DNA from: Eubacteriaceae bacterium ES3 | GTDB taxonomy: Bacteria; Bacillota; Clostridia; Eubacteriales; Eubacteriaceae | Direction: 5' to 3' | Length of the DNA: 64,000 bases | Assembly: GCA_030586155.1 (NCBI GenBank) | Contig: CP130741.1 | Span: 2,536,680 to 2,600,679, forward strand | In this document: piece after piece, positions 1-64,000 of the stretch | Position numbering within the stretch: the stretch's first letter is position 1 | How the letters are laid out: each line of letters begins with the position of its first letter | The notes under the pieces: model-generated | What the model was told of the DNA's origin: nothing | Databases searched by the model: none | What the model saw: the letters and a program-made list of their open reading frames with translations, nothing else | Translations under genes and position numbers: made by a program

Positions 1-581
1 GCGTCCATACCGGTTGCTGCAGTTAAAGATTTTGGCATTTTAAGCATCAGAATCGGATCATTAACGGCAACAGTTGCAATCGAGTTAGGATCGACAATAA
101 CCATTTTTACTTTTCGTTCTTCATCGGTAATAACATAGTTAATCGTTGCTTCGCTGGCAGTTCCGGCGGTTGTATTAATCGCTACAATCGGAATTGATTT
201 ATTAGCGGTTTTACCCACACCTTCGTAATCTCTTAAATCACCCGGATTAGTGGCCAGAATTGCAACCCCTTTACCGGTATCCTGAGGAGACCCGCCACCA
301 ATACTGATAACAAAGTCACATTCATTATCCTGCAGCGCCTGGTATCCATCATTTACATTTTTAACAGTAGGATTTGGTTTAACATCAGAGAAGATAGCAT
401 AGGCAATTTTCGCTTCATCCAAAACCTTAGTCACTTCTTCAACGACTCCAGCTTCCATTAAAACTTTGTCTGTCACAATTAATGCTTTTTTGACATTCAT
501 TTTCATAATTTCGGGAACAATCAGTTCTACAGCTCCCGGTCCCATGATAACAATCGGTGGGAAATAATATGTTCTACCCAT
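1..581 (-). CDS. Iron-containing alcohol dehydrogenase, N-terminal part (runs off the left edge)
   Basis: The first ~193 residues of a group III (iron-dependent) alcohol dehydrogenase are visible; the C-terminal half lies outside the window. The start ATG at 581 follows GGAGG with 8-base spacing. The nucleotide-binding motif GGGSPQDTGKG is present, and the last visible residues (TAATGMDA) contain the Asp that in this family is the first iron ligand; the histidine ligands would be beyond the edge. The family reduces aldehydes to alcohols with NAD(P)H, like 1,3-propanediol dehydrogenase DhaT or PduQ. No pduQ is present in the pdu operon ~37 kb away, so this enzyme could make propanol from propionaldehyde, but that is inference. 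It is transcribed away from dxr. Confidence 0.9.
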   Translation of the reverse strand, partial: MGRTYYFPPIVIMGPGAVELIVPEIMKMNVKKALIVTDKVLMEAGVVEEVTKVLDEAKIAYAIFSDVKPNPTVKNVNDGYQALQDNECDFVISIGGGSPQDTGKGVAILATNPGDLRDYEGVGKTANKSIPIVAINTTAGTASEATINYVITDEERKVKMVIVDPNSIATVAVNDPILMLKMPKSLTAATGMD

Positions 582-854
582 TAAAATAACCTCCAGAATT
601 TGTTATGATTTTATTCGTTTACACGATTATATGCCAAACATTTAGCAGATAGAATGGAAATTTTTTATGGTTTGGGATACATTATTGAATTAATTTACAC
701 AGAAACCGTAATTTATTACCCTCTCAAAATAATTATTGGTAGTCATCTCTTTCTTTGACAGAAATTTAAGATTTGACGGTTATAATTAAAATGATTGACT
801 GAAAACGCAATCAGAAGCTGGTCTTAATTGAATTGTAATGTGAAAGAGGTAAGC

Positions 855-1997
855 ATGAAAAAAATATCAATTATCGGCTCCACTGGATCTATCGGTACTC
901 AGTCTCTGACAGTTGCCGCCGAATATCCAGAGGAAATAAAAGTTATTGGCTTGTCCACCAATAAAAATATCGATTTGCTGGAAGAGCAGATTAATACCTT
1001 TCACCCAAAAGTTGTTTGTGTCATGGATCCAGATGCGGCTTTAACCCTAAAAAAACGACTTTCCCATAAAAATGTTGAAGTTTTAAGCGGTATTGACGGT
1101 CTGATAGCCGTTTCCACCCTGCCAGGCTGTGACCTGTTATTAACTGCAGTGTCTGGTATGATTGGTTTAAAACCTACTCTGGCGGCAATTAGTGAAGGTA
1201 TTGATATAGCCCTGGCCAACAAGGAAACCCTGGTTGCTGCCGGTAAACTGGTGATGAAAGCCGCTGCTGACAAAGATGTCTCGATTTTACCTGTCGACAG
1301 CGAGCATTCGGCCATTTTTCAATGTCTGCGGGGAAATCCGAAGGAAGCCATAAAACGAATCATTATCACTGCATCCGGCGGCCCATTCCGTAATAAAAAT
1401 GCCGATGAATTAAAAAGCGTCACCCTGGAGCAGGCCCTTAAGCATCCCAATTGGGCTATGGGTCAAAAAATCACAATTGACTCAGCCTCACTGATGAATA
1501 AAGGTCTGGAAGTCATCGAAGCAAAGTGGCTGTTTGATCTGGAACTCCCCCAGATTGATGTGATCGTTCATCCCCAGAGCATTATTCACTCAATGGTGGA
1601 ATTTGTCGACCACTCCACAATCGCTCAGATGGGAATGCCTGATATGGCACTGCCTATTCAATACGCTTTCTTCTATCCCGATCGAGTTTCCAACAACCGG
1701 ACTCCTCTGGATTTTAAAAAAGCGTCAACTCTGACTTTTGAAGATCCCGATATAAAACGCTTCCCCTGCTTGGGCCTGGCCTTTGATGCCTTAAAGCTGG
1801 GCGGCTCCTCTAGCTGCGTCTTAAACGCCGCCAACGAAATAGCCGTTGAGCGATTCCTAAACCGTCAAATCGGTTTTTTGGATATTCCGCGCATAAACGA
1901 AGCCGTCATGGATGCTCACCAGCTGATTGCCGACCCCGGTCTTTCCGATATCCTGGAATCTGATGCCTGGGCCCGTGATGTAGCCCGACATCTGTAA
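855..1997 (+). CDS. dxr: 1-deoxy-D-xylulose 5-phosphate reductoisomerase
   Basis: Converts 1-deoxy-D-xylulose 5-phosphate to 2-C-methyl-D-erythritol 4-phosphate with NADPH, the committed step of the MEP isoprenoid pathway in the cytoplasm. The 380-residue protein has the N-terminal NADPH motif GSTGSIGTQ, the LANKETLVAAG segment, the metal-binding PVDSEHSA motif and the SGGPFRN and LMNKGLEVIEA segments of the family. I chose ATG 855, preceded by AGAGGT; an upstream in-frame TTG at 828 has no support. The gene is alone on the plus strand, convergent with polC, whereas in related bacteria it normally lies between cdsA and rseP. That slot here is only 7 bases wide, so the gene has moved. Its pathway partner ispG is still in the neighbouring cluster. 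Confidence 0.97.
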   Translation: MKKISIIGSTGSIGTQSLTVAAEYPEEIKVIGLSTNKNIDLLEEQINTFHPKVVCVMDPDAALTLKKRLSHKNVEVLSGIDGLIAVSTLPGCDLLLTAVSGMIGLKPTLAAISEGIDIALANKETLVAAGKLVMKAAADKDVSILPVDSEHSAIFQCLRGNPKEAIKRIIITASGGPFRNKNADELKSVTLEQALKHPNWAMGQKITIDSASLMNKGLEVIEAKWLFDLELPQIDVIVHPQSIIHSMVEFVDHSTIAQMGMPDMALPIQYAFFYPDRVSNNRTPLDFKKASTLTFEDPDIKRFPCLGLAFDALKLGGSSSCVLNAANEIAVERFLNRQIGFLDIPRINEAVMDAHQLIADPGLSDILESDAWARDVARHL

Positions 1998-2001
1998 AAA
2001 G

Positions 2002-2033
2002 AAAAACAGTCGATGATTTTATCGACTGTTTTT
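2002..2033. terminator. Bidirectional terminator between dxr and polC
   Basis: A 13-bp perfect stem (2002-2014 with 2021-2033) with a 6-base loop, A-rich on one side and T-rich on the other, lies between the convergent ends of dxr and polC. It can act as an intrinsic terminator in both directions. Confidence 0.9.
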
Positions 2034-2036
2034 TGC

Positions 2037-5000
2037 TTATAAAAATGAAATCTGATTAGACTGGGGCAGCTGGTTCAAGCATCCCTGTTTTGTTAAAGTT
2101 TCGATATTGGATTTACTGATCTTTGTCCGATTCTGCAAGTCTTCACAGGACATGTAGGGCCTTATCTGGGCTTCTTCAAAAATTCGGCTGGCAGCCTTGT
2201 CACCAATTCCTTCCAATGCGTTTAAAGGCGGTAAAAGGCTGTTGTCAACAATTCTAAACTCTGAGAAATGGGAAGCATATACATCCACATTTTTGAAGGA
2301 GAAGCCCCGACACATCATTTCATGGGCCAGTTCCAGTGAAGTCAGTAGGCCCTTTTCTTTATTTGAGGCCTTATTTCCCAGGGCTTTTATTTCTTTCATT
2401 CTGGCTACAACAGCTGCCTTTCCTTGGGCAATCACACCCGCATCAAATTCCGTTGCCCTGACTGTAAAATAAGTAGCATAATAAGCCAGCGGATAATAAA
2501 CCTTATACCAGGCAATTCTAAAGGCCATGGTAACATAAGCAGCCGCATGGGCTTTCGGGAACATATATTTAATTTTTTTACAGGAATCGATATACCACTC
2601 CGGCACCTTGTTTTCCCGCATGGCATCTTCCCATTCAGGTTTCAGGCCCTTACCTTTTCGCACTGCTTCCATGATTGTAAATGACTGCTTGGCTTCCAGG
2701 CCCATGTATATTAAAAACAGCATAATATCATCACGGGTACAGATGGCTTCCTTAATGGTCGCTTTTTTATCACGGATCAGATCCTGGGCGTTATTAAGCC
2801 AAACATCAGTTCCATGAGAAAGACCAGAAATTCGGATTAAATCAGAAAATGCTGTTGGTTTTGTATCCAAAAGCATCTCTCGAACAAACGAGGTTCCAAA
2901 TTCTGGAATCCCGCAAACCCCAAGCGGCGATTCAAAATCGTTATCCGTAAAATTCAAGGCCTTTGTTGAAGTAAAAAGACTCATGGTTTTCTCATCATCG
3001 AGAGGAATCTTAACCGGATCAACACCTGTAAAGTCCTTAAGCATCCGCAGCATGGTAGGATCATCATGGCCCAGAATATCCAGTTTTAAAAGCCGGCCAC
3101 TAATCGATTCATAGGCAAAATGGGTGGTGATGGTGTCACTGTCGGGATCGTCAGCTGGCCTTTGGACCGGACAGAAATCATAAATATCCTTATATGAAGG
3201 AACAACCATAATTCCCCCGGGATGCTGACCGGTGGTTTTTTTAACTCCGGCGCAGCAGCCGACAACCCGATCAATTTCTGCTCTGGTGACCTTTTTTTCT
3301 TCCTCATCATAATAATTTTTAACAAAACCAAAGGCCGTTTTATCAGCGATAGTCGAAATTGTCCCGGCCCGGAATACTTTTCCCTTGCCGAACAGCACTT
3401 CGGTATAACGATGGGCTTCAGCCTGATTTTCGCCAGAGAAGTTCAGATCGATATCAGGCTCCTTGTCACCTTCAAAACCAAGGAAAGTTTCAAAGGGAAT
3501 ATCAAAGCCGTCTTTAATCATTGCTGCACCGCATTTCGGACAATTCGCATCAGCCAGGTCAGGACCGACGCCCACATCATTGGATTCAAAAAATTCCGAG
3601 TGCTGACAGTCCGGGCACCGATAATGGGGTGCCAAGGGGTTAACCTCGGTAATTCCACAGAGTGTCGCTACAAAAGATGACCCAACCGATCCTCGCGATC
3701 CAACCAGATAGCCATCCTCCATGGAATGAGCTACCAGTTTCTGGGCAATCAGATACAATACCGAATAACCGTTTCCGATGATCGAATCCAGTTCCCGGTT
3801 CATCCTTTTTTCCACATTATCAGGAAGCGGATCGCCAAACATCTGGTGAGCACGGTCCACCACCATATTTCTGATTTCATCATCCGAACCTTCCATTACC
3901 GGTGTAAAGGTTCCATCAGGAATAGGCAGGACGTCTTCCATCATCTCCCCGATTTTTCGGGTATTATCAATTACCACTTCTTTAGCTGTTTCCGGATCGA
4001 GATAAGAAAACTCATCGAGCATTTCCTGAGTCGTCCGGTAATAAAGCGGGGGCTGGCTTTTAGCATCTTTATAGCCCTGACCGGTAAATAAAATTTCCCG
4101 ATACAGGCTGTCTTCCAGGCTGACAAAATGGACATCGCCGGTGGCAACTACCAGTTTATTCATCTCTTTTCCCAGTTCAATGATCTCGCGGTTGATTCTT
4201 TTTAAGCCTTCCTGATCAGGTACACTATTGTTTTCAATCAGAAACTGATTGTTTCCCAGCGGCTGAATTTCCAGATAATCATAAAAAGAAGCTATCCTGA
4301 CAATCTCCTGTCTGGGTTTATTGCTGATAAAAGCTTTATAGAGTTCTCCCGCTTCACAAGCCGATCCGATTAACAGATTCGCTCTGTTTTCCACCAGTAA
4401 GGAACGGGGAATTCGCGGCTTTTTGTGAAAATAATTCAGGTGGGATTCCGAAACAATTTTATAAAGGTCTTTGATTCCCTGCTGATTTTTAGCATAGATA
4501 ATGACATGGTAAGGGTAGTTGATCTTAATGTTTCGATCCCGCTGTGATAAAGACGACAGATCCTGTATCGTTTCACAGCCCTTTTTCTCTGCCAGTTCCA
4601 GGAGCTTTAAAAATACCCGTGCGGAAGCCATGGCATCATCCAGGGCCCGGTGGTGATTATTTAGTTCAATCTTGAAAAACGAGGTCAATTTTTTAAGGTT
4701 ATGTCTGGCAATTTGGGTCAGCAAACAACGGGCCATAGCCAACGTATCAATCCAAGTATTCTCGCGCCTGATATCATGCACTTCCATGGCTTTTTCGATA
4801 AAGCTCATATCAAAAGCTGCATTATGGGCAACCAGAACAGCCTCCCCGATAAAATCGAAAAATTCATTTATCGCCTGAACTTCTTCCATTCCACCTTCAG
4901 CCATCTGACTGGTAATGCCTGTTAACTCAGTAATCTCCGGCGGTATCTCACAATGGGGGTTAACAAGGGTATTAAACTGATCAACAATCTGGCCGTTTCT

Positions 5001-6323
5001 GATTCTAACCGCTGCTATCTCGATAATCCGATGATTGCCGGGGATGAAACCCGTTGTTTCCAGATCAAAGAAAACAAACTCACCGGAAAAATCCTGGTTT
5101 TGGGGGCCAACTATCAACTCCATCTGGTCGTCAACCAGGTAGCCTTCAACCCCATAGAGAACTTTAATCTTATTTTTTCGACCCAGAGACATCATTTCCG
5201 GATAGGCCTGAAGGACACCATGATCGGTGATCCCAATCATATCATGACCATAGTTTACTGCCTGCTCCATTATATTTTCCACTTTGCTGACTGCATCCAT
5301 GGCACTGAACTGACTGTGCATATGGAGCTCAACTCGTTTCACTGGTGCATCATCACGCTTTTTAGTTTTTGATGAAAGGACTATATTTCGCGGAAAAAGC
5401 ATAAGTTCTGAAGCAAACTCGTCATATTTAAGCCTGCCTTCGACCGTTAAAACCATGCCCTTTTTAATATGCTGACAAAGATCCTCCGACTCGGTAAATA
5501 TTTTGGCGGTAATCGATCCGGTATTATCGGTAATATTAAAGCTTAATAATGTTTTTCCGCTTTTTAATTCCCGGATATCGACCCCAAAAACCGTTCCGGT
5601 TACAACAATGTTTTCACCTTCTGATTCGCCGCCTAAAGAGAAATCGACATCTTTTAAAAATGTCGGCAGATTCCTGACCACTTTTCCGAGGATCACATCT
5701 CCAGGTTTTTCAGCTCTGATTGGTTCTGAATTTTTCCCCGACTTTTTACCGCTCTTGGCTGGTGCTGGTGCCGAGACCGCATCCGGATTAATTGCTGACA
5801 GTTTTTTATTAAGATCTTCACGGCTTTTCTCCCGAACTGCCTGATGATCCATGAACTGGATTTGCAACTGAGCATTAAGACCATAATCTTCCAGAATAAT
5901 ACGTCTGAAACGGCCTTTGAAAATTTCCCAGGTTTCAGTGTCTATCTCATCGGTGGACCGGGCTTTTAAGTAGAAAGTATCTCCTTCTGCTGACAGGGTA
6001 TTAACAAGGATAACGGAAGCAATTTTTAAATTTATACCCGACAGCTTTTCGCTGATACTTGCCTTCTCATCTTTAATCAGCTCCTGAGCCGATTCATAAA
6101 TTTTATGATTAATTTCTATTTTCAGACTACTGGCATAATCAAAAACATCAATCAGCTGGCTTTTAACCGCCTCCATATCCACTTCTTTTTTGAGCGTCTG
6201 AAATTTAAAAATCAATTCCCCCTGTGTGGAATTGATTTTTATATGCTCAGCCTGAAGTTCGTGGGTTTGTATAATTTTTTGATAATGCGCCTGCTTTTTT
6301 TGTATACTCAAAACATGCCTCAC
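2037..6323 (-). CDS. polC: DNA polymerase III PolC-type, replicative alpha subunit with proofreading exonuclease
   Basis: Main replicative polymerase of low-G+C Gram-positives; the 1428 residues match the family's usual length (about 1440). In order: N-terminal domain, a low-complexity Ala/Pro/Lys/Gly linker near 183-200, OB fold ~235-315, PHP domain starting at VELHMHSQFSAMDA (~331) with ITDHG, an inserted DnaQ-like exonuclease starting FVFFDLETTGF (~417), the second PHP part, then the polymerase palm and finger segments with a four-Cys zinc motif (CPDC...CPKC), PDIDLNF as the catalytic aspartate motif, and a C-terminal HhH region. The start is GTG at 6323, whose GTGA overlaps the ispG stop codon by 4 bases, so the two are translationally coupled. 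It is the last gene of the uppS-to-polC run. Confidence 0.98.
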   Translation of the reverse strand: MRHVLSIQKKQAHYQKIIQTHELQAEHIKINSTQGELIFKFQTLKKEVDMEAVKSQLIDVFDYASSLKIEINHKIYESAQELIKDEKASISEKLSGINLKIASVILVNTLSAEGDTFYLKARSTDEIDTETWEIFKGRFRRIILEDYGLNAQLQIQFMDHQAVREKSREDLNKKLSAINPDAVSAPAPAKSGKKSGKNSEPIRAEKPGDVILGKVVRNLPTFLKDVDFSLGGESEGENIVVTGTVFGVDIRELKSGKTLLSFNITDNTGSITAKIFTESEDLCQHIKKGMVLTVEGRLKYDEFASELMLFPRNIVLSSKTKKRDDAPVKRVELHMHSQFSAMDAVSKVENIMEQAVNYGHDMIGITDHGVLQAYPEMMSLGRKNKIKVLYGVEGYLVDDQMELIVGPQNQDFSGEFVFFDLETTGFIPGNHRIIEIAAVRIRNGQIVDQFNTLVNPHCEIPPEITELTGITSQMAEGGMEEVQAINEFFDFIGEAVLVAHNAAFDMSFIEKAMEVHDIRRENTWIDTLAMARCLLTQIARHNLKKLTSFFKIELNNHHRALDDAMASARVFLKLLELAEKKGCETIQDLSSLSQRDRNIKINYPYHVIIYAKNQQGIKDLYKIVSESHLNYFHKKPRIPRSLLVENRANLLIGSACEAGELYKAFISNKPRQEIVRIASFYDYLEIQPLGNNQFLIENNSVPDQEGLKRINREIIELGKEMNKLVVATGDVHFVSLEDSLYREILFTGQGYKDAKSQPPLYYRTTQEMLDEFSYLDPETAKEVVIDNTRKIGEMMEDVLPIPDGTFTPVMEGSDDEIRNMVVDRAHQMFGDPLPDNVEKRMNRELDSIIGNGYSVLYLIAQKLVAHSMEDGYLVGSRGSVGSSFVATLCGITEVNPLAPHYRCPDCQHSEFFESNDVGVGPDLADANCPKCGAAMIKDGFDIPFETFLGFEGDKEPDIDLNFSGENQAEAHRYTEVLFGKGKVFRAGTISTIADKTAFGFVKNYYDEEEKKVTRAEIDRVVGCCAGVKKTTGQHPGGIMVVPSYKDIYDFCPVQRPADDPDSDTITTHFAYESISGRLLKLDILGHDDPTMLRMLKDFTGVDPVKIPLDDEKTMSLFTSTKALNFTDNDFESPLGVCGIPEFGTSFVREMLLDTKPTAFSDLIRISGLSHGTDVWLNNAQDLIRDKKATIKEAICTRDDIMLFLIYMGLEAKQSFTIMEAVRKGKGLKPEWEDAMRENKVPEWYIDSCKKIKYMFPKAHAAAYVTMAFRIAWYKVYYPLAYYATYFTVRATEFDAGVIAQGKAAVVARMKEIKALGNKASNKEKGLLTSLELAHEMMCRGFSFKNVDVYASHFSEFRIVDNSLLPPLNALEGIGDKAASRIFEEAQIRPYMSCEDLQNRTKISKSNIETLTKQGCLNQLPQSNQISFL

Positions 6324-7378
6324 ATTTTATTTATTTCTTCAAGTAATGCTGTGATAATCTGATTTTCTGCGACGGTTTTTAAAATTTGTCCCTTTTTAAA
6401 AAGCACCGCTTTATTTTTACCACCGGCAATTCCAATATCTGCTTCTTTGGCTTCACCAGGTCCGTTGACAATGCATCCCATGACCGCTACCGTCAGCTTT
6501 TTGTCAATTTTCTGCAGCGCACAATCGACCTCCCCGGCAATCCCAATCAGATCAATTTCTGTTCGTCCGCAAGTTGGACAGGCAATCAGGGAAACACCAG
6601 CCTTTTGCCCCTGATAAAGACCAATCGCCGAAAGAATATCACGGCCTACAGCGATTTCTGTCACCGGATCGCCGGTAACCGATACGCGAAGGGTATCACC
6701 AATTCCGTCGAGCAACAGATTACCCAGTCCAATCGCTGATTTAACTGCTGATGTCCGCAGGAGACCGGCTTCAGTAATCCCCAAATGCAGGGGATAATCA
6801 TATTCTTTCGAAAAAGCGCGATAGGAATCGATGGAAAGCCGGACATCCGAAGCTTTTAATGACACCACAATATCCGAGAAATTCAGTTCCTCTAGAATTT
6901 CAATATGGCGTCTTGCCGATTCAACCATTAGGCCTGGCGTAGGATGGCCGCCACTTTCCTCTAACAATTCTTTATCTAAAGATCCGGCATTAACCCCAAT
7001 CCGGATGGGGATGCCCCTGTCTTTCGCCATTGCCACGATTTCTCTGACCTTATTTTTGTCACCGATATTGCCGGGATTGATCCGAAGCTTATCAATACCC
7101 TGAGCCATCGACAAAAGCGCCAGCTGATGATCAAAATGAATATCGGCAACCAGTGGAATATTAATATTTTTTTTTATTTGACCAATCGCCAGAGCTGCCG
7201 TCTCATCAGGTACAGCTAAACGCACCAGGTCACAGCCAGCCTCTTCCAGTCGGTGAATCTGGTCAACTGTTTTTTTTACATCCCGGGTATCGGTATTGGT
7301 CATCGACTGAATGGAGATTGGATGTTCACCGCCAATGTATCGATTACCAATTTTAACCGGTCTGGTCTTTCTTCTCAT
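6320..7378 (-). CDS. ispG: (E)-4-hydroxy-3-methylbut-2-enyl-diphosphate synthase
   Basis: Penultimate enzyme of the MEP pathway: reduces 2-C-methyl-D-erythritol 2,4-cyclodiphosphate to HMBPP using a [4Fe-4S] cluster. The 352-residue protein starts with the typical RPVKIGNRYIGGEHPISIQSM segment (a TIM barrel) and ends with the reductase-like domain carrying the cluster cysteines in IACPTCGRTEIDL and VAVMGCIVNGPGEA. Start ATG follows AGGAG. It lies 8 bases after rseP and overlaps polC. The co-location with uppS and cdsA links isoprenoid precursor supply to undecaprenyl diphosphate and membrane lipid synthesis. Confidence 0.97.
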   Translation of the reverse strand: MRRKTRPVKIGNRYIGGEHPISIQSMTNTDTRDVKKTVDQIHRLEEAGCDLVRLAVPDETAALAIGQIKKNINIPLVADIHFDHQLALLSMAQGIDKLRINPGNIGDKNKVREIVAMAKDRGIPIRIGVNAGSLDKELLEESGGHPTPGLMVESARRHIEILEELNFSDIVVSLKASDVRLSIDSYRAFSKEYDYPLHLGITEAGLLRTSAVKSAIGLGNLLLDGIGDTLRVSVTGDPVTEIAVGRDILSAIGLYQGQKAGVSLIACPTCGRTEIDLIGIAGEVDCALQKIDKKLTVAVMGCIVNGPGEAKEADIGIAGGKNKAVLFKKGQILKTVAENQIITALLEEINKM

Positions 7379-7386
7379 AGCTTCTC

Positions 7387-8181
7387 CTAGGCACTTAAAC
7401 GCATAATATCATTAAAGGCAATCACCAGAGCCAGCCCCATTAAGAAAACAAAGCCAACAAAATTGATTCGACCTTCTACCTCCGGTGAAAATTTTCTGCG
7501 GGTTATCATTTCAATTAGAATGATAAAAACCCTGCCACCATCCAGGGCAGGCAGAGGCATCATATTGATAACACCAAGATTAACAGAAATCAGCGCGGTA
7601 AAAGCCAGCAGACTGACAAATCCGGTATTAATAAAAGTATCAACCATCGATACCATTCCGATTGGACCAGCTACATCATTGAGTCCAGCCTGGCCAGAAA
7701 GCAACATGGCAAATGATTGAAAGATGATCCCGGCAAAGCGGGCCGTATTTATAAAAGCCAGCTGCAGAATGTCCAGAGGGTTGGTGTTACCTACCAGGAT
7801 TGCTAAAACCAGCAGACAGACCCAGGCAAAAATAATATTCATGGCCGAACCAGCTACCAGAATTAATAGCTTCTGTGCGTTTGTTTTAGCTTCAAAACTT
7901 TTTTCATCGACAGGTTTTTCAGGATCCTCGGGCAGATAGTTGCCATCCTCATCCAGTTCCGGCTCTTCACCCCGCATTTTACAAAAACCGCCAATGGGAA
8001 AAAGCCGAATCGAAAAAAGGGTCTCTTTACCTTGTCTGGAAAACAATTTAGGGCCCATGCCGATCGCAAATTCTTCGACAAAGACCCCCGTTTTGCGGGC
8101 AGCAATAAAGTGGCCAAATTCGTGGCTCACCACTAATACGCTTAAAATTATTAATGTTACAAGTATGGTTATCGGGTTCAT
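7387..8181 (-). CDS. rseP: Site-2 metalloprotease, RseP-type, without a recognisable PDZ domain
   Basis: An intramembrane zinc protease of the M50B family, which cleaves membrane-bound anti-sigma factors or signal peptide remnants. Visible: N-terminal membrane segment with the zinc motif HEFGHFIAARKTGV (near residue 20), a GMGPKLFS/RLFPIGGF loop, a second membrane segment (ILVAGSAMNIIFAWV), and the C-terminal third zinc ligand motif NMMPLPALDGGR followed by the last membrane helices. At 264 residues it is clearly shorter than the usual 340-430. After ILVGNTNPLD the chain passes directly to the C-terminal membrane part; the periplasmic/extracytoplasmic PDZ domain normally found there is absent. 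Catalytic residues look intact, so I call it functional. It starts 7 bases after cdsA. Confidence 0.9.
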   Translation of the reverse strand: MNPITILVTLIILSVLVVSHEFGHFIAARKTGVFVEEFAIGMGPKLFSRQGKETLFSIRLFPIGGFCKMRGEEPELDEDGNYLPEDPEKPVDEKSFEAKTNAQKLLILVAGSAMNIIFAWVCLLVLAILVGNTNPLDILQLAFINTARFAGIIFQSFAMLLSGQAGLNDVAGPIGMVSMVDTFINTGFVSLLAFTALISVNLGVINMMPLPALDGGRVFIILIEMITRRKFSPEVEGRINFVGFVFLMGLALVIAFNDIMRLSA

Positions 8182-8188
8182 TTTTCTC

Positions 8189-9025
8189 CTAAGACATCCC
8201 GAAGGTTAATCGGGCGAAAATATAAATAATTGGAATGATAAATATAATACTGTCAAAACGATCAAGGACTCCGCCGTGACCCGGCAGAACCTGACTGAAA
8301 TCTTTGATTTGGGCCTTCCTTTTAATCATCGATGCAGTAAGATCTCCACATTGACCGGCAATTGAGCCTAATACGCCAATACCAATATACCAGTACCAGG
8401 CCAAATCAAAATCAAAATATGTTCTTAAAATATTCCCATAGGCCATTGCTGCAAGAGCCGCAAATAATATGCCTCCAACACTTCCGGCTACTGTTTTTTT
8501 AGGGCTGATTTTAGGTGCCAGTTTACGGTTACCCAAAAAGCGACCGACAAAATAAGCTGCTGTGTCAGTTACAAAAGCGATGACAAAAATCAGCCACAAA
8601 TAGTAGACACCGCGACTGATGGTTTCAAACAAAAACAAATGCGAAAACATGACCGGAACATAAACAATTCCTAAAAGCATGGAACCGGCTCTTTGGATTC
8701 CCAGCTTACCTGTGGCAATTTCATAGCAGAAAAGAGAAATAAAGCAGATTAAAAGCATGGGCAAGCCAAAATTATAATCAAGCTTGATCGTGATGACCAT
8801 CAGGAATGACAGAATCATCATAAAAATATAAGAAATTTTAGGAATAATCAGATGATTAATGGCTGAAGTAAACTCCATGGTACCGATAAAAGTCAGCACC
8901 ATCACACCAATCACCAGCCATACCCCGCCAAGTGCCAAAATTCCAATCAGTATCGGTAAACCGACGACCGAGGTAATGACCCGGGTTCGCAGTGAAGAGT
9001 TATCCTTTTTTTTACGTCGCGCCAT
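8189..9025 (-). CDS. cdsA: Phosphatidate cytidylyltransferase
   Basis: Makes CDP-diacylglycerol from phosphatidic acid and CTP, the branch point of phospholipid synthesis, in the membrane. The protein has about eight hydrophobic segments and the family signature near the C-terminus (KDFSQVLPGHGGVLDRFDS). I chose ATG 9025, which has AAAGGAA 8 bases upstream and gives 278 residues starting MARRKKKDNSS; it overlaps the end of uppS by 14 bases. A longer in-frame reading to 9052 would lie further inside uppS and has no better ribosome binding site. Confidence 0.95.
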   Translation of the reverse strand: MARRKKKDNSSLRTRVITSVVGLPILIGILALGGVWLVIGVMVLTFIGTMEFTSAINHLIIPKISYIFMMILSFLMVITIKLDYNFGLPMLLICFISLFCYEIATGKLGIQRAGSMLLGIVYVPVMFSHLFLFETISRGVYYLWLIFVIAFVTDTAAYFVGRFLGNRKLAPKISPKKTVAGSVGGILFAALAAMAYGNILRTYFDFDLAWYWYIGIGVLGSIAGQCGDLTASMIKRKAQIKDFSQVLPGHGGVLDRFDSIIFIIPIIYIFARLTFGMS

Positions 9026-9713
9026 ATCGTCTGTTCCTTTTCTGATAAGCAATAATCAGGTCAGCATAGGCATCTTCATCAAAATCCGGCCACAGTGTAT
9101 CGATAAAGAAAAATTCAGAGTAAGCCATCTGCCAAAGCATAAAGTTACTCACCCGCTTTTCACCTGAAGTCCGTAAAACCAGATCCGGATCAGGCATCCC
9201 GGCGGTATACAGTTTTTCTGAGATAAGACTTTCCGTCACATCTTCAGCAGCAATTCCTTCAGCAACAATTGTTTTAACCGCTGAAAGGATCTCATCCCGT
9301 CCACCATAATTTAGGGCCACATTAAAGATCAGCCCGGTATTATTCTTAGTCAGGCTCATCGCACCTTCGGCGGCTTTTAAAACCTTGGGACTCAATCTAT
9401 TTAAATTACCGATCACGTTAACTTTGACATTGTTTTCGTGCAATTCTTTTACTTCATTGTTAAAGTAATCAACGGCAATTTTCATCAGACCGCTGACTTC
9501 TTCATCGCTGCGTTTCCAATTTTCTGTTGAAAAAGCATAAACTGTCAGAATTTTAATCCCAAAATCCGAGGAAGCACGAACAATTTTTTTTAAGGTCTTC
9601 ATGCCCGCATTGTGTCCAAACAGTCGCGGACGATTCCGTTGTTTTGCCCATCTGCCGTTGCCATCCATTATAATGGCCACGTGTTCAGGCAGGTTCTGTC
9701 TATCTATGGTCAT
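9012..9713 (-). CDS. uppS: Undecaprenyl diphosphate synthase (cis-prenyltransferase)
   Basis: Condenses eight isopentenyl diphosphates onto farnesyl diphosphate to make the C55 carrier for peptidoglycan. The 233-residue protein carries the catalytic start HVAIIMDGNGRWAKQRN, the NxxG-type AFSTENWKR segment and the C-terminal DLVLRTSGEKRVSNF and YSEFFF motifs. AAGGTG precedes ATG 9713. It is the first gene of the uppS-cdsA-rseP-ispG-polC run, which proceeds with gaps of 8 bases or less or short overlaps, implying one transcript. Confidence 0.97.
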   Translation of the reverse strand: MTIDRQNLPEHVAIIMDGNGRWAKQRNRPRLFGHNAGMKTLKKIVRASSDFGIKILTVYAFSTENWKRSDEEVSGLMKIAVDYFNNEVKELHENNVKVNVIGNLNRLSPKVLKAAEGAMSLTKNNTGLIFNVALNYGGRDEILSAVKTIVAEGIAAEDVTESLISEKLYTAGMPDPDLVLRTSGEKRVSNFMLWQMAYSEFFFIDTLWPDFDEDAYADLIIAYQKRNRRYGAT

Positions 9714-9879
9714 GATTCACCTTTCTTCGCTAACCGTCTTAGAGATAAGCTTTTTGTCAACCGGTTTAGTAGATGTAAAAAATGTTTCTTCTATTATATG
9801 TCATTTTCAGCAATTTGTAAAATCAGCAAACCGGTCTTTAAGAAAATCAGATTTTAGAAGCAGCTCTTTGGATGATTAT

Positions 9880-10533
9880 TTACTCTCGGTCTTCCAAATC
9901 CTTGGCTTCGGCAATATAACGATATAAGGTCGGAATCGATACATTTAAGAGGTTGGCCAGGTACCAGATGCTTCCTTTTACCGAAAAAGTTCCCATCTCG
10001 TCTAAACTTTTTACCAGAGCAACTTTTTCCTTTTTCTTCATCATCTTGACTTTTACCGGCCACTTTGGCATTAGATGGGTAAGATGTTTATCAACCATCT
10101 CTTTGGCATCGACACTGAATTTTTCTGTTTCTACTTCCGGCTTGGCTTCAATATTTTTTTTGACCATCCGATTTAGGATATCTCTTACTTTTATCAGTTC
10201 TTCGTCATCTGTGTTAATACAAAGCATCCCGATCAAAGACTCATCATCATCCTTTATAAACCAGGTACCTGAGCGGATGGTCTCTTTTTTCTTTAATTTA
10301 ACCGGATCATTCCAGATAAAATCTTTTTTTAGATGAATCTGACTTTTTAGTATCCGCAACGAAACTTCAGTGATCGGATCTCCAACGGTTCTCCCACTGA
10401 TATAGCCATTTCTGATTGCAACTACAGAATGATGCCAATCGGTCATATCATGTAGAACAACTTCTGTATTTTCGCCCATAAATTCCGCCAGAAAATCAAC
10501 CAGCGAAACATAAACTTCCAATTTTTTGTTCAT
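9880..10533 (-). CDS. YheO/DauR-type transcriptional regulator (PAS-like sensor plus HTH)
   Basis: A 217-residue DNA-binding protein. Residues ~5-125 match the YheO-like PAS_6 domain (LVDFLAEFMGENTEVVLHDM, NGYISGRTVGDPIT, GMLCINTD); the C-terminal ~50 residues (KGSIWYLANLLNVSIPTLYRYIAEA) form the helix-turn-helix of this family. A Lys/Glu-rich linker joins them. Members such as DauR respond to small molecules, for example in amino-acid catabolism; the ligand here is unknown. It is monocistronic: a terminator of the upstream HAD gene lies before it and uppS is ~170 bases downstream. Confidence 0.85.
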   Translation of the reverse strand: MNKKLEVYVSLVDFLAEFMGENTEVVLHDMTDWHHSVVAIRNGYISGRTVGDPITEVSLRILKSQIHLKKDFIWNDPVKLKKKETIRSGTWFIKDDDESLIGMLCINTDDEELIKVRDILNRMVKKNIEAKPEVETEKFSVDAKEMVDKHLTHLMPKWPVKVKMMKKKEKVALVKSLDEMGTFSVKGSIWYLANLLNVSIPTLYRYIAEAKDLEDRE

Positions 10534-10642
10534 CTTTTTATCTCCCGATCTTTACTAGGACTTCACGCTAATCATTTACTAACTGTTAGTCTAGCACATC
10601 AGTTAATGCTTTACAAGAAATCCCACTGATAACTTTTCAACG

Positions 10643-10672
10643 AAAAAACAGGCCAAATATAATTGACCTGTT
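10643..10672 (-). terminator. Intrinsic terminator of the HAD phosphatase gene
   Basis: On the minus strand an AACAGG/CCTGTT stem with further inner pairs is followed by a run of six T, 15 bases after the stop codon of the Cof-type phosphatase gene. Confidence 0.75.
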
Positions 10673-10686
10673 CTCAAAACGCTCGT

Positions 10687-11520
10687 CTACTTGTTTAAGG
10701 CATATTTCTCAATAGCGTGAGCGAGACCATCTTCATCGAAACGTAAAGTGACTACTTTGGCTACGGCTTTAACATCGTCAGAAGCATTGCCCATAGCCAC
10801 CGGCAAACCGGCAAACTCAAGCATTTTAATATCGTTGTCACTGTCACCTAATGCCATAACTTCTGACTGTTTAACCTCAAGAAGCTTACAAAGCGCCTTT
10901 AAACCCCTGCCTTTATTGGAATCTCGGTGATTTACCTCAATATTACTGGCAAGGGCCTGGGTCAGTGTCACCCCTCTGATCTGAGAAAAGCGCTGCCATA
11001 AACGACGGTGGTTCTGGTCACTTAAAAGGGGGATATTAATTTTTTCAATTTCCCCAGCATTGGCCATGGTAAATTCTGCTATAGAATCAACAGCAGTGGA
11101 TTTATTCTTGATAAAGTCAATCAAGTCTGGTGGAAATTCCTTAATATCTTCGATGGATTCAAAAAAACGATGTTCAGCATAGGACTGACCCTTGTGATAG
11201 ACCTCACAAAAAAGCTTTTTCCTGCTTAAAACTGGCATAATCTTTTTTATCGTGCCCGCCCCAATATATTGGGAAGAGATAACTTCTTTTGTTCTTAAAT
11301 TTACAACTGAAGCCCCATTAGAGGTCACCGCATAATTAATCCCGGGAATGGAAGTCACTGATTCTGGCAGTTGTCCAAGAATTCGGCCGGTTGAAGGCAC
11401 AACATGAATTCCCTGTTCGATTGCTGCTTTTAAAGTATCTTCCGTTTTTTTTGTGATGGATTTAAAGTCACTTTTTAAGGTGGTCCCATCCAGGTCCAGT
11501 GCAATTAGTTTAATATTCAT
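10687..11520 (-). CDS. Cof-type HAD superfamily phosphatase (Cof/YidA subfamily IIB)
   Basis: A 277-residue cytoplasmic sugar-phosphate or nucleotide phosphatase of unknown substrate. HAD motifs are visible in order: LIALDLDGTTL (motif I with both aspartates, residues ~5-16), PSTGR (motif II Thr), a Lys in the cap-following region (SNKGRGLKALCKLL), and VMALGDSDNDIKMLEFAG (motif III/IV). The C2-type cap sits between. It is a single gene with its own terminator, between the ABC importer and the YheO-type regulator; nothing in the context fixes the substrate. Confidence 0.9.
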   Translation of the reverse strand: MNIKLIALDLDGTTLKSDFKSITKKTEDTLKAAIEQGIHVVPSTGRILGQLPESVTSIPGINYAVTSNGASVVNLRTKEVISSQYIGAGTIKKIMPVLSRKKLFCEVYHKGQSYAEHRFFESIEDIKEFPPDLIDFIKNKSTAVDSIAEFTMANAGEIEKINIPLLSDQNHRRLWQRFSQIRGVTLTQALASNIEVNHRDSNKGRGLKALCKLLEVKQSEVMALGDSDNDIKMLEFAGLPVAMGNASDDVKAVAKVVTLRFDEDGLAHAIEKYALNK

Positions 11521-11614
11521 TTTATCTCCGTTCTCTCTGAAAAAATAAAGCTCGATTTCATAATTATTTTTTCCAGTTTACCATAGAAAAAGCTTCTTTG
11601 CATGAAGTAAGCCT

Positions 11615-12259
11615 TTACAGTTTTATATTTTCTTCTGATTTAAGAACCCTCACAGGGTTTTCAGATAGGGTTAAAATGATATCGGAGAGTTTTCTGATCT
11701 CAATATTATCGTGAGAGACAAAAATTACCGTTTTTTTGCTTTTTTCCCATAGCGAAAGGAAGAGTTCCATCAGCCGGTCTTTCAGTTCAGCATCTAAATT
11801 GACAAAAGGTTCGTCCATAATCAGCAAGGAAGAAGGTACAAGGAAAGCACGGGCAATAGAAACCCGTTGTTTCATTCCACCACTCAAGGCTTGAGGGTAT
11901 AGGTCTTTTGCTGATGTAAGCTCCACCTGTGAAAGCATCTGATCAATTTCATCTTCAAAGGGTCCAGTTCTTTTTACATTAAGCTGATTCATCACAAAAC
12001 GCAGGTTTTGTCGAACAGTCAGCCATGGAAGCAGTCTTGGCTCCTGAAATATAAAAGAAAGGTTATTCTTTTCAACGCCGGTTATGGTCCCCCCATCTGC
12101 TTTCTCCAGACCAGAAAGCAAACGCAGCAGGGTTGTTTTTCCAGCTCCTGAAGGCCCGGTAATACCGGTAATTCGATTCGTTTCTATTGCCTGAGAAAAG
12201 TCATCAAAGATAATCTGATCACCATATGCTTTTTTAAGATTGGCTATATTGATTGTCAT
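11615..12259 (-). CDS. ABC importer ATP-binding protein, nitrate/sulfonate/taurine (SsuB/TauB) type
   Basis: The energising subunit of an SsuABC-type importer, 214 residues. Walker A GPSGAGKTT, Q-loop FIFQEPRLLPW, ABC signature ALSGGMKQRVSIARAFL, Walker B LLIMDEPFVNL and the switch His (VFVSHD) are all present. It overlaps the permease gene by 4 bases and is the last gene of the three-gene operon. The substrate cannot be read from the sequence; this family serves sulfonates, nitrate, riboflavin and thiamine precursors, among others. Confidence 0.93.
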   Translation of the reverse strand: MTINIANLKKAYGDQIIFDDFSQAIETNRITGITGPSGAGKTTLLRLLSGLEKADGGTITGVEKNNLSFIFQEPRLLPWLTVRQNLRFVMNQLNVKRTGPFEDEIDQMLSQVELTSAKDLYPQALSGGMKQRVSIARAFLVPSSLLIMDEPFVNLDAELKDRLMELFLSLWEKSKKTVIFVSHDNIEIRKLSDIILTLSENPVRVLKSEENIKL

Positions 12260-13020
12260 GACAAGACTCCTTTACCGGCGCGGTTAAGGCCTTTAACCGT
12301 CAGTTTTTCGATCAGATAACTTAACACAACAATCACCAGTGTCCATGAAAAAAGATAATCTGTCTCCAGATAAATTCTGGCATAATACAGATTCATCCCT
12401 ACCGAAGGGATGGCATTTGCCAAAACCTCGGCTGTCACTGTTACTTTCCAGCCTAAACCAATGGCGTTAATCAGAGCCGAACTAGCGTAAGGTCTGAGAG
12501 TTGGCAGATAAATATTTCTTAATATTTTTATTGCAGATACCCGATAGATTGCCGCCATTTCCAGCAGTTTTGTATCGGTTGCTTTTATCCCCTGAATGAT
12601 GTTAGTCCAGGTAATTGGAAAACAGATCAGAAAGGTCACCAGCAGAGGAACCAGAGACGATTCAATCCAGAGGTTGATCAGAATAATAATTGAAACAACC
12701 GGAACTGATTTAATAGTCACCACCAGAGGATTTAAAAACTCATTAAATAAGGGCTTAAGGCCGCCAATAATCCCCAGAATTAGACCAATCAGGAAAGAAA
12801 TTAGAACACCCGAAAAAACCCGAATCAGGGTAGTCACAATACTTACAAAAAAATCCGGAGACTTAGAAAGCGTAATGACCCCTTTTATCGTATCAAATGG
12901 CGAAGGCAGCACCAGCGGATTATCAACCCGCCATGCTGCCAGCATCCAGAGGAGGATCCAAAATAGAACCATCCCTAATTTAACAATTCGTTTATTGGCC
13001 CAATGAGTAGAAATCTTCAC
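12256..13020 (-). CDS. ABC importer permease, SsuC/TauC type
   Basis: Membrane subunit of the importer with about six hydrophobic helices and the EAA-like loop (EMAAIYRVSAIKILRNIYLPTLRPY) that docks the ATPase. I chose GTG 13020, which follows GGAGGA with 10-base spacing and gives 254 residues; this overlaps the substrate-binding protein gene by 29 bases. A longer frame open to 13080 lies wholly within the upstream gene and adds a hydrophilic stretch with no ribosome binding site. Confidence 0.88.
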   Translation of the reverse strand: MKISTHWANKRIVKLGMVLFWILLWMLAAWRVDNPLVLPSPFDTIKGVITLSKSPDFFVSIVTTLIRVFSGVLISFLIGLILGIIGGLKPLFNEFLNPLVVTIKSVPVVSIIILINLWIESSLVPLLVTFLICFPITWTNIIQGIKATDTKLLEMAAIYRVSAIKILRNIYLPTLRPYASSALINAIGLGWKVTVTAEVLANAIPSVGMNLYYARIYLETDYLFSWTLVIVVLSYLIEKLTVKGLNRAGKGVLS

Positions 13021-13972
13021 CTGGCAGAGCTCCTCCAACAGATTTTGGTTCAAATCCATATAAAACATTATAATAGTCATTTAGCGAATCTTTTGCGTCC
13101 GCTACAGAAATAAATACAATATTGCAATTTGGAATTGCAGCTTCAGCGATGGCCGCATCCCCCATAATTCCTGCTTCGACAATATTTTGCGCACCTTCAG
13201 CCGGATTTTCGTTTAAATCATTAATGGAGCCCTCATAAGCCTGCAGAAAAGCATCAAAAGCATCAGGATTGGCTGTCGCCCATTCTTTATTAACGATCAG
13301 GGTTGACATCTGAAGCTCAGAACCATCACCGACTTGCGCCCAGGCTTCAGTCATATCCACTGCAACCTTAATATTTGCTTTCTTGGCAGTGATCGTCGTT
13401 ACAAAAGGTTCCGGCAGCATCGCTACTGTGGCATTACCTGCTGCCAGTGCCGTTACAACCTCGCTATGCTCAGCCACATAATTAATGGTCACATCAACTC
13501 CCGGTGTCAAGCCGTTTTTCTCAAGCAGGTAATTCAGGACATATTCCGGCGTTGATCCCTGTCCGCTTGCCAGAATAGTTTTCCCTTTTAAATCTGCAAT
13601 AGAGGCAATACCTTCTGACTCATCCGCGACGATATATAAAACTCCAAGGGTATTGACCGATCCCAAAACAATCTGACCTTCAGTTTTATTATATAAAACC
13701 GCTGCTAAATTTGAAGGAACCGCCGCCATCTGGACTTCACCACTGATAACGCTGGCCGTAAGCTGGTCCGGCGCACCTGCCAAAACAAATTCGGTGGTGA
13801 TATTCTCACCCAGATCTACACCATTAACCATCATTTGAGCCATTCCCATACCCGTCGGCCCAGCCAGGGTACCCACTTTAACCGTTTGCGGTTCAGCCGT
13901 TTCGGTCTGACAGCCAGCCATCATAAACACCAGACTCACCGTTGCCAGAAGCAACACAATCCATTTTTTCAT
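12992..13972 (-). CDS. ABC importer substrate-binding lipoprotein (NMT1/SsuA-like)
   Basis: An extracellular lipid-anchored solute receptor, 326 residues from ATG 13972 (upstream AAAAGGA; another ATG at 13984 has no spacing to the binding site). The signal peptide MKKWIVLLLATVSLVFMMAGC has a clear lipobox ending at Cys. The mature part has the two-lobe organisation of the NMT1/SsuA family: KVGTLAGPTGMGMAQM, GEVQMAAVPSNLAAVLYN, GKTILASGQGSTPEYVLNY and AMLPEPFVT. The ligand is unknown. It is the first gene of the operon with permease and ATPase. Confidence 0.9.
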   Translation of the reverse strand: MKKWIVLLLATVSLVFMMAGCQTETAEPQTVKVGTLAGPTGMGMAQMMVNGVDLGENITTEFVLAGAPDQLTASVISGEVQMAAVPSNLAAVLYNKTEGQIVLGSVNTLGVLYIVADESEGIASIADLKGKTILASGQGSTPEYVLNYLLEKNGLTPGVDVTINYVAEHSEVVTALAAGNATVAMLPEPFVTTITAKKANIKVAVDMTEAWAQVGDGSELQMSTLIVNKEWATANPDAFDAFLQAYEGSINDLNENPAEGAQNIVEAGIMGDAAIAEAAIPNCNIVFISVADAKDSLNDYYNVLYGFEPKSVGGALPGEDFYSLGQ

Positions 13973-14206
13973 TCGTTTTTCCATCCTTTTCCGATTTTAA
14001 TTTTGTTACCTGAACGGAAAAAAACAAGCATCTTTCTATTCGCAATCTCACAAATTCAGCAAAAAGTCAGAATACTCTTTCACTATTCATTCTCCTTTAG
14101 ATCAGAAACATCTTTTCTGTCAGGTAAACGCGTTCATTGTTAATAGTTTATCAGAAATCTCCCCCCTTTAAAAGCACGACGAAGGGGAAAATATTGCGCG
14201 AAAATA

Positions 14207-14332
14207 AAGCCGTGCAAGGAAAAACCCCACAAAAAGAGATTTTTAAGTACCTTTAAATCTCTTTTTGTGGGGTTTTTCCTTATAGGGCGTAGCCCGCGAT
14301 GAGGTGAAGCACAGCGGAACCGAATGCACGGC
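14207..14332. repeat. Large hairpin element: 27-bp perfect stem inside an outer stem
   Basis: Positions 14216-14242 pair perfectly with 14255-14281 (27 bp, 12-base loop). Around this, AAGCCGTGC at 14207-14215 is complementary to GCACGGCTT at 14324-14332, enclosing the hairpin, a GGGC/GCCC mini-hairpin (14285-14295) and a conserved AGCGGAACCGA segment. The 27-bp arms contain the same AATCTCTTTTTG-type start as each tandem unit, so the left arm is an inverted partial copy of the unit. It could be a structured RNA, a strong terminator for the FtsX gene, or a small non-autonomous mobile element. Confidence 0.75.
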
Positions 14333-14530
14333 TTCATTTTTCACCTCTGTTTTTTAAAAGCTTAACTTAAAAATCTCTTTTTGGTGTTTTTGGCTTGTGG
14401 GGCGCAGCCCGCGACGAGGTGGAGCGTTAGCGGAACCGAGTGCGCCCACGGCTTTGTTCTTCACTCTGTTTTGTTAAGCGTATCCTAAAAAATCCCTTTA
14501 TGGCCTGTTTTGCTTATAGGGCGCAGCCCG
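14250..14530. repeat. About 2.3 tandem copies of a 115-119 bp intergenic repeat
   Basis: The unit runs: AAATCTCTTTTTG-like start, a T/G-rich stretch, then GGGCG(T/C)AGCCCGCGA, GAGGTG(A/G)AGC, AGCGGAACCGA(A/G)TGC, CACGGCTT and a TTCAC..CTCTGTTTT tail. The GGGCG marker occurs at 14285, 14400 and 14519. The third copy is cut off 8 bases before the stop codon of the FtsX-domain gene. Copies differ by substitutions and small indels, so the array is not brand new. I do not recognise the family. Confidence 0.8.
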
Positions 14531-14537
14531 TACTTCT

Positions 14538-17500
14538 TTATTCTATCGACTTCAGCGATTCAACCATATTGATGCGTTTAATAATCGGTGTCATAACCAC
14601 ATTGATAATCAGGGTAAAGATCATTGTCAAGGCACCTGCCAGTAAATATGAACTCAATTCAATCTCCCGAACAAAAGTCGTCATATCGGTCTCCATGGTA
14701 TTAATAATCAGGTTATTCAGGCCGGTCCCTAAAAATAATCCCACAATAACACCAACCAAAGCCAGGACAATATTTTCTCTAAAAATATAATTATAGGTTT
14801 CCATGTCATAAAAACCCAGTACCCGAATGGTGGCAATCTCTCTGACACGTTCGGAAATATTAATATTGGTCAGATTATATAAAACCACTCCAGCCAAAGC
14901 TGCCGCTGAAAGGATCAAAACCAGAATGACAATATTCAAACTTCCCATACTGTCTTCAGAAGATTCGATAATACTGCCAGTAAAGTTTAACGAGACCACA
15001 TCATCTTTAGCAAGCCAGTCACCAGCAATCTGTGTTTCCAAGGTCTCATTCGTGTCCGGTATATTGATATAGGCCACATTAAACTCAGGTTCCTGACCAA
15101 CAATCTGGGAATATGTTTCCGGTGACATATAAAGATAATTTTCCAGGTAATTTTCAGCGATTCCAGCTATTTCAACTTCATAAGAATCGTCATCATTAAA
15201 TACCCTAATGGTTTCCCCGATTGCTACGTTTAAATCCCGGGAGGCCTTTTCTGTGATAATCGCCCCCTGAGATAAATCCAGAGATTCATCTGTCTCCTGA
15301 TTTTTGACATGAATATAGTCATCCAGCTGGTCAGTTGTTTCAGGAACCAGGAGATAAACTGATTTGCTGTAGTCATCACCGCTTTTTTCAACTTTCATAC
15401 TGGTCTGATAGGCCAGCATATTTTCTGAAAAGCGATTATCAGCATTGAGCTCATCTTTTATTGCGGTCTTTTCTTCTATGGTCCCACTTTCTTTAAAAGC
15501 CAACAGCCCATCGTAGACTGCTATCTCCCCAAACTGCTTGGGAATAATTGTCGTTATCGCATCCTGCAGACCAAAACCGGCAAGTATCAAGGCTGTACAT
15601 CCGGCAATCCCAATGACCGTCATAAAGAAACGCCCTTTGTAACGCATCAGATTTCTGGCCGTCACTTTTTCAATAAAGCCCAACCGTTTCCAGATTAAAG
15701 GAATACGCTCCAATAAAATATTTTTACCAATCTTAGGTGCTTTAGGTCGCATCAACTCGGAGGGCTGTTCTCTAAGTTCAACGACTGTCGCCAGACCAGC
15801 TGCCGCCACTGTACAGAAAACAGCCATTACAGCACTGATGATTATCGGTAGCCAGGGCGGAGAAATCAGTAGGTCTGGGATTTGATACATCATCCCGTAA
15901 GCCCCGGCAATAAGGTATGGCAAAGTGTTTAGCCCCACGATGATTCCAATCACCGCACCGGTTAATCCAGCCAATACCGCATAAACAACAAATTTTGAGG
16001 CAATCTGTGAATGACGATAGCCCAATGCCTTTAATGTCCCAATTTGCGTTCTTTGTTCTTCCACCATTCGCGTCATGGTCGTAAAAGATACCAGTGCCGC
16101 TACTAATAAGAAAAATAAGGGAAAAACATTGGCAATTTTATTTATTCGAGTAGCATCCTCGCCATAGCTGCGATATCCAGGGTTATCATCGCGATCAAAG
16201 AGATACAATTTTCCTTCTTCAATATCATCCACTTCTTGTTGCGCATCGGCCAGCTCTGCCGCTGCCTCATCAAGCTCAGCTTGACCTTCGGCCCGACTTT
16301 CTTCCAGCTGGGCCACGCCATCATAATACTGATTCCAGCCATCGGCAATTTCTGCTTCAGCATTTGCCAAGGTCGCAAAGCCTTCATCGATGCCAGCCTG
16401 ATACTGAGCATAACCCTGATTATAGGCAGCCAGACCACTATAGTACTGGTTCCAGCCATCCTGAAGCTGAGCTTCAGCTGCTGCCTGTTCGGCATCAAGA
16501 GCTGCCTGACCCTGTTCCACCTGAGTCTGCAGAGCCTCTAATTGCGCCCTGGTCTGTTCAAGCGTCTGCTGAAAATTCAGGATTTCATCAATTCCGGCTT
16601 GGAGCTGTAACTGTGCCTGATAAGCCGGTTGAAGCTGGGTCTCAATGGCACTTACGGAAACGTTCAGTTCTTCAATCTGGGCCTGCAATACTGCCAGCTG
16701 GTCTTCATAATTGGGATCGTCCGGATCTAAAGCTTCAATTTGAATCTGAAGGCCAGCAATCTGTTCATTTAAACCTGCAATAGCAGCCTCACCCTCATCA
16801 ATCTGAGTCTGAACCTCGGCCAACTGCGCCTGCAATTCTGGCAACTGATCTGACGGATCAGCGGCTTCCATCTGTTCAATCGCTTGTGTCAATTGAACAA
16901 TCCCTTCTCGTCCCTGATCCAGCTGAGCATTTGCTTCGGCAATTTTATCTGCCAGTTCATTTTCACCGGCAATTAAACCTGCTCTGGCGGCATCAAGCTG
17001 AGCCTTACTGTCTGCCAGTGTTGCTTCAGTTGTTGCCATAGTCGAGAAAAGCTCATCATAACCAGCTTCAATTTCTATCTCACCACTAACCAGTTGTGCT
17101 CTGGCATCGGCAAGTTCCGTTTCTCCACTGGCAATGCCTTCAAGAAACTCCCTTTGTCCATCATTATATTCTGCATACCCTTCATCAAGCTTTTCCTGGG
17201 CCTCATTCATAATTTCAGAATAATTGATTTCCAGACGCTGGGCACCAACAGCCTCCAGATTTTGTTCAAAACCGTCAATCAAGGTCCAGTATTCCTTAGA
17301 AAAAGCAGATTCTCCATCGGCCAATGCTGATGTTTTTACATACACTTCGGTATAGCGTTCATAAGCAAAATCGGCTTGCGGGATGAACCCGTAAAAGGCG
17401 ACATTACCATTCCCTACGGAAGTCGTTCCCCGGTCAAAGGAAACATACTGAGGTGATCTGACAAAACCGACAATGGTATAAGTATCTGGTACGATCGTAT

Positions 17501-17996
17501 CGCTACGGGGTTCCCCCGAAAGATCAGAGTCAAGCGTAATCGTATCACCAATTACATAATCAACCGAACCTACCACGCTATCTTCATAGGGGGCTTCCAC
17601 AACAATCTCTCCGGACTTTTGCGGCAACCGTCCCTCGACCAGCACCAGCTGATTAAGACTTTGGTCTTCCGGTACAGAATAAAGCCTTATGACCGGACGC
17701 TTCTCACCTTCATCGATGATTACATCAGCCGAATAACCGGCCATGATCGTTTCCACACCCTCCGTTTTTCCCAACGCTGCTATATCATCGTCCTGAAAAC
17801 CAAAAGTTGAGACAAGCCTGAAATCCATCAGACGCTGGGTTTCATAATATACATTTGCCGTGTATTCCATGCTGGGACCGGTCGCTTTTATACCCACAAA
17901 AAAGCAGACGCCCAGAGCGATGATCGCCACGATAGAAATAAACCGGCTTTTGGTTTTTTTAATTTCGCGTAAAATATCCTTATTGAGTGCTTTCAT
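14538..17996 (-). CDS. Large FtsX-domain membrane protein with extracytoplasmic coiled coil (ABC permease type)
   Basis: 1152 residues. One N-terminal transmembrane helix (SRFISIVAIIALGVCFFVGI), a MacB-like extracytoplasmic part, then a very long Gln/Ala/Glu-rich coiled coil (~270-590) with repeated AQLDxGxxxI- and YxxGxAQYQAGI-like segments, then a first FtsX-type helix bundle (~630-770), a second extracytoplasmic domain and a final FtsX bundle. Such proteins act as mechanotransmission or export permeases with a LolD/MacB-type ATPase, or as regulators of cell wall enzymes. No ATPase gene is adjacent, which is unusual; its partner must be elsewhere. The gene stands alone between addA and the repeat block. 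Confidence 0.85.
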   Translation of the reverse strand: MKALNKDILREIKKTKSRFISIVAIIALGVCFFVGIKATGPSMEYTANVYYETQRLMDFRLVSTFGFQDDDIAALGKTEGVETIMAGYSADVIIDEGEKRPVIRLYSVPEDQSLNQLVLVEGRLPQKSGEIVVEAPYEDSVVGSVDYVIGDTITLDSDLSGEPRSDTIVPDTYTIVGFVRSPQYVSFDRGTTSVGNGNVAFYGFIPQADFAYERYTEVYVKTSALADGESAFSKEYWTLIDGFEQNLEAVGAQRLEINYSEIMNEAQEKLDEGYAEYNDGQREFLEGIASGETELADARAQLVSGEIEIEAGYDELFSTMATTEATLADSKAQLDAARAGLIAGENELADKIAEANAQLDQGREGIVQLTQAIEQMEAADPSDQLPELQAQLAEVQTQIDEGEAAIAGLNEQIAGLQIQIEALDPDDPNYEDQLAVLQAQIEELNVSVSAIETQLQPAYQAQLQLQAGIDEILNFQQTLEQTRAQLEALQTQVEQGQAALDAEQAAAEAQLQDGWNQYYSGLAAYNQGYAQYQAGIDEGFATLANAEAEIADGWNQYYDGVAQLEESRAEGQAELDEAAAELADAQQEVDDIEEGKLYLFDRDDNPGYRSYGEDATRINKIANVFPLFFLLVAALVSFTTMTRMVEEQRTQIGTLKALGYRHSQIASKFVVYAVLAGLTGAVIGIIVGLNTLPYLIAGAYGMMYQIPDLLISPPWLPIIISAVMAVFCTVAAAGLATVVELREQPSELMRPKAPKIGKNILLERIPLIWKRLGFIEKVTARNLMRYKGRFFMTVIGIAGCTALILAGFGLQDAITTIIPKQFGEIAVYDGLLAFKESGTIEEKTAIKDELNADNRFSENMLAYQTSMKVEKSGDDYSKSVYLLVPETTDQLDDYIHVKNQETDESLDLSQGAIITEKASRDLNVAIGETIRVFNDDDSYEVEIAGIAENYLENYLYMSPETYSQIVGQEPEFNVAYINIPDTNETLETQIAGDWLAKDDVVSLNFTGSIIESSEDSMGSLNIVILVLILSAAALAGVVLYNLTNINISERVREIATIRVLGFYDMETYNYIFRENIVLALVGVIVGLFLGTGLNNLIINTMETDMTTFVREIELSSYLLAGALTMIFTLIINVVMTPIIKRINMVESLKSIE

Positions 17997-18050
17997 TATC
18001 CGTCCCTTTTCCCTTTTTCTCGATTATTCATTCATTATAGCACATTTAAT

Positions 18051-21000
18051 TTAAAGAAATATTTTGCCCATACGAATAAAACAAATTATTTTTTCTCGAA
18101 CTGGTATTTGGGTTAAAGTTTCGACTGCCTTAGCATAAAATTCCACCTGAGCCCTGTACGTCTCGAGTCTATTTTGATAGTCCTGCTGGTCCTTTAAATA
18201 GTCTGTTTTATAATCAACAATCACCCATTCGCCATTTTCAATAAAAGCACAGTCGATTACCCCCTGTACCATAACGGACTGACGATAATCTTCCCACTCC
18301 GGACGGATCGTCGCTGGGCTGACCTTAAGTGTAAAAGGCCATTCCCGCTTTATTGTTGCTGCTGTCAGAATTCTATTTCCCAGATCTGTATTAAAAAACG
18401 TCTGGACCAGTTTAAGATCAATACTCATCCCCTGGGCATGACCCAAATATCGATCGACAATTAAACGCTCTCTTTCTGAAAGTAAAAACTGGCTGATCCC
18501 TTCATCCCCCTGGGATTCTAAAATCTTTCGATACTTTTCTAAATCCAGCACTTCCATAAAAAGATGCAAAGCAGTTCCCTTTTCGGCACCCGTCAGTGTC
18601 TCTTCACGGCTTTCCATAAAGACCGGTTTCTGAATACGACTTGAAAAAGACTGATTGCTTAAAACTTCACTAACAGAAATACTTTGTCTTTTACTGTTTT
18701 GAAGGTTTTTAATCTCTGTAACGCTCATTTTCCCCGGCAAGGTTTCTTTTAGGCCTTGCTGATAGTCGAAACTTAAAATGCTGCTGATGTTCTCACTCAT
18801 GGTCTCATCGACTTTGTCGAAAATTTTATTGGTTGTTTCTAAAGACTGGTCCACCGGCATAAGCTTACCTGGATCAAAAATCTGCTGAATGGTAAAATGT
18901 TTCTCATTTTGCAGCTCACTAGCCTCTAAACGTCCAGCTTTAAGCACCGCCATCATAATCCAGTCAAGAAAACATGAAGCCGATAGAAGATTCTCCGGCT
19001 CGGGGGCCTTCTGCCACCTGGCAGATTGTTTATCGGTTATTTTCCCGGCAGCAACCAGATGAAGTTTTTCTTCAGCCCTGGTCATTCCCACATAAAGTAT
19101 TCGCATTTCTTCTGACAGCATTTCCCGAAGATTTTGCTCCATGCAAACCTGTTTGGCAATGGTCTGAGCCTTGTAGCGGTTCTTTTCATCCACAAAATCA
19201 GGACAGATCCCCAGATTTTTGTGGAAAAGTATCGCTCGCGAATTATCCCGCTTATTAAAGTTTCGATTTAATCCCGCTATAAAGACAACCGGGAACTCCA
19301 GCCCCTTACTTTTGTGAACAGTCATCAGACGAACCACATTTTCCTGCTCTGAAAGACTGCGTGACGGCGAAACATCCTGACTGTGCTTTTTCATACTTTC
19401 AATGAAACGGACAAACTGATAAAGACCCTTGAGCGTCGATTTTTTATAGTCAGCCGCCCGCTTCAAAAGAATTTTTAAGTTATTCTGCCTCTGCTCTCCT
19501 CCCGGCAGACAGCCGACCAGGCCGAAATAACCGGTTTCCATAAAAATTTTCCAGAGAAACTCCTCCACTGGCAATTGCTTCGAGTCCTCCCGAAAGCCCT
19601 CTACCTGTTCATAGAAAACCTTAAGCCGCTTCGAAAGGTCATCCTCCTTTTCTGCCATATACTTTTCTGCTGCTTCATAGAAAAAGCCATCAGGATAAGC
19701 AATTCGGATCACTGTACAGTCATCAGTTGTAAGTTTTCCAATTGGTGAAACCATAACGCTCAACAAGGCAAGATCCTGATGACCGTTATCGATCAGGTTC
19801 AAAAGATTTAGAATGGTCCTAATCTCCAGTGATTCATAATACCGTGATCCCCCTTCAAAATAAACAGGTATCCCGTATTCCTGAAAAACCTTTAAAAAAA
19901 TCTCTTCCCGACCGGCAAGACTGCGAAGGAGAACCCCAATATCCCGATATTCCACGGGTTTTTCAAGCCCGTCCCGACTCCGATAAAGGGGGCTGCCAAT
20001 TTGAGTCATAATTTTTTTTGCTATGAAACGTGCTTCCAGTTCGGCTGTCGTCATGTCTGACAATTCATCGGATAATTGGTCCTTGGGCTGATAAATTACA
20101 TGAATCTCCGGCTTGAGATTATTCTCGCTGCATTTAAGCCCCGGATACAAAGCGACCTTTTCATTGTAGTCAATCTCCCCCAATTCTTTCGACATAATTG
20201 CTGAAAAAATTTCATTGATCCCATTAATAATGGTTTCTGAACTTCTGAAATTTCGGTTTAGGTTAATTAAAGCCCCTCCCTGGCTTTCTCCAAAACTTTC
20301 ATACTTTTCCATAAAAATTCCTGGATCTGCCAGACGAAAACGATATATGCTCTGTTTAACATCACCTACCATAAAATAATTATCGGAACGGACAACTTTT
20401 TTAAGAATGGTTTCCTGCATCTCATTGGTATCCTGATATTCATCAATAAAAACAAAATCAAAACGGTTACGGACTTCTTCTGATACCGTTTCATCCTCCA
20501 AAAGCTTAAGGGCCAATTGTTCCAGATCATTATAATCCAGAGCATTTTTTTCCAGTTTTTTTGACTGGTAAATCTGGTCCATTAAAAAGGTTACCTGCAC
20601 CAGCTTTTCAATCAGCGGTTTCAACCCTTTTAGTTCTTTCAGTAAAAAGCCTTTTTCAAAGTAAGCAATCAGATCTTTAATCCCCTCTTTGCCCTGATCG
20701 CGAAGGTCTTTAATCTGTTTTTTTAAGTCCGGATCCATTTTTTTAGAGGAGGGGAAGCGTCCAAAATCAATTCTTTTTAAGGCCTCCAGCCATTCTGCTT
20801 CCGCATCTGACTGAGAAAAGAGTAAAAGGGCCCTTTCCACGGCTTTGGATTCCTCTTCAAGAAGCACCTGCACTTTCTCAAATCCTTCCAGCTCTGAAAG
20901 ATCCAAACCACATGCATAGGCGTTTTTTATAGCACTCAATTTAAAGTCTGCTATTTGAGAAAATTTTTGGCCCCACAAATGTTCTTTCATAAAAGCAGCT

Positions 21001-21620
21001 TCTTCGATATCAAATAAAGAAAGCGCTTTTTCACACCACTTTTCTTTATAAGGCTGGGCATTTAAAAAAAAGTAAAACTGTTCCACCAGTTCTTTTAAGA
21101 CCGTATCATTGCGGTTTCCCGAATACTTATCGACCAGTTCAAGAAAAAGAATGTCCTTGCCTTCTTCTGCCTTTTCATATTCTAATTCGAATACCTCTTC
21201 CAGGGCTTCCTTACGAAGCAGGGCCATATCAATATCATTGCCGATCACAAATCCCGGATCCAAGTCAATTTTATAAAAATACTGTCGTAAAAGGCTCATG
21301 CAAAAAACATGAAATGTTGAGATTGAAGCGTTTCCCAGCAGACTCATCTGCTTTAAAATTTTTGCACGGTCCTCTGATTCTGTCCCTTCAAGTGCTTTCG
21401 AAAAAGTCTGATTCAAACGATTCTTCATTTCACCGGCAGCAGCCCTGGTAAAGGTTAAAACCAGCAGTTTGTCGACATCGATCTGATCCTCCAGGACAAT
21501 CCGCAAAATCCGTTCTATCAAAAGCGCCGTTTTACCCGATCCGGCAGCTGCAGATACTAAAAGATTCTCATACCGATTCTCAATCGCTGCAAGCTGCTCA
21601 GCTGTCCATTTCTTGTTCAT
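18051..21620 (-). CDS. addA: ATP-dependent helicase/nuclease subunit A
   Basis: The helicase-nuclease subunit of AddAB, which processes double-strand ends for recombination. From ATG 21620 (AAAGGAG upstream) it has 1189 residues. UvrD-like motifs: Walker A SAAAGSGKTALLIERI, LLVLTFTRAAAGEMKNRL, FVFIDEYQDTNEMQ, GDVKQSIYRFRLADP, LMTVHKSKGLEFPVVFIAG and ILYVGMTRAEEKL. The C-terminal RecB-type nuclease domain has GTALHLFMEVLDL and WVIVDYKTDYL. It overlaps the end of addB by 23 bases, so it is translationally coupled to it. Confidence 0.97.
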   Translation of the reverse strand: MNKKWTAEQLAAIENRYENLLVSAAAGSGKTALLIERILRIVLEDQIDVDKLLVLTFTRAAAGEMKNRLNQTFSKALEGTESEDRAKILKQMSLLGNASISTFHVFCMSLLRQYFYKIDLDPGFVIGNDIDMALLRKEALEEVFELEYEKAEEGKDILFLELVDKYSGNRNDTVLKELVEQFYFFLNAQPYKEKWCEKALSLFDIEEAAFMKEHLWGQKFSQIADFKLSAIKNAYACGLDLSELEGFEKVQVLLEEESKAVERALLLFSQSDAEAEWLEALKRIDFGRFPSSKKMDPDLKKQIKDLRDQGKEGIKDLIAYFEKGFLLKELKGLKPLIEKLVQVTFLMDQIYQSKKLEKNALDYNDLEQLALKLLEDETVSEEVRNRFDFVFIDEYQDTNEMQETILKKVVRSDNYFMVGDVKQSIYRFRLADPGIFMEKYESFGESQGGALINLNRNFRSSETIINGINEIFSAIMSKELGEIDYNEKVALYPGLKCSENNLKPEIHVIYQPKDQLSDELSDMTTAELEARFIAKKIMTQIGSPLYRSRDGLEKPVEYRDIGVLLRSLAGREEIFLKVFQEYGIPVYFEGGSRYYESLEIRTILNLLNLIDNGHQDLALLSVMVSPIGKLTTDDCTVIRIAYPDGFFYEAAEKYMAEKEDDLSKRLKVFYEQVEGFREDSKQLPVEEFLWKIFMETGYFGLVGCLPGGEQRQNNLKILLKRAADYKKSTLKGLYQFVRFIESMKKHSQDVSPSRSLSEQENVVRLMTVHKSKGLEFPVVFIAGLNRNFNKRDNSRAILFHKNLGICPDFVDEKNRYKAQTIAKQVCMEQNLREMLSEEMRILYVGMTRAEEKLHLVAAGKITDKQSARWQKAPEPENLLSASCFLDWIMMAVLKAGRLEASELQNEKHFTIQQIFDPGKLMPVDQSLETTNKIFDKVDETMSENISSILSFDYQQGLKETLPGKMSVTEIKNLQNSKRQSISVSEVLSNQSFSSRIQKPVFMESREETLTGAEKGTALHLFMEVLDLEKYRKILESQGDEGISQFLLSERERLIVDRYLGHAQGMSIDLKLVQTFFNTDLGNRILTAATIKREWPFTLKVSPATIRPEWEDYRQSVMVQGVIDCAFIENGEWVIVDYKTDYLKDQQDYQNRLETYRAQVEFYAKAVETLTQIPVREKIICFIRMGKIFL

Positions 21621-24600
21621 TTTCTGGCTCCTTTCTGATCGCAGCAAAAAATTCTTCCTTCTTCATTGACCCACCAATATTCTGATAAGCTTCCGGTGAT
21701 ATTTCCGGATCAAACTGGCAAATCCCCTGAAAACGGCAATAGGTACAAGCTGTTATTTCTTTATTTTTAACCGGTCGGACAGCAATTTCACCGCTATAGA
21801 TTTCACTGACCAGCTCTTTCACTAATTCCCGCACATACTCAATCAATTCTTCAAATGCTTCCCGATCGATTGTCTCTCTGACCGGCAGAAATTCTGAACT
21901 ATTTCCCGCCTCATCCATGGCTTCAATTACTGAAGCATCATTACTGATTAAACCATTGAGACTGAAAGCTTTGTTCATTTCTTTTTGCAGCTGCTCTTTA
22001 AAGTCTTCCCGCGAATTGTCAATTTTAGCAGCGATAACCGGATCATCGACATGAAAATATAGGATACCGCCAGGCACCAGATTCTCTTTTTTAAGCACCG
22101 ATAAACATCCATCCATATAGACAACCAGCTGAAGCGACAGACCGTAATAAATATCTCCGTAACTCAGCTTTTTCTTGCCGGTCTTATAATCGATAATTTT
22201 TACCCAGGTTTCCTGATCTTTTTCATAAAGATCAACCCGGTCTATCTTTCCATATAAGTAAAACTCTTCTTTCAAATCTTTAACCGGTTGTTCAAAAACC
22301 AACTCTGACTGAAATGGGACAAAGTCTCCGGCCACAAGCTGACTGATCAGATGATCGATGGAACGCTTGCCCACCCGTTCCAGTTTTTTACCCAGGTAAC
22401 GGTACGAAGCTGAACTGTTAAAGACATTTGTCCGGATTCCCGGCAGGTTCTTTTCCATCAGTTGAGCAATCTTTTTTTCTTTATCGCCTTCTTTAAGCTG
22501 GTGCAGATCAATGTCTTCGGCCTTTGCCCATTTGAAAAAGTCATCCACGACCTGATGCAAAAGAATGCCGATTTCCGGCGCCGCCACTTCATAAATCAAT
22601 CGTTCTTCCGGTTTTAAACCATATTGAACAAAGTGAGAAAATGGACATTTGCGAAACTGTTCCAGACGCGTCACCGAGCTTGACATCTTTTTTCCATAAA
22701 GACTTAGTGCCTGTTCAGGACTTAATCTTTTGACCGCCTCTGATGACTGCGTTGCCTGCAAAGTTCTTTCAATTTCTTTTTGATAGCCATTTTTAAGAAA
22801 CCAGTTGTAAACCGCCTGCCAGATTGCGGCTTCCTCCTCTGAATAAATCTGATTGCCCTTTAAAAAGTGAATTAATTCCCAGATTGTAACCTCCGGTCGG
22901 CAGATGTGATCGAGGACCCGGTTATTACTTTTTCCGATGGTAGAATTAATTTTTATTAACTCAAAACTATTTAGAATGCGCTCGATAAAAAGACTGGGCT
23001 GCAAGCTGTTTCCTTCCAAATCAGAGAGGGCCCAGAACAGAAAGAGCCTTTCTTTTGGCCTAGTCAGAACATCATAAATCAGGAAATTTTCCTGTTCCAT
23101 CTGAAAAGCCAGATTATTCTGAAAATGAAGCTGATAGTTTTCCAAGGTCTTTCGTTCCGTATCCGTGATTAAATTGGGTTCTGAGCCTGTTCCGGGAATT
23201 TTGCCCTCGTTCATCCCAAAAATCAGGAGTGTTTTAAAGGGCGCATTACGACTTCTTTTTAAATCGGTAATATTAACAAAATTGCCATGGGGCGGGATCA
23301 CACCCAGCTGATAATCCTGAATCGCCGTTTTAAGCAGCCTTATATATTCATTGAACGCTACCTCTTCCTCGCCCATGGTTTCCACCAGTTGATCAAAAAC
23401 TTCCATCAGCCGGCTGAAGATCTGATCATATGCACTTTGAATTTCAAAATCACCTGCCTCCAGCAGTCTTTGGGATAAATCATCAAGCTGTTCATTTACC
23501 TTTGTTTCAACCAGAAAAGTATAAACGGCCTCTGTCATTTGACGGTAGCTCTTTTTGCCTTTGACTCGGCTTTCTAACGTAAGCAGGGGATCAATCACCC
23601 GTTCACGCAAGCTATTTAGCACTTCAAGCTCCAATGAAGGATTCTGACTGATTTTAGTAAAAGGAGTTTTCCATTTAAAGCCTTTAATTCCAAATTCCAA
23701 AACATAATTCTCCAGATCCTGACCTTCCTCAAGACTGATGGGAGAGAATCCGGTTTTAATATAACCCATCAGGTCGTCATGACGATAATGATAGGCAACA
23801 GATTCCAGAGCCGAACTAACTGCTTCAATTAAATGATTGTCGCCGATTGGACGCAGTTCATCAAGAAAAAAGGGAATCCCATATTGAGTGAATACACCTT
23901 TGATAATATTTTGATACAGGTCCATATCACCGGTAAGAACAACGATATCCTTATAGTCATGGTTTTCCTGGCGAATCAGCTTAAGTATTTCAACCGCCCC
24001 TTGTTCCACTTCTTCCCAGACATTCTGGTTCTGAAACATTTTTATTTTATCAACCGATTTTTTCCAGACTGACTGAGGATAGGCAAACAGATTTTTCTGA
24101 AGAAAACAGATTTCCGGTGAACTGAACTCTTTTTCATCAATTGAAACCATTTTTAAATCCGCTTCTACACTGGCACCAATCTCTTTTAACCGATTCAGGG
24201 TATTGCGGGTTAGGGAAAAAGCACTGGCATCCGGAGCCGATTCATCTAATTCAACCGACAGCCCTACCGCCAAATCTCTGGCTGTCGTCAGCAGATTTCT
24301 AATCATCCGATAGTCCTGGGAAGAAAAGTTCTGAAAACCGTCAATCCAGATTGCTGAACTTTTAAGAAAAGAAGCCTGAGGAATTTTTTGCAAAAACAAT
24401 TGATGCAAATCCTTATCATCGATGCGATCATTCCCCATTAATTGGTTGTATTCCCAATAAATCTTGCGGATATCTGTCAGTTTCTGCTTTAGCAGTCCAG
24501 ACGGCAAGTCTTCTAGTACTTTGTCAAAATCCTCCGGAAGAAGTTCATTTTCCTTTAACTCAACAATCAGTTCACCGATCTTCTGCGAAAACCCAGACTT

Positions 24601-24939
24601 TTGTACTGAGCTTTTGTACATTATAAGATTCTCCTGAACCAGTGTCATTGCCTTCTGCAGAAGCATATTTCGGCCATGCTGATCTAAAACCTTGATATTG
24701 AGTCCCCCGGTTTCTTTTAAGACACGCAGCCCCAGACGCTTAGGCGAGAGTACTTCGATGTCACTCAGTCCTTCCTGGCCAAGGGCTTCGATCAGGGCAG
24801 TTTCAGCACCCAGAGTAAACTGTTCCGGCACAAGCAGGTACAGATTTTCCAATCCATTTTCCCTAGCCTTTTTTATGTCCTGATAAACAGCCTGACTGAT
24901 CTGCATCGATTGTCTTCCGGTCATAATCTTGAGTCCCAT
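21598..24939 (-). CDS. addB: ATP-dependent nuclease subunit B
   Basis: Second subunit of AddAB, 1113 residues; ATG 24939 follows GGAGGAG. It has an inactive helicase-like body and a C-terminal nuclease (GILLHQVVDDFF, VKIIDYKTGKK) with an iron-sulfur cluster formed by the Cys of CPFSHFVQYGL and the CTYCRFQGICQFD motif. The N-terminal loop, which in well-studied AddB proteins is a P-loop (GRxGSGKT type), reads TGRQSMQIS here, so ATP binding at this site is probably lost. The nuclease domain and the cluster look intact. First gene of the addB-addA pair. Confidence 0.95.
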   Translation of the reverse strand: MGLKIMTGRQSMQISQAVYQDIKKARENGLENLYLLVPEQFTLGAETALIEALGQEGLSDIEVLSPKRLGLRVLKETGGLNIKVLDQHGRNMLLQKAMTLVQENLIMYKSSVQKSGFSQKIGELIVELKENELLPEDFDKVLEDLPSGLLKQKLTDIRKIYWEYNQLMGNDRIDDKDLHQLFLQKIPQASFLKSSAIWIDGFQNFSSQDYRMIRNLLTTARDLAVGLSVELDESAPDASAFSLTRNTLNRLKEIGASVEADLKMVSIDEKEFSSPEICFLQKNLFAYPQSVWKKSVDKIKMFQNQNVWEEVEQGAVEILKLIRQENHDYKDIVVLTGDMDLYQNIIKGVFTQYGIPFFLDELRPIGDNHLIEAVSSALESVAYHYRHDDLMGYIKTGFSPISLEEGQDLENYVLEFGIKGFKWKTPFTKISQNPSLELEVLNSLRERVIDPLLTLESRVKGKKSYRQMTEAVYTFLVETKVNEQLDDLSQRLLEAGDFEIQSAYDQIFSRLMEVFDQLVETMGEEEVAFNEYIRLLKTAIQDYQLGVIPPHGNFVNITDLKRSRNAPFKTLLIFGMNEGKIPGTGSEPNLITDTERKTLENYQLHFQNNLAFQMEQENFLIYDVLTRPKERLFLFWALSDLEGNSLQPSLFIERILNSFELIKINSTIGKSNNRVLDHICRPEVTIWELIHFLKGNQIYSEEEAAIWQAVYNWFLKNGYQKEIERTLQATQSSEAVKRLSPEQALSLYGKKMSSSVTRLEQFRKCPFSHFVQYGLKPEERLIYEVAAPEIGILLHQVVDDFFKWAKAEDIDLHQLKEGDKEKKIAQLMEKNLPGIRTNVFNSSASYRYLGKKLERVGKRSIDHLISQLVAGDFVPFQSELVFEQPVKDLKEEFYLYGKIDRVDLYEKDQETWVKIIDYKTGKKKLSYGDIYYGLSLQLVVYMDGCLSVLKKENLVPGGILYFHVDDPVIAAKIDNSREDFKEQLQKEMNKAFSLNGLISNDASVIEAMDEAGNSSEFLPVRETIDREAFEELIEYVRELVKELVSEIYSGEIAVRPVKNKEITACTYCRFQGICQFDPEISPEAYQNIGGSMKKEEFFAAIRKEPENEQEMDS

Positions 24940-24960
24940 GCTAAGCTCCTCCTTCTTCCT

Positions 24961-24987
24961 AAAAAAAACAGGCGGATTAACCGCCTG
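24961..24987 (-). terminator. Intrinsic terminator after trpS
   Basis: On the minus strand CAGGCGG-ttaat-CCGCCTG is followed by eight T, 38 bases after the trpS stop codon. It separates trpS from addB. Confidence 0.9.
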
Positions 24988-25024
24988 CGAATACTAACAA
25001 AGTTGATTATAACAACTAAACCCC

Positions 25025-26023
25025 TTAAACTGTTACAAAACCAACCTTTTTACGCACCTTGGACAGGGTTCTCCAGGCAATTTTAGATGCCGTTTCAGCG
25101 TTACTGCGCATTACCTGTTCCAGATAGCCTTTATCATTTAAAAGCTTCTGATACTCTTCCTGAACAGGACTAATGGTGTCAGCCACCGATTCGCCAACTT
25201 TAAGCTTGAAGTCTCCATAACCTTTTCCTTCAAATTCTTTTTCGATTGCTTCCAGGCTCGCTCCAGTTGAACAGGCGTATATCTCCATCAGATTGGAGAC
25301 TCCCGGTTTATTTTCACGGTCATATCGGACAGCTGTATCCGAGTCTGTTACAGCCCGTTTGAACTTCTTGACAATTTGCTTGGGGTCATCCAATAGAGAA
25401 ATAAATCCATTCAAATTCTCATCCGATTTTGACATTTTTTTTGTTGGATCCTGGAGACTCATAATCCTGGCTCCCGACTCACCAAAAATCGCTTCTGGAA
25501 CTTTGAATACATCCCCATAAGCCTGGTTAAAACGGACGGCCAGGTCCCTGGCCAGCTCAACATGCTGTCTCTGATCGCTGCCTACCGGCACATAGTCGGT
25601 CTGGTAAAGTAAAATATCGGCGGCCATCAGGACAGGGTAATCAAATAGTCCAACCCGAATATTTTCTCCCTGTTTTTGTGATTTATCCTTAAACTGGGTC
25701 ATTCGTCCCAGCTCACCCATATAGGAATTGCAGTTTAAAATCCAGGTCAGTTCTGAGTGTTCCGGTACCATGGATTGAACATATAAAATTGATTTCTTAG
25801 GATCAATCCCCAGCGCCAGCAGCAGGGCTAATGATTCGTAGGTTCGCCTTCTTAAATCGGCCGCTACCTGGGGCATGGTAATCGCATGAAGATCCACCAC
25901 ACAAAACAGACTGTTATAATCTTCCTGAAGATTTACCCAGTTTTTCATGGCGCCAAAATAGTTGCCAATGGTGAAAGTTCCCGATGGCTGAATTCCGCTG
26001 TATACAATTTTCTTTTTTTCCAT
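25025..26023 (-). CDS. trpS: Tryptophanyl-tRNA synthetase
   Basis: Charges tRNA-Trp. The 332-residue class I enzyme has the HIGH-type motif as TIGN (SGTFTIGNYFGAMKNW), the specificity regions ILNCNSYMGELGRMTQFKDKS and LMAADILLYQTDYVPVGSDQRQH, and KMSKS (PTKKMSKSDEN). GGAGG precedes ATG 26023. It stands after murI with a 34-base gap and has its own terminator; no T-box leader fits in that gap. Confidence 0.98.
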   Translation of the reverse strand: MEKKKIVYSGIQPSGTFTIGNYFGAMKNWVNLQEDYNSLFCVVDLHAITMPQVAADLRRRTYESLALLLALGIDPKKSILYVQSMVPEHSELTWILNCNSYMGELGRMTQFKDKSQKQGENIRVGLFDYPVLMAADILLYQTDYVPVGSDQRQHVELARDLAVRFNQAYGDVFKVPEAIFGESGARIMSLQDPTKKMSKSDENLNGFISLLDDPKQIVKKFKRAVTDSDTAVRYDRENKPGVSNLMEIYACSTGASLEAIEKEFEGKGYGDFKLKVGESVADTISPVQEEYQKLLNDKGYLEQVMRSNAETASKIAWRTLSKVRKKVGFVTV

Positions 26024-26057
26024 TTAGTCCTCCTCTTAAGTCCTTATAAGTAAAGCT

Positions 26058-26873
26058 TTATTCAAAAGCGCTTAATTCAGTTTCTATCAGATTATCACAC
26101 TTTAAATCGAGTTCATCAATGATTCTTTCAGAAATTTCACGACCGGCAGTGATAAAAATTGTTGTCGCCCCTTTTCGTTCACGATCACAAAAAAAATCAG
26201 CTTCATTAAAATACTGCTTCATCTGCTCCATCAGTCCATTAGCCGGATTTATGAGCAATAAATCCGGATAAAGTTCTCTGATTGTATCTGCAACAATCGG
26301 GAAATGCGTACAGCCCAGCAAGAGCTCTTCCACCATTACCCCCTGTTTTTGACCTTTTAAAAGAATTGGGTCCACTGCTTCTCTAATATTGTGCTTCAGA
26401 TTCTCAAGATCTTTTTTTCCTTCATTTATAACTTTAGCCAGGGTATGGGTTTCCTGAGCGATATATTGAATATCCCTGGTTAATAAAGCTAATTCTTTTT
26501 CGTAGCCACGATTTTTTACCGTTGCCGCCGTCGCAATCAATCCAACCATCCCCCGCTCACGAAGCAAAAGGGTTTCCCGAACCCCGGCTTCAATCACACT
26601 AAAAAGGGGCACATTTGATGTTAAATCACTAATTAGAGATGACAGAGTATTGCAAGCCAGGACCACGGCTTTTACCCCATAGCCTTCCAGCTCTCTAATA
26701 ATAGCATTCCCCAGTTCAATCAGTTCCTGGTTTTCCCGTTCACCGTATGGCATACGTTTTGAGTCGCCGTAATAAATATAGTTTTCATTGGGAAGACAAC
26801 GCTGCAGTTCTTTTAATACTGTAAAACCACCAACACCTGAATCAATCAGACCAATGGGATCACAATTATTCAT
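26058..26873 (-). CDS. murI: Glutamate racemase
   Basis: Makes D-glutamate for peptidoglycan. 271 residues with the two catalytic cysteines in VVLACNTLSSLI and LLLGCTHFPIV, the N-terminal IGLIDSGVGGFTVLKEL and the YYGDSKRMPYGER substrate loop. It overlaps xpt by 8 bases and uses a GGAGAA site within xpt, so the two are coupled; trpS follows. Confidence 0.97.
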   Translation of the reverse strand: MNNCDPIGLIDSGVGGFTVLKELQRCLPNENYIYYGDSKRMPYGERENQELIELGNAIIRELEGYGVKAVVLACNTLSSLISDLTSNVPLFSVIEAGVRETLLLRERGMVGLIATAATVKNRGYEKELALLTRDIQYIAQETHTLAKVINEGKKDLENLKHNIREAVDPILLKGQKQGVMVEELLLGCTHFPIVADTIRELYPDLLLINPANGLMEQMKQYFNEADFFCDRERKGATTIFITAGREISERIIDELDLKCDNLIETELSAFE

Positions 26874-27465
26874 TCATTTCTCCAGACTGACTGCGAAAAC
26901 TGATCCCGTCTTCAACACTCATGGACTCCACAATCGCCAAGGATTCCAGATGGACTCCTTGTGCTCTTAAGGCATCTCCACCGCCCTGAAAGCCTTTTTC
27001 GATCGCGATTCCCACACCTACAAGACTTGCTCCAGCCTGTCTGATTATTTCTTCCAGGCTCTCGACGGCCTTGCCGTTTGCCAGAAAATCATCAATAATC
27101 AAAATGCGATCATTAGGGCCTAAATATTTCTGGGAAACCATAATTTTATATGACTGCTGTTTTGTATATGAGTAGACATCACTGAAATAAATTTCGTCAT
27201 CCAGGTTTAATGACACTGCCTTTTTCCCAAAAACCACCGGACAATAGTCAAAGTATTTCGCCGCACAAGCAGCGATCGCAATCCCTGATGTCTCTATCGT
27301 CAAAATTTTATTGACTCCCTCTCCGGCAAAGCGTCTGGAGAACTCTTTTCCCATTTCTTCAAACAGGCTTATATCAAGTTGATGATTCAAAAAAGCATCA
27401 ACCTTTAAAATACCACCGTCTTTGACCGTTCCCTCAGTTCTGATTCTTTCTTCTAATAACTCCAT
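26866..27465 (-). CDS. xpt: Xanthine phosphoribosyltransferase
   Basis: Purine salvage enzyme converting xanthine and PRPP to XMP. 199 residues; residues ILIIDDFLANGKAVESL form the PRPP-binding loop, and VNKILTIETSGIAIAA, FGKKAVSLNL and GIAIEKGFQGGG are typical Xpt segments. AAAGGAG precedes ATG 27465. The leader from the predicted promoter is only ~20 bases, so there is no purine riboswitch, unlike many Bacillus xpt genes. First gene of xpt-murI. Confidence 0.95.
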   Translation of the reverse strand: MELLEERIRTEGTVKDGGILKVDAFLNHQLDISLFEEMGKEFSRRFAGEGVNKILTIETSGIAIAACAAKYFDYCPVVFGKKAVSLNLDDEIYFSDVYSYTKQQSYKIMVSQKYLGPNDRILIIDDFLANGKAVESLEEIIRQAGASLVGVGIAIEKGFQGGGDALRAQGVHLESLAIVESMSVEDGISFRSQSGEMNE

Positions 27466-27486
27466 TGGCTGCTCCTTTAATCCTAA

Positions 27487-27499
27487 TCGAGTTATTATA
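27487..27499 (-). promoter_or_regulatory. Predicted extended -10 promoter of xpt-murI
   Basis: TGGTATAAT on the minus strand (-10 hexamer at 27499-27494) with an extended TGn motif and a poor -35. It lies between the fusA-type terminator and the xpt start, giving a leader of ~20 bases. Confidence 0.5.
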
Positions 27500-27531
27500 C
27501 CACACTACAGTTCTTTATAAAACTTTATCTT

Positions 27532-27562
27532 AAAAAAGAGCCCTGCACATATGTGCAGGGCT
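27532..27562 (-). terminator. Intrinsic terminator after the EF-G-like gene
   Basis: A perfect 24-base palindrome AGCCCTGCACAT/ATGTGCAGGGCT followed on the minus strand by C and six T, just after the stop codon of the EF-G-like gene. Confidence 0.9.
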
Positions 27563-27567
27563 TAGCT

Positions 27568-29640
27568 TTACTCTTTGTGTGCAGCAGCAATAACTTTATC
27601 TGCGATAATTACTGGCGCTTCTTCATAACGAACAAATTCCATTGAAAACTCACCGCGGGCCTGGGTCATAGATCTTAGCTCGGTAGCATACTTAAACATT
27701 TCCGCCAGTGGTGCTTCAGCCAAAATCTTTTGTTTGTCGCCTTCTGTTGGTTCCATTCCCATAATTCGACCACGTTTTTTATTCAAATCACCCATGATAT
27801 CACCCATATATTCATCAGGGACAATAATCTCAACATGATAGATGGGTTCCAGCAATACTGGTGAAGCATCTTTCATACCTTTTCTGTAAGCCAGAGTGGC
27901 AGCCATTTTAAAAGACATTTCATCGGAATCTACTGCATGATAAGACCCGTCAAACAAGGTTGCCTTTACACCGGTTACCGGATAACCTGCCAGCACTCCC
28001 TCATTCATACAGGCTTCCAGTCCCTTTTCGACTGCCGGAATAAAGTTTCGGGGAACTGAGCCACCAACGACTTTATCGACAAACTCAAAGGGAGCGTTTG
28101 GATCAGCTCCAGGCTCAAAATCAATATAAACATGGCCAAACTGCCCACTTCCTCCAGACTGCTTTTTATGCTTTCCTTCAGCAGTGGCTTTCTTTCTGAT
28201 TGTTTCCCGATATGGTACTTTCATATCAACCAGATTAACGTCAACTCCAAATTTATTACTGAGCTTGTGTGAAATAATTTCCAGATGCATTTCACCTAAG
28301 CCTGATATAAGCGTTTGTTTGGTTTCCTTATTTCGGTTTACCAGCATGGTCGGATCTTCTTCCTGGAGCCGGTGAAGCCCGGTTGCCAGTTTATCAATAT
28401 CGGCCTTGGTTTTAGGTTCGATAGCCATTGAGATAATTGGTTTGGGAAAATTAATTTTTTCATAAACAATTGGGTTCTTCTGGGTACACAAGGTATCTCC
28501 GGTAATTGTTTCAGCAAGCTTGGAAAAGGCTCCAATATCGCCTGATTCCAGCTTTTCCACTTCAATCTGTTTATTACCGCGCAGCATATATATATGATTG
28601 GCTTTTTCCTTAACTTCCCGGGTAGAATTATAGATTTCAATGGAATGATCCAAAACCCCAGACATGACTTTAAAAATTGACAATTTACCCACATATGGAT
28701 CGGCAATTGTTTTAAAAACCAAAGCAGAAAAAGGTTCCGTGTTCGAACATTTTCGTTCAATCTCTTTATTGTCTCGGGGATCTATTCCCATTTCAAACTT
28801 CTGGTCACCTGGCGATGGCAGGTATTCAATGAGCATATTTTCCAGGGTTTCAACCCCGATGTTTAGTGTTGCTGACGTACATAAAACCGGCAATAATTCA
28901 CCATCAAGAACACCCTGCCTAATCCCGGCATGGATTTCATTTCTGGTCAGTTCTTCACCTTCAAAATATTTGTCCATCAGTTCTTCGCTGGTTTGTGCCA
29001 CTGATTCCATAATCATTTCCCGGTATGGCATAAGTTCTTCCTTCATCGCTTCAGGGACTTCAACATCAAAGCAACGATTATCTTTTCTTTCTCTACCGGT
29101 CATGTCAACGATATTAATGACACCTTCCATATTTTCGCCTTCTCCCATTGGCAATTCAAAGGGAAGGACCTTATTTCCGAATTTTTCTTTTAACTGATCC
29201 ATAACGGAAGAAAATTCAGTGTTTTCACGATCCATTTTATTGACCACAATAAAACCCGGAATGTTTTCTTTCTGTAAGAGTTCGAAAGCTTTTTCTGTTC
29301 CAACCTGAACCCCTGATAAAGCGTCCACTACGATGACAACTGCATCTGCTACACGAAGTGCTGCAAAAGCATCCCCAATAAAATCAAAATAACCAGGACC
29401 GTCGATGAGGTTTATTTTATGACCGCCAAATTCTATAGGGACCACTGATGAAGAAATGGAAAAATGTCTTTTCTTTTCTTCCTGATCAAAGTCAGAAAGA
29501 GTATTGCCTTCTTCTATTTTACCCATACGATCAACCACACCTGCATTAAATGCCAGAGCTTCAGTCAAAGTGGTTTTACCGCTTCCCCCATGACCCAATA
29601 TCAGAATGTTTCGGATATTTTTTGTTGGATACGTTTTCAT
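27568..29640 (-). CDS. EF-G-like translational GTPase (paralogue, not the str-operon fusA)
   Basis: 690 residues with the five-domain layout of elongation factor G. ATG 29640 has GGAGG 7 bases upstream. G motifs: GHGGSGKTT, LIDGPGYFDF (DxxG as DGPG) and VNKMDREN. The P-loop starts GHGG rather than the AHIDAGKTT of canonical EF-G, and the DTPGH motif is altered to DGPGY; both are typical of the divergent EF-G-like group whose exact role (translocation back-up, recycling or stress) is not settled. Domain IV has KKQSGGSGQFGHVYIDFEP. It is monocistronic between two terminators, with no ribosomal protein genes nearby, which fits a paralogue. Confidence 0.92.
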   Translation of the reverse strand: MKTYPTKNIRNILILGHGGSGKTTLTEALAFNAGVVDRMGKIEEGNTLSDFDQEEKKRHFSISSSVVPIEFGGHKINLIDGPGYFDFIGDAFAALRVADAVVIVVDALSGVQVGTEKAFELLQKENIPGFIVVNKMDRENTEFSSVMDQLKEKFGNKVLPFELPMGEGENMEGVINIVDMTGRERKDNRCFDVEVPEAMKEELMPYREMIMESVAQTSEELMDKYFEGEELTRNEIHAGIRQGVLDGELLPVLCTSATLNIGVETLENMLIEYLPSPGDQKFEMGIDPRDNKEIERKCSNTEPFSALVFKTIADPYVGKLSIFKVMSGVLDHSIEIYNSTREVKEKANHIYMLRGNKQIEVEKLESGDIGAFSKLAETITGDTLCTQKNPIVYEKINFPKPIISMAIEPKTKADIDKLATGLHRLQEEDPTMLVNRNKETKQTLISGLGEMHLEIISHKLSNKFGVDVNLVDMKVPYRETIRKKATAEGKHKKQSGGSGQFGHVYIDFEPGADPNAPFEFVDKVVGGSVPRNFIPAVEKGLEACMNEGVLAGYPVTGVKATLFDGSYHAVDSDEMSFKMAATLAYRKGMKDASPVLLEPIYHVEIIVPDEYMGDIMGDLNKKRGRIMGMEPTEGDKQKILAEAPLAEMFKYATELRSMTQARGEFSMEFVRYEEAPVIIADKVIAAAHKE

Positions 29641-29748
29641 GATGTTTCCTCCTCGCGTTTTAGCCAATCATTTATTGGTTTTAGTCGTAATGTTATTTTA
29701 TAATATTTTATCCGATTATGCTAGCTTTAATTTAAACTTTGATAAAAT

Positions 29749-29802
29749 AAAAGGACAGTCTAAAAATAATCGTAAAAACAATTATTTTCAGACTGTCCTT
29801 TT
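29749..29802 (-). terminator. Terminator of the sigma factor operon
   Basis: A long, nearly perfect hairpin: AAGGACAGTCT...AATAAT pairs with ATTATT...AGACTGTCCTT (29751-29770 with 29781-29800), followed on the minus strand by TTTTATTTTATC. Confidence 0.9.
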
Positions 29803-29812
29803 GTTAAAGTAT

Positions 29813-30565
29813 TCATAGATCTTCTTTCAATTTTAGCATAACTTTCTTTTCAATACGGGAAACTGTCATTTGAGATTTATTAATCAGCTCAGCAACCTCT
29901 TTTTGAGTCTTACCTCTAAAAAAACGCTGCTCAACTATAATTTTTTCGACCGGGTTAAGATCTTTTATTTTACTTTTGAGCATATCAATGTTTTCGACAT
30001 TTTCCATGTTATTATCCAGATTTCCCAAGAGATCCATCAGGGTTACTTCCTGTCCATCCTGATTGCTTTCGTATTCCATTGATAAAGACTTAGGATAATA
30101 AGCATTGGAACTTTCCATCGCTCTGATAATGGCTTCCTCAGAAATCTCCATATAATCAGCTATTTCAGAAATCGTTGGCGACCGCATGAGTTTATGCTCA
30201 AGCAAGGCCCTGGTCTGATTGATTTCCCGATTCAAATCCTGTACTTTTCTGGGAATCCGAATCAGCCACTCGCGATCTCTATAATATCTTTTTATCTCAC
30301 CAATAATAGTTGGTGTGGCAAATGTATCAAATTCATAGCCACGTTTAACATCAAAACGCTCTACCGCATACATTAGACCCAGACAGGCAACCTGATAAAT
30401 ATCATCATTATCTCCACTTTTATGCCCATATTTGCGGGATAAAATCCTGGGAATATAGAGATAATTTTCAATTAGGCGATCCCTCAGCTCACGCTCTCTT
30501 GTTTGTTCATACTGAAGAAACAATTCTCTGGCATCTTCCTTACTGATTTTTCTGTCATACTTCAT
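29813..30565 (-). CDS. RNA polymerase sigma factor, SigB/SigF/SigG type
   Basis: Alternative sigma factor of 250 residues. Region 2 (RERELRDRLIENYLYI, DIYQVACLGLMYAVERFD, EFDTFATPTIIGEIKRYYRD), region 3 (NREINQTRALLEHKLMRSPTISEIADYM) and region 4 (EKIIVEQRFFRGKTQKEVAELINKSQMTVSRIEKKVM) are all visible. It overlaps the anti-sigma gene by 11 bases and is the third gene of an antagonist/anti-sigma/sigma operon, so it is probably released by partner switching. It may be the general stress factor or the early forespore factor SigF; spoIIA operons have the same order, and sequence alone does not decide. Confidence 0.92.
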   Translation of the reverse strand: MKYDRKISKEDARELFLQYEQTRERELRDRLIENYLYIPRILSRKYGHKSGDNDDIYQVACLGLMYAVERFDVKRGYEFDTFATPTIIGEIKRYYRDREWLIRIPRKVQDLNREINQTRALLEHKLMRSPTISEIADYMEISEEAIIRAMESSNAYYPKSLSMEYESNQDGQEVTLMDLLGNLDNNMENVENIDMLKSKIKDLNPVEKIIVEQRFFRGKTQKEVAELINKSQMTVSRIEKKVMLKLKEDL

Positions 30566-30968
30566 TGCAGACCGTTCGATTTTTAACCATTTTAATTGAG
30601 GTTCCCAAACCTCTCCGGCTGACGATTTCTACCTGATCCATCAGTGATTTGATAATAAACAATCCAAATCCACCAATCTGTTCACCATCAAGCTTTGGTG
30701 CCATCACAGAATCCGGTTCAAATCCCATTCCGTTATCACTGACTGTAAATGTTAATGTGCCATCCTCTACTACATAAGTCAGCTCATAGGTCCCATTTTC
30801 ATTCTGGCTATGATTAAGGGCGTTTGTGCAAGCTTCAGAAACCGCCACTTTCAGATCTTCAACATCCCCAATTGAAAACCCCATATTATTGGCAACCGAG
30901 GCAATGGTCAGTCTGGCTAGGCTGACATATTCAGGTTTAGCCGGTAATATAAGTGTAATACTATCCAT
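30555..30968 (-). CDS. Anti-sigma factor serine kinase (RsbW/SpoIIAB type)
   Basis: A 137-residue GHKL-fold kinase that holds the adjacent sigma factor and phosphorylates the antagonist. ATP-site motifs: VAVSEACTNALNHSQ (N box), VSDNGMGFEP (G1) and GGFGLFIIKSLMD (G2). It begins 15 bases after the antagonist gene and overlaps the sigma gene. A switch operon of the Rsb or SpoIIA kind; no RsbU-like phosphatase is in the window. Confidence 0.92.
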   Translation of the reverse strand: MDSITLILPAKPEYVSLARLTIASVANNMGFSIGDVEDLKVAVSEACTNALNHSQNENGTYELTYVVEDGTLTFTVSDNGMGFEPDSVMAPKLDGEQIGGFGLFIIKSLMDQVEIVSRRGLGTSIKMVKNRTVCNEV

Positions 30969-30983
30969 CTTCTTCCTCTTTCA

Positions 30984-31292
30984 TTACTTTGAGCCAGTGT
31001 TCTCAATGATTTCAATAATCTTATCTACACCAGTTAAAGCGAGTAATTTTTTTACATTTGGTCTCGGGTTTTTCACGATCATATTCTGTCCCAGCTCTCT
31101 GGTTTTATTTCTCATTTCTATGAGAACGCCCATTCCAGTACTGTCGATATAAGATAATTCTGTACAATCAAGAATTATTTTTGATTTCTTCTGATTGATC
31201 GATTTTTCAATGGATTCTCTGAATTGATCGACCGAATAAATGTCCACTTCACCTTTAATCGTGACAGTAGCCTGCTCCTCATTCATACCCAT
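30984..31292 (-). CDS. Anti-sigma factor antagonist (RsbV/SpoIIAA, STAS domain)
   Basis: A STAS-domain protein with the phosphorylatable Ser in LSYIDSTGMGVLIEMR and the typical KGEVDIYSVDQFRESI start. When unphosphorylated it binds the neighbouring kinase and frees the sigma factor. I chose ATG 31292, which has GGAG 9 bases upstream (102 residues); ATG 31307 (107 residues) is a reasonable alternative, and a frame open to a TTG at 31334 starts inside a hairpin and is unlikely. First gene of the operon. Confidence 0.88.
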   Translation of the reverse strand: MGMNEEQATVTIKGEVDIYSVDQFRESIEKSINQKKSKIILDCTELSYIDSTGMGVLIEMRNKTRELGQNMIVKNPRPNVKKLLALTGVDKIIEIIENTGSK

Positions 31293-31330
31293 TATGACAC
31301 ACTCCATTTCATCTTTAAATACAATCAGGT

Positions 31331-31355
31331 CCAATGAGAATAAATCATTGGACCT
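31331..31355 (-). terminator. Hairpin between the DUF948 gene and the sigma operon
   Basis: GTCCAATGA and TCATTGGAC (9-bp perfect stem, 7-base loop) directly after the DUF948 stop codon. On the minus strand it is followed by CTGATTGTATTT, a weak T-tract, so it may be a weak terminator or a leader hairpin of the antagonist gene. Confidence 0.5.
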
Positions 31356-31366
31356 CTCAGATTATT

Positions 31367-31729
31367 TTACTCTTTACTCTTTTTGGAAAATTTGGATGAT
31401 TGAAGGACACCTAATACCTTTTTCAGCATTGCGGCACTCTTTACGACAGGATCAATCACATCAGATTTTATTACATTGAAAGCACCTTCCACTTCATCAA
31501 CCATGTCATTTGTTTTTTCCAGAACTTCAGCTGACGATTTGGTGATACTGTCTGCATTAGCGATAATATTGTGCAAAGCGATGCGATTCTCCTCCATCAA
31601 CCGATTGGTTGATTCAACAGTCGCAGCCAGGTTTTTTAAAAGTTTAACCAGATAAACAGCTCCCACTACAAAAGAAATTCCAATGAGTAAGACTGCCAGT
31701 TCCCACATGCTAAAATTTAAAGTTATCAT
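31367..31729 (-). CDS. DUF948 family membrane-anchored protein
   Basis: 120 residues: one N-terminal transmembrane helix (ELAVLLIGISFVVGAVYLVKLL) followed by an amphipathic helical region (ATVESTNRLMEENRIALHNI...). Matches the DUF948 family, general-stress-associated proteins often next to YtxH. It follows the YtxH gene by 6 bases and precedes the sigma operon. Function unknown; the pairing with YtxH and a stress sigma switch suggests an envelope-stress role. Confidence 0.8.
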   Translation of the reverse strand: MITLNFSMWELAVLLIGISFVVGAVYLVKLLKNLAATVESTNRLMEENRIALHNIIANADSITKSSAEVLEKTNDMVDEVEGAFNVIKSDVIDPVVKSAAMLKKVLGVLQSSKFSKKSKE

Positions 31730-31735
31730 CGATGT

Positions 31736-32137
31736 CTATTCCTTTGTTTCTTCGTCTTCTTCGAAAGCTTCTTCAGCTTCAGCCGCTACTTCTGCTTCTT
31801 CTTTTTCAAGAGCTTCTAATTCTTCACTGAGTTCCTCAATATCCTGTTCCACTTCATCCTGGATTTCCTGAATTTTACTTTCTATCTTATTCTTGTACTG
31901 GTTCATTTTATCAGTAACCTGATCCTGCATATCCTGGAACTGTTCTTTTAAATTTTCACCATATTCCATAGCCTGATCATAGGCATTCCCCAGAACTTCA
32001 CCCGTTCCTTCATGGATTTTTTTTCTGGTTTCATCCCCTGATGATGGCGCCAATAAAATACCCAGAGTTCCTCCAATAACAGTACCTAAAAATAAACCTC
32101 CGACAAAAAACAGTTTGTTATTCTTACCACAGCTCAT
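31736..32137 (-). CDS. YtxH domain protein
   Basis: 133 residues. N-terminal Gly-rich hydrophobic segment (FFVGGLFLGTVIGGTLGILLAPSSGDETRKK) is diagnostic for YtxH; the rest is a highly charged coiled coil ending in a Glu-rich tail (EEAFEEDEETKE). AGTGAGGA precedes the ATG. YtxH proteins are stress-induced envelope proteins of unknown biochemical function. Operon with the DUF948 gene. Confidence 0.85.
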   Translation of the reverse strand: MSCGKNNKLFFVGGLFLGTVIGGTLGILLAPSSGDETRKKIHEGTGEVLGNAYDQAMEYGENLKEQFQDMQDQVTDKMNQYKNKIESKIQEIQDEVEQDIEELSEELEALEKEEAEVAAEAEEAFEEDEETKE

Positions 32138-32212
32138 ATTAGTTCCTCACTTTCTGAATTCTATTACAATATTTTACCCTAAAATAAGTAAAAATACCAG
32201 CTTTACAAAAAT

Positions 32213-32476
32213 TTATTCACCAAATTTATCATTGATCAATTGAACAAGGGCATCGACTGCTTCCTGCTCGTCTGGACCTTCAGCAGAAACTTCAATAGTA
32301 GTCCCCTGAGAAATACCACCAGCCATAATTCCCATTATACTTTTGGCATTAATAGAATTTCCTTCTTTAATCACATAGATTTTTGATTTGAATTTACCTG
32401 CGGTCTGAACAAACATTGACGCTGGACGAGCGTGTAAGCCTGTCGCATTTAAAACTGTTACTTCCTGTTTAACCAT
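32213..32476 (-). CDS. ptsH: Phosphocarrier protein HPr
   Basis: 87 residues from ATG 32476 (GGAGG 7 bases upstream). His15 in NATGLHARPAS accepts phosphate from enzyme I; Ser46 in NAKSIMGIM is the regulatory site of HPr kinase. Both are present, so it can act in sugar transport and in CcpA-dependent control. It follows ptsI by 18 bases, the reverse of the common ptsH-ptsI order. No PTS permease is nearby. Confidence 0.95.
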   Translation of the reverse strand: MVKQEVTVLNATGLHARPASMFVQTAGKFKSKIYVIKEGNSINAKSIMGIMAGGISQGTTIEVSAEGPDEQEAVDALVQLINDKFGE

Positions 32477-32494
32477 AATAATTCCTCCCATTTT

Positions 32495-34228
32495 CTAAAT
32501 TGAAATGTTTAACTCTTTTAATGTATTTTTAATGTATTTTTGAACTTCTTCACCTGATTCCAAATTTAGTGCAAAATCTGCCATTTTCCTGGCATCTTCA
32601 TAGTTTACACTGCGAATCATTTTTTTTATTCGTGGGATTGCTAAGGCCGACATACTAAACTCAAAAAGTCCTAAGCCCAACAATAGCATTGCTGCTAAAG
32701 GATCTCCCGCCATTTCTCCGCACATCCCGGAAAAAAATTCGGGATCGCCATTACTGGCTGAGGTCACCTGCTTAATCAGTCTTAAAATTGCGGGATTAAA
32801 AGGATCATATAAATAGGATACCTCCTGATTCATCCGATCGACAGCAAGGGTATACTGACAAAGGTCATTAGTACCAATACTAAAGAAGTCCACTTCCTTA
32901 GCAATAATATCAGCTGTAATAGCAGCTGAAGGGATTTCAATCATCACGCCTACTTTAACATCTTTATCAAAAGGTATCTCTGCTTCCGCAAGTTCATTCA
33001 TGCATTCCTTCAATATGGCCTTGGCTTGTCTGACCTCACTAATCGAAGAAATCATTGGAAACATAATATGCGCATTCCCGTAAACACTGGCTCTTAAGAT
33101 AGCCTTCAACTGTACCTTAAACAGATCAAGTTCTCTAAAACACAAACGTACAGCCCTTAGTCCTAAGAAGGGGTTTAACTCCTCTTCCAGTGGCAGATAT
33201 GGCAATTTCTTATCGCCACCGATATCCAATGTTCTGATGATTACTGGACCATCTGGAAAAGCTTCCAGTACAGACCGGTATGCAGCCAGCTGCTTTTCCT
33301 CACCCGGCATAGACTCCGAATTCATATATAAGAACTCAGTCCGATAAAGGCCGACACCTTTACCGCCATTTTTGATGACACCAGCGACATCGCCGGGCTC
33401 GCCGATATTACCCACCAGCTCTACTTTTCGCCCGTCAAGAGTGACCGCTTCCTGATCCTTCAGTTTACTTAGCTCAGCAACATCAGCCAGGTATTTTTCC
33501 TGTTTTTCAAGATAGTCCTTTAACTCGTCCTCGGAAGGATTTATGGCTACTAAACCGTCAATTCCGTCGACGACCACCATATCCCCTGTTTTTACCTTTG
33601 ATGTTATATCACATAATCCTAAGACTGCCGGAATCTCAAGGCTTCTGGCCATAATCGCAGTATGTGAGGTTCGGCTACCGATATTTGTAGCAAACCCTGA
33701 CACTTTCTGCTTATCCATTTGCGCTGTATCTGAAGGCGTCAGATCATCAGCTATAATAATAGCGTTCTCAGAAAGCGATGAAAGATCGGTCTGAGTAATT
33801 CCCAGGATGTTGCGAATAACCCGCATACCCACGTCTTTAATATCTGCAGCTCGTGCACGAAAATAGGGATCATCCATGGCATCAAAAATATCATAGAAAC
33901 GTTTCATCACAAGTTCTACAGCATATTCTGCAAAGTATCCGTTTTCACTGATTTCAGCTTCAATGCCTTCAACGAATTCCGGATCTTCCAGAACCATAGC
34001 ATGGGCTTCAAAAATTGCGCCTTCTTCTTCTCCTAACTCCTCTACAGCTTTATCCTTAATCTTCATCAGCTGAGTATAGCTGTCTTTCAAGGCATCTTTT
34101 AATCTTGTAATTTCCTTGTTAGCGTCAGAAGCCAGGTCTTTCCTGATTTCAAAACTAACTTTCTCGTAAACAATCGCTTTTGCAATTGCTATGCCTGGCG
34201 ATGCAATAATTCCTTCCTTAATTAACAT
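32495..34228 (-). CDS. ptsI: Phosphoenolpyruvate-protein phosphotransferase (enzyme I)
   Basis: 577 residues. Takes phosphate from PEP on the active-site His in GSRTSHTAIMARSLEIPAV and passes it to HPr. C-terminal PEP-binding barrel motifs GVGLYRTEFLYM, IIRTLDIGGDKKLPYL, FLGLRAVRLCF, VGVMIEIPSAA and FFSIGTNDLCQYTLAVDR and the active-site Cys in FFSGMCGEMAGDP are all visible. AAAGGAG precedes ATG 34228. Operon with ptsH; follows recR by about 40 bases. Confidence 0.97.
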   Translation of the reverse strand: MLIKEGIIASPGIAIAKAIVYEKVSFEIRKDLASDANKEITRLKDALKDSYTQLMKIKDKAVEELGEEEGAIFEAHAMVLEDPEFVEGIEAEISENGYFAEYAVELVMKRFYDIFDAMDDPYFRARAADIKDVGMRVIRNILGITQTDLSSLSENAIIIADDLTPSDTAQMDKQKVSGFATNIGSRTSHTAIMARSLEIPAVLGLCDITSKVKTGDMVVVDGIDGLVAINPSEDELKDYLEKQEKYLADVAELSKLKDQEAVTLDGRKVELVGNIGEPGDVAGVIKNGGKGVGLYRTEFLYMNSESMPGEEKQLAAYRSVLEAFPDGPVIIRTLDIGGDKKLPYLPLEEELNPFLGLRAVRLCFRELDLFKVQLKAILRASVYGNAHIMFPMISSISEVRQAKAILKECMNELAEAEIPFDKDVKVGVMIEIPSAAITADIIAKEVDFFSIGTNDLCQYTLAVDRMNQEVSYLYDPFNPAILRLIKQVTSASNGDPEFFSGMCGEMAGDPLAAMLLLGLGLFEFSMSALAIPRIKKMIRSVNYEDARKMADFALNLESGEEVQKYIKNTLKELNISI

Positions 34229-34270
34229 AAATTTCTCCTTTGCAAGACTATTTATCCTTTAAAGAATATT

Positions 34271-34870
34271 TTACAATTTACTTCTTCCTTCAAAAGCTTT
34301 AATAATGGTAATTTCATCCGTATACTCAAGGTCTGCCCCGATGGGAATCCCTTTGGCCAGACGTGTCACAGATACCCCTAATGGTGTAATCAGGTTACCG
34401 AGATACATAGCCGTCGCCTCCCCTTCAACAGTTGCGTTCGTTGCCATGATAACTTCCTTTATCTCATTATTACCAATTCTTAAAAGCAATTCTCTTGCTT
34501 TTATATCCTGCGGACCAACTCCATCAAGCGGCGAGATTGCTCCATGAAGGACATGGTACAGCCCATTGTATTCTCTGGTTTTTTCAATGGCATAGATATC
34601 CCTGCTGTTTTGAACTACACAAATTGTAGCCTGATCCCGTTTTGGATCACTGCAGATATCGCACGTCTCTTTATCAGTAATATTAAAGCAATGGTCACAC
34701 AGCATGATGCGATCCTTTGCTGCATGGATTGCCGATGATAGCTGGCTAATATCCTCAGACGGCAAATTAATGATATGAAAGGCCAGACGTTGAGCAGTTT
34801 TTTCACCAATTCCCGGTAGCTTGGACAACTCCTGAATCAGTCTTTCCAGAGTTTGAGGATAAGCACTCAT
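34271..34870 (-). CDS. recR: Recombination protein RecR
   Basis: 199 residues. HhH near the N-terminus (LSKLPGIGEKTAQRLAFHI), four-Cys zinc finger (CDHCFNITDKETCDIC) and Toprim domain (ICVVQNSRDIYAIEKT, IKEVIMATNATVEGEATAMY). Acts with RecO and RecF to load RecA. Its ATG is placed directly after the ybaB stop codon. Third gene of dnaX-ybaB-recR, the conserved bacterial order. Confidence 0.97.
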   Translation of the reverse strand: MSAYPQTLERLIQELSKLPGIGEKTAQRLAFHIINLPSEDISQLSSAIHAAKDRIMLCDHCFNITDKETCDICSDPKRDQATICVVQNSRDIYAIEKTREYNGLYHVLHGAISPLDGVGPQDIKARELLLRIGNNEIKEVIMATNATVEGEATAMYLGNLITPLGVSVTRLAKGIPIGADLEYTDEITIIKAFEGRSKL

Positions 34871-35215
34871 TTACATTAAACCTGGAATATTCATTCCTCC
34901 AGTAATTTTTGACATTTCACTGTTGACCATTTCATCCGCCTTTACTAGTGCTTCATTGACAGCCGCCATTACGAGATCTTCCAACATTTCCAGATCGTCT
35001 TCGTCCACAGCTTCAGGCGAAATACTGATCGATGAGATTGTCTTTTTACCAGTCGCTACAACTTTGATCACACCACCACCAGCAGTTGCTTCAACTTCTT
35101 TTTCTTCAAGTTCGGACTGTAGTTTTGCCATATCCTGTTGCATTTTCTGAACCTGTTTCATCATATTATTCATATTTCCACCGCCCATCCCACCGGGCAT
35201 TTTTCTTTTAGCCAT
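34871..35215 (-). CDS. YbaB/EbfC nucleoid-associated protein
   Basis: 114 residues: Met/Gly-rich N-terminus ([20 protein letters not shown]), then the coiled helix and small beta-fold typical of the YbaB family ([29 protein letters not shown]). Dimeric DNA-binding protein. AGGAGG precedes the ATG. Between dnaX and recR as in most bacteria. Confidence 0.93.
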
Positions 35216-35286
35216 TATATCCTCCTAATTAACTAGTTTTATCGTAATATTATATCATTAATTTATAATACTTTACATATTCTTTT

Positions 35287-36064
35287 TTGACCAGTCGTTT
35301 TAATCTCCAATAATTTCAATCGCTGGGTCATTAATAATTCGACGTGTTTTTTCTGCCAGATCGAGCTCAGAAAAGTCTTCCTTCTCAACTGTGACAATAA
35401 CCTTAATATCCTGTGAGGTTTCATCTTTTAGAATTTTTTCAAAATCAGCAATTCGCTCCGGAGTATTGATAAAGCTGATATAGTTACGATCTTCTTCTGA
35501 AAAAGCGATTGTAAAAACCTGGCCATCATAATCTGGATGGGCTTTTTTTAAAAACATACATTGTGCAGGACCAATCTGCTTGCAGAGTTTATCGAATAAT
35601 TTTTTTCCAGAAACCGATTTGACTTTTTCATCCTGATTTTCATTTTTAGCTAACTCTTTGTCCTCAGTAACCGGGACGATTACTTTCTCTTTGTCACTTT
35701 CTCCCAACCCACTATCTGTCTGCTCTTTTCCTGACAAGGTATTTGGCTTGGCTTGTCGAGATTCTATAGGGTAAACTCTAACCCCCGGCGAAATTGCAGT
35801 CTTAGACTTACTAAATTCCGAAAACTCATTTTTTTCAGCTACTGCTTTTGGGGTTGCTTCAAATTCGCATAATTTCAGGCATGCTATCTCTAAAATGAGA
35901 TTTTGCAGACTATTATATTTAAGTTTATTTTTTTCCTGAATTAAAAAATCTATCATATTAACAAAAAGATTAAAATCAGCAGCTTGTGCCAAAGTGTCAA
36001 AAGCACTGAGTGTTTTTTCATCAGTTTTTAAAATTTTATTTCTTAGTTGACCAGTCGTTTTAAT
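35287..36064. repeat. Exact 18-base direct repeat at 35287-35304 and 36047-36064
   Basis: On the minus strand ATTAAAACGACTGGTCAA occurs once inside dnaX (encoding IKTTGQ) and again over the dnaX stop codon, in another frame, 760 bases away. Flanking bases differ on both sides. It may mark an old rearrangement at the gene's 3' end or be chance. Confidence 0.6.
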
Positions 36065-36952
36065 GATTAAAAGATCTCTTAGTGTTTTAATCAACTGTTC
36101 CATAATTAAAGCACTTTCTTTACCACCATCTTCCAGATCTCTAAGATTTTTAATTACTTCTTCCGGATTTCGTTTAAGAATATTTCCTACCAGCTCGTTT
36201 ATTCTATCTTGAGCTGCCATCCCCAGAAAATCTAAAAGATCGCTATATTGAATTATTCCCTTTTCGTCTTTTAAATCAATAATCTGATCCATTATACTTA
36301 GGGCATCCCGCATCGATTGCTCACCTCTCTCGGCGACAAAGAAAAGACTTTCCTCAGAAATTGTGAGCCTTAAATCATCACTGATTTTTTTGAGTTGGTC
36401 GACAATTAGACGCGTTGATATTGGTCTGATTTCAAAACGCTGACAACGTGACAAGATAGTGTTAGGACATTTCTGCGGTTCAGTCGTCGCGAGTATAAAA
36501 ATGATGTGTTCAGGAGGCTCTTCCAGAGTTTTTAAAAGCGCATTAAAAGCTTCCTTTGTAAGCATATGCACCTCATCGATGATATAGACTTTATATCTGC
36601 CAATCACAGGCGGATACTTGACCTTCTCACGAATTTCTCGGATTTCATCCACGCCTCGATTCGAAGCACCATCAATTTCGATTATATCCATAACGCCGGA
36701 GGAATCAAGTTTAGTACATACTTCACAAACATTACAGGGATTACCGTCATGATTATGAGGACAGTTGACTGCTTTCGCAAAAACCTTGGCCAGCGACGTT
36801 TTACCTGTTCCTCTTATTCCAGAGAATAGATAAGCATGACCTATCCGATCATATTTTATCTGATTTTTTAATATTTTTATAATACTTTCCTGTCCAACTA
36901 CCTCATCAAAGGTCTTCGGACGATATTTTCTATATAATGCTAAATAACTCAT
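35300..36952 (-). CDS. dnaX: DNA polymerase III subunit gamma/tau
   Basis: Clamp-loader ATPase, 550 residues. Motifs: LYRKYRPKTFDEVVGQE, Walker A GIRGTGKTSLAK, zinc cysteines CPHNHDGNPCNVCEVC, Walker B VYIIDEVHMLTKEAFNALLKTLEEPP, sensor SRC in LSRCQRFE. The tau-type tail from ~370 is Lys/Glu/Ser-rich and varied, followed by a small C-terminal domain. An 18-base sequence at its stop codon is repeated exactly inside the gene (see repeat entry). First gene of dnaX-ybaB-recR. Confidence 0.96.
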   Translation of the reverse strand: MSYLALYRKYRPKTFDEVVGQESIIKILKNQIKYDRIGHAYLFSGIRGTGKTSLAKVFAKAVNCPHNHDGNPCNVCEVCTKLDSSGVMDIIEIDGASNRGVDEIREIREKVKYPPVIGRYKVYIIDEVHMLTKEAFNALLKTLEEPPEHIIFILATTEPQKCPNTILSRCQRFEIRPISTRLIVDQLKKISDDLRLTISEESLFFVAERGEQSMRDALSIMDQIIDLKDEKGIIQYSDLLDFLGMAAQDRINELVGNILKRNPEEVIKNLRDLEDGGKESALIMEQLIKTLRDLLIIKTTGQLRNKILKTDEKTLSAFDTLAQAADFNLFVNMIDFLIQEKNKLKYNSLQNLILEIACLKLCEFEATPKAVAEKNEFSEFSKSKTAISPGVRVYPIESRQAKPNTLSGKEQTDSGLGESDKEKVIVPVTEDKELAKNENQDEKVKSVSGKKLFDKLCKQIGPAQCMFLKKAHPDYDGQVFTIAFSEEDRNYISFINTPERIADFEKILKDETSQDIKVIVTVEKEDFSELDLAEKTRRIINDPAIEIIGD

Positions 36953-37026
36953 AAATTCCCCTTTTCTATTGTATTAATTATAGACGATAGCTAGAAATTT
37001 GTATAGGCTTGATGGTCATTTACAGA

Positions 37027-37058
37027 AGAAAACCCGCACATCTTAGAATGTACGGGTT
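37027..37058 (-). terminator. Terminator of the octad-repeat protein gene
   Basis: AACCCGTACAT pairs with ATGTGCGGGTT (one mismatch, 6-base loop), followed on the minus strand by TTCTTCTG, 6 bases after the stop codon. Confidence 0.8.
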
Positions 37059-37063
37059 CTATC

Positions 37064-38398
37064 TTACATCAAGTAAAAGGGAATTTCTTTTTTACTTTTT
37101 TCTTTTTCTTCAAGCTTTTTTTCTGCTTCAGCTTTTTTCTTTTCAGTAATCTCTTTCCTGGCTGCTTCCTCACGCGCGATTGCCCGTTTTGCTGCCTTCT
37201 CATTTAACTCATTCAAAAGGGCAACTTTCTCCTTCAATGATTTAGCTAAGCCTTTTTCATCTACTTTAAGAGCACTGACAGTTTTTTCAACGGTTTCTTT
37301 AACTTCCGTTTTTATAGTTTTGCTTTCTTCGTTTGCTTTTTCTTTTACCTTTTTAGTTATTTCTTTTGCATGCTGTTTTACTTCTTTTGCTTTTTGCATA
37401 GCATCTGCAACTAATTTCTTATTTTCTTCCTTTTCCAATTTTGAAGCGGCTTCTTCCTCAACCTTCTCTTTAGCTTCTGCTTCAGCCTTTTTCTTGGCTT
37501 CTGCTTCAGCCTGCTCTTTAGCTTTTGCTTCAGCTTTTTTCTTGGCTTCTGCTTCAGCCTTTTTCTTAGCCTCTGCTTCTGCTTTCTCTTTAGCTTCTGC
37601 TTCAGCCTTTTTCTTGGCTTCTGCTTCAGCCTTTTTCTTAGCCTCTGCTTTTGCTTTCTCTTTAGCTTCAGCTTCAGCCTTTTTCTTGGCTTCTGCTTCA
37701 GCTTTTTTCTTAGCCTCCTCTTGAGCCTTTTTCTTAGCCTCTGCCTCTGCTTTTTCTTTAGCTTCTGCTTCAGCCTTTTTCTTAGCCTCTGCTTCTGCCT
37801 TTTTCTTAGCCTCTGCTTCTGCCTTTTTCTTAGCCTCTGCTTCAGCTTTTTTCTTAGCTTCTGCTTCAGCCTTTTTCTTGGCTTCTGCTTCAGCTTTCTC
37901 TTTAGCTTCTGCTTCAGCCTTTTTTTTGGCTTCTGCTTCAGCCTCTTTCTTAGCTTCTGCTTCAGCCTTTTTCTTAGCTTCTGCTTCAGCCTTTTCCTTA
38001 GCTTCTGCTTCAGCCTTTTCCTTAGCTTCTGCTTCAGCCTTTTCCTTGGCTTCTGCTTCAGCCTTTTCCTTGGCTTCTGCTTCAGCCTTTTCCTTGGCTT
38101 CTGCTTCAGCCTTTTCCTTGGCCTCTGCTTCAGCTTTCTCTTTAGCCTCCACGTTAGCTTTTTTCGTAGCTTCTATATCTGCTTTTTCTTTAGCGGCTAA
38201 CGCAGCAGCTTCAACAGCATTGTTGTCTGTTTCTTCAGCATTATTATCTTTGCCTGAAATTGCGCTTCCAACTTTTTTCAAGAAATCATCAAGTTTTCCC
38301 ATATCTTCATTCTCCACTTCATTTGAATTGCTGGATTGAGATTTTGCCTTCGCTGTTTCTTTTACTAATTGTGATTTTGTCTTACTTTTTCTGGCCAT
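37064..38398 (-). CDS. Ala/Glu/Lys octad-repeat protein, predicted long single alpha-helix
   Basis: 444 residues. N-terminal ~75 residues: Ser/Asn/Lys-rich with a short amphipathic segment (MGKLDDFLKKVGSAISG). Residues ~80-310: about 28 near-perfect octads of KAEAEAKE/KAEAEAKK type. C-terminal ~120: charged helical region without the octads, ending EIPFYLM. No signal peptide or membrane helix. The pattern, with no hydrophobic heptad positions, fits a stable single alpha-helix or a TolA-like rod rather than an ordinary coiled coil. AGGAGG precedes the ATG. It lies 130 bases beyond pduT in the same direction, after a strong terminator. I recognise no family; a scaffold, spacer or positioning role is guesswork. 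Confidence 0.85.
   Translation of the reverse strand: MARKSKTKSQLVKETAKAKSQSSNSNEVENEDMGKLDDFLKKVGSAISGKDNNAEETDNNAVEAAALAAKEKADIEATKKANVEAKEKAEAEAKEKAEAEAKEKAEAEAKEKAEAEAKEKAEAEAKEKAEAEAKEKAEAEAKKKAEAEAKKEAEAEAKKKAEAEAKEKAEAEAKKKAEAEAKKKAEAEAKKKAEAEAKKKAEAEAKKKAEAEAKEKAEAEAKKKAQEEAKKKAEAEAKKKAEAEAKEKAKAEAKKKAEAEAKKKAEAEAKEKAEAEAKKKAEAEAKKKAEAKAKEQAEAEAKKKAEAEAKEKVEEEAASKLEKEENKKLVADAMQKAKEVKQHAKEITKKVKEKANEESKTIKTEVKETVEKTVSALKVDEKGLAKSLKEKVALLNELNEKAAKRAIAREEAARKEITEKKKAEAEKKLEEKEKSKKEIPFYLM
37450..38160. repeat. 24-bp minisatellite coding for the octads
   Basis: About 28 tandem units of 24 bp (plus strand GCTTCTGCTTCAGCCTTTTT plus four bases), with third-position and Lys/Glu-switching differences between units. 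The array is coding throughout, without spacers, so it is not a CRISPR. Its length is likely to vary between strains. Confidence 0.9.
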
Positions 38399-38424
38399 AA
38401 GAACCTCCTATGTTTATTTTTCTT

Positions 38425-38451
38425 CTATAAATGACCCTGGTCCATTTATAG
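38425..38451 (-). promoter_or_regulatory. Leader hairpin of the octad-repeat gene
   Basis: CTATAAATG and CATTTATAG arms, extended by ACC/GGT with a one-base bulge, ~27 bases before the start codon. The inner sequence repeats the AAATGACC/GGTCATTT of the adjacent pduT terminator. It could be an operator or an mRNA structure. Confidence 0.5.
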
Positions 38452-38470
38452 AAAAAAAACTGTTGATATT

Positions 38471-38502
38471 AAAAAACAAATGACCGAGGTCATTTGTTTT
38501 TT
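38471..38502 (-). terminator. Terminator of the pdu operon after pduT
   Basis: A 15-bp perfect stem with a 2-base loop (38471-38485 with 38488-38502), A-tract before and T-tract after in both directions. It should end the pdu transcript 26 bases after the pduT stop codon. Confidence 0.9.
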
Positions 38503-38527
38503 ATCATCTTTTCTATATTTTTCTTTA

Positions 38528-39076
38528 TTAAAACAAGATTTTTTTAGTATCCTTATGAGGCGAAGCGATAACAGAATAACTTGTTATCAGGTTTGATTCT
38601 GCTAATTCGTTTTTCGCCGTTTCGATAGCTGTTTTAACAGAAGAAATTTCACCCGTGATTAATACAAAGCCTTTTCCACCCAAGCCTCTTGCAATTCTGA
38701 TTTCTAAAAGTTCGACATTAGATGCTTTCGCACAAATATCACCAATCTGAACTGAAGAAATTGCATTAATCGTTTCAACAATTCCCAGTGACTTAACATC
38801 CCCGATTTCACCTGCGCCAAGCATAGCCGGCAAAACGTCTTCGTGAATATTTGGGATCACATAGGCTTCCAGCATATGAATTCCGCCGATTTGACTACCG
38901 TGTTGTATTGATGCTTCCACAGCGCCCACATCTCCACCGATAATACTGACGTATTTACCAGGACAAAGCGGTGAGGCCATGAGCAGCTCAACATTTCCGG
39001 ATTTTAACATTTCATCGGTGGCTTCAATTCCGACTGGAATGCTTTTAAATTCCATAAAACCAACTGCTTTTTTCAA
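38528..39076 (-). CDS. pduT: Microcompartment shell protein PduT (tandem BMC domains, Fe-S)
   Basis: 182 residues with two BMC domains (about 5-85 and 95-175). The Cys in SPLCPGKYVSIIGGDVGAV matches the Cys that in PduT trimers coordinates a [4Fe-4S] cluster at the pore, proposed to move electrons across the shell to or from PduS. The start is TTG 39076, supported by the alignment of KKAVGFMEFKSI with known PduT N-termini; the next ATG (39055) would cut into the first beta strand. Last pdu gene before the terminator. Confidence 0.93.
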   Translation of the reverse strand: MKKAVGFMEFKSIPVGIEATDEMLKSGNVELLMASPLCPGKYVSIIGGDVGAVEASIQHGSQIGGIHMLEAYVIPNIHEDVLPAMLGAGEIGDVKSLGIVETINAISSVQIGDICAKASNVELLEIRIARGLGGKGFVLITGEISSVKTAIETAKNELAESNLITSYSVIASPHKDTKKILF

Positions 39077-39142
39077 AATACCACTTCTTTCTTCTATACT
39101 GTGAATGAATTTTCCTTACCAATATTCTACTTTGCTTATTAA

Positions 39143-40093
39143 TTAAGCAAAAATGATTCCGCCAAGTACAACAAAGTTCACTAGCTGAACTAAGCAAATT
39201 GTAACTGCTGGAGGGTCGATATGTGTATCACAATGGCTGTTGAATGTCATTGCTGCCCATTCTCCAATAAATGCTGTGATCATACCTGTAATAGCTCCAC
39301 CGATGATAGCTGCAAAAGGACTACCAGTAGCTGTAAACATAATCATTGCTGTTGTACCAGCTGGCAATACAATGTGATGCCATCCTTCAAAATGGAAGCC
39401 CATGTGAATCAGAATCAATGAAACAGCAGCGATACCGAATCCGATAACATTAACAACTGAAAATAAACCAGCAGCTAATTCGCTTGTATCAGCAGCAACA
39501 CCAAGTGCTCCAGCTAACCCACCAATCATGATACCAATACCTAAACCATAGGTTAAGATAAATCCTAAACGGTTTCCTGTTGGTACCCATGCTCTTGCTT
39601 CTCCAGCTGGTGATTTTCCTGTGATACCAGTTTTACCAAATACTAAACGTACAATAATACCAGATGTTGCTACTGTTAACGCAACGGTGTCAGTCCAACC
39701 AGCACCAGCACCTTCGCCTAATAATCCGTCGAAAAGCATGGTTCCCAGTAAAGGTCCAAAGATATACTGAATCAAGAAACCAACCATACCAAAGATACCA
39801 CCAACAATTAATACCATTGGATCACCAAATTTTACAAGTGGTGTTACGATATCCTGACCATTTTCAATATGGTTTTTAGTCATTGCATACGCAGCCCCAG
39901 CAACGGCACCAGCAAATGCGATGTGTGGTCCAAATACAGAACCAAAAGAAATAAATCCAACTGTTGGTGAAACCACGCCGCCTAAAATAGCAGCTAAAAC
40001 GGTTAAACCAGTCATAACAAAGGCAAACAGCCCACCAAACATAGTGGCTAATAAGCCACCGCCGAAAGCAGTAATTAATAATGTAAAGTCCAT
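39143..40093 (-). CDS. Uncharacterised polytopic membrane protein of the pdu operon
   Basis: 316 residues, very Gly/Ala-rich, with about eight to nine transmembrane helices (LLITAFGGGLLATMFGGLFA, GPHIAFAGAVAGAAYA, VLIVGGIFGMVGFLIQYIFG, GLGIGIMIGGLAGALG, GFGIAAVSLILIHMG, ...). A conserved-looking polar segment FNSHCDTHIDPPA lies just before the last helix. GGGG precedes ATG 40093. It sits between pduS and pduT with gaps of 23 and 66 bases. It is not PduF (no NPA motifs of aquaglyceroporins). It resembles an uncharacterised Gly-rich family (possibly the DUF7973 group, from memory). A role in substrate uptake or in anchoring electron transfer is inference. Confidence 0.8.
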   Translation of the reverse strand: MDFTLLITAFGGGLLATMFGGLFAFVMTGLTVLAAILGGVVSPTVGFISFGSVFGPHIAFAGAVAGAAYAMTKNHIENGQDIVTPLVKFGDPMVLIVGGIFGMVGFLIQYIFGPLLGTMLFDGLLGEGAGAGWTDTVALTVATSGIIVRLVFGKTGITGKSPAGEARAWVPTGNRLGFILTYGLGIGIMIGGLAGALGVAADTSELAAGLFSVVNVIGFGIAAVSLILIHMGFHFEGWHHIVLPAGTTAMIMFTATGSPFAAIIGGAITGMITAFIGEWAAMTFNSHCDTHIDPPAVTICLVQLVNFVVLGGIIFA

Positions 40094-40116
40094 AATTATC
40101 CCCCTTTAAATATGAT

Positions 40117-41442
40117 TTAGGACTCGATGATGATTTTATCACCATCTACGGCAGTAATTGTGCCGCTAATACTAGCAAAAATCCTGGAACCTAGTTTACC
40201 TTCCGGTATTTCGGCGACGAGTTGTCCTTTGTCCACTTGTTCCCCAACTTTAACGACCGGTACTGCCGGTGCACCTATGTGCTGTGACAGGAGTAGGCTA
40301 ACTTTTTTATATGTCTTTTCCGTTTCAACCATCGGAGCCGGAAGATCATACTTCGTCAGTCCCAATCGTGATACTAAACGGTATACATTAAATTGTTTTC
40401 CTTCTCTAAACGGCACTGCCGTTTCCGGAGCGTTATGATGTGGATTCTTGATTCCTCGGCTTCCAAGTTCTCGCTTAAGCATGGTATTGATCTTCCAAGG
40501 TTGCAAGTCCATAACACATGCGTATTGACATAAGCCACATTCACAGCATAGAAATGCGTTAGTAGCTTGAGTGGATGTATCCACGGTCGATGCATATGCA
40601 GCAATTCGCATCAGTTTATGCGGTTCCAGATTATGACCTAATGCATAACGTGGACATAATTCTGTACAGTAATTACACTGCATACAGGCAATTGCTGCCA
40701 TTTTCATAGACTCTTTTACCGGTTTTGTTTTAGAAACAATGAGAGGATGCATTTTAGGGAGTACGATTAGTCCCTTTGTTGTTTTTGTGATTGTTGAATC
40801 AACATCCACAATCTTCCCCATCATTGGGCCACCATTGATGATAGCATATTCATCAACAGTAGTACCGCCAGCTAATTCCAAAGCTTCCTTTACAGTAATA
40901 CCTAATGGCAGCTTTGTCGTTAATGGATTTCTAACTTCACCTGTTAATGTAACATATGTATCGATTACAGGCTTCCCTGATGTCATTATATCATAAATGC
41001 TAAGAAGTGTCTCCACATTTATAACCATAGTGTTTACATTTAAAGGTATTCCACCTTCTGGAACGATCCTTTTAGTTGTTTCGTATACCAAAACCTGTTC
41101 ATCACCAGCAGGATAAAAATTACCCATCGGATGAATTCTAATTTTGGGAAACGCACTTAATTCTTTGGTTAATGATTCAATCGCAGGTTTGTATTTTTTC
41201 TTAAGGCCGATAATGCCTTCCTTAGCTTGTGTTTGATCCATAACAGCCTGGAGCGCTGTCAACATTTTGACAGCCTCCAGATCCATTAATTGTTGATCAA
41301 CGCGCAATAAAGGTTCACATTCTGCTCCGTTAACAACTACCGTGTCTACCGTGCAGTTTATTTTGACCTGGGTCGGAAACCCGGCCCCGCCGGCACCTAC
41401 AATACCGGCGCTTTGTACTAATTCTACTAAGTTTGCGCTCAT
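40117..41442 (-). CDS. pduS: PduS, RnfC-like flavin/iron-sulfur electron-transfer protein
   Basis: 441 residues from ATG 41442 (GAGGTG upstream). N-terminal glycine-rich GIVGAGGAGFPTQVKI nucleotide/FMN region, a SLBB-like part, then two ferredoxin-type Cys clusters (CMQCNYCTELCPRYALG and CCECGLCQYACVMDL), and a C-terminal barrel/sandwich hybrid domain. PduS reduces cob(III/II)alamin to cob(I)alamin for the adenosyltransferase PduO. Lies 14 bases after pduP. Confidence 0.93.
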   Translation of the reverse strand: MSANLVELVQSAGIVGAGGAGFPTQVKINCTVDTVVVNGAECEPLLRVDQQLMDLEAVKMLTALQAVMDQTQAKEGIIGLKKKYKPAIESLTKELSAFPKIRIHPMGNFYPAGDEQVLVYETTKRIVPEGGIPLNVNTMVINVETLLSIYDIMTSGKPVIDTYVTLTGEVRNPLTTKLPLGITVKEALELAGGTTVDEYAIINGGPMMGKIVDVDSTITKTTKGLIVLPKMHPLIVSKTKPVKESMKMAAIACMQCNYCTELCPRYALGHNLEPHKLMRIAAYASTVDTSTQATNAFLCCECGLCQYACVMDLQPWKINTMLKRELGSRGIKNPHHNAPETAVPFREGKQFNVYRLVSRLGLTKYDLPAPMVETEKTYKKVSLLLSQHIGAPAVPVVKVGEQVDKGQLVAEIPEGKLGSRIFASISGTITAVDGDKIIIES

Positions 41443-41456
41443 GAACAACACCTCAA

Positions 41457-42866
41457 TTATTTAATGGTAAATCCTCCAACCAGTACACATCTTCTTTTTC
41501 GTGTGAATGATTTTGCGGATGTCAGACCTTCACCTGTTGGACCGGCAATTGTGAAAGTCGTATAGCCTTCACCGCCAACGCCGATACCAGCGTAAGAAGG
41601 TCCATTTTTAACAAAAATAGTTGTCTGTACTCTTTTTGCCATTTCAGTCAGATTATTTACATTGGTAGAATGCATAATAGCAGTATGACGATTTCCATGT
41701 TCCAAAGCACATGCCACATCAATTCCTTCTGCTACATCCTTTACTCGGATAATTGGAAGAATTGGCATCATCAATTCTTCTACCGCAAACAGATGATCTT
41801 TTGTAGTTTCACAGATAATGACTCGAACTGAAGGATCAGCGTCAATACCGATTGCTTTTAGAATAACACTTGCATCACGTCCAACAAAATCTCGACTCAA
41901 GCGACCATTAGGATACACTGTATCCGCCAGTTCCTGAATCTTCTGAGGATCTGTCAGTTCGTAAGCACCGTTTTTCTTCATATTAAAGATCAGATAGTCT
42001 GCTACCTGTTCAACAACAACAACTTCTTTTTCTGCAATACATGGCAGATTGTTGTCAAAGCAGCATCCATCAATAATGTCTTTTCCTGCTTTTTCAATAT
42101 CAGCAGTTTCATCTACCAGTGCTGGAGGATTACCTGCACCAGCTCCAATAGCTTTCTTACCGCTCTTCAGCACTGTTTTTACAACGCCAGGTCCACCTGT
42201 TGCACAAAGCATAGTAATTTTGTCGCTAGTAAACATTGTATTAGCGCTTTCAATTGTTGGCTCTGCAGTTGTTACAATCAGATTTTCTGGTCCGCCTGCT
42301 TCAATGATGGCTTTGTTTAACAGTTTTACTGTTAAGGCAGATACTTTTTTTGCACTTGGATGTGGTGCAAATACTACTGTATTACCACCTGCCAACATTC
42401 CAATCGAGTTGTTAATAACTGTTTCGCTTGGATTGGTTGACGGCGAAACTGAACCAATGACACCAAAAGGAGATTGTTCAATTAGTGTCAATCCGTCATC
42501 ACCTGTCATAGCTTCCGCTACCAAATCTTCAACACCAGGAGTTTTATTAACAGCTAGCTCGTGTTTTAACAGTTTATGCTGATAATTTCCCATGCCAGTT
42601 TCTTCGACAGCTAATGCGCAGATAGTTTCCATATTTTCTTTTTTAAGCATTTCAGCTCGCATCGCAGCAATCAGTTTGCTTCTAAATGCCAATGTTGTAC
42701 GCATAAAAGATTTTTGTGCAGTGAATGCTGCATCAATAGCATTTTCCATATCGTTAAAAATTCCCAGCTCACCGTCCTTAATTGGCTTGCCGGATTCTGT
42801 AGCGACATCAATTTCTGCCATTACTTTCTTTACAATATATTCAATACCTGTGGTATCAATATTCAT
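41457..42866 (-). CDS. pduP: CoA-acylating propionaldehyde dehydrogenase
   Basis: Converts propionaldehyde, CoA and NAD+ to propionyl-CoA inside the compartment. 469 residues; the N-terminal ~18 residues (TTGIEYIVKKVMAEID) form the amphipathic encapsulation helix. Catalytic Cys in DNNLPCIAEKEVVVVE; nucleotide-binding SVSPSTNPSETVINN and ATGGPGVVKTVLKSGKKAIG segments. AGGAGGT precedes ATG 42866. Between pduO and pduS. Confidence 0.95.
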   Translation of the reverse strand: MNIDTTGIEYIVKKVMAEIDVATESGKPIKDGELGIFNDMENAIDAAFTAQKSFMRTTLAFRSKLIAAMRAEMLKKENMETICALAVEETGMGNYQHKLLKHELAVNKTPGVEDLVAEAMTGDDGLTLIEQSPFGVIGSVSPSTNPSETVINNSIGMLAGGNTVVFAPHPSAKKVSALTVKLLNKAIIEAGGPENLIVTTAEPTIESANTMFTSDKITMLCATGGPGVVKTVLKSGKKAIGAGAGNPPALVDETADIEKAGKDIIDGCCFDNNLPCIAEKEVVVVEQVADYLIFNMKKNGAYELTDPQKIQELADTVYPNGRLSRDFVGRDASVILKAIGIDADPSVRVIICETTKDHLFAVEELMMPILPIIRVKDVAEGIDVACALEHGNRHTAIMHSTNVNNLTEMAKRVQTTIFVKNGPSYAGIGVGGEGYTTFTIAGPTGEGLTSAKSFTRKRRCVLVGGFTIK

Positions 42867-42912
42867 TCCTGGTACCTCCTAGATCACGTTAACTTCGTCT
42901 TCTTAATTTTCG

Positions 42913-43914
42913 TCACAGAACTTCCAGAGCACTTTTGGCTATAATCATGTCTTCGTCAACCGATCCTCCGCTGACACCGATACCGCCAATCACTTCGCCA
43001 TTTACTTTAATTGGATAACCACCGCCAAAAACAACCATTTTGCCGTTATTGGTCCACTGTAATCCATATAAAGATCCCTCTTCCTTAACTGCACCAGCAA
43101 CTTTGTCAGTTGACATTTTCAGTGCATTGGCTGTATAGGCCTTATTCATAGAGATATCAATAGAAACCATAAGAGCGTCTTCCATTCGTTCAAAATAGAC
43201 TAAATTTCCACCCTGATCAACAACCGAAAACACAATTGGAACCCCAATATCTTCCGCTTTAACCCGGGCAGCTGCACTCATTTTCTTTGCCAGCCGCAAT
43301 AATGAGAAATCCTGGTCAGTTTCGACAGATGAAGTCTGTGCTTCTGAAACTTCATTAATTTTTTCCTTTACAATTCCAACTACATCTTTAACAACGCCGT
43401 TGAAATCTTCCATTCTTGCCAAAACAAAAAGCGTATCAGACAGCCGATTGACAAATTTAATCATCTCTGGTCGAACGGCACCATCTTCACGATTATAGTG
43501 AACAACAATTCGTTCACCTCGTCTGACAACTGTTCGCGCCATATGAAGAGCGGCTGAACTTTGATTCTCGCCAGGAATAACAAAGTCTCGCTGAGGACCT
43601 ACAATTGCAAGATAATGGTCAAGAACTTTCTCCATATAGTCAATATCATCCTGACAGATAGAGTCCGTGAGCATTTCTCTTCCCTTAGCATCGCTTGCGA
43701 GCTCTGCACCTAAAACAAAAATACGTTTCTGCAGATGGTGAAGAATTTCTTTAATTTCTTCATCCTCGATTAACGATTTGGCAAAACCAATGGCTGAATT
43801 TGCTTCATCCATTGTTCCATATGCATCGACTCTGATATTGTCTTTTCCTGTTCGCGACGATCCAAACAGGCTAGTTTCACCTTTATCGCCGCCACGGGTA
43901 TATACATTTGGCAT
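42913..43914 (-). CDS. pduO: PduO-type ATP:cob(I)alamin adenosyltransferase with C-terminal GlcG/HbpS domain
   Basis: 333 residues. The N-terminal ~185 residues are the PduO adenosyltransferase (MPNVYTRGGDKGETSLFGSS, DAYGTMDEANSAIG, GENQSSAALHMARTVVRRGER), which makes coenzyme B12 for the dehydratase. The C-terminal ~135 (LLRLAKKMSAAARVKAEDIG, VFGGGYPIKVNGEVIGGIGVSGG) are a GlcG/HbpS-like domain with haem or cobalamin-related binding in relatives. Two-domain form as in Salmonella PduO. GGAGG precedes ATG 43914. Confidence 0.94.
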   Translation of the reverse strand: MPNVYTRGGDKGETSLFGSSRTGKDNIRVDAYGTMDEANSAIGFAKSLIEDEEIKEILHHLQKRIFVLGAELASDAKGREMLTDSICQDDIDYMEKVLDHYLAIVGPQRDFVIPGENQSSAALHMARTVVRRGERIVVHYNREDGAVRPEMIKFVNRLSDTLFVLARMEDFNGVVKDVVGIVKEKINEVSEAQTSSVETDQDFSLLRLAKKMSAAARVKAEDIGVPIVFSVVDQGGNLVYFERMEDALMVSIDISMNKAYTANALKMSTDKVAGAVKEEGSLYGLQWTNNGKMVVFGGGYPIKVNGEVIGGIGVSGGSVDEDMIIAKSALEVL

Positions 43915-43925
43915 TTGCTTCCTCC

Positions 43926-44204
43926 TTAAACGATTTGAATTTCATCGACAATGCCGACAATTGTCATATCAAGCGGTGCCATTTTATCGCCATAAACGTA
44001 TCTGGCATTGCTGCCTGATGTAACAATGACGGTTTCACCGATACCAGCTCCAACTGCATCTACCGCAATGGCTGTTGACTGACTTGAATACTTTTCAAAT
44101 TCTCCGTACTCATCAATTTTTTTAATGATCAGTAGTTTACAACCAACAAGATTTGCGTCTTTTTGTGTTGAAACCACATTTCCTACTACTTTAGCTAACT
44201 GCAT
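43926..44204 (-). CDS. pduN: Microcompartment vertex protein PduN (EutN/CcmL family)
   Basis: 92 residues forming the pentamer that caps the shell vertices. Family features: MQLAKVVGNVVSTQKD start, LLIIKKID, AVDAVGAGIGETVIVTSGSNAR and MTIVGIVDEIQI. Starts 13 bases after the flavoprotein gene, GGTGG upstream. It is the only vertex protein in the locus. Confidence 0.94.
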   Translation of the reverse strand: MQLAKVVGNVVSTQKDANLVGCKLLIIKKIDEYGEFEKYSSQSTAIAVDAVGAGIGETVIVTSGSNARYVYGDKMAPLDMTIVGIVDEIQIV

Positions 44205-44217
44205 TGATCCACCACCT

Positions 44218-45060
44218 TTAAAATCTGATCAATTTAAGATCAAATGTTTTAATTGCCTCAGCTGCAACATCGGTAATAATCGCATTAGATGGCACTCGGA
44301 TGACTGAAGCTTCACGCGCTTTCAAAATATCAGTTCGTGAAATAACTTTTTTATCCAAAGTTATCTCCTGCTTGACACCCGCAATTACAGGTGCGCTGAC
44401 AGGATTCTTAACTTCTGCAATTTCATTTTGTACCGAACCAGCCTGGCCTTCTGTAATTGTAGTCTTAGTGCAGGCAGCGTATAAATCTTTCGCATCAACA
44501 AGCGTCATCCCAAATTCAGTTAATGTGTCCATATTAGAGACCAGCATTTTTTTATAACCAGCTGTTGATTTTCCCATACCCGCTTTAATTCTCACAGAAT
44601 TATCAGGATCACAGGCATCTTTGGCGGCCACTACTGGGACGCCTGCCATAAATCCATGATTAAGCAGCGATAATAATACCGTATCTGTTATTCCGTTTGC
44701 AAATTTAGCGGCGGTATTGATGGTCATTGTTGCAACAATCATCATATCAACATCATTGTATAAAGCTTTCTGACTTTCGATGTTTCCACTGTGATAAATG
44801 GTATCCAGATTCAGTTCTTTTTTAATCGCTTCAGGATCCTGAACCTTCATTCCATCATCTGAAAGAACAACTTTTAATTGCCAACCTTCTTTTTGTAATT
44901 TCGACAGTGAGTCCATCGATTCCTTAAAACCAATTGTTGCTCCGGTAAACATCACTAACGCTATTTGGGGCTTTGCATTAATTCTTCTGATTACTTCTTC
45001 AACAACCTTCTGAACTAAAAGGTCCATCAGGCTACCTTGAAGTAGTTCATTCATGTCCAT
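44218..45060 (-). CDS. Flavoprotein-fold protein of the pdu locus (Dfp/LanD-like)
   Basis: 280 residues. An N-terminal helix (ELLQGSLMDLLVQKVVEEVIRRI) looks like an encapsulation peptide. Residues ~35-165 have a flavin-binding Rossmann-type fold as in phosphopantothenoylcysteine decarboxylases: IALVMFTGATIGFKESM and DMMIVATMTINTAAKFANGI. The tail (VIRVPSNAIITDVAAEAIKT) carries a motif seen in other compartment proteins. It occupies the position that PduM has in other pdu operons (between eutJ and pduN) but does not look like enteric PduM. Flavin binding is probable; the substrate is unknown. It could support B12 reduction or FMN supply to PduS. Confidence 0.75.
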   Translation of the reverse strand: MDMNELLQGSLMDLLVQKVVEEVIRRINAKPQIALVMFTGATIGFKESMDSLSKLQKEGWQLKVVLSDDGMKVQDPEAIKKELNLDTIYHSGNIESQKALYNDVDMMIVATMTINTAAKFANGITDTVLLSLLNHGFMAGVPVVAAKDACDPDNSVRIKAGMGKSTAGYKKMLVSNMDTLTEFGMTLVDAKDLYAACTKTTITEGQAGSVQNEIAEVKNPVSAPVIAGVKQEITLDKKVISRTDILKAREASVIRVPSNAIITDVAAEAIKTFDLKLIRF

Positions 45061-45078
45061 TTCTAATCACCACATTCC

Positions 45079-45903
45079 TTACCCTTGACAATTAAAGGCT
45101 ATCCCTAAGGGTGTTACCAATAACGGTTCGACTGGTTTTATGGTTTTAATACCGGTTTCTGCTTCAAATATTTTTTCAAAATCATCAAAGAGGCAAGCCC
45201 CGCCAACCACATATATTACATCCACATCATAACCTGTTAAAAATCGATTGACAATGGATGCCATTTTCTGCACAACCGGTTTGATAATTGGAAACACTTT
45301 CTTTTGTGATTCATTTTTCTTATATGCTTCCGCTTCTTCAAAGCTGATATGATGAAAACCTGCCAGCACAAGGCTCATATGAGTACCTCCAGTTGCTTCA
45401 TCGGCAGTAAATACAACTTCTCCATCTTTAATGACACTGATTCCTGTAGTTCCACCACCAACATCTACAACAGCTCCTTCGGTTATCCCAAGGACAGTTG
45501 CTGCTGCAGTCGGTTCATCAACCACATTAGTAACAATAAAATCAGCTGAATCAACGACATTCGAAATAATTTTTGTATTACCTTCGAGAATTCCCGGCGG
45601 TATAGCAGTCGCTGCATTGGCGTTAGTTAGGTCAACACCAAGGATAGCTTCAACTTCACCTTTTAGTTTTCTCACGATTTGGCTTGCACCGAGATAATCA
45701 ACTACAATCCCGTCACGTACCACTGATGCACCTTGCGTAGCTCCAGCTATGGGTCGATTGTTTTCATCCACAACAGCTACAACTATATTGGCAGTTCCCA
45801 AATCCACACCGACTTTTAACTTGCCAGTGTAAGGGTTTGCCTTTTTCTCGCGTATCAGTTCGGCTAGTTCAAGTATTGCGTCATTTCCAGATTTCCAATC
45901 CAT
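45079..45903 (-). CDS. eutJ: EutJ, Hsp70-like microcompartment protein
   Basis: 274 residues with an actin/Hsp70-like ATPase fold: phosphate 1 VGVDLGTANIVVAVVDENN, phosphate 2 AVVDVGGGTTGISVIKDG, and the adenosine motif IYVVGGACLFDDFEKIF. Thought to assist assembly or enzyme reactivation in ethanolamine and propanediol compartments. Follows pduL by 4 bases. This gene is found in Firmicute pdu operons and not in Salmonella's, which supports the Firmicute assignment. Confidence 0.9.
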   Translation of the reverse strand: MDWKSGNDAILELAELIREKKANPYTGKLKVGVDLGTANIVVAVVDENNRPIAGATQGASVVRDGIVVDYLGASQIVRKLKGEVEAILGVDLTNANAATAIPPGILEGNTKIISNVVDSADFIVTNVVDEPTAAATVLGITEGAVVDVGGGTTGISVIKDGEVVFTADEATGGTHMSLVLAGFHHISFEEAEAYKKNESQKKVFPIIKPVVQKMASIVNRFLTGYDVDVIYVVGGACLFDDFEKIFEAETGIKTIKPVEPLLVTPLGIAFNCQG

Positions 45904-45907
45904 TTAA

Positions 45908-46561
45908 TCACCTGTTAGGTATAATTTTTAAATAATCGTTGTTCGAAAGTCCTGCTGCATTGGCTTCATCGGTATCCAGATGCATCTCTAAATCAAATTT
46001 ATCCGAAACTCTAGCCAGTACATTGCAGAAAATTGTTTTTCGAACGCCTTCAGTTTCGACACAGACAAAGTCTTTGTCATTTATTCCCAAAGCTTCAGCT
46101 ACTTCTGGCGGCATATGAATATGTCGCAAAGCAATCATCACACCGCGTTCCAGTGTTACTGATCCTTTAGGTCCTTCGAGGGTTATTCCCGGTGTTCCTT
46201 CCAGTTTACCAGACTCTGAAACAGGCGCATTGATACCTAAAGTTCTGGCATCAGTAAGCGAAATTTCAACCTGACTTTCCGGTCGTGCCGGTCCTAAAAC
46301 TCTGACTTTTCCAAAGCTGCCTTTAGGTCCGATAACTTTTACACATTCAGCACAAGCATATTGCCCTGGCTGTTTTAAGTCTTTAATATTTGTCAGTTCG
46401 TGCCCTTCTCCGAAAAGTGTTTCAATGTCTTCTTTTGATAAATGAATATGCTTATTCGAGATACCAAGAACAACACGATTGGGAGTATTTTCGGCCTCAA
46501 TCAGTCTTTTGACTGTATTGATTACGATCTGTTCAATTACTTGTTTTTCTTCTGCATTCAT
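45908..46561 (-). CDS. pduL: Phosphate propanoyltransferase PduL
   Basis: Turns propionyl-CoA into propionyl phosphate, recycling CoA in the compartment. 217 residues; the N-terminal ~20 (EKQVIEQIVINTVKRLIEA) are an encapsulation helix, then two barrel domains with zinc-binding His residues in GISNKHIHLS and ALRHIHMPPEVAEALG and the GPARPESQVEIS segment. AAGGTG precedes the ATG. No propionate kinase gene (pduW) is in the operon, so ATP must be made by a kinase encoded elsewhere. Confidence 0.95.
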   Translation of the reverse strand: MNAEEKQVIEQIVINTVKRLIEAENTPNRVVLGISNKHIHLSKEDIETLFGEGHELTNIKDLKQPGQYACAECVKVIGPKGSFGKVRVLGPARPESQVEISLTDARTLGINAPVSESGKLEGTPGITLEGPKGSVTLERGVMIALRHIHMPPEVAEALGINDKDFVCVETEGVRKTIFCNVLARVSDKFDLEMHLDTDEANAAGLSNNDYLKIIPNR

Positions 46562-46591
46562 GGTTTACACCTTTTCTACAAGGAATATTCC

Positions 46592-46954
46592 TTATTCTTC
46601 AGTTGATTCGGTTGTTTCCTCTTCAACACTCTCGTCATTTTTCTTTTCTACTGCTGGTGTATAACCAACAGTTTCTTTGTTGTAAATCAGCTTATCAATG
46701 CCTTGCGCGGGTCTTGGTATTACTTTGACACTAAAAACACCACGTCCGTTAGCACAGGCTGCTGCCGCCGCTTCACAGGCAGCCTTCACTGCACCTACAT
46801 CACCGGCTACCTTGATGGTTGACATCCCATCACCTTTACATGGTTCGTACCCTATAAGGGTGACATTTGCTGACTTAACCGCCGCATCGGCTGCTTCCAC
46901 AGCTGTGGCCAACCCGATAGCTTCAATCAGGCCAATGGCCTCTCCTCTATTCAA
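46592..46954 (-). CDS. pduK: Microcompartment shell protein PduK (BMC domain with C-terminal extension)
   Basis: 120 residues: one BMC domain (GEAIGLIEAIGLATAVEAAD to FSVKVIPRPAQGIDKL) followed by an acidic extension (KKNDESVEEETTESTEE) without the Cys motif of enteric PduK. Start is TTG at 46954, with GGAGGGG upstream. Between pduH and pduL. A minor hexameric shell protein; PduJ, which usually follows, is missing. Confidence 0.88.
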   Translation of the reverse strand: MNRGEAIGLIEAIGLATAVEAADAAVKSANVTLIGYEPCKGDGMSTIKVAGDVGAVKAACEAAAAACANGRGVFSVKVIPRPAQGIDKLIYNKETVGYTPAVEKKNDESVEEETTESTEE

Positions 46955-46966
46955 ATCAACCCCTCC

Positions 46967-47341
46967 TTACGACAGTTCAGTATTTGTTAATTCTTTAAAT
47001 GGCATGCGTTTAACAATTCTTGCTGCATTAGAACCTAAAGCTCTCAACGTTTCAACATCACTGTAAGATGGAACCCTAAAAAGCGGTTGATCTTCTTTTA
47101 ATTTAATAAAATGCAAGACTACTTCTTTTTCAGTAATTCCGATTCCCACACCCAGATGTGATAGTTCAGCACCTCGGTAAGCAAGCTCGATCGAGTCCAT
47201 CTCATCATTATTTTCAACTGAGAATAGCAGACCTTCTTCCTCAATGCCATGCAATACATGCTCAACGATACATTTAAGTGTTTCATTTTTTCCGTGTAAC
47301 ACCTTGATTTCAGGTTTGGGAGCATCGTAGTCTAATCGCAT
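46967..47341 (-). CDS. pduH: Diol dehydratase reactivase small subunit
   Basis: 124 residues from ATG 47341, one base after the pduG stop; a longer frame (to 47455) lies inside pduG and is not used. Typical start RLDYDAPKPEIKVLHGKN, then GIEEEGLLF and GVGIGITEKEVVLHF. With PduG it exchanges damaged cobalamin in the dehydratase. The fold resembles the dehydratase beta subunit. Confidence 0.92.
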   Translation of the reverse strand: MRLDYDAPKPEIKVLHGKNETLKCIVEHVLHGIEEEGLLFSVENNDEMDSIELAYRGAELSHLGVGIGITEKEVVLHFIKLKEDQPLFRVPSYSDVETLRALGSNAARIVKRMPFKELTNTELS

Positions 47342-47342
47342 A

Positions 47343-49157
47343 TTATTCACCTTCGCCGTACGCCAGTACGAGTCCGGTTGCAACTGCGTTACGTGGACCT
47401 TCTTCCCCTCTGATATTTGCCCGTCCGGCAACGATGCTATATTTAGAAAGTGCATCTGTTACCAGCTGCGGAATTTCAAAATCTAGCGCTGAACCGCCAA
47501 CGAGTGTTACAAACTCCATATCCCGAACGTTCCCGGTAGGACTTACTCGTTCTAATGACCGAATAGCATTGACCACAAAAACCTTTGATTTTGCATCACG
47601 TCGTATCTGTCTGATTCTTTCCATTGAATGATTTCCTGGGATTGGAACCATCCCCATTGGAGTCAGAATAACAACACGGGCAAATGTTCGAGGGTCAAGC
47701 GGTTTATCATAAAACTGTACTGTACCATCTTCATGTCTGATATGGAACAAACTTTCAACTTTAGCCAGTGGATACTTTTTAATATCCTCCGCCATTGCTA
47801 AATCTTCAAAACCAAGTTCTGATGCAATCAGCAGTGTTACCATATTGCCGGCACCAGCTAAATGAATTGATTTAATTTCGTTGGAACGATTGATAATGGC
47901 TGCATCTGTCGATCCGGCACCCATATCAATAATTGCCATCGGTTTATTGCTGCCTGGGGTAGTAAGGGCACCGCGGATTGCCATATCAGCTTCCACACCA
48001 CCAACTTCAACTTTTACACCCAGTTCTTTTTCAAGCTCCTCGGCAATCATGTTCATCTGCAGTTTATCGGCTTTTACCATGGCTGCAATCCCAACAGCAT
48101 TTTCCATTGAGAATTCTTCCGCAACCCCGCCTTTTACAGTCTGCGGAACAAAAGTATCAACCGCCAGTAAATCTTGAATTTTGATGGCAGCAGGCAACTG
48201 ATCAGTCAGATTTGACATAACCTGTCGCACTTTTTCGAGCATTCCACCAGCATTTGTTCCTGCTTCGCCTTTAATATCTAAAACAGGAGCCACTGATCGA
48301 ATAGCCTCCATGATCTTATCTGCCCCTTCATCAACATTTACCTGAGCTTTTTTATTTTCACCCTGAATAATGATCTGACCCGCAGGGATTTTACGTTCTT
48401 TTACATCACCAGCAGGTGTTTTGATTACAACTGCTGAGCGATTTCCAATTAACGCACGTGAAACAGGGACTACCTGCTTCGTTTCATCCGAACTTAATTC
48501 AAATACTGTCGCAATACCATAGGGATTGGACAGCTGTTCGACTACAGATCCAGGTGCTGCTACCTCAATGGCTGCGCGCATATTCAATGGGACTTTTTCG
48601 ATTAATGAAACCTCATCAACGATAGGGATTTTTTTCTCTAAACGGTTATTAATTAAAACGCCATCATCACGCTGGACAATGGCACCATTTACATATATAC
48701 CGCTTTTAACGGCATTGTTAATAATGCTGGACGAACTATCAAAATCCACCTCTCGGGGTATTATGACGATAACCGCCGACCCTTTTTCACAATTATTAAC
48801 TTCCCTTATGTCTACGGTGACCCCCACACCGATCCCCAATCCCCCTGGTGTAGAGGGATTGTGACCGATCATGGTGGACTCCGTAATGATTGTTTCAGTA
48901 ATAGTTTCCATTGCTACATCCCCGATAACGGGTGCAGCCTCGTTGATTCTTATAAGATCAACGTTTTCGACAGTAAGATCAACTTTTTCCAGGGCTTGTT
49001 TTAGAGAAGCAAATACTCCATGAATATTCTGTCGCGTTCCTTTCATCCCAGTGGTATCAACAATCCCACTGGAAAGGAAGTCCATTTTTCCGTCAACATA
49101 TCGGGCAAGTGCAGTTTCTGTACTTGCATTTCCAATATCAATACCTGCTAAAATCAT
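47343..49157 (-). CDS. pduG: Diol dehydratase reactivase large subunit
   Basis: 604 residues, ATP-dependent chaperone-like reactivase. ATG 49157 has GGAGG 8 bases upstream; a TTG at 49172 overlaps that site. Actin-like motifs: ILAGIDIGNASTETALARY, MAIIDMGAGSTDAAIINRS and EFVTLVGGSALDFEIPQL. Follows pduE and precedes pduH as in all pdu operons. Confidence 0.95.
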   Translation of the reverse strand: MILAGIDIGNASTETALARYVDGKMDFLSSGIVDTTGMKGTRQNIHGVFASLKQALEKVDLTVENVDLIRINEAAPVIGDVAMETITETIITESTMIGHNPSTPGGLGIGVGVTVDIREVNNCEKGSAVIVIIPREVDFDSSSSIINNAVKSGIYVNGAIVQRDDGVLINNRLEKKIPIVDEVSLIEKVPLNMRAAIEVAAPGSVVEQLSNPYGIATVFELSSDETKQVVPVSRALIGNRSAVVIKTPAGDVKERKIPAGQIIIQGENKKAQVNVDEGADKIMEAIRSVAPVLDIKGEAGTNAGGMLEKVRQVMSNLTDQLPAAIKIQDLLAVDTFVPQTVKGGVAEEFSMENAVGIAAMVKADKLQMNMIAEELEKELGVKVEVGGVEADMAIRGALTTPGSNKPMAIIDMGAGSTDAAIINRSNEIKSIHLAGAGNMVTLLIASELGFEDLAMAEDIKKYPLAKVESLFHIRHEDGTVQFYDKPLDPRTFARVVILTPMGMVPIPGNHSMERIRQIRRDAKSKVFVVNAIRSLERVSPTGNVRDMEFVTLVGGSALDFEIPQLVTDALSKYSIVAGRANIRGEEGPRNAVATGLVLAYGEGE

Positions 49158-49211
49158 ATTCGAGTCCTCCAAACAAATTTCCCAAAAGCGCCACTTCTAT
49201 CTAAAAACTAC

Positions 49212-49712
49212 TTAGATAAATTCTTTAGATCGCTTTCTAGCATAGTACACATCAGCTGCTTCAGCTACTAGAGAAGCAGAAATCGGTGCATTATATTTGT
49301 TCTTTAATTCATCAGCAATGGCAACCAGTTCTTCTTTAGTAGATTTGTATGGTCGCAGTGCGTTGTAGATTTCAAGAAGACGTTCATCAGAAACTGCGAT
49401 TAACTCAGCAGCTCTTCTTAAGTTAAGAGCAAAAGCGCCTCGTTTTACAGATTCAGCTACCTGAGCCTGCAGTTCCAGAGTTTCTGGACGGATTCTTAAA
49501 TCTTCTGGTTTTAATTCTCCAGCTAACAATTTATCTAGAGTTAATTCTGTTAATGCTTTTCCTGTAGCTGATTTGATCAGTTCAGGTTTTTTATCGCCGA
49601 TTGGATAATCAGCACATGTAACAGTTCCAGTTGCTGCTGCAGGAGCTGCAGCTGTACCCATAGAACTCATTACCTGTTTTACGATCTGTTCTAACATTTG
49701 TTCTTGTGTCAT
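49212..49712 (-). CDS. pduE: Propanediol dehydratase small subunit
   Basis: 166 residues from ATG 49712 (GGAGGTG upstream; a GTG at 49727 lies in the binding site). N-terminal helix (EQMLEQIVKQVMSSMG) and Ala-rich linker typical of encapsulated dehydratase subunits, then LTLDKLLAGELKPEDLRI and the C-terminal YYARKRSKEFI. Part of the (alpha-beta-gamma)2 enzyme. Confidence 0.95.
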   Translation of the reverse strand: MTQEQMLEQIVKQVMSSMGTAAAPAAATGTVTCADYPIGDKKPELIKSATGKALTELTLDKLLAGELKPEDLRIRPETLELQAQVAESVKRGAFALNLRRAAELIAVSDERLLEIYNALRPYKSTKEELVAIADELKNKYNAPISASLVAEAADVYYARKRSKEFI

Positions 49713-49727
49713 TCTGGTCACCTCCAC

Positions 49728-50375
49728 TTATACAAACGAAACTTGTTGTTCAACGGCTTTTTTACCATTTACAACATGTTCTGTTTCTTTAATATGTAAC
49801 AGAGCTGCTTTAGCCTGGAAAGCAGGTCGTGCCATCTGATCATTTCTTACTGGCACTGGCGCTGGGCTTTCACCTTTAGCGTATTTAGCAGCATTTTTCC
49901 CGATAGCTCGATATGTTTCTAAATCGATCAATGGAGCCTGTGAGAAAAGTTCAAGGTTACTTAACTGTGGAAGGTCTTTCTGATGAATCAGAGAAGTTCC
50001 TTTTGACTGTAGACCAATACCGATTCCAGAACCGCTTAATTTTGCAGCAGTATGTCCGCAAACAGCAACGTCAGAAGATCTGTATACTTTAATTACACGA
50101 GCTTTCAGGCCTTCTTCTTCGATACCAGCGATAATTTCTTTTAAGATTTTATCGTGAGGAACATCGATGATGTTAACATTCTGGAATTCAGCAAAAGCAG
50201 GAGCCAGACCGATAACTACTTCATCACTGGCAACACCCTGAGTTGCATCTCCAACTGGAGTCAGTTTAACTGCACCAGCAGCGGCAGCGGCAGGAGCGGC
50301 AGCAGGAGCTGCACCAGTCATTTCTTTTAAAACATCTTCGATAATGCTTTTTAACATTTGTTCATTAATAGCCAT
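49728..50375 (-). CDS. pduD: Propanediol dehydratase medium subunit
   Basis: 215 residues. N-terminal encapsulation helix ([17 protein letters not shown]) and an Ala/Pro linker, then the beta-subunit fold that helps bind coenzyme B12 ([52 protein letters not shown]). GGGG and AAGG precede the ATG. Between pduC and pduE. Confidence 0.95.
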
Positions 50376-50393
50376 ATCTATACACCCCTTTCC

Positions 50394-52055
50394 TTAAATG
50401 CTTTCTGGGTCAACAGCCCATGGAATATCCTGAATCTGAGCCCATCTTTCGTCACTGATCTGATATCCTGTGCAAACACCTGTGTAGTTATTAGGGTAGT
50501 TTACAGCTGAGATACATTCGAATTCAGGACTTAATTTAGAAGCGGTGTGCAGGTAGTCTCCAGCAACTTTCTGTAACTGAATTTTGAAGATTGAATCAGC
50601 TACATCTTTCATGCCGCCCTTATCTAAAGCTTTAATAAAGTCAACAGCTGTTACACCACGAGCCAGCAGTTCTTCTGCTGCTTTAAGGTCAGCTACAACG
50701 TCACGGTCAGGCATATCCTGAGATCCGTTTGCATATGTAGCAGCTTCAACTTCTGCATCACTGATTTCTGGCAGTCCCAGTTCTCTGAAGATAACCTGCA
50801 TTGCACGAGCACCTTTAGCACGAGCAGCAACAAGTTGTTCTTCAGTAATTGGCTGCAGACCAGCATCAATTTTAAGGTCACGCTGGATTACATTCCAGTC
50901 ATCATAGTCTTCTGCATCCCAGTTGGATCCAGCAAACATATTATCGTAGTTAGGTGTAGAAGAGTATCCAGAACAGATATAGTCAGTTCCTGGTACCATC
51001 TGCATCAGTGAACGAGCAACTCGTCGAAGATCTGAGTGTGTAAATGTCTGGTCATTTGAAGACGCACATTCAAGGTCAAGACAAGCAGCTAATAAGTTTT
51101 CTGCTAATACTTCTCGGATACCGCCTGGTACACCAGCTGGCACACCGATACAAGATACAGAACCATTCTGGCTACCCTGTACACCGGCTCCTTTAGTGAT
51201 GTATAAGCATCGAGCTTCCAGGTAAAGCATTGATTTACCTTCAGCGTATCCCATCTGTACTTCTGAACCAGAACCAGATGTGAATCGCATTTTCAGGCCT
51301 CGAGAAGCGTAGCTTGAAGCCAAGAAAGCTTTTGAGTAAGGAGTATCATCACCATCCATGAAAACTGGTTCTGTACCGTATACAGAAATAGTTTCAGCAT
51401 ATGCAGTGTAACCTCTCATACCAAGATCAAGTTCTGTTGCTTCTTCAACAGCACATTGTGTCAAGATACCAGGACGGCCAGCGTTAGCACCAACCATGAT
51501 AGCCAGAGCGTTGAAAGGAGCGTATCGAGCGATACCAACAGTAGTTTCCTGTTCGTCGAATCCTCGAATAGCAGCTTCAGCAGCATCAGCAGCGATCTGA
51601 GTCATGTTATCTTTAACGTTTGTTACGTGACACTGGTTTGAAGGCATCAAACGAGCACGCATTTTGTTCTGAGCCATCATCATTTCAAGTACTGTCATTT
51701 TGTTAAGTACGTCTGTGATTTTAGCTGGTGTGATAGAAGTTGTAATATCAACAACTACGTCACGAGGTACATTTATATCAACAAGCATGTTGGCAATTTC
51801 TAAAGAGTCCATTGCCATATACTCTTGAGCTTTTTCTAAACGAATTGCATAGTTAGCGATGAATGTATCAAGCATATCGAAATCAGCTCGTTTTTTACCA
51901 TCTAACTCTACAACACAACCATTTTCAACAACCAGGCTTGGAGTAGGATCTCCAGGGTTGTTCATGGCGATCAAACCTACTTCTGGCCATTCTTTTACGA
52001 ACCCGTCTTTTTTAACTGGACGAGCTGCTAGTGCTTCAAATCTTTTAGACTTCAT
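50394..52055 (-). CDS. pduC: Coenzyme B12-dependent propanediol (diol) dehydratase large subunit
   Basis: Converts 1,2-propanediol to propionaldehyde by a radical mechanism. From ATG 52055 (AAAGGAGG upstream) it starts MKSKRFEALAARPVKKDGF as in known PduC proteins; two ATGs 6-9 bases earlier lie closer to the binding site. 553 residues, near the family's 554. Segments of the TIM barrel: SNQCHVTNVKDN, GFDEQETTVGIARYAPFNA, FTSGSGSEVQMGYAEGKSM, CIGVPAGVPGGIREVLAEN and SSNDQTFTHSDLRR. Glycerol could also be a substrate. Confidence 0.97.
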   Translation of the reverse strand: MKSKRFEALAARPVKKDGFVKEWPEVGLIAMNNPGDPTPSLVVENGCVVELDGKKRADFDMLDTFIANYAIRLEKAQEYMAMDSLEIANMLVDINVPRDVVVDITTSITPAKITDVLNKMTVLEMMMAQNKMRARLMPSNQCHVTNVKDNMTQIAADAAEAAIRGFDEQETTVGIARYAPFNALAIMVGANAGRPGILTQCAVEEATELDLGMRGYTAYAETISVYGTEPVFMDGDDTPYSKAFLASSYASRGLKMRFTSGSGSEVQMGYAEGKSMLYLEARCLYITKGAGVQGSQNGSVSCIGVPAGVPGGIREVLAENLLAACLDLECASSNDQTFTHSDLRRVARSLMQMVPGTDYICSGYSSTPNYDNMFAGSNWDAEDYDDWNVIQRDLKIDAGLQPITEEQLVAARAKGARAMQVIFRELGLPEISDAEVEAATYANGSQDMPDRDVVADLKAAEELLARGVTAVDFIKALDKGGMKDVADSIFKIQLQKVAGDYLHTASKLSPEFECISAVNYPNNYTGVCTGYQISDERWAQIQDIPWAVDPESI

Positions 52056-52101
52056 AGTCATCATTCCTCCTTTAATTTTGGAAAACTTTTATAACAGCTG
52101 C

Positions 52102-52887
52102 TTAGATGTAAGGAGTTGTTACAGGTGGGCAAGGACCGCCTAAAGCTTCTAAAGCTTGTTTTCCAACTTCACGAGCAGCGTATACAGCCTGACGAACAGC
52201 ACCAGCATCGCCTGAGATGAAGATCATAGACTCATTCGAGTATTTTGTTCCACCATTATCAGGAGAAGCATAACCACAAAGTTCTACATTAGCAGCTTTT
52301 AAAGCAGCATCTGACATTAATACACCGATACCAGCAGGAGCGCCAACGATGATTCCGAAAGCTTTTCCGATAGGAGCGCCTAATACCATGTTGCAGGCGA
52401 AGCTTGCACGAGCGGTATACTGGAACTCTAAGTGTCCAGCAGCGTTAGCGTAAACATCTCCGAAAGTTCTGTCAAGGTCGTTTAATGCAACTTCAACAGC
52501 ACGTTTAGCATCAGATACATCTTCAGCACCAAAGATAATTAAAGAACCGTGACCAGCGCCACCTTCTGTATCTCGAGCAAATTCACAAGAAACCACTTCA
52601 CAGTTAGTAGCTTTTACAGCTTCATCTGCAGCGAATACCTGAGGGCCAGCACCAGTACGAGCTGAAAGAATACCGATAGATCGATATTTAGGATCGATTT
52701 TCATGGCTTCATGTAAAGTTTTGTCGACGTTTGCAATAACAAAACCGATTGTGTTACCAACAGCCGTTCCAACATATTCAGTTAAACCACAAACGCCTGT
52801 AGCAGCTGCTACTGTGCCTGTTTCTTCAACTTCACCCATTTTCTTCATCACTTCTTCCATCAATTTGTTCATTAAATCATCTTTCAT
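52102..52887 (-). CDS. pduB: Microcompartment shell protein PduB (tandem BMC trimer)
   Basis: 261 residues. N-terminal region (LMNKLMEEVMKKMGE) and two permuted BMC domains (IGFVIANVDKTLHEAM..., FACNMVLGAPIGKAFGIIVG...). Trimeric pseudo-hexamer proposed to have a gated pore. GGAGGTG precedes the ATG. Second gene of the operon. Confidence 0.95.
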   Translation of the reverse strand: MKDDLMNKLMEEVMKKMGEVEETGTVAAATGVCGLTEYVGTAVGNTIGFVIANVDKTLHEAMKIDPKYRSIGILSARTGAGPQVFAADEAVKATNCEVVSCEFARDTEGGAGHGSLIIFGAEDVSDAKRAVEVALNDLDRTFGDVYANAAGHLEFQYTARASFACNMVLGAPIGKAFGIIVGAPAGIGVLMSDAALKAANVELCGYASPDNGGTKYSNESMIFISGDAGAVRQAVYAAREVGKQALEALGGPCPPVTTPYI

Positions 52888-52913
52888 TAATTTACACCTC
52901 CGTAATTAAATTA

Positions 52914-53189
52914 TTATAGACTTGGTAAAATTTTCTCCACATCTGTGTGTGGTCTTGGGATCACATGTACTGAAACAACTTGTCCAACTTTGTCTGCAGC
53001 AGCAGCTCCTGCATCAACAGCAGCTTTTACAGCTCCGACATCACCACGAACCATTACGGTTACAAGTCCTGAACCGATTTTTTCATAGCCCATTAATGAT
53101 ACGTTTGCAGATTTAACCATTGCATCAGCGGCTTCAATAGAACCAACTAATCCTTTAGTTTCAATCATACCTAAAGCTTCGTTTGTCAT
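52914..53189 (-). CDS. pduA: Microcompartment shell protein PduA (BMC hexamer)
   Basis: 91 residues, one BMC domain: [20 protein letters not shown], the pore-lining [20 protein letters not shown] and [18 protein letters not shown]. Main facet protein with a pore for the diol. AAGGAGG precedes the ATG. First gene of the operon. No separate pduJ exists here, so this may be the only plain BMC-hexamer facet protein apart from PduK. Confidence 0.95.
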
Positions 53190-53279
53190 AAGCTTTATCC
53201 TCCTTATTCAAGATTTGTTACTGAACTACCTATATTCTAATTCAAAGGCCATGGTAATTACTTGTGCTGTTCTTATAAA

Positions 53280-53324
53280 ATTATAGTACTTTTCTCGAAC
53301 ATTTTATGAAAACCTTTTTCATAA
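53280..53324 (-). promoter_or_regulatory. Predicted pdu promoter with palindromic activator site
   Basis: On the minus strand TATAAT (53285-53280) is a good -10 with no convincing -35 (best TTCATA at 19 bases). Where the -35 should be lies a perfect inverted repeat, TTATGAAAA and TTTTCATAA around 3 bases (53304-53324), centred about -40 from the likely start. This layout is typical of activator-dependent promoters, and the neighbouring AraC-type response regulator is the obvious candidate. The leader would be ~85 bases. Confidence 0.6.
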
Positions 53325-53496
53325 GCACCTATTTTTTTTTACCTGCAACAATAGCTGTAAAATTTCAACTAATATATGCACTTTGTTCACCATCCGAATG
53401 GTATCTCCCTGTAAACTTCTCTTTTCTGACCTATTTATGTAATAAACAGAAAATTTGACCTTTTACTTTTTCTCAAATTTTTGCCAAAAAAAATCA

Positions 53497-53546
53497 AAAG
53501 GCAGTCATCAGAATTCAGGTTGTCTGTGATTCTGATGGCTGCCTTA
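53497..53546 (-). terminator. Terminator of the PocR two-component operon
   Basis: A ~17-bp stem (AAGGCAG..CATCAGAAT with ATTCTGATG..CTGCCTT, one G-T pair) and a 14-base loop, followed on the minus strand by TTGATTTTTTTT, 19 bases after the response regulator stop. It separates the regulators from the pdu promoter, so pdu is transcribed independently. Confidence 0.85.
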
Positions 53547-53564
53547 CTGGCTCCAAATCATTGC

Positions 53565-54659
53565 TTAACTACTGATTTTAAATTTATTTTTAGAATCCTT
53601 ATCCACCATCTCGTTATTATCCACCGCTCTTTTTTCTTTGCGGTACTCGGTTGGTGTCATCCCAGTGCTTTTTTTGAAAACCTTACTGAAATAGTTCGGT
53701 TCATGATATGATAAATCAAGCGCTATGTTGATAATTGGTACATCTGTATTTGCCAGCATATCTTTGGCAATTTCAATTTTTCGTTCGGTGAGATAGGTCA
53801 CAAAATTAACGCCCGTTTCTTTTTTGAAGATTTTACTCAGGTAGTAGGAACTCATATTGGCGTATTCTCCTACCTGATCTAAAGAAATATCTTTATAACA
53901 ATTGCGATCAATATAATTTAATATATCTTCAATATTATTCTTTCGGGTTTCCTTATTATCCAGCATCCGATCAAAAACTTTATCTATAGTTTTCATTATT
54001 TCGACTTTAAGATCATATCGATTTTTATACATATTGACAAATTGCATATGATTCTGCGAGCAAAGAGGACTATTTAATGAATAACCGCACATATCTTTGG
54101 TTACAATATTCAGTTCTTCCATAAAATGACGAACTTCATTTTGAATTGATATAATATCATAGGTATGGTAGTCATAAACCAGATCCAGATAAGCAATCAG
54201 TGAGTTTCTTGCATCACTGTATTTTTTCTGAATCACAGCAAAAATGACCTCATTCATTTTTTCATCGAAACGCTCTTTGGCGTTGTTTTTCAACGATGAT
54301 ACGCTCTGATTGATGGAATCCATCAACTGCTGGGGGCGAATCGGCTTCAGCAGGAAGTCATCCACTCTGGCTTTTATCGCTTGATGCGCAAAATCAAATT
54401 CATTAAATGCTGTAATCAGGATAACTTTCTTATCGTGATCCTCTTTTTTGATCGCTTTCAGTACATCAATACCATTGATTTCAGGAATATTTATATCCAA
54501 CAAGATAATATCCGGGTTCAGTCGCCTTATTTCTTCCAAAGCAACCATCCCCGAAGACGCTTCTCCTACTACTTCAATATTCTCGCCATACTGGCTTAAA
54601 ATCAGTTTAATTGCTTCGATTTCAAGATGTTCATCCTCTACAATAAATAATCTGTACAT
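53565..54659 (-). CDS. Response regulator with AraC-type DNA-binding domain (YesN-like), probable pdu activator
   Basis: 364 residues. Receiver domain 1-~120 (FIVEDEHLEIEAIK, phospho-acceptor Asp55 in IILLDINIPEINGID, LITAFN, Lys in FLLKPI), helical linker, and a C-terminal AraC pair of HTH motifs from ~255 (DISLDQVGEYANMSSYYLSKIFKKETG; PIINIALDLSYHEPNYFSKVFKKSTG). It starts directly after the histidine kinase stop codon. Position between the PocR kinase and pduA makes it the likely activator of the compartment operon; in enteric bacteria the single protein PocR does this job. Confidence 0.9.
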   Translation of the reverse strand: MYRLFIVEDEHLEIEAIKLILSQYGENIEVVGEASSGMVALEEIRRLNPDIILLDINIPEINGIDVLKAIKKEDHDKKVILITAFNEFDFAHQAIKARVDDFLLKPIRPQQLMDSINQSVSSLKNNAKERFDEKMNEVIFAVIQKKYSDARNSLIAYLDLVYDYHTYDIISIQNEVRHFMEELNIVTKDMCGYSLNSPLCSQNHMQFVNMYKNRYDLKVEIMKTIDKVFDRMLDNKETRKNNIEDILNYIDRNCYKDISLDQVGEYANMSSYYLSKIFKKETGVNFVTYLTERKIEIAKDMLANTDVPIINIALDLSYHEPNYFSKVFKKSTGMTPTEYRKEKRAVDNNEMVDKDSKNKFKISS

Positions 54660-55913
54660 TTACAATCCCCTCCCTGTCGTCGATTTTCGGGGGATATTGA
54701 TGGTTATTTCTGTTCCTTCTTCGGGAACACTTTTTATGTCGACCCCATAATCAACGCCATAATAATACATCAGCCGCTTATTGGCATTATTAATCCCTAT
54801 TCCGGTATTTTTTTCATGACCATTGGATTCATAACTGCCATCAAGAATTTTATCGATACGGTCTTTGGGAATCCCCACGCCATCATCCAGAATCTTTAAT
54901 TCAACAATTTCCCGCAAGGCTTTGGCCGTAATCCTAACCTTCCCGCCTTTTGCATTGGGTTCAATAGCGTGAATGATCGCATTTTCGACAAAAGGCTGAA
55001 TCGTCATAAACGGACAAAAGACATCTTCAGCTTCCTGGTCGATATTAACCGAGTAATCCAGTCGATTGCCCAGTCTCATTTTCTGAATCGCCAGATAATT
55101 CTGAACATGCTCCATTTCCTCTTTCAGCGTCACAACATTGTTTTTTTCTTTTTTCAGGGTATAACGCATCATGTCAGAAAAGGCATAGATCATTTCCTGA
55201 GTTTTATCAGCCCCCTCCAAAAGTGCAAGACGTCCGATAGTATTTAAAACATTAAATAGAAAATGGGGGTTTATCTGAGCCTGGAGAGCTTTTAAGTCTG
55301 CTTCCTTTAATGAAGCTTCGACTTCACTTCTTAGTTTGACTTCCTCCATTAGTTCCAGGTTCTTATTATGCAGTTCCTCCTGAATAATGTGGATCATCTG
55401 CTTTTCCACCAAATAATTGGCAATGGTATATAAAAGATCTGCTGATGACCGCACCTGGTCCAGAGTCGTTTCCGTGACCCGGTTATAAAGTTCCATAATT
55501 TCCGAATCACCTGAAAAATCGGTTAGCTCATGACTGGTTCCCAGGGGCAGAGCTTTCATTTCATCTTCTCCAATTTTTATCTGTCCAGCCAAAATAGCAC
55601 CAAGATAATTACCTTTTACCATGATCGGAACTGCTAAATCCACTAACCCACCATGACATATATAGATAGAGGGTTTCCCTGATCTGGCCGATTCAATTCC
55701 ACCATGCGCGTCCGACTGATAGCAGCAATCTCTGTTGTGACTGTTTTTCCTGACACACTTGCAGAACTCGGAAAAATTACTGTATTCTGTGATCGGATTC
55801 CCCTTATAATCAACGGTAACTGCTGCCAGCCCGGTTGCCGCCGAAAACGAATCCTGAATCCTTTGTAAAACGTCCACATCGATGATGTCAGTAATCTTTA
55901 ATAAGACTCTCAT
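54660..55913 (-). CDS. PocR-domain sensor histidine kinase (LytS/YesM-type kinase core)
   Basis: 417 residues, no membrane segment. Residues ~5-170 are a PocR ligand-binding domain with a cluster of cysteines (51, 53, 63, 64, 86) in EFCKCV, RDCCYQSD and YICHGGLVDLAVPI. Then a coiled linker, phospho-acceptor His217 in QAQINPHFLFNVLNTIG, and a GHKL ATPase (FVENAIIHAIEP, LKILDDGVGIP, NTGIGINNANKRLMYYYG). The PocR domain is known to sense 1,2-propanediol-type compounds in related regulators; here the sensor is split from the DNA-binding domain into a phosphorelay. AAGGGG precedes the ATG. Confidence 0.9.
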   Translation of the reverse strand: MRVLLKITDIIDVDVLQRIQDSFSAATGLAAVTVDYKGNPITEYSNFSEFCKCVRKNSHNRDCCYQSDAHGGIESARSGKPSIYICHGGLVDLAVPIMVKGNYLGAILAGQIKIGEDEMKALPLGTSHELTDFSGDSEIMELYNRVTETTLDQVRSSADLLYTIANYLVEKQMIHIIQEELHNKNLELMEEVKLRSEVEASLKEADLKALQAQINPHFLFNVLNTIGRLALLEGADKTQEMIYAFSDMMRYTLKKEKNNVVTLKEEMEHVQNYLAIQKMRLGNRLDYSVNIDQEAEDVFCPFMTIQPFVENAIIHAIEPNAKGGKVRITAKALREIVELKILDDGVGIPKDRIDKILDGSYESNGHEKNTGIGINNANKRLMYYYGVDYGVDIKSVPEEGTEITINIPRKSTTGRGL

Positions 55914-56231
55914 ATAACAACCCCTTCAGATAATATTTCCGTACTTCATATCTAAATCCGGTAACATTATATCACAGACAGAATCATTTTGGCAGTTTTT
56001 TTACTCTTTTTGGTCATTCTAAACCAAAATAGTACTGTCATGAAAGTTTTTTGACGATTTTAGAGGTTTTTACCTAAAAATAAGTACTTTTTTGTCTTTT
56101 CAATCCGACTATCAAAAATCAATTATCTCGAATCAGTTGACTTAGTTGATAATTTATAATTTTATGAATTATAAAAATAATACTTGCATTGCTTTCTATA
56201 TTCCTTTATAATTAACAAGTCGTATTAATTC
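55914..56231. promoter_or_regulatory. Intergenic region with the kinase promoter
   Basis: A-T rich, no gene. On the minus strand TATAAT at 55971-55966 with CTGCCA 18 bases upstream is the likely promoter of the kinase-regulator pair (leader ~46 bases). The remaining ~230 bases up to the tRNA should contain its plus-strand promoter, but I see no clear hexamers. Confidence 0.45.
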
Positions 56232-56307
56232 GGGGGTGTGGCGCAGCTGGGAGCGCGTCTGACTGGCAGTCAGAAGGCCAGGGGTTCAAGTCCCCTCATC
56301 TCCACCA
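56232..56307 (+). tRNA. tRNA-Ala(GGC)
   Basis: 76 bases with encoded CCA. Acceptor GGGGGTG pairs with CATCTCC including the G3-U70 pair that identifies alanine; discriminator A73. D stem GCGC/GCGC, anticodon stem TCTGA/TCAGA with loop CTGGCAG (anticodon GGC), T arm AGGGG-TTCAAGT-CCCCT. Its 3' end faces the integrase gene and is the probable attachment site of the integrative element. Confidence 0.95.
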
Positions 56308-56323
56308 TATTATAATCATACAG

Positions 56324-56350
56324 GACAGCCTATTAGAGGCTGTCTTTTTT
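56324..56350 (+). terminator. tRNA terminator
   Basis: GACAGCCT and AGGCTGTC (8 bp, 5-base loop) followed by six T, 17 bases after the tRNA. Confidence 0.9.
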
Positions 56351-56388
56351 ATTGCCTAAAGGTTGGAAGAGGAAAAAAACCCCGACCC

Positions 56389-56410
56389 TGGCGACTATTT
56401 GGCGACTATT
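56389..56410. repeat. Tandem 11-bp repeats next to the integrase gene, possible integrase arm sites
   Basis: TGGCGACTATT occurs twice back to back (56389-56399 and 56400-56410), between the tRNA terminator and the integrase 3' end. Short direct repeats in this place are commonly recombinase arm-binding sites. Confidence 0.6.
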
Positions 56411-56427
56411 TTTATAAAAATTAATTA

Positions 56428-56449
56428 CCCGATAACAAAAGTTACCGGG
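56428..56449 (-). terminator. Hairpin over the integrase stop codon
   Basis: CCCGGTAAC and GTTATCGGG (9 bp, TTTT loop), followed on the minus strand by TAATTAATTTTTAT. The stem contains the TAA of the integrase gene. Weak T-tract. Confidence 0.6.
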
Positions 56450-57827
56450 CTTTACGGGATGATGTGACCAAAATATTATCCAGTGCATCACTGGCCTTGG
56501 CATCGGCTGAATTGATTACATGGGCGTATATGTTACCTGTCGTTGATAAATTGGAATGTCCCAGGCGGGTAGATACTGTTTTTAAGTCCACGCCGTTTGC
56601 TATTAATATAGAAGCGTTGGTGTGCCTTAGCGAATGCGGGTGAACCGGCTTCAGGTTATGTTTATCAGTGAATTTCTTTAAATAACTGCCGATTGTGTCC
56701 AGACTCATAGGCTCACCGTTCCACCTGGTAAAGATATAATCATGATCCTGCCAGCGATCACCTACCTTAATCCGTTCTTCAAGCTGCCAGACTTTATAAG
56801 TTTTGAACAATTCAAAAATAAATTCCGGCAATTTAACGCTTCTTCGAGATTTAAAGGTTTTGGGATCACCTTCAAAAGTGCCCTCTCCAGGAATATATTT
56901 TAGAGACCTCTTCACCGTAATAATATTGCCTTCAAAATCTATGTCAGACCATTTAAGCCCGGCTATTTCCCCTCTTCTTAATCCACTGAATATCAAGAGA
57001 TTTAAGGCCAACTTATATTTTATTGGCTCCTCTTCCACCAGCTCCAACATTTCCAGAGCCTCATTATCATCCATATAGGCGGGTTCTTTGCGTTCTGATC
57101 GTGGTGGCTCTACACGTTTTTCTATTGGATTAAAGGCAATCACGCCCCATTTAACCGCCGTATTCATAATGTTATTGAGTAATTTGTGGTAATGCAGCAC
57201 TGTATCATTTGAAACTTCCTTACCCGGATTGGTTGAAATGAAAAGTGTGTCAAAATTATCCCCTATGGCCACCGCTATTTTTTCAGCAATCTCTCGGTTA
57301 GTATTCCCGCCCTTTTTAAGCCGTCTGAGTGCATCATCATTAATCCCAGCCTTATCAGATATATCCTTTTGCTTCATTTTGGCCACAATCTTTAAATATT
57401 CCGGGGTAACTTTGAATTTTTCCCCGCCTCTCATTCCGGTACCTGATTTTACTTTTGCGTAGAAGTCTTGAACGTGTTTGGGGGTGATCTGGCCAATCTT
57501 AATATGCCCCAACTCTTCAATGATCTTAACGGATTCATTTTGATAGCCTCTGACCGTAACCGGGGATAGGTTTTTATTGCCAATGTAGTTTTTAAACCAC
57601 AGTTCAATAAAATCAATCAGCTTAATGTTACTGTCCATAACATAACCCAGACTACATTTTTCCTCAAACTCACGGGCGACTTTTTCAACTTCTTTTTTTA
57701 ATTTTGCGGGGCTTAATCCTTCTGGCGGGTTAAAAGTCATGTAATGCCTTATTTTCTTGCCTGATACATCATAACCGCCGGAAACTGTTATTTTATATGA
57801 GTCACCTCTTTTTTGTATGTTTGCCAT
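56442..57827 (-). CDS. Tyrosine recombinase/integrase with an embedded XRE-like helix-turn-helix
   Basis: 461 residues. Arm-binding N-terminal domain (IQKRGDSYKITVSGGYD), core-binding domain from ~70 (IDFIELWFKNYIGNKNLSP), and catalytic domain with Arg in FSGLRRGEIAGLKWSDID, Lys region KSRRSVKLP, HSLRHTNASI, LGHSNLSTT and Tyr in GNIYAHV. Between the two halves of the core-binding domain (~150-200) is an extra segment, KQKDISDKAGINDDALRRLKKG...IAEKIAVAIGDNFDTLFIS, that reads as an XRE/Cro-type HTH. Integrates the element at the tRNA-Ala. It lies 16 bases after the repressor gene. Confidence 0.93.
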   Translation of the reverse strand: MANIQKRGDSYKITVSGGYDVSGKKIRHYMTFNPPEGLSPAKLKKEVEKVAREFEEKCSLGYVMDSNIKLIDFIELWFKNYIGNKNLSPVTVRGYQNESVKIIEELGHIKIGQITPKHVQDFYAKVKSGTGMRGGEKFKVTPEYLKIVAKMKQKDISDKAGINDDALRRLKKGGNTNREIAEKIAVAIGDNFDTLFISTNPGKEVSNDTVLHYHKLLNNIMNTAVKWGVIAFNPIEKRVEPPRSERKEPAYMDDNEALEMLELVEEEPIKYKLALNLLIFSGLRRGEIAGLKWSDIDFEGNIITVKRSLKYIPGEGTFEGDPKTFKSRRSVKLPEFIFELFKTYKVWQLEERIKVGDRWQDHDYIFTRWNGEPMSLDTIGSYLKKFTDKHNLKPVHPHSLRHTNASILIANGVDLKTVSTRLGHSNLSTTGNIYAHVINSADAKASDALDNILVTSSRKAR

Positions 57828-57843
57828 GATTATTCCTCCGATT

Positions 57844-58794
57844 TTATCGCATTTTTTTAATTGTTTTGAAAAATTCGTCTAAGAATTCTTCGATAAACCC
57901 AGCCCCTTTATCAGCATTAGCATTTTCATTGTCTGCCATATTTATCAAATTAAAAATCATCTTTTCAAACAACGGTTTCGATTCATCATAAAAATCATCA
58001 AATTTTATATTTTGAAGCACCATATTTCTTCTTACTACATCCCAATCATTAGTATATTCTTTGTAACGAATTTTAGCTTTTTCCTTCCTACCGTTATATT
58101 TTTTGCGCATATGATTTAAAACTTCTTTTAAGTCATCTATAATCACCGTATCAATAATTTGTTGTGTCTCAATTCTACCAACATGTCTATCTGTTAGTGA
58201 TACATTTAAACACCCTTCATTGGCAACTAAACTATTTAAATACTGATCAATTACCAACAATGGACCTTCTAAAAAATCAGGTAATTCTGTTTCTTCATAT
58301 ATCGATTTATTTTCTCCATCATTTGAGCTTTTTTTCTGATATAGATCATTTATAAGGTCTTCTTTTTCTTTACTACTCAATGTAGAAAATTCTGAATAAT
58401 CTTTAAAAGTTGCAAGAAGTTTTCCATCCTGTTCATATTCAATAAGTTCATTTAGTGCCGGTATTAATACCCCTGGTAAATATTTTTTGTAACTCTTCAG
58501 CCTTCTAATCGCTTTATCACTTAAACCGGTGATCTCACTAATCTTTTTTTCATCGATATCAGAAGTTCTTTGTTCTGCAATTCCTAAAAGATAATCAGCT
58601 GACACTTCAAAATATCCACAAATTTTATAAAGTGTATTAATATCTGGTGTCCTTTGACCAGTAGTATACAAACTAACAGCTTGCCTTGTAATTCCAATTC
58701 CATCAGCAGCATCTTTTTGAGTTAAATTATTTAATTTTATTAACTCATTAAACTTCTTTTTAAATGTAATATCTACAATTGTTTGATCTTTCAT
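57844..58794 (-). CDS. CI-like repressor (XRE HTH)
   Basis: 316 residues from ATG 58794 (GGAG 8 bases upstream; a GTG 9 bases earlier overlaps that site). N-terminal XRE HTH: LIKLNNLTQKDAADGIGITRQAVSLYTTGQRTPDINTL. A second HTH-like stretch follows (EKKISEITGLSDKAIRRLKSY). The C-terminal ~200 residues are charged and lack the Ser/Lys LexA-type autoprotease motifs, so release would depend on an antirepressor, as the Bro-N gene suggests. Divergent from the small DNA-binding genes and co-directional with the integrase. Confidence 0.85.
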   Translation of the reverse strand: MKDQTIVDITFKKKFNELIKLNNLTQKDAADGIGITRQAVSLYTTGQRTPDINTLYKICGYFEVSADYLLGIAEQRTSDIDEKKISEITGLSDKAIRRLKSYKKYLPGVLIPALNELIEYEQDGKLLATFKDYSEFSTLSSKEKEDLINDLYQKKSSNDGENKSIYEETELPDFLEGPLLVIDQYLNSLVANEGCLNVSLTDRHVGRIETQQIIDTVIIDDLKEVLNHMRKKYNGRKEKAKIRYKEYTNDWDVVRRNMVLQNIKFDDFYDESKPLFEKMIFNLINMADNENANADKGAGFIEEFLDEFFKTIKKMR

Positions 58795-58854
58795 TAGTAT
58801 CACTCCACGCTCTTATTTATTTGTTGCTTTTTCTTTTTTCAATTCATAATTATG

Positions 58855-58909
58855 TTGACTTTAATTATATTGTTGATATAATTATACCATAGCACACACT
58901 TGTTAACAA
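58855..58909. promoter_or_regulatory. Divergent overlapping promoters with palindromic operators
   Basis: Plus strand: TTGACT (58855) - 16 bases - TATAAT (58877-58882). Minus strand: TTGTTA (58909-58904) - 17 bases - TATAAT (58886-58881). Two perfect palindromes overlap them: TAATTATAT/ATATAATTA around TGTTG (58862-58884) and TTGTTAACAA (58900-58909). This is a lysogeny-switch layout controlled by the repressor and the small protein at 58959. Confidence 0.8.
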
Positions 58910-58958
58910 CAACAATAGTACAGCAACAAGAAATATTTGAAAATTTGGAGGCCAAAAT

Positions 58959-59144
58959 ATGAAAAATCTTGATGTTAGAGAAACACTTAAAAAAGCTGGT
59001 ATAAGACAATGGGAAGTTTGTGAAATTTTAGGGATTCACGAAGCAGCGTTTTCACGAAAGATGCGACACGAATTACCCGAGGATGAAAAGCAAAAGATTT
59101 ATGAAGCCATTGAAGTATTGAAAAATCAAAAGGAGGCCGTTTAA
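58959..59144 (+). CDS. Small Cro-like DNA-binding protein
   Basis: 61 residues with one HTH (ETLKKAGIRQWEVCEILGIHEAAFSRKMRHELP), then EDEKQKIYEAIEVL as a dimerising helix. GGAGG precedes the ATG with 7-base spacing. First gene of the rightward transcript; likely opposes the CI-like repressor at the operators. It may also be a small XRE-type regulator of excision. Confidence 0.8.
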   Translation: MKNLDVRETLKKAGIRQWEVCEILGIHEAAFSRKMRHELPEDEKQKIYEAIEVLKNQKEAV

Positions 59145-59429
59145 ATGACTTTACCACGAATGAGAACCACCAAAGAGGCGATTATAGAACTAAAGAAAAT
59201 TGACAGCCACACTGCACTAACTGAATGTGCTATCAGACGGTTTGTAACGGAAGGAAAAATTAAAAGTGTAAAAGCTGGCCGGAAAAATTTAATCAATATG
59301 GATCAATTAATTGAATACCTTAATAACCCGGAACCGCTGGAAGTCCAGGAAGAGGTAACCAAAGAGAACGGAAGCGTTATTTCTATTGATAGAATTGAAG
59401 AGTATAAAAAGAATATCGGTTTAAAGTAA
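59145..59429 (+). CDS. Excisionase-like HTH protein
   Basis: 94 residues. The core (SHTALTECAIRRFVTEGKIKSVKAGRKNLINMDQLIEYLN) is the winged HTH_17 pattern of phage Xis and MerR-like excisionases; the C-terminus is a charged tail. AAAAGGAGG precedes the ATG, which comes directly after the previous stop codon. Probably directs excision with the tyrosine recombinase. Confidence 0.75.
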   Translation: MTLPRMRTTKEAIIELKKIDSHTALTECAIRRFVTEGKIKSVKAGRKNLINMDQLIEYLNNPEPLEVQEEVTKENGSVISIDRIEEYKKNIGLK

Positions 59430-59945
59430 CTATTTTGAGCAATGCCAGGAAAATAATAAGCAGCCGGCAGTATAGCCATGAGCGTTTCCCCGCCAACGAT
59501 AATGAACAGCTGTTATCTTTTCCGGATGCCAGGTTAACGGCACCAATAAGATAATATTCCAATGGATCAATCAGAAAACCGGACTAATGGGAAGTATTCA
59601 GAAGTTTAATGATAAAAATTCGACTTTTGACCTCTTCCCATTTATTCATTGCTGCCAGATAACAGTAAACACCAAAAAAGCGCATTAAAAAACTCTCCCC
59701 ACATCATGGCAGCGATCCGGGAGAGCTTTACAAGGGTTGCTTTTCAGCACCAACAATTTAAAAAGAAATGACCGCCTATTTGCTTGGATGCCACGACGAT
59801 CATTTCTAAAACTGCTGTTCTTGGTTTAAATTATACAATAACCTTGACCAGATAACAAGTAAAAAAGTGGCTGAAAATCCGGCTTTTAGACTCGATAAGG
59901 AAATTAATTTACCGACAGTATCAATCATAAAAGAGGTGTAGACAG
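59430..59945. other. Non-coding hairpin-rich region before the rep gene, possible replication origin
   Basis: 516 bases without a credible gene. Three stem-loops: TGGGAAG/CTTCCCA (59588-59594 with 59634-59640), CTCTCCC/GGGAGAG (59693-59699 with 59719-59725) and AGAAATGA/TCATTTCT (59764-59771 with 59800-59807). Double-strand origins of rolling-circle elements are hairpins near the rep gene, so one of these may carry the nick site. A promoter for rep should also be here. Confidence 0.5.
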
Positions 59946-60722
59946 ATGCCATACATAAAAGAAATCTGCAAGGCTGGCAAGACAATAGAAATAACAAAAA
60001 GGTTCTCGGCCAGATTTAATAAAAAAGGCATCACCAGAGGGCAAAATAAGAAGCCAACGCCTGAACTGATGCAAGCTATCAATGAGAAAAACGCCGAAAC
60101 TAAATTAAGACGGCTAATTAATACCAATTATCGTGATGGCGATCTTCATATTACCATTACTTATGCAAATAATAAAATAATATTGCCTGAAGAGGCAAAA
60201 AAAGAAGTGGAGAAATTTTTAAGACGGCTGCGGGTAGAATATCGAAAGCATGAAGAAGAACTTAAATATATTCTGGTTACTGAGTACAAAAATAAGCGTA
60301 TTCATCACCATATTATTGTCAATTCTATCGAAAATGAAACAGAAAAGATATTTAAACGGTTATGGAAAAAAGGCCGGATAAGATTCACCTATTTAGATAA
60401 CACTGGCCAATATAGCGCACTGGCTCATTATCTGATAAAAGAAACCCGCAAGACCTTTAGAGAAAAAGACAGCCCATCAAAAAAGCGTTGGAATGCAAGC
60501 AAGAATTTAAAAAAGCCGGTCATAAAAAAAGAAATAATCAAGGCCAGAGAATGGCGCAAGATCCCGGAACCAATTAAAGGTTATAGCATCGAAGCTGATA
60601 GCATTCAAGAAGGATTTCACGATTTTACCGGCTGGCCATTCCAGGTATATAGAATGATAAAGACAGGCAAAACAGAAAATCAGGCAGAAAGAGCCAGGGA
60701 GGAAAAACAATGGATAATTTAA
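59946..60722 (+). CDS. HUH-type rolling-circle replication initiator
   Basis: 258 residues. Motif 1 LHITITY (~62), the metal-binding HUH motif in KNKRIHHHIIVNSIE (~115-125, His-hydrophobic-His), and the nicking tyrosine region YSALAHYLIKETRK (~155). The pattern matches replication-associated proteins of small ssDNA phages and Firmicute integrative elements. AGAGGTG precedes the ATG with 7-base spacing. Its last codons overlap the start of the antirepressor gene. It implies that the excised element replicates by rolling circle. Confidence 0.85.
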   Translation: MPYIKEICKAGKTIEITKRFSARFNKKGITRGQNKKPTPELMQAINEKNAETKLRRLINTNYRDGDLHITITYANNKIILPEEAKKEVEKFLRRLRVEYRKHEEELKYILVTEYKNKRIHHHIIVNSIENETEKIFKRLWKKGRIRFTYLDNTGQYSALAHYLIKETRKTFREKDSPSKKRWNASKNLKKPVIKKEIIKAREWRKIPEPIKGYSIEADSIQEGFHDFTGWPFQVYRMIKTGKTENQAERAREEKQWII

Positions 60723-60823
60723 TGATTTTTGAAGGAAAGCAAGTAGAGGTATTTGAGTTTAAAGGGAAGGTTTTATTCAATCCTTATCACGTTGCTGAAT
60801 GCCTTGATATTAAAAATGATAAA

Positions 60824-62165
60824 GTCCGTATAATGGTGTAAAAAGAAAATGAGCCAAGAGCTCAAACCTCGGTTAAAATAAAAGTACCACCCAATACCTA
60901 ATCGAGGAGATGAACAAATGGCTCAATTAAATATTACACTGGACACAGAACTTTTGCACGGACTTTTTACAAAAGATTCCCGGGATGAGGCTTTTTCAAA
61001 GCTTCTGGAAACAATTCTTAACCAGGTGCTTGTAGCGCAATCGGCTGAGCAACTTGGTGCTGAACGCTATGAGCGATGCGAGGATCGGACAGCTTACCGT
61101 AACGGTTTTAGGGATCGTGAATTAACAACGCGAATCGGTGGTATCACCCTGCGGATCCCTCGTCATCGTAACGGCGAATTCAGCACGACGATGTTTCAGC
61201 GCTACCAGCGGAGCGAGCAGGCTCTGATGCTGGCAATGATCGAAATGGTCATTAATGGGGTTTCAACCCGCAAAATCGAAAACATTACAGAAGAACTTTG
61301 TGGCCAGAGCTTTTCAAAATCAACAGTTTCAAAGCTGTGTGAAAATCTGGATCCGGTAGTAAACGGTTTTCGTAACCGAACGCTTGAAAAGCATTATCCA
61401 TTTATAATTGTGGATGCTTTATATCTCAAAGTTCGCGAAGACAGCAGAGTCCGGTCAAAAGGTCTATTGGTAGCAACCGCAGTCAACGAAAATGGCAATC
61501 GTGAAGTAATTGGTTTTCAGCTGAATGATACCGAAACAGAATCAAGCTGGGGAGATTTTTTTCAAAATCTCAAAGAGCGTGGTCTGACAGCCGTTGATCT
61601 GATAGTATCCGATAATCACAAAGGACTTGTAAATGCGATTAAAAAACATTTTCAGGGATCCACCTGGCAGAGATGCCAGACACATTTCTCAAGAAATGTA
61701 CTGGATAAAACGCCCAAAAATCAGCAGTCCGAATTGAAATCCTATCTGAAACGCATCTACAATGCAGTAAATATTGAAGATGCCCGCAACCTGCTGAAAG
61801 ACACACTGAGACATTTTGAATCCAAAGCACCAAAAGCGATTGAAATACTCGAAGAAGGTTTTGATGATGTGATGGCTGTAATGAGTCTTCCTGAGAAATA
61901 CCGGAAAAGACTGCGCACAACCAACAGTATCGAACGACTCAACGAGGAAATCAGGCGTCGTGATCGCGTGATCCGCATTTATCCCAACGAAAAATCGGTT
62001 ATCCGTTTACTGGGTGCGCTGCTTATGGAACAGGATGAAAAATGGTCTTCCGGCAGAAAATATCTGGATATGCAGGATTACTATGAATTTTTAAAAGAAC
62101 AGACGGCTGCTGTTTCATCAGCAGCCTAGTTAAACCCACCGAGGTTTTTACACACTATTTTGGAC
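60824..62165 (+). mobile_element. IS256-family insertion sequence
   Basis: About 1342 bp. Imperfect terminal inverted repeats: left end starts GTCC and contains GTGTAAAAA; right end (reverse complement) starts GTCC and contains GTGTAAAAA, 15 of 22 positions identical. One transposase gene. No exact 8-9 bp target duplication is seen. It splits the Bro-N gene. Confidence 0.8.
60918..62129 (+). CDS. IS256-family transposase
   Basis: 403 residues, full length for the family (Transposase_mut). DDE residues are probably the Asp of FIIVDALYLKVRED, the Asp of LIVSDNHKGLVNAIKKHF and the Glu of TTNSIERLNEEIRRRDRV. The C/H region WQRCQTHFSRNVLD is typical. GAGGAG precedes ATG 60918. Intact, so the element may still be mobile. 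Confidence 0.95.
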   Translation: MAQLNITLDTELLHGLFTKDSRDEAFSKLLETILNQVLVAQSAEQLGAERYERCEDRTAYRNGFRDRELTTRIGGITLRIPRHRNGEFSTTMFQRYQRSEQALMLAMIEMVINGVSTRKIENITEELCGQSFSKSTVSKLCENLDPVVNGFRNRTLEKHYPFIIVDALYLKVREDSRVRSKGLLVATAVNENGNREVIGFQLNDTETESSWGDFFQNLKERGLTAVDLIVSDNHKGLVNAIKKHFQGSTWQRCQTHFSRNVLDKTPKNQQSELKSYLKRIYNAVNIEDARNLLKDTLRHFESKAPKAIEILEEGFDDVMAVMSLPEKYRKRLRTTNSIERLNEEIRRRDRVIRIYPNEKSVIRLLGALLMEQDEKWSSGRKYLDMQDYYEFLKEQTAAVSSAA

Positions 62166-62851
62166 TTGACTTTAAAAATGTCAGAGATAATATAGCCAGA
62201 ATGAATGAAAAACAAGTGGTTAAACTGACAAATTCTAATGTCGGGATTACCGACTTTAGAAAACTCCACAACACTGGTGAAAACTTCTTGACCGAATCAG
62301 GAGTTTATAAACTAATTTTTAAATCCCATAAGCCAGACGCGGAAAAGTTCCAGGACTGGGTGACAGATGAGGTATTGCCAGCAATCAGGAAACACGGGGC
62401 ATATATGACAGAAGAAAAAATACAAGAGGCCTTATTAGATCCGGACACGATCATTACATTGGCCATGCAGTTAAAAGAGGAACGTAAAGAAAAGGCTAGA
62501 ATGCAATCTAAGATTGACCAGGATAAACCCATGGTTAATTTAGCCATTGCAGTAACAGCCAGCAATAAATCTATTGAAATTGGTGATTTGGCTAAGATCC
62601 TGAAGCAAAATGGCATAGATACAGGTCAGAATAGACTTTTCGATTTGCTACGGAAGAAAGGTTATTTAACCAAGTCAAAAGCAAAAGAAAACAGTCTGCC
62701 TACACAACGCAGCCTTCAAATGGGGATACTTGAAATAGCATTTATCCCATATACTCGAAGAGATGGGATAAAGGATACCTATAAAAAACCCATGGTTACG
62801 GTAAAAGGGCAGCAATACTTTATTAATAAATTTCTGGGGGATAATTCATAA

Positions 62852-63605
62852 ACCGGCAGCCAGGGAAACTATTCCAGACTACCAGTAAAAACCTGTTTAA
62901 ATCGCTGCCTGTTATTTGATAAGCTAAAAGAATCGTCTGAAAAATTCAACTATCATATGAGGGGTGGTCTCCTCACGATCCAGAATAGCTTGTCACCGAT
63001 CCACACTGGCGGGCAACACGCGCGAGGGGGCGAATTTTCCACGCTATCATATTTCGTCTTAAAACCGCATCCTTTAGGCGTTTTAGCACAGCAAAACAGT
63101 TGCCAAAAAGCATAAGGTTAGGTCAAGGTAAAAATATTATTTTCTGGAACATTAAGAACGAGATAAAAAGCAGAAGAGGACACCACCAGCCCCCACTATT
63201 CCAGTATTGTAGATTGAACCGGCTATTGCATAGGGTTCCCAATTTGCACGCACATCATAATTTTGACTTTTTTATTTTGATTTTTAGAAAAAAAGCAAGC
63301 GCCTTTAAAATCATGGTAGTACATGAAAAGACTTTTGAATCTCACTGAATAAACCGGCAAACACCAAGCCCCCCACCATTTTAATAAGAGTTCAGAAATT
63401 ATGAGCATTGGGCTGGGTTTCCTCTTCCAACTATGCGATTCTGGGTAATTTTTTTTGACCTGACTATTTATTGCCAAATATTAAAGCCCCAGCAGATGCC
63501 AGGGCTCTATAAACAGTATTCGTTTAGTGTTTGCATATCAGAATAAACCATAACAGCCGTTATAATTCTGTTTTCATCACCTTTCATCTTCAGATAGGCA
63601 TTGAA
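62852..63605. other. Non-coding stretch downstream of the antirepressor gene
   Basis: 754 bases with no credible gene: two short frames (plus 63100-63348; minus 63223-63477) lack ribosome binding sites and recognisable content. It holds a TGAGG/CCTCA hairpin near 62957-62976, a G-C rich patch (63007-63040), an AAAAC-CGC/GCG-TTTT hairpin near 63060-63085, and TTGGAAGAGGAAA on the minus strand near 63440, also found beside the integrase at 56363. It may contain the single-strand origin or an end of the element. Confidence 0.5.
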
Positions 63606-63905
63606 TTAAGCTTCTTTGATTTCTGTAAATACAACACTTTCTTTATAAAGTGTTTCCGGTGCGATATCCACATCACCATTGCACCAGGTAACCGTGTCAA
63701 AATCGATTTGTACATCATTGAAAACAGCTGGATTTTTTAAAGGCTGAAATGCTGAAAGCTCCAACAAGTGGGTTGCATCATAAATTTTTCGCTCACCGGT
63801 GGAAAAGGTTAATAATAACTGATAGCCTTGAAGAGGCTTTACACCGGTTACCGTCACCATGTCGGCAGGTTTCCCGGCATACAAAATCCCATCTACTTCA
63901 TACAT
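63606..63905 (-). CDS. DUF2442 domain protein
   Basis: 99 residues from ATG 63905 (AAAGGA 8 bases upstream; ATG 63914 has no spacing). C-terminal LKNPAVFNDVQIDFDTVTW and GDVDIAPETLY are the hallmark of DUF2442; the middle part LLLTFSTGERKIYDATHLLE is also typical. Function unknown. It follows the partial gene at the right edge in the same direction with an 18-base gap, as DUF2442 genes often pair with a second small gene. Confidence 0.85.
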   Translation of the reverse strand: MYEVDGILYAGKPADMVTVTGVKPLQGYQLLLTFSTGERKIYDATHLLELSAFQPLKNPAVFNDVQIDFDTVTWCNGDVDIAPETLYKESVVFTEIKEA

Positions 63906-63922
63906 TGCAATCATCCTTTCTT

Positions 63923-64000
63923 TTATTTCAGAGGCAATATTTTATCAAAATGCTCACTTTTTACCGCCTGATTCCATGCCCTATATACTTCCTCTTCCCT
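63923..64000 (-). CDS. C-terminal end of an unidentified gene (runs off the right edge)
   Basis: The last 25 codons are visible (REEEVYRAWNQAVKSEHFDK and ILPLK, stop TAA at 63925-63923). Too short to identify. It probably forms an operon with the DUF2442 gene; small paired genes of this type are frequent in mobile and stress loci. Confidence 0.6.
   Translation of the reverse strand, partial: REEEVYRAWNQAVKSEHFDKILPLK

Follow-up and report, generated by a model that had tools for sequence, protein, structure and literature searches.

BOX, RUP and SPRITE of Streptococcus pneumoniae are short non-coding dispersed repeats, typically smaller than 200 bp (PMC3049150), and group IIC introns take stem-loop DNA as their insertion target (PMC10190682). 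Template switching between the arms of a hairpin, in turn, predicts compensatory changes that are simultaneous and clustered (PMC8794818).

In this work, we describe a DNA repeat, previously unnamed and apparently undescribed, that is dispersed in acetogens and in Lachnospiraceae of the gut and was found in a window of 64,000 nucleotides (positions 2,536,680-2,600,679) of the complete 3.39-Mb genome of Eubacteriaceae bacterium ES3 (the home genome, G000), which groups with Acetobacterium by its relatives. Its copies probably represent a family of structured-RNA repeats, mobile but non-autonomous, about 150 nt long and devoid of an ORF, in which the two arms of one helix (P2) evolve in concert. 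A literature search restricted to open-licence papers returned no description of the family. The original prediction knew no named family for the element, and no Rfam family fell over it at the gathering threshold in the window and 40 loci; permissive searches gave chance hits only, mainly to miRNA-type hairpins on the P2 stem, because this stem is perfect.

Structure of the element in the window

Comparison with other copies placed the left end of the element at 14196 (GCGCG), some 10 bp outside the start noted at first, and the following features were delimited.

14161..14187, plus strand: host hairpin CCCCCCTTT...GAAGGGG, just 5' of the element, seen in the sequence
14196..14342, plus strand: full-length element, a four-helix structured RNA element, with boundaries from comparison with other copies
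14196..14215, plus strand: 5' arm of P1, the left terminal inverted repeat GCGCGAAAATAAAGCCGTGC
14216..14242, plus strand: 5' arm of P2, 27 nt of copy-specific sequence
14243..14254, plus strand: apical loop of P2, TTAAGTACCTTT in the window copy (CTTG or CTCG is usual in other copies)
14255..14281, plus strand: 3' arm of P2, perfectly complementary to the 5' arm
14285..14295, plus strand: P3 hairpin GGGC-GTA-GCCC, with a GNA triloop
14303..14321, plus strand: P4 hairpin, from covariation, with GATGA and GAA at its sides (possible tandem G-A pairs)
14326..14342, plus strand: 3' arm of P1, the right terminal inverted repeat GCACGGCTTCATTTTTC
14357..14458, plus strand: degenerate right-half copy 2, from the P2 apex, with P3 at 14400-14410 and no 5' arm of P2 (27.6 bits with covariance model R1)
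14476..14530, plus strand: degenerate right-half copy 3, ending at P3 (14519-14529)

The perfect 27-bp stem that had been predicted is present in the window sequence (14216-14242 with 14255-14281, loop of 12 nt) and lies within a second stem, formed by 14201-14216 and 14325-14340. The fold of this first copy reaches -70.7 kcal/mol (z = -11.0), a value equalled by none of 200 shuffled sequences. Terminal inverted repeats, as expected of a MITE, were recognised (GCGYGAAAAATGAAGCC and GGCTTCATTTTTCRC), and no ORF belonging to the element was found.

Direct repeats of 115-119 bp, also predicted, were found: the P3-like cores GGGCGYAGCCCG lie at 14285, 14400 and 14519, with spacings of 115 and 119 bp. 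The repeats, originally counted as about 2.3 tandem units, consist of one full element of about 150 nt and two decayed right halves. The two trailing copies fold no better than chance (z = -0.02) and are therefore degenerate right halves rather than units equal to the first copy. The unit is the four-helix element of about 150 nt, and the tandem spacing is a secondary feature.

In the window and at several other loci, trailing pieces extend from near the P2 apex to the 3' arm of P1, that is, they comprise the P2 apex, its 3' arm, P3, P4 and the 3' arm of P1. Such tandem pieces are 5'-truncated copies of the element. At two Anaerotignum loci, the P2 of the trailing piece is unlike that of its full neighbour, and either slippage with a later change of P2 or the insertion of 5'-truncated copies would fit the trailing pieces.

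Copy number and distribution

The core alone is rare within the window and recurrent across the home genome, where a blast search with positions 14270-14530 gave 71 matches at E <= 10. Covariance model R1, built from 11 copies, matched the window at 14206-14334 (113.6 bits, E 7e-24). Searching the home and related genomes, a check that had been proposed for this locus, revealed dispersed copies: R1 matched 39 times in the home genome, where about 25 of the matches are full elements, and 21 times in its relative G006. The remaining Acetobacterium genomes with any match have 1-6, and 18 of the 19 genomes of the genus have some; the number per genome within the genus varies from 0 to 39, the home genome having the highest.

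Beyond the genus, the exact core ATAGGGCGNAGCCCGCGAYGA was found at 36 loci in a search of 84,980 species. Most loci are labelled Lachnospiraceae, Roseburia, Lachnospira, Lachnoclostridium, Anaerotignum, Eubacterium or Eubacteriaceae; Acetobacterium bakii, A. tundrae and A. wieringae are also among them, and two are labelled just "bacterium". The loci of the A. wieringae and A. bakii records recur in G008 and G009, same-genus relatives of the home genome, and the genus is read as Acetobacterium on this ground. The Lachnospirales genomes behind these loci (Lachnospiraceae, Anaerotignum, Eubacterium) contain up to 25 copies each. In an even sample of the class Clostridia, the element was present in at least 25 of 391 genomes and at least 17 of 223 genera, counts that are lower bounds as this sample was run with stricter filters. 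The exact core had no match in viral contigs, and the whole element found no similar sequence in phage and plasmid records.

A second subfamily in the home genome has different ends (GCGAAACAACGAGCCATGCGGC) and a different P3 (GCCATCTGGC). Near-identical elements of this subfamily lie near 5S rRNA genes at 44.8, 91.6 and 784.8 kb, and at 44.8 kb tandem pieces of the two subfamilies alternate. We found no link with the expansion segments described for 5S rRNA (PMC7812874). Decayed remnants of the element also occur behind other leaders of the home genome. One (L082, ~1500-1560; 917.5 kb) lies directly behind a T-box-like terminator at a glycyl-tRNA synthetase-like gene, and another (L087, ~1500-1630; 1,140 kb) directly behind a cobalamin-riboswitch-like leader.

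Covariation and pairing as RNA

Read in the sense direction, the element is composed of the 5' arm of P1 (GCGYGAAAAATGAAGCCGTGC), P2, ATA, P3 (GGGC-GNA-GCCC), G(C/U)GAYGA, P4, (C)GAAUGC and the 3' arm of P1, a four-helix junction that would be cross-shaped as RNA and in which P1 corresponds to the terminal inverted repeat. P2 is a nearly perfect helix of 20-30 bp (median of 25 paired positions) with CUUG or CUCG at its apex in 110 of 140 copies, and its sequence differs in nearly every copy. Within this hypervariable helix, an A-U, A-U step is favoured near position 17 (about 17 bp from the base; columns 27-28 of alignment A2), a possible protein or tertiary contact.

When 11 hand-picked copies were aligned without the model, double changes were seen at 22 of the 25 pairs of P2. 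An alignment of 108 distinct copies (A5), which was fitted to the model, has double changes at 39 of 40 pairs, across all helices, and its covariation amounts to 0.767, compared with 0.164 after shuffling and at most 0.103 in slid controls. The covariation check called for at the outset was therefore positive, and the structured-RNA reading is supported together with that of a mobile repeat, the two being compatible. A local tandem duplication joined to a chance hairpin, to which the tandem pieces in the window could be attributed, is refuted by this dispersed and covarying family and retains practically no probability; the single occurrence without covariation that would have characterized it is excluded.

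Isolated mismatches of P2 are G-T or T-G in 60 cases and A-C or C-A in 13 (p = 2e-8; first seen as 12 to 1), under a scoring that favoured neither type and among related copies that are not independent. Such an excess of G-U over A-C indicates that it is the plus strand that pairs, as RNA.

In most copies, P4 is preceded by GAYGA and followed by GAA, linkers that recall the core of a hammerhead or a kink-turn. The core of the hammerhead ribozyme is CUGANGA ... GAAA. By reading, the element has GCGAYGA or GUGAUGA on the 5' side of P4 and GAAU or GAGU on the 3' side, without C3 and A15.1 (and usually without U4), and we rejected it as a hammerhead.

Insertion sites and probable mobility

In the home genome, 17 of the 25 full copies start right behind a terminator-like hairpin and its T-run; the other eight failed the terminator test. 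The window copy does not lie behind a clear terminator, since the hairpin just upstream has no clear T-run and scored as not terminator-like. Neighbours in the home genome include M-box, c-di-GMP-I, cobalamin and T-box leaders, 5S rRNA and tRNA, and in other genomes T-box, lysine riboswitch and tRNA. In the T-box and riboswitch cases, the element separates the terminator from the gene, as it does upstream of ileS and of a corA-like gene (names assigned by reading the proteins).

Some copies of Lachnospirales begin at a stop codon or at the end of a tRNA. At L129 (~1490-1520), the left end of the element apparently supplies the last codons and the stop of the upstream frame (...LREGNE*). In the Anaerotignum genome G038, a TATAAT-like -10 hexamer (at least 5 of 6 positions) lies shortly upstream of 14 of the 17 copies, at a near-constant distance, compared with 15% of control windows. 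A module, AACCCATCGAAACGNCAGTCGAGATGGTATAC, follows several copies of this genome (L247, L249, L251, L252) and also precedes L249, where the -10 would come from the module.

The most informative site is the T-box terminator of ileS, which carries the element in G000 and G006 and is empty in the 17 other Acetobacterium genomes, T-box and terminator being otherwise alike. The left junction is clear, the right one is too diverged to be read, and no target-site duplication was recognised with the element. The empty sites sought by the original prediction thus exist. The many dispersed copies, together with presence and absence between species, suggest that the element is mobile, in support of the non-autonomous repeat proposed at first. 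The window locus itself could be compared only in G006, where P1, P2 and P4 are missing and a P3-like remnant is found beside the same left flank GGGGAAAATATT; it is best read as probably a deletion scar and not a virgin site.

These data also bear on whether the copies might be a regulatory RNA family beneficial to the host, either a cis-acting leader element or a multi-copy small RNA, duplicated and kept for its function. The structure is strongly conserved across families of Clostridia, copies occur inside T-box, M-box, cobalamin, c-di-GMP and lysine leaders, and -10-like hexamers precede most copies of Anaerotignum G038, all of which would favour such a family. Nevertheless, the neighbouring genes are unrelated to one another, insertion sites differ from species to species (at ileS, the element is missing from 17 of 19 genomes), the number of matches varies widely within a single genus and decayed remnants exist. 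We consider such a family rather unlikely, and a self-propagating element with side effects on the flanking leaders more likely than a dedicated host regulator.

The preference for terminators raises the possibility of a SINE-like retroelement that depends on a reverse transcriptase acting in trans, such as that of group IIC introns, whose target is of the same type, immediately 3' of the stem-loop and T-run of a terminator (PMC10190682); the lack of the 5' side in the tandem copies would also agree with it. Nevertheless, the home genome, which is complete and exceeds the rest of its genus in copy number, has no match to a reverse transcriptase (RVT_1), most genomes with reverse transcriptases have few copies, and no group II intron domain known to Rfam was recognised over the element in the window and 40 loci, all of which makes this origin improbable.

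We found no transposase going with the element. Among P1-like matches of the home genome with up to three mismatches, three without a nearby full element were read; two are remnants and one is a chance match, and no transposase borders any of them. Genes for Y1 transposases (Y1_Tnp) are present in 18 of the 19 Acetobacterium genomes, including the home genome, and with the intergenic and palindromic nature of the element they bring to mind a REP/BIME-like palindrome mobilised by an IS200 or RAYT-type enzyme. Against this, none of the three Y1 genes of the home genome is beside a listed match of the element, the nearest being more than 10 kb away; Y1 genes also occur where copies are few, and a four-helix fold of about 150 nt is not a short REP hairpin. 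A Y1-driven palindrome thus seems to us of low probability.

Concerted change of the P2 arms

Loci of G000 and G006 were taken as orthologous after flanking alignment; for the 2750662 locus, orthology was based on the upstream terminator together with a downstream flank that in G000 is some 3 kb distant. In five orthologous pairs with alignable P2, there were 27 double (paired) changes, one single-side change and two others, and one of the pairs has a matched indel in both arms. At three other loci with orthologous flanks (ileS, c-di-GMP and the gldA-like T-box), G000 and G006 have essentially unrelated P2 sequences, which are yet paired almost throughout in both; counts from these unalignable pairs are little informative alone. 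As the ileS copies of both genomes share an unusual P4, they suggest a single insertion whose P2 was replaced.

Orthologous copies thus keep the scaffold and have P2 altered on both arms together. Comparison of these species pairs, with no outgroup to polarise the changes, suggests concerted evolution of the two arms, probably through template switching with the hairpin itself as template, combined with selection at the RNA level. Since the changes are not polarised, ordinary compensatory evolution under strong selection, or conversion between copies, is also possible.

A P2 wholly different between copies and at some orthologous loci, in a constant scaffold, might instead be a guide, whose arms would correspond to invading DNA or to targets in the host and would be replaced through acquisition. 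This is very improbable: one P2 hairpin compared with phages and another compared with plasmids found no match, several orthologous P2s are plainly variants of one another, and related families of P2 occur within one genome.

Taken as a mobile repeat with concerted arms, the element would insert beside structured, T-rich terminator DNA by means of a mobility enzyme supplied in trans. It may then be transcribed by read-through of the terminator or riboswitch and, in some genomes, from a -10 of its own. A mutation in one arm of P2 would be copied to the other by template switching, and selection on the RNA would purge unpaired states, so that P2 could drift fast in sequence and not in structure. 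The right-half tandem copies would be by-products, arising by slippage or as 5'-truncated insertions and decaying afterwards.

More tentatively, and with considerable doubt, these repeats may constitute a mobile RNA element of a new class, one that targets transcript terminators and exchanges its long arm for another perfect duplex in a single step, each copy thus giving a unique dsRNA. Where a -10 precedes most copies, they would form a multi-copy set of small RNAs that are expressed, each with a duplex arm of its own.

Acetogens and gut Lachnospirales are thereby credited with a repeat family that is abundant and apparently undescribed. Within the leaders of riboswitches and T-boxes it may affect both read-through and the annotation of leaders, and its dozens of natural replicates of one long helix, with arms that change together, offer a direct test of how perfect RNA hairpins persist in evolution, by template switching or by stepwise compensation.

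Comparison with known repeats and mobile elements

The element has inverted ends, a predicted RNA structure and modular or repeated internal pieces, as do BOX, RUP and SPRITE (PMC3049150), and at least one case of BOX is joined to T-box leaders. It differs from them, according to their description, in its Clostridia host, its fixed four-helix fold and its hypervariable and nearly perfect P2, as well as in its strong preference for sites right behind intrinsic terminators and in that no target-site duplication was recognised. With bacterial MITEs (PMC10969869) it shares terminal inverted repeats, the absence of an ORF, a mostly intergenic location and presence or absence between species; unlike MITEs, it has no recognised parental IS or transposase, is under a constraint of RNA-strand pairing along its whole length and shows turnover of P2.

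Like REP/BIME sequences with their RAYT transposases, the copies are multiple intergenic palindromes, but their composite fold is larger and the listed copies of G000 do not adjoin a Y1-type gene. Perfect stems and simultaneous compensatory changes at several sites are also known from RNA hairpins maintained by template switching (Monttinen and Loytynoja 2022, PMC8794818), which is a mutation mechanism and not an element family, and which here would act on one long helix of a repeat. Our element is not shown to belong to any of the named families tested, and it works like a MITE or BOX-type repeat. With group IIC introns it has in common a position directly downstream of stem-loop DNA in the sense orientation, but it has no recognised ribozyme domains, and the home genome has no reverse transcriptase. 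If its mobility is shown, it would be an element other than group IIC introns that lands on intrinsic terminators.
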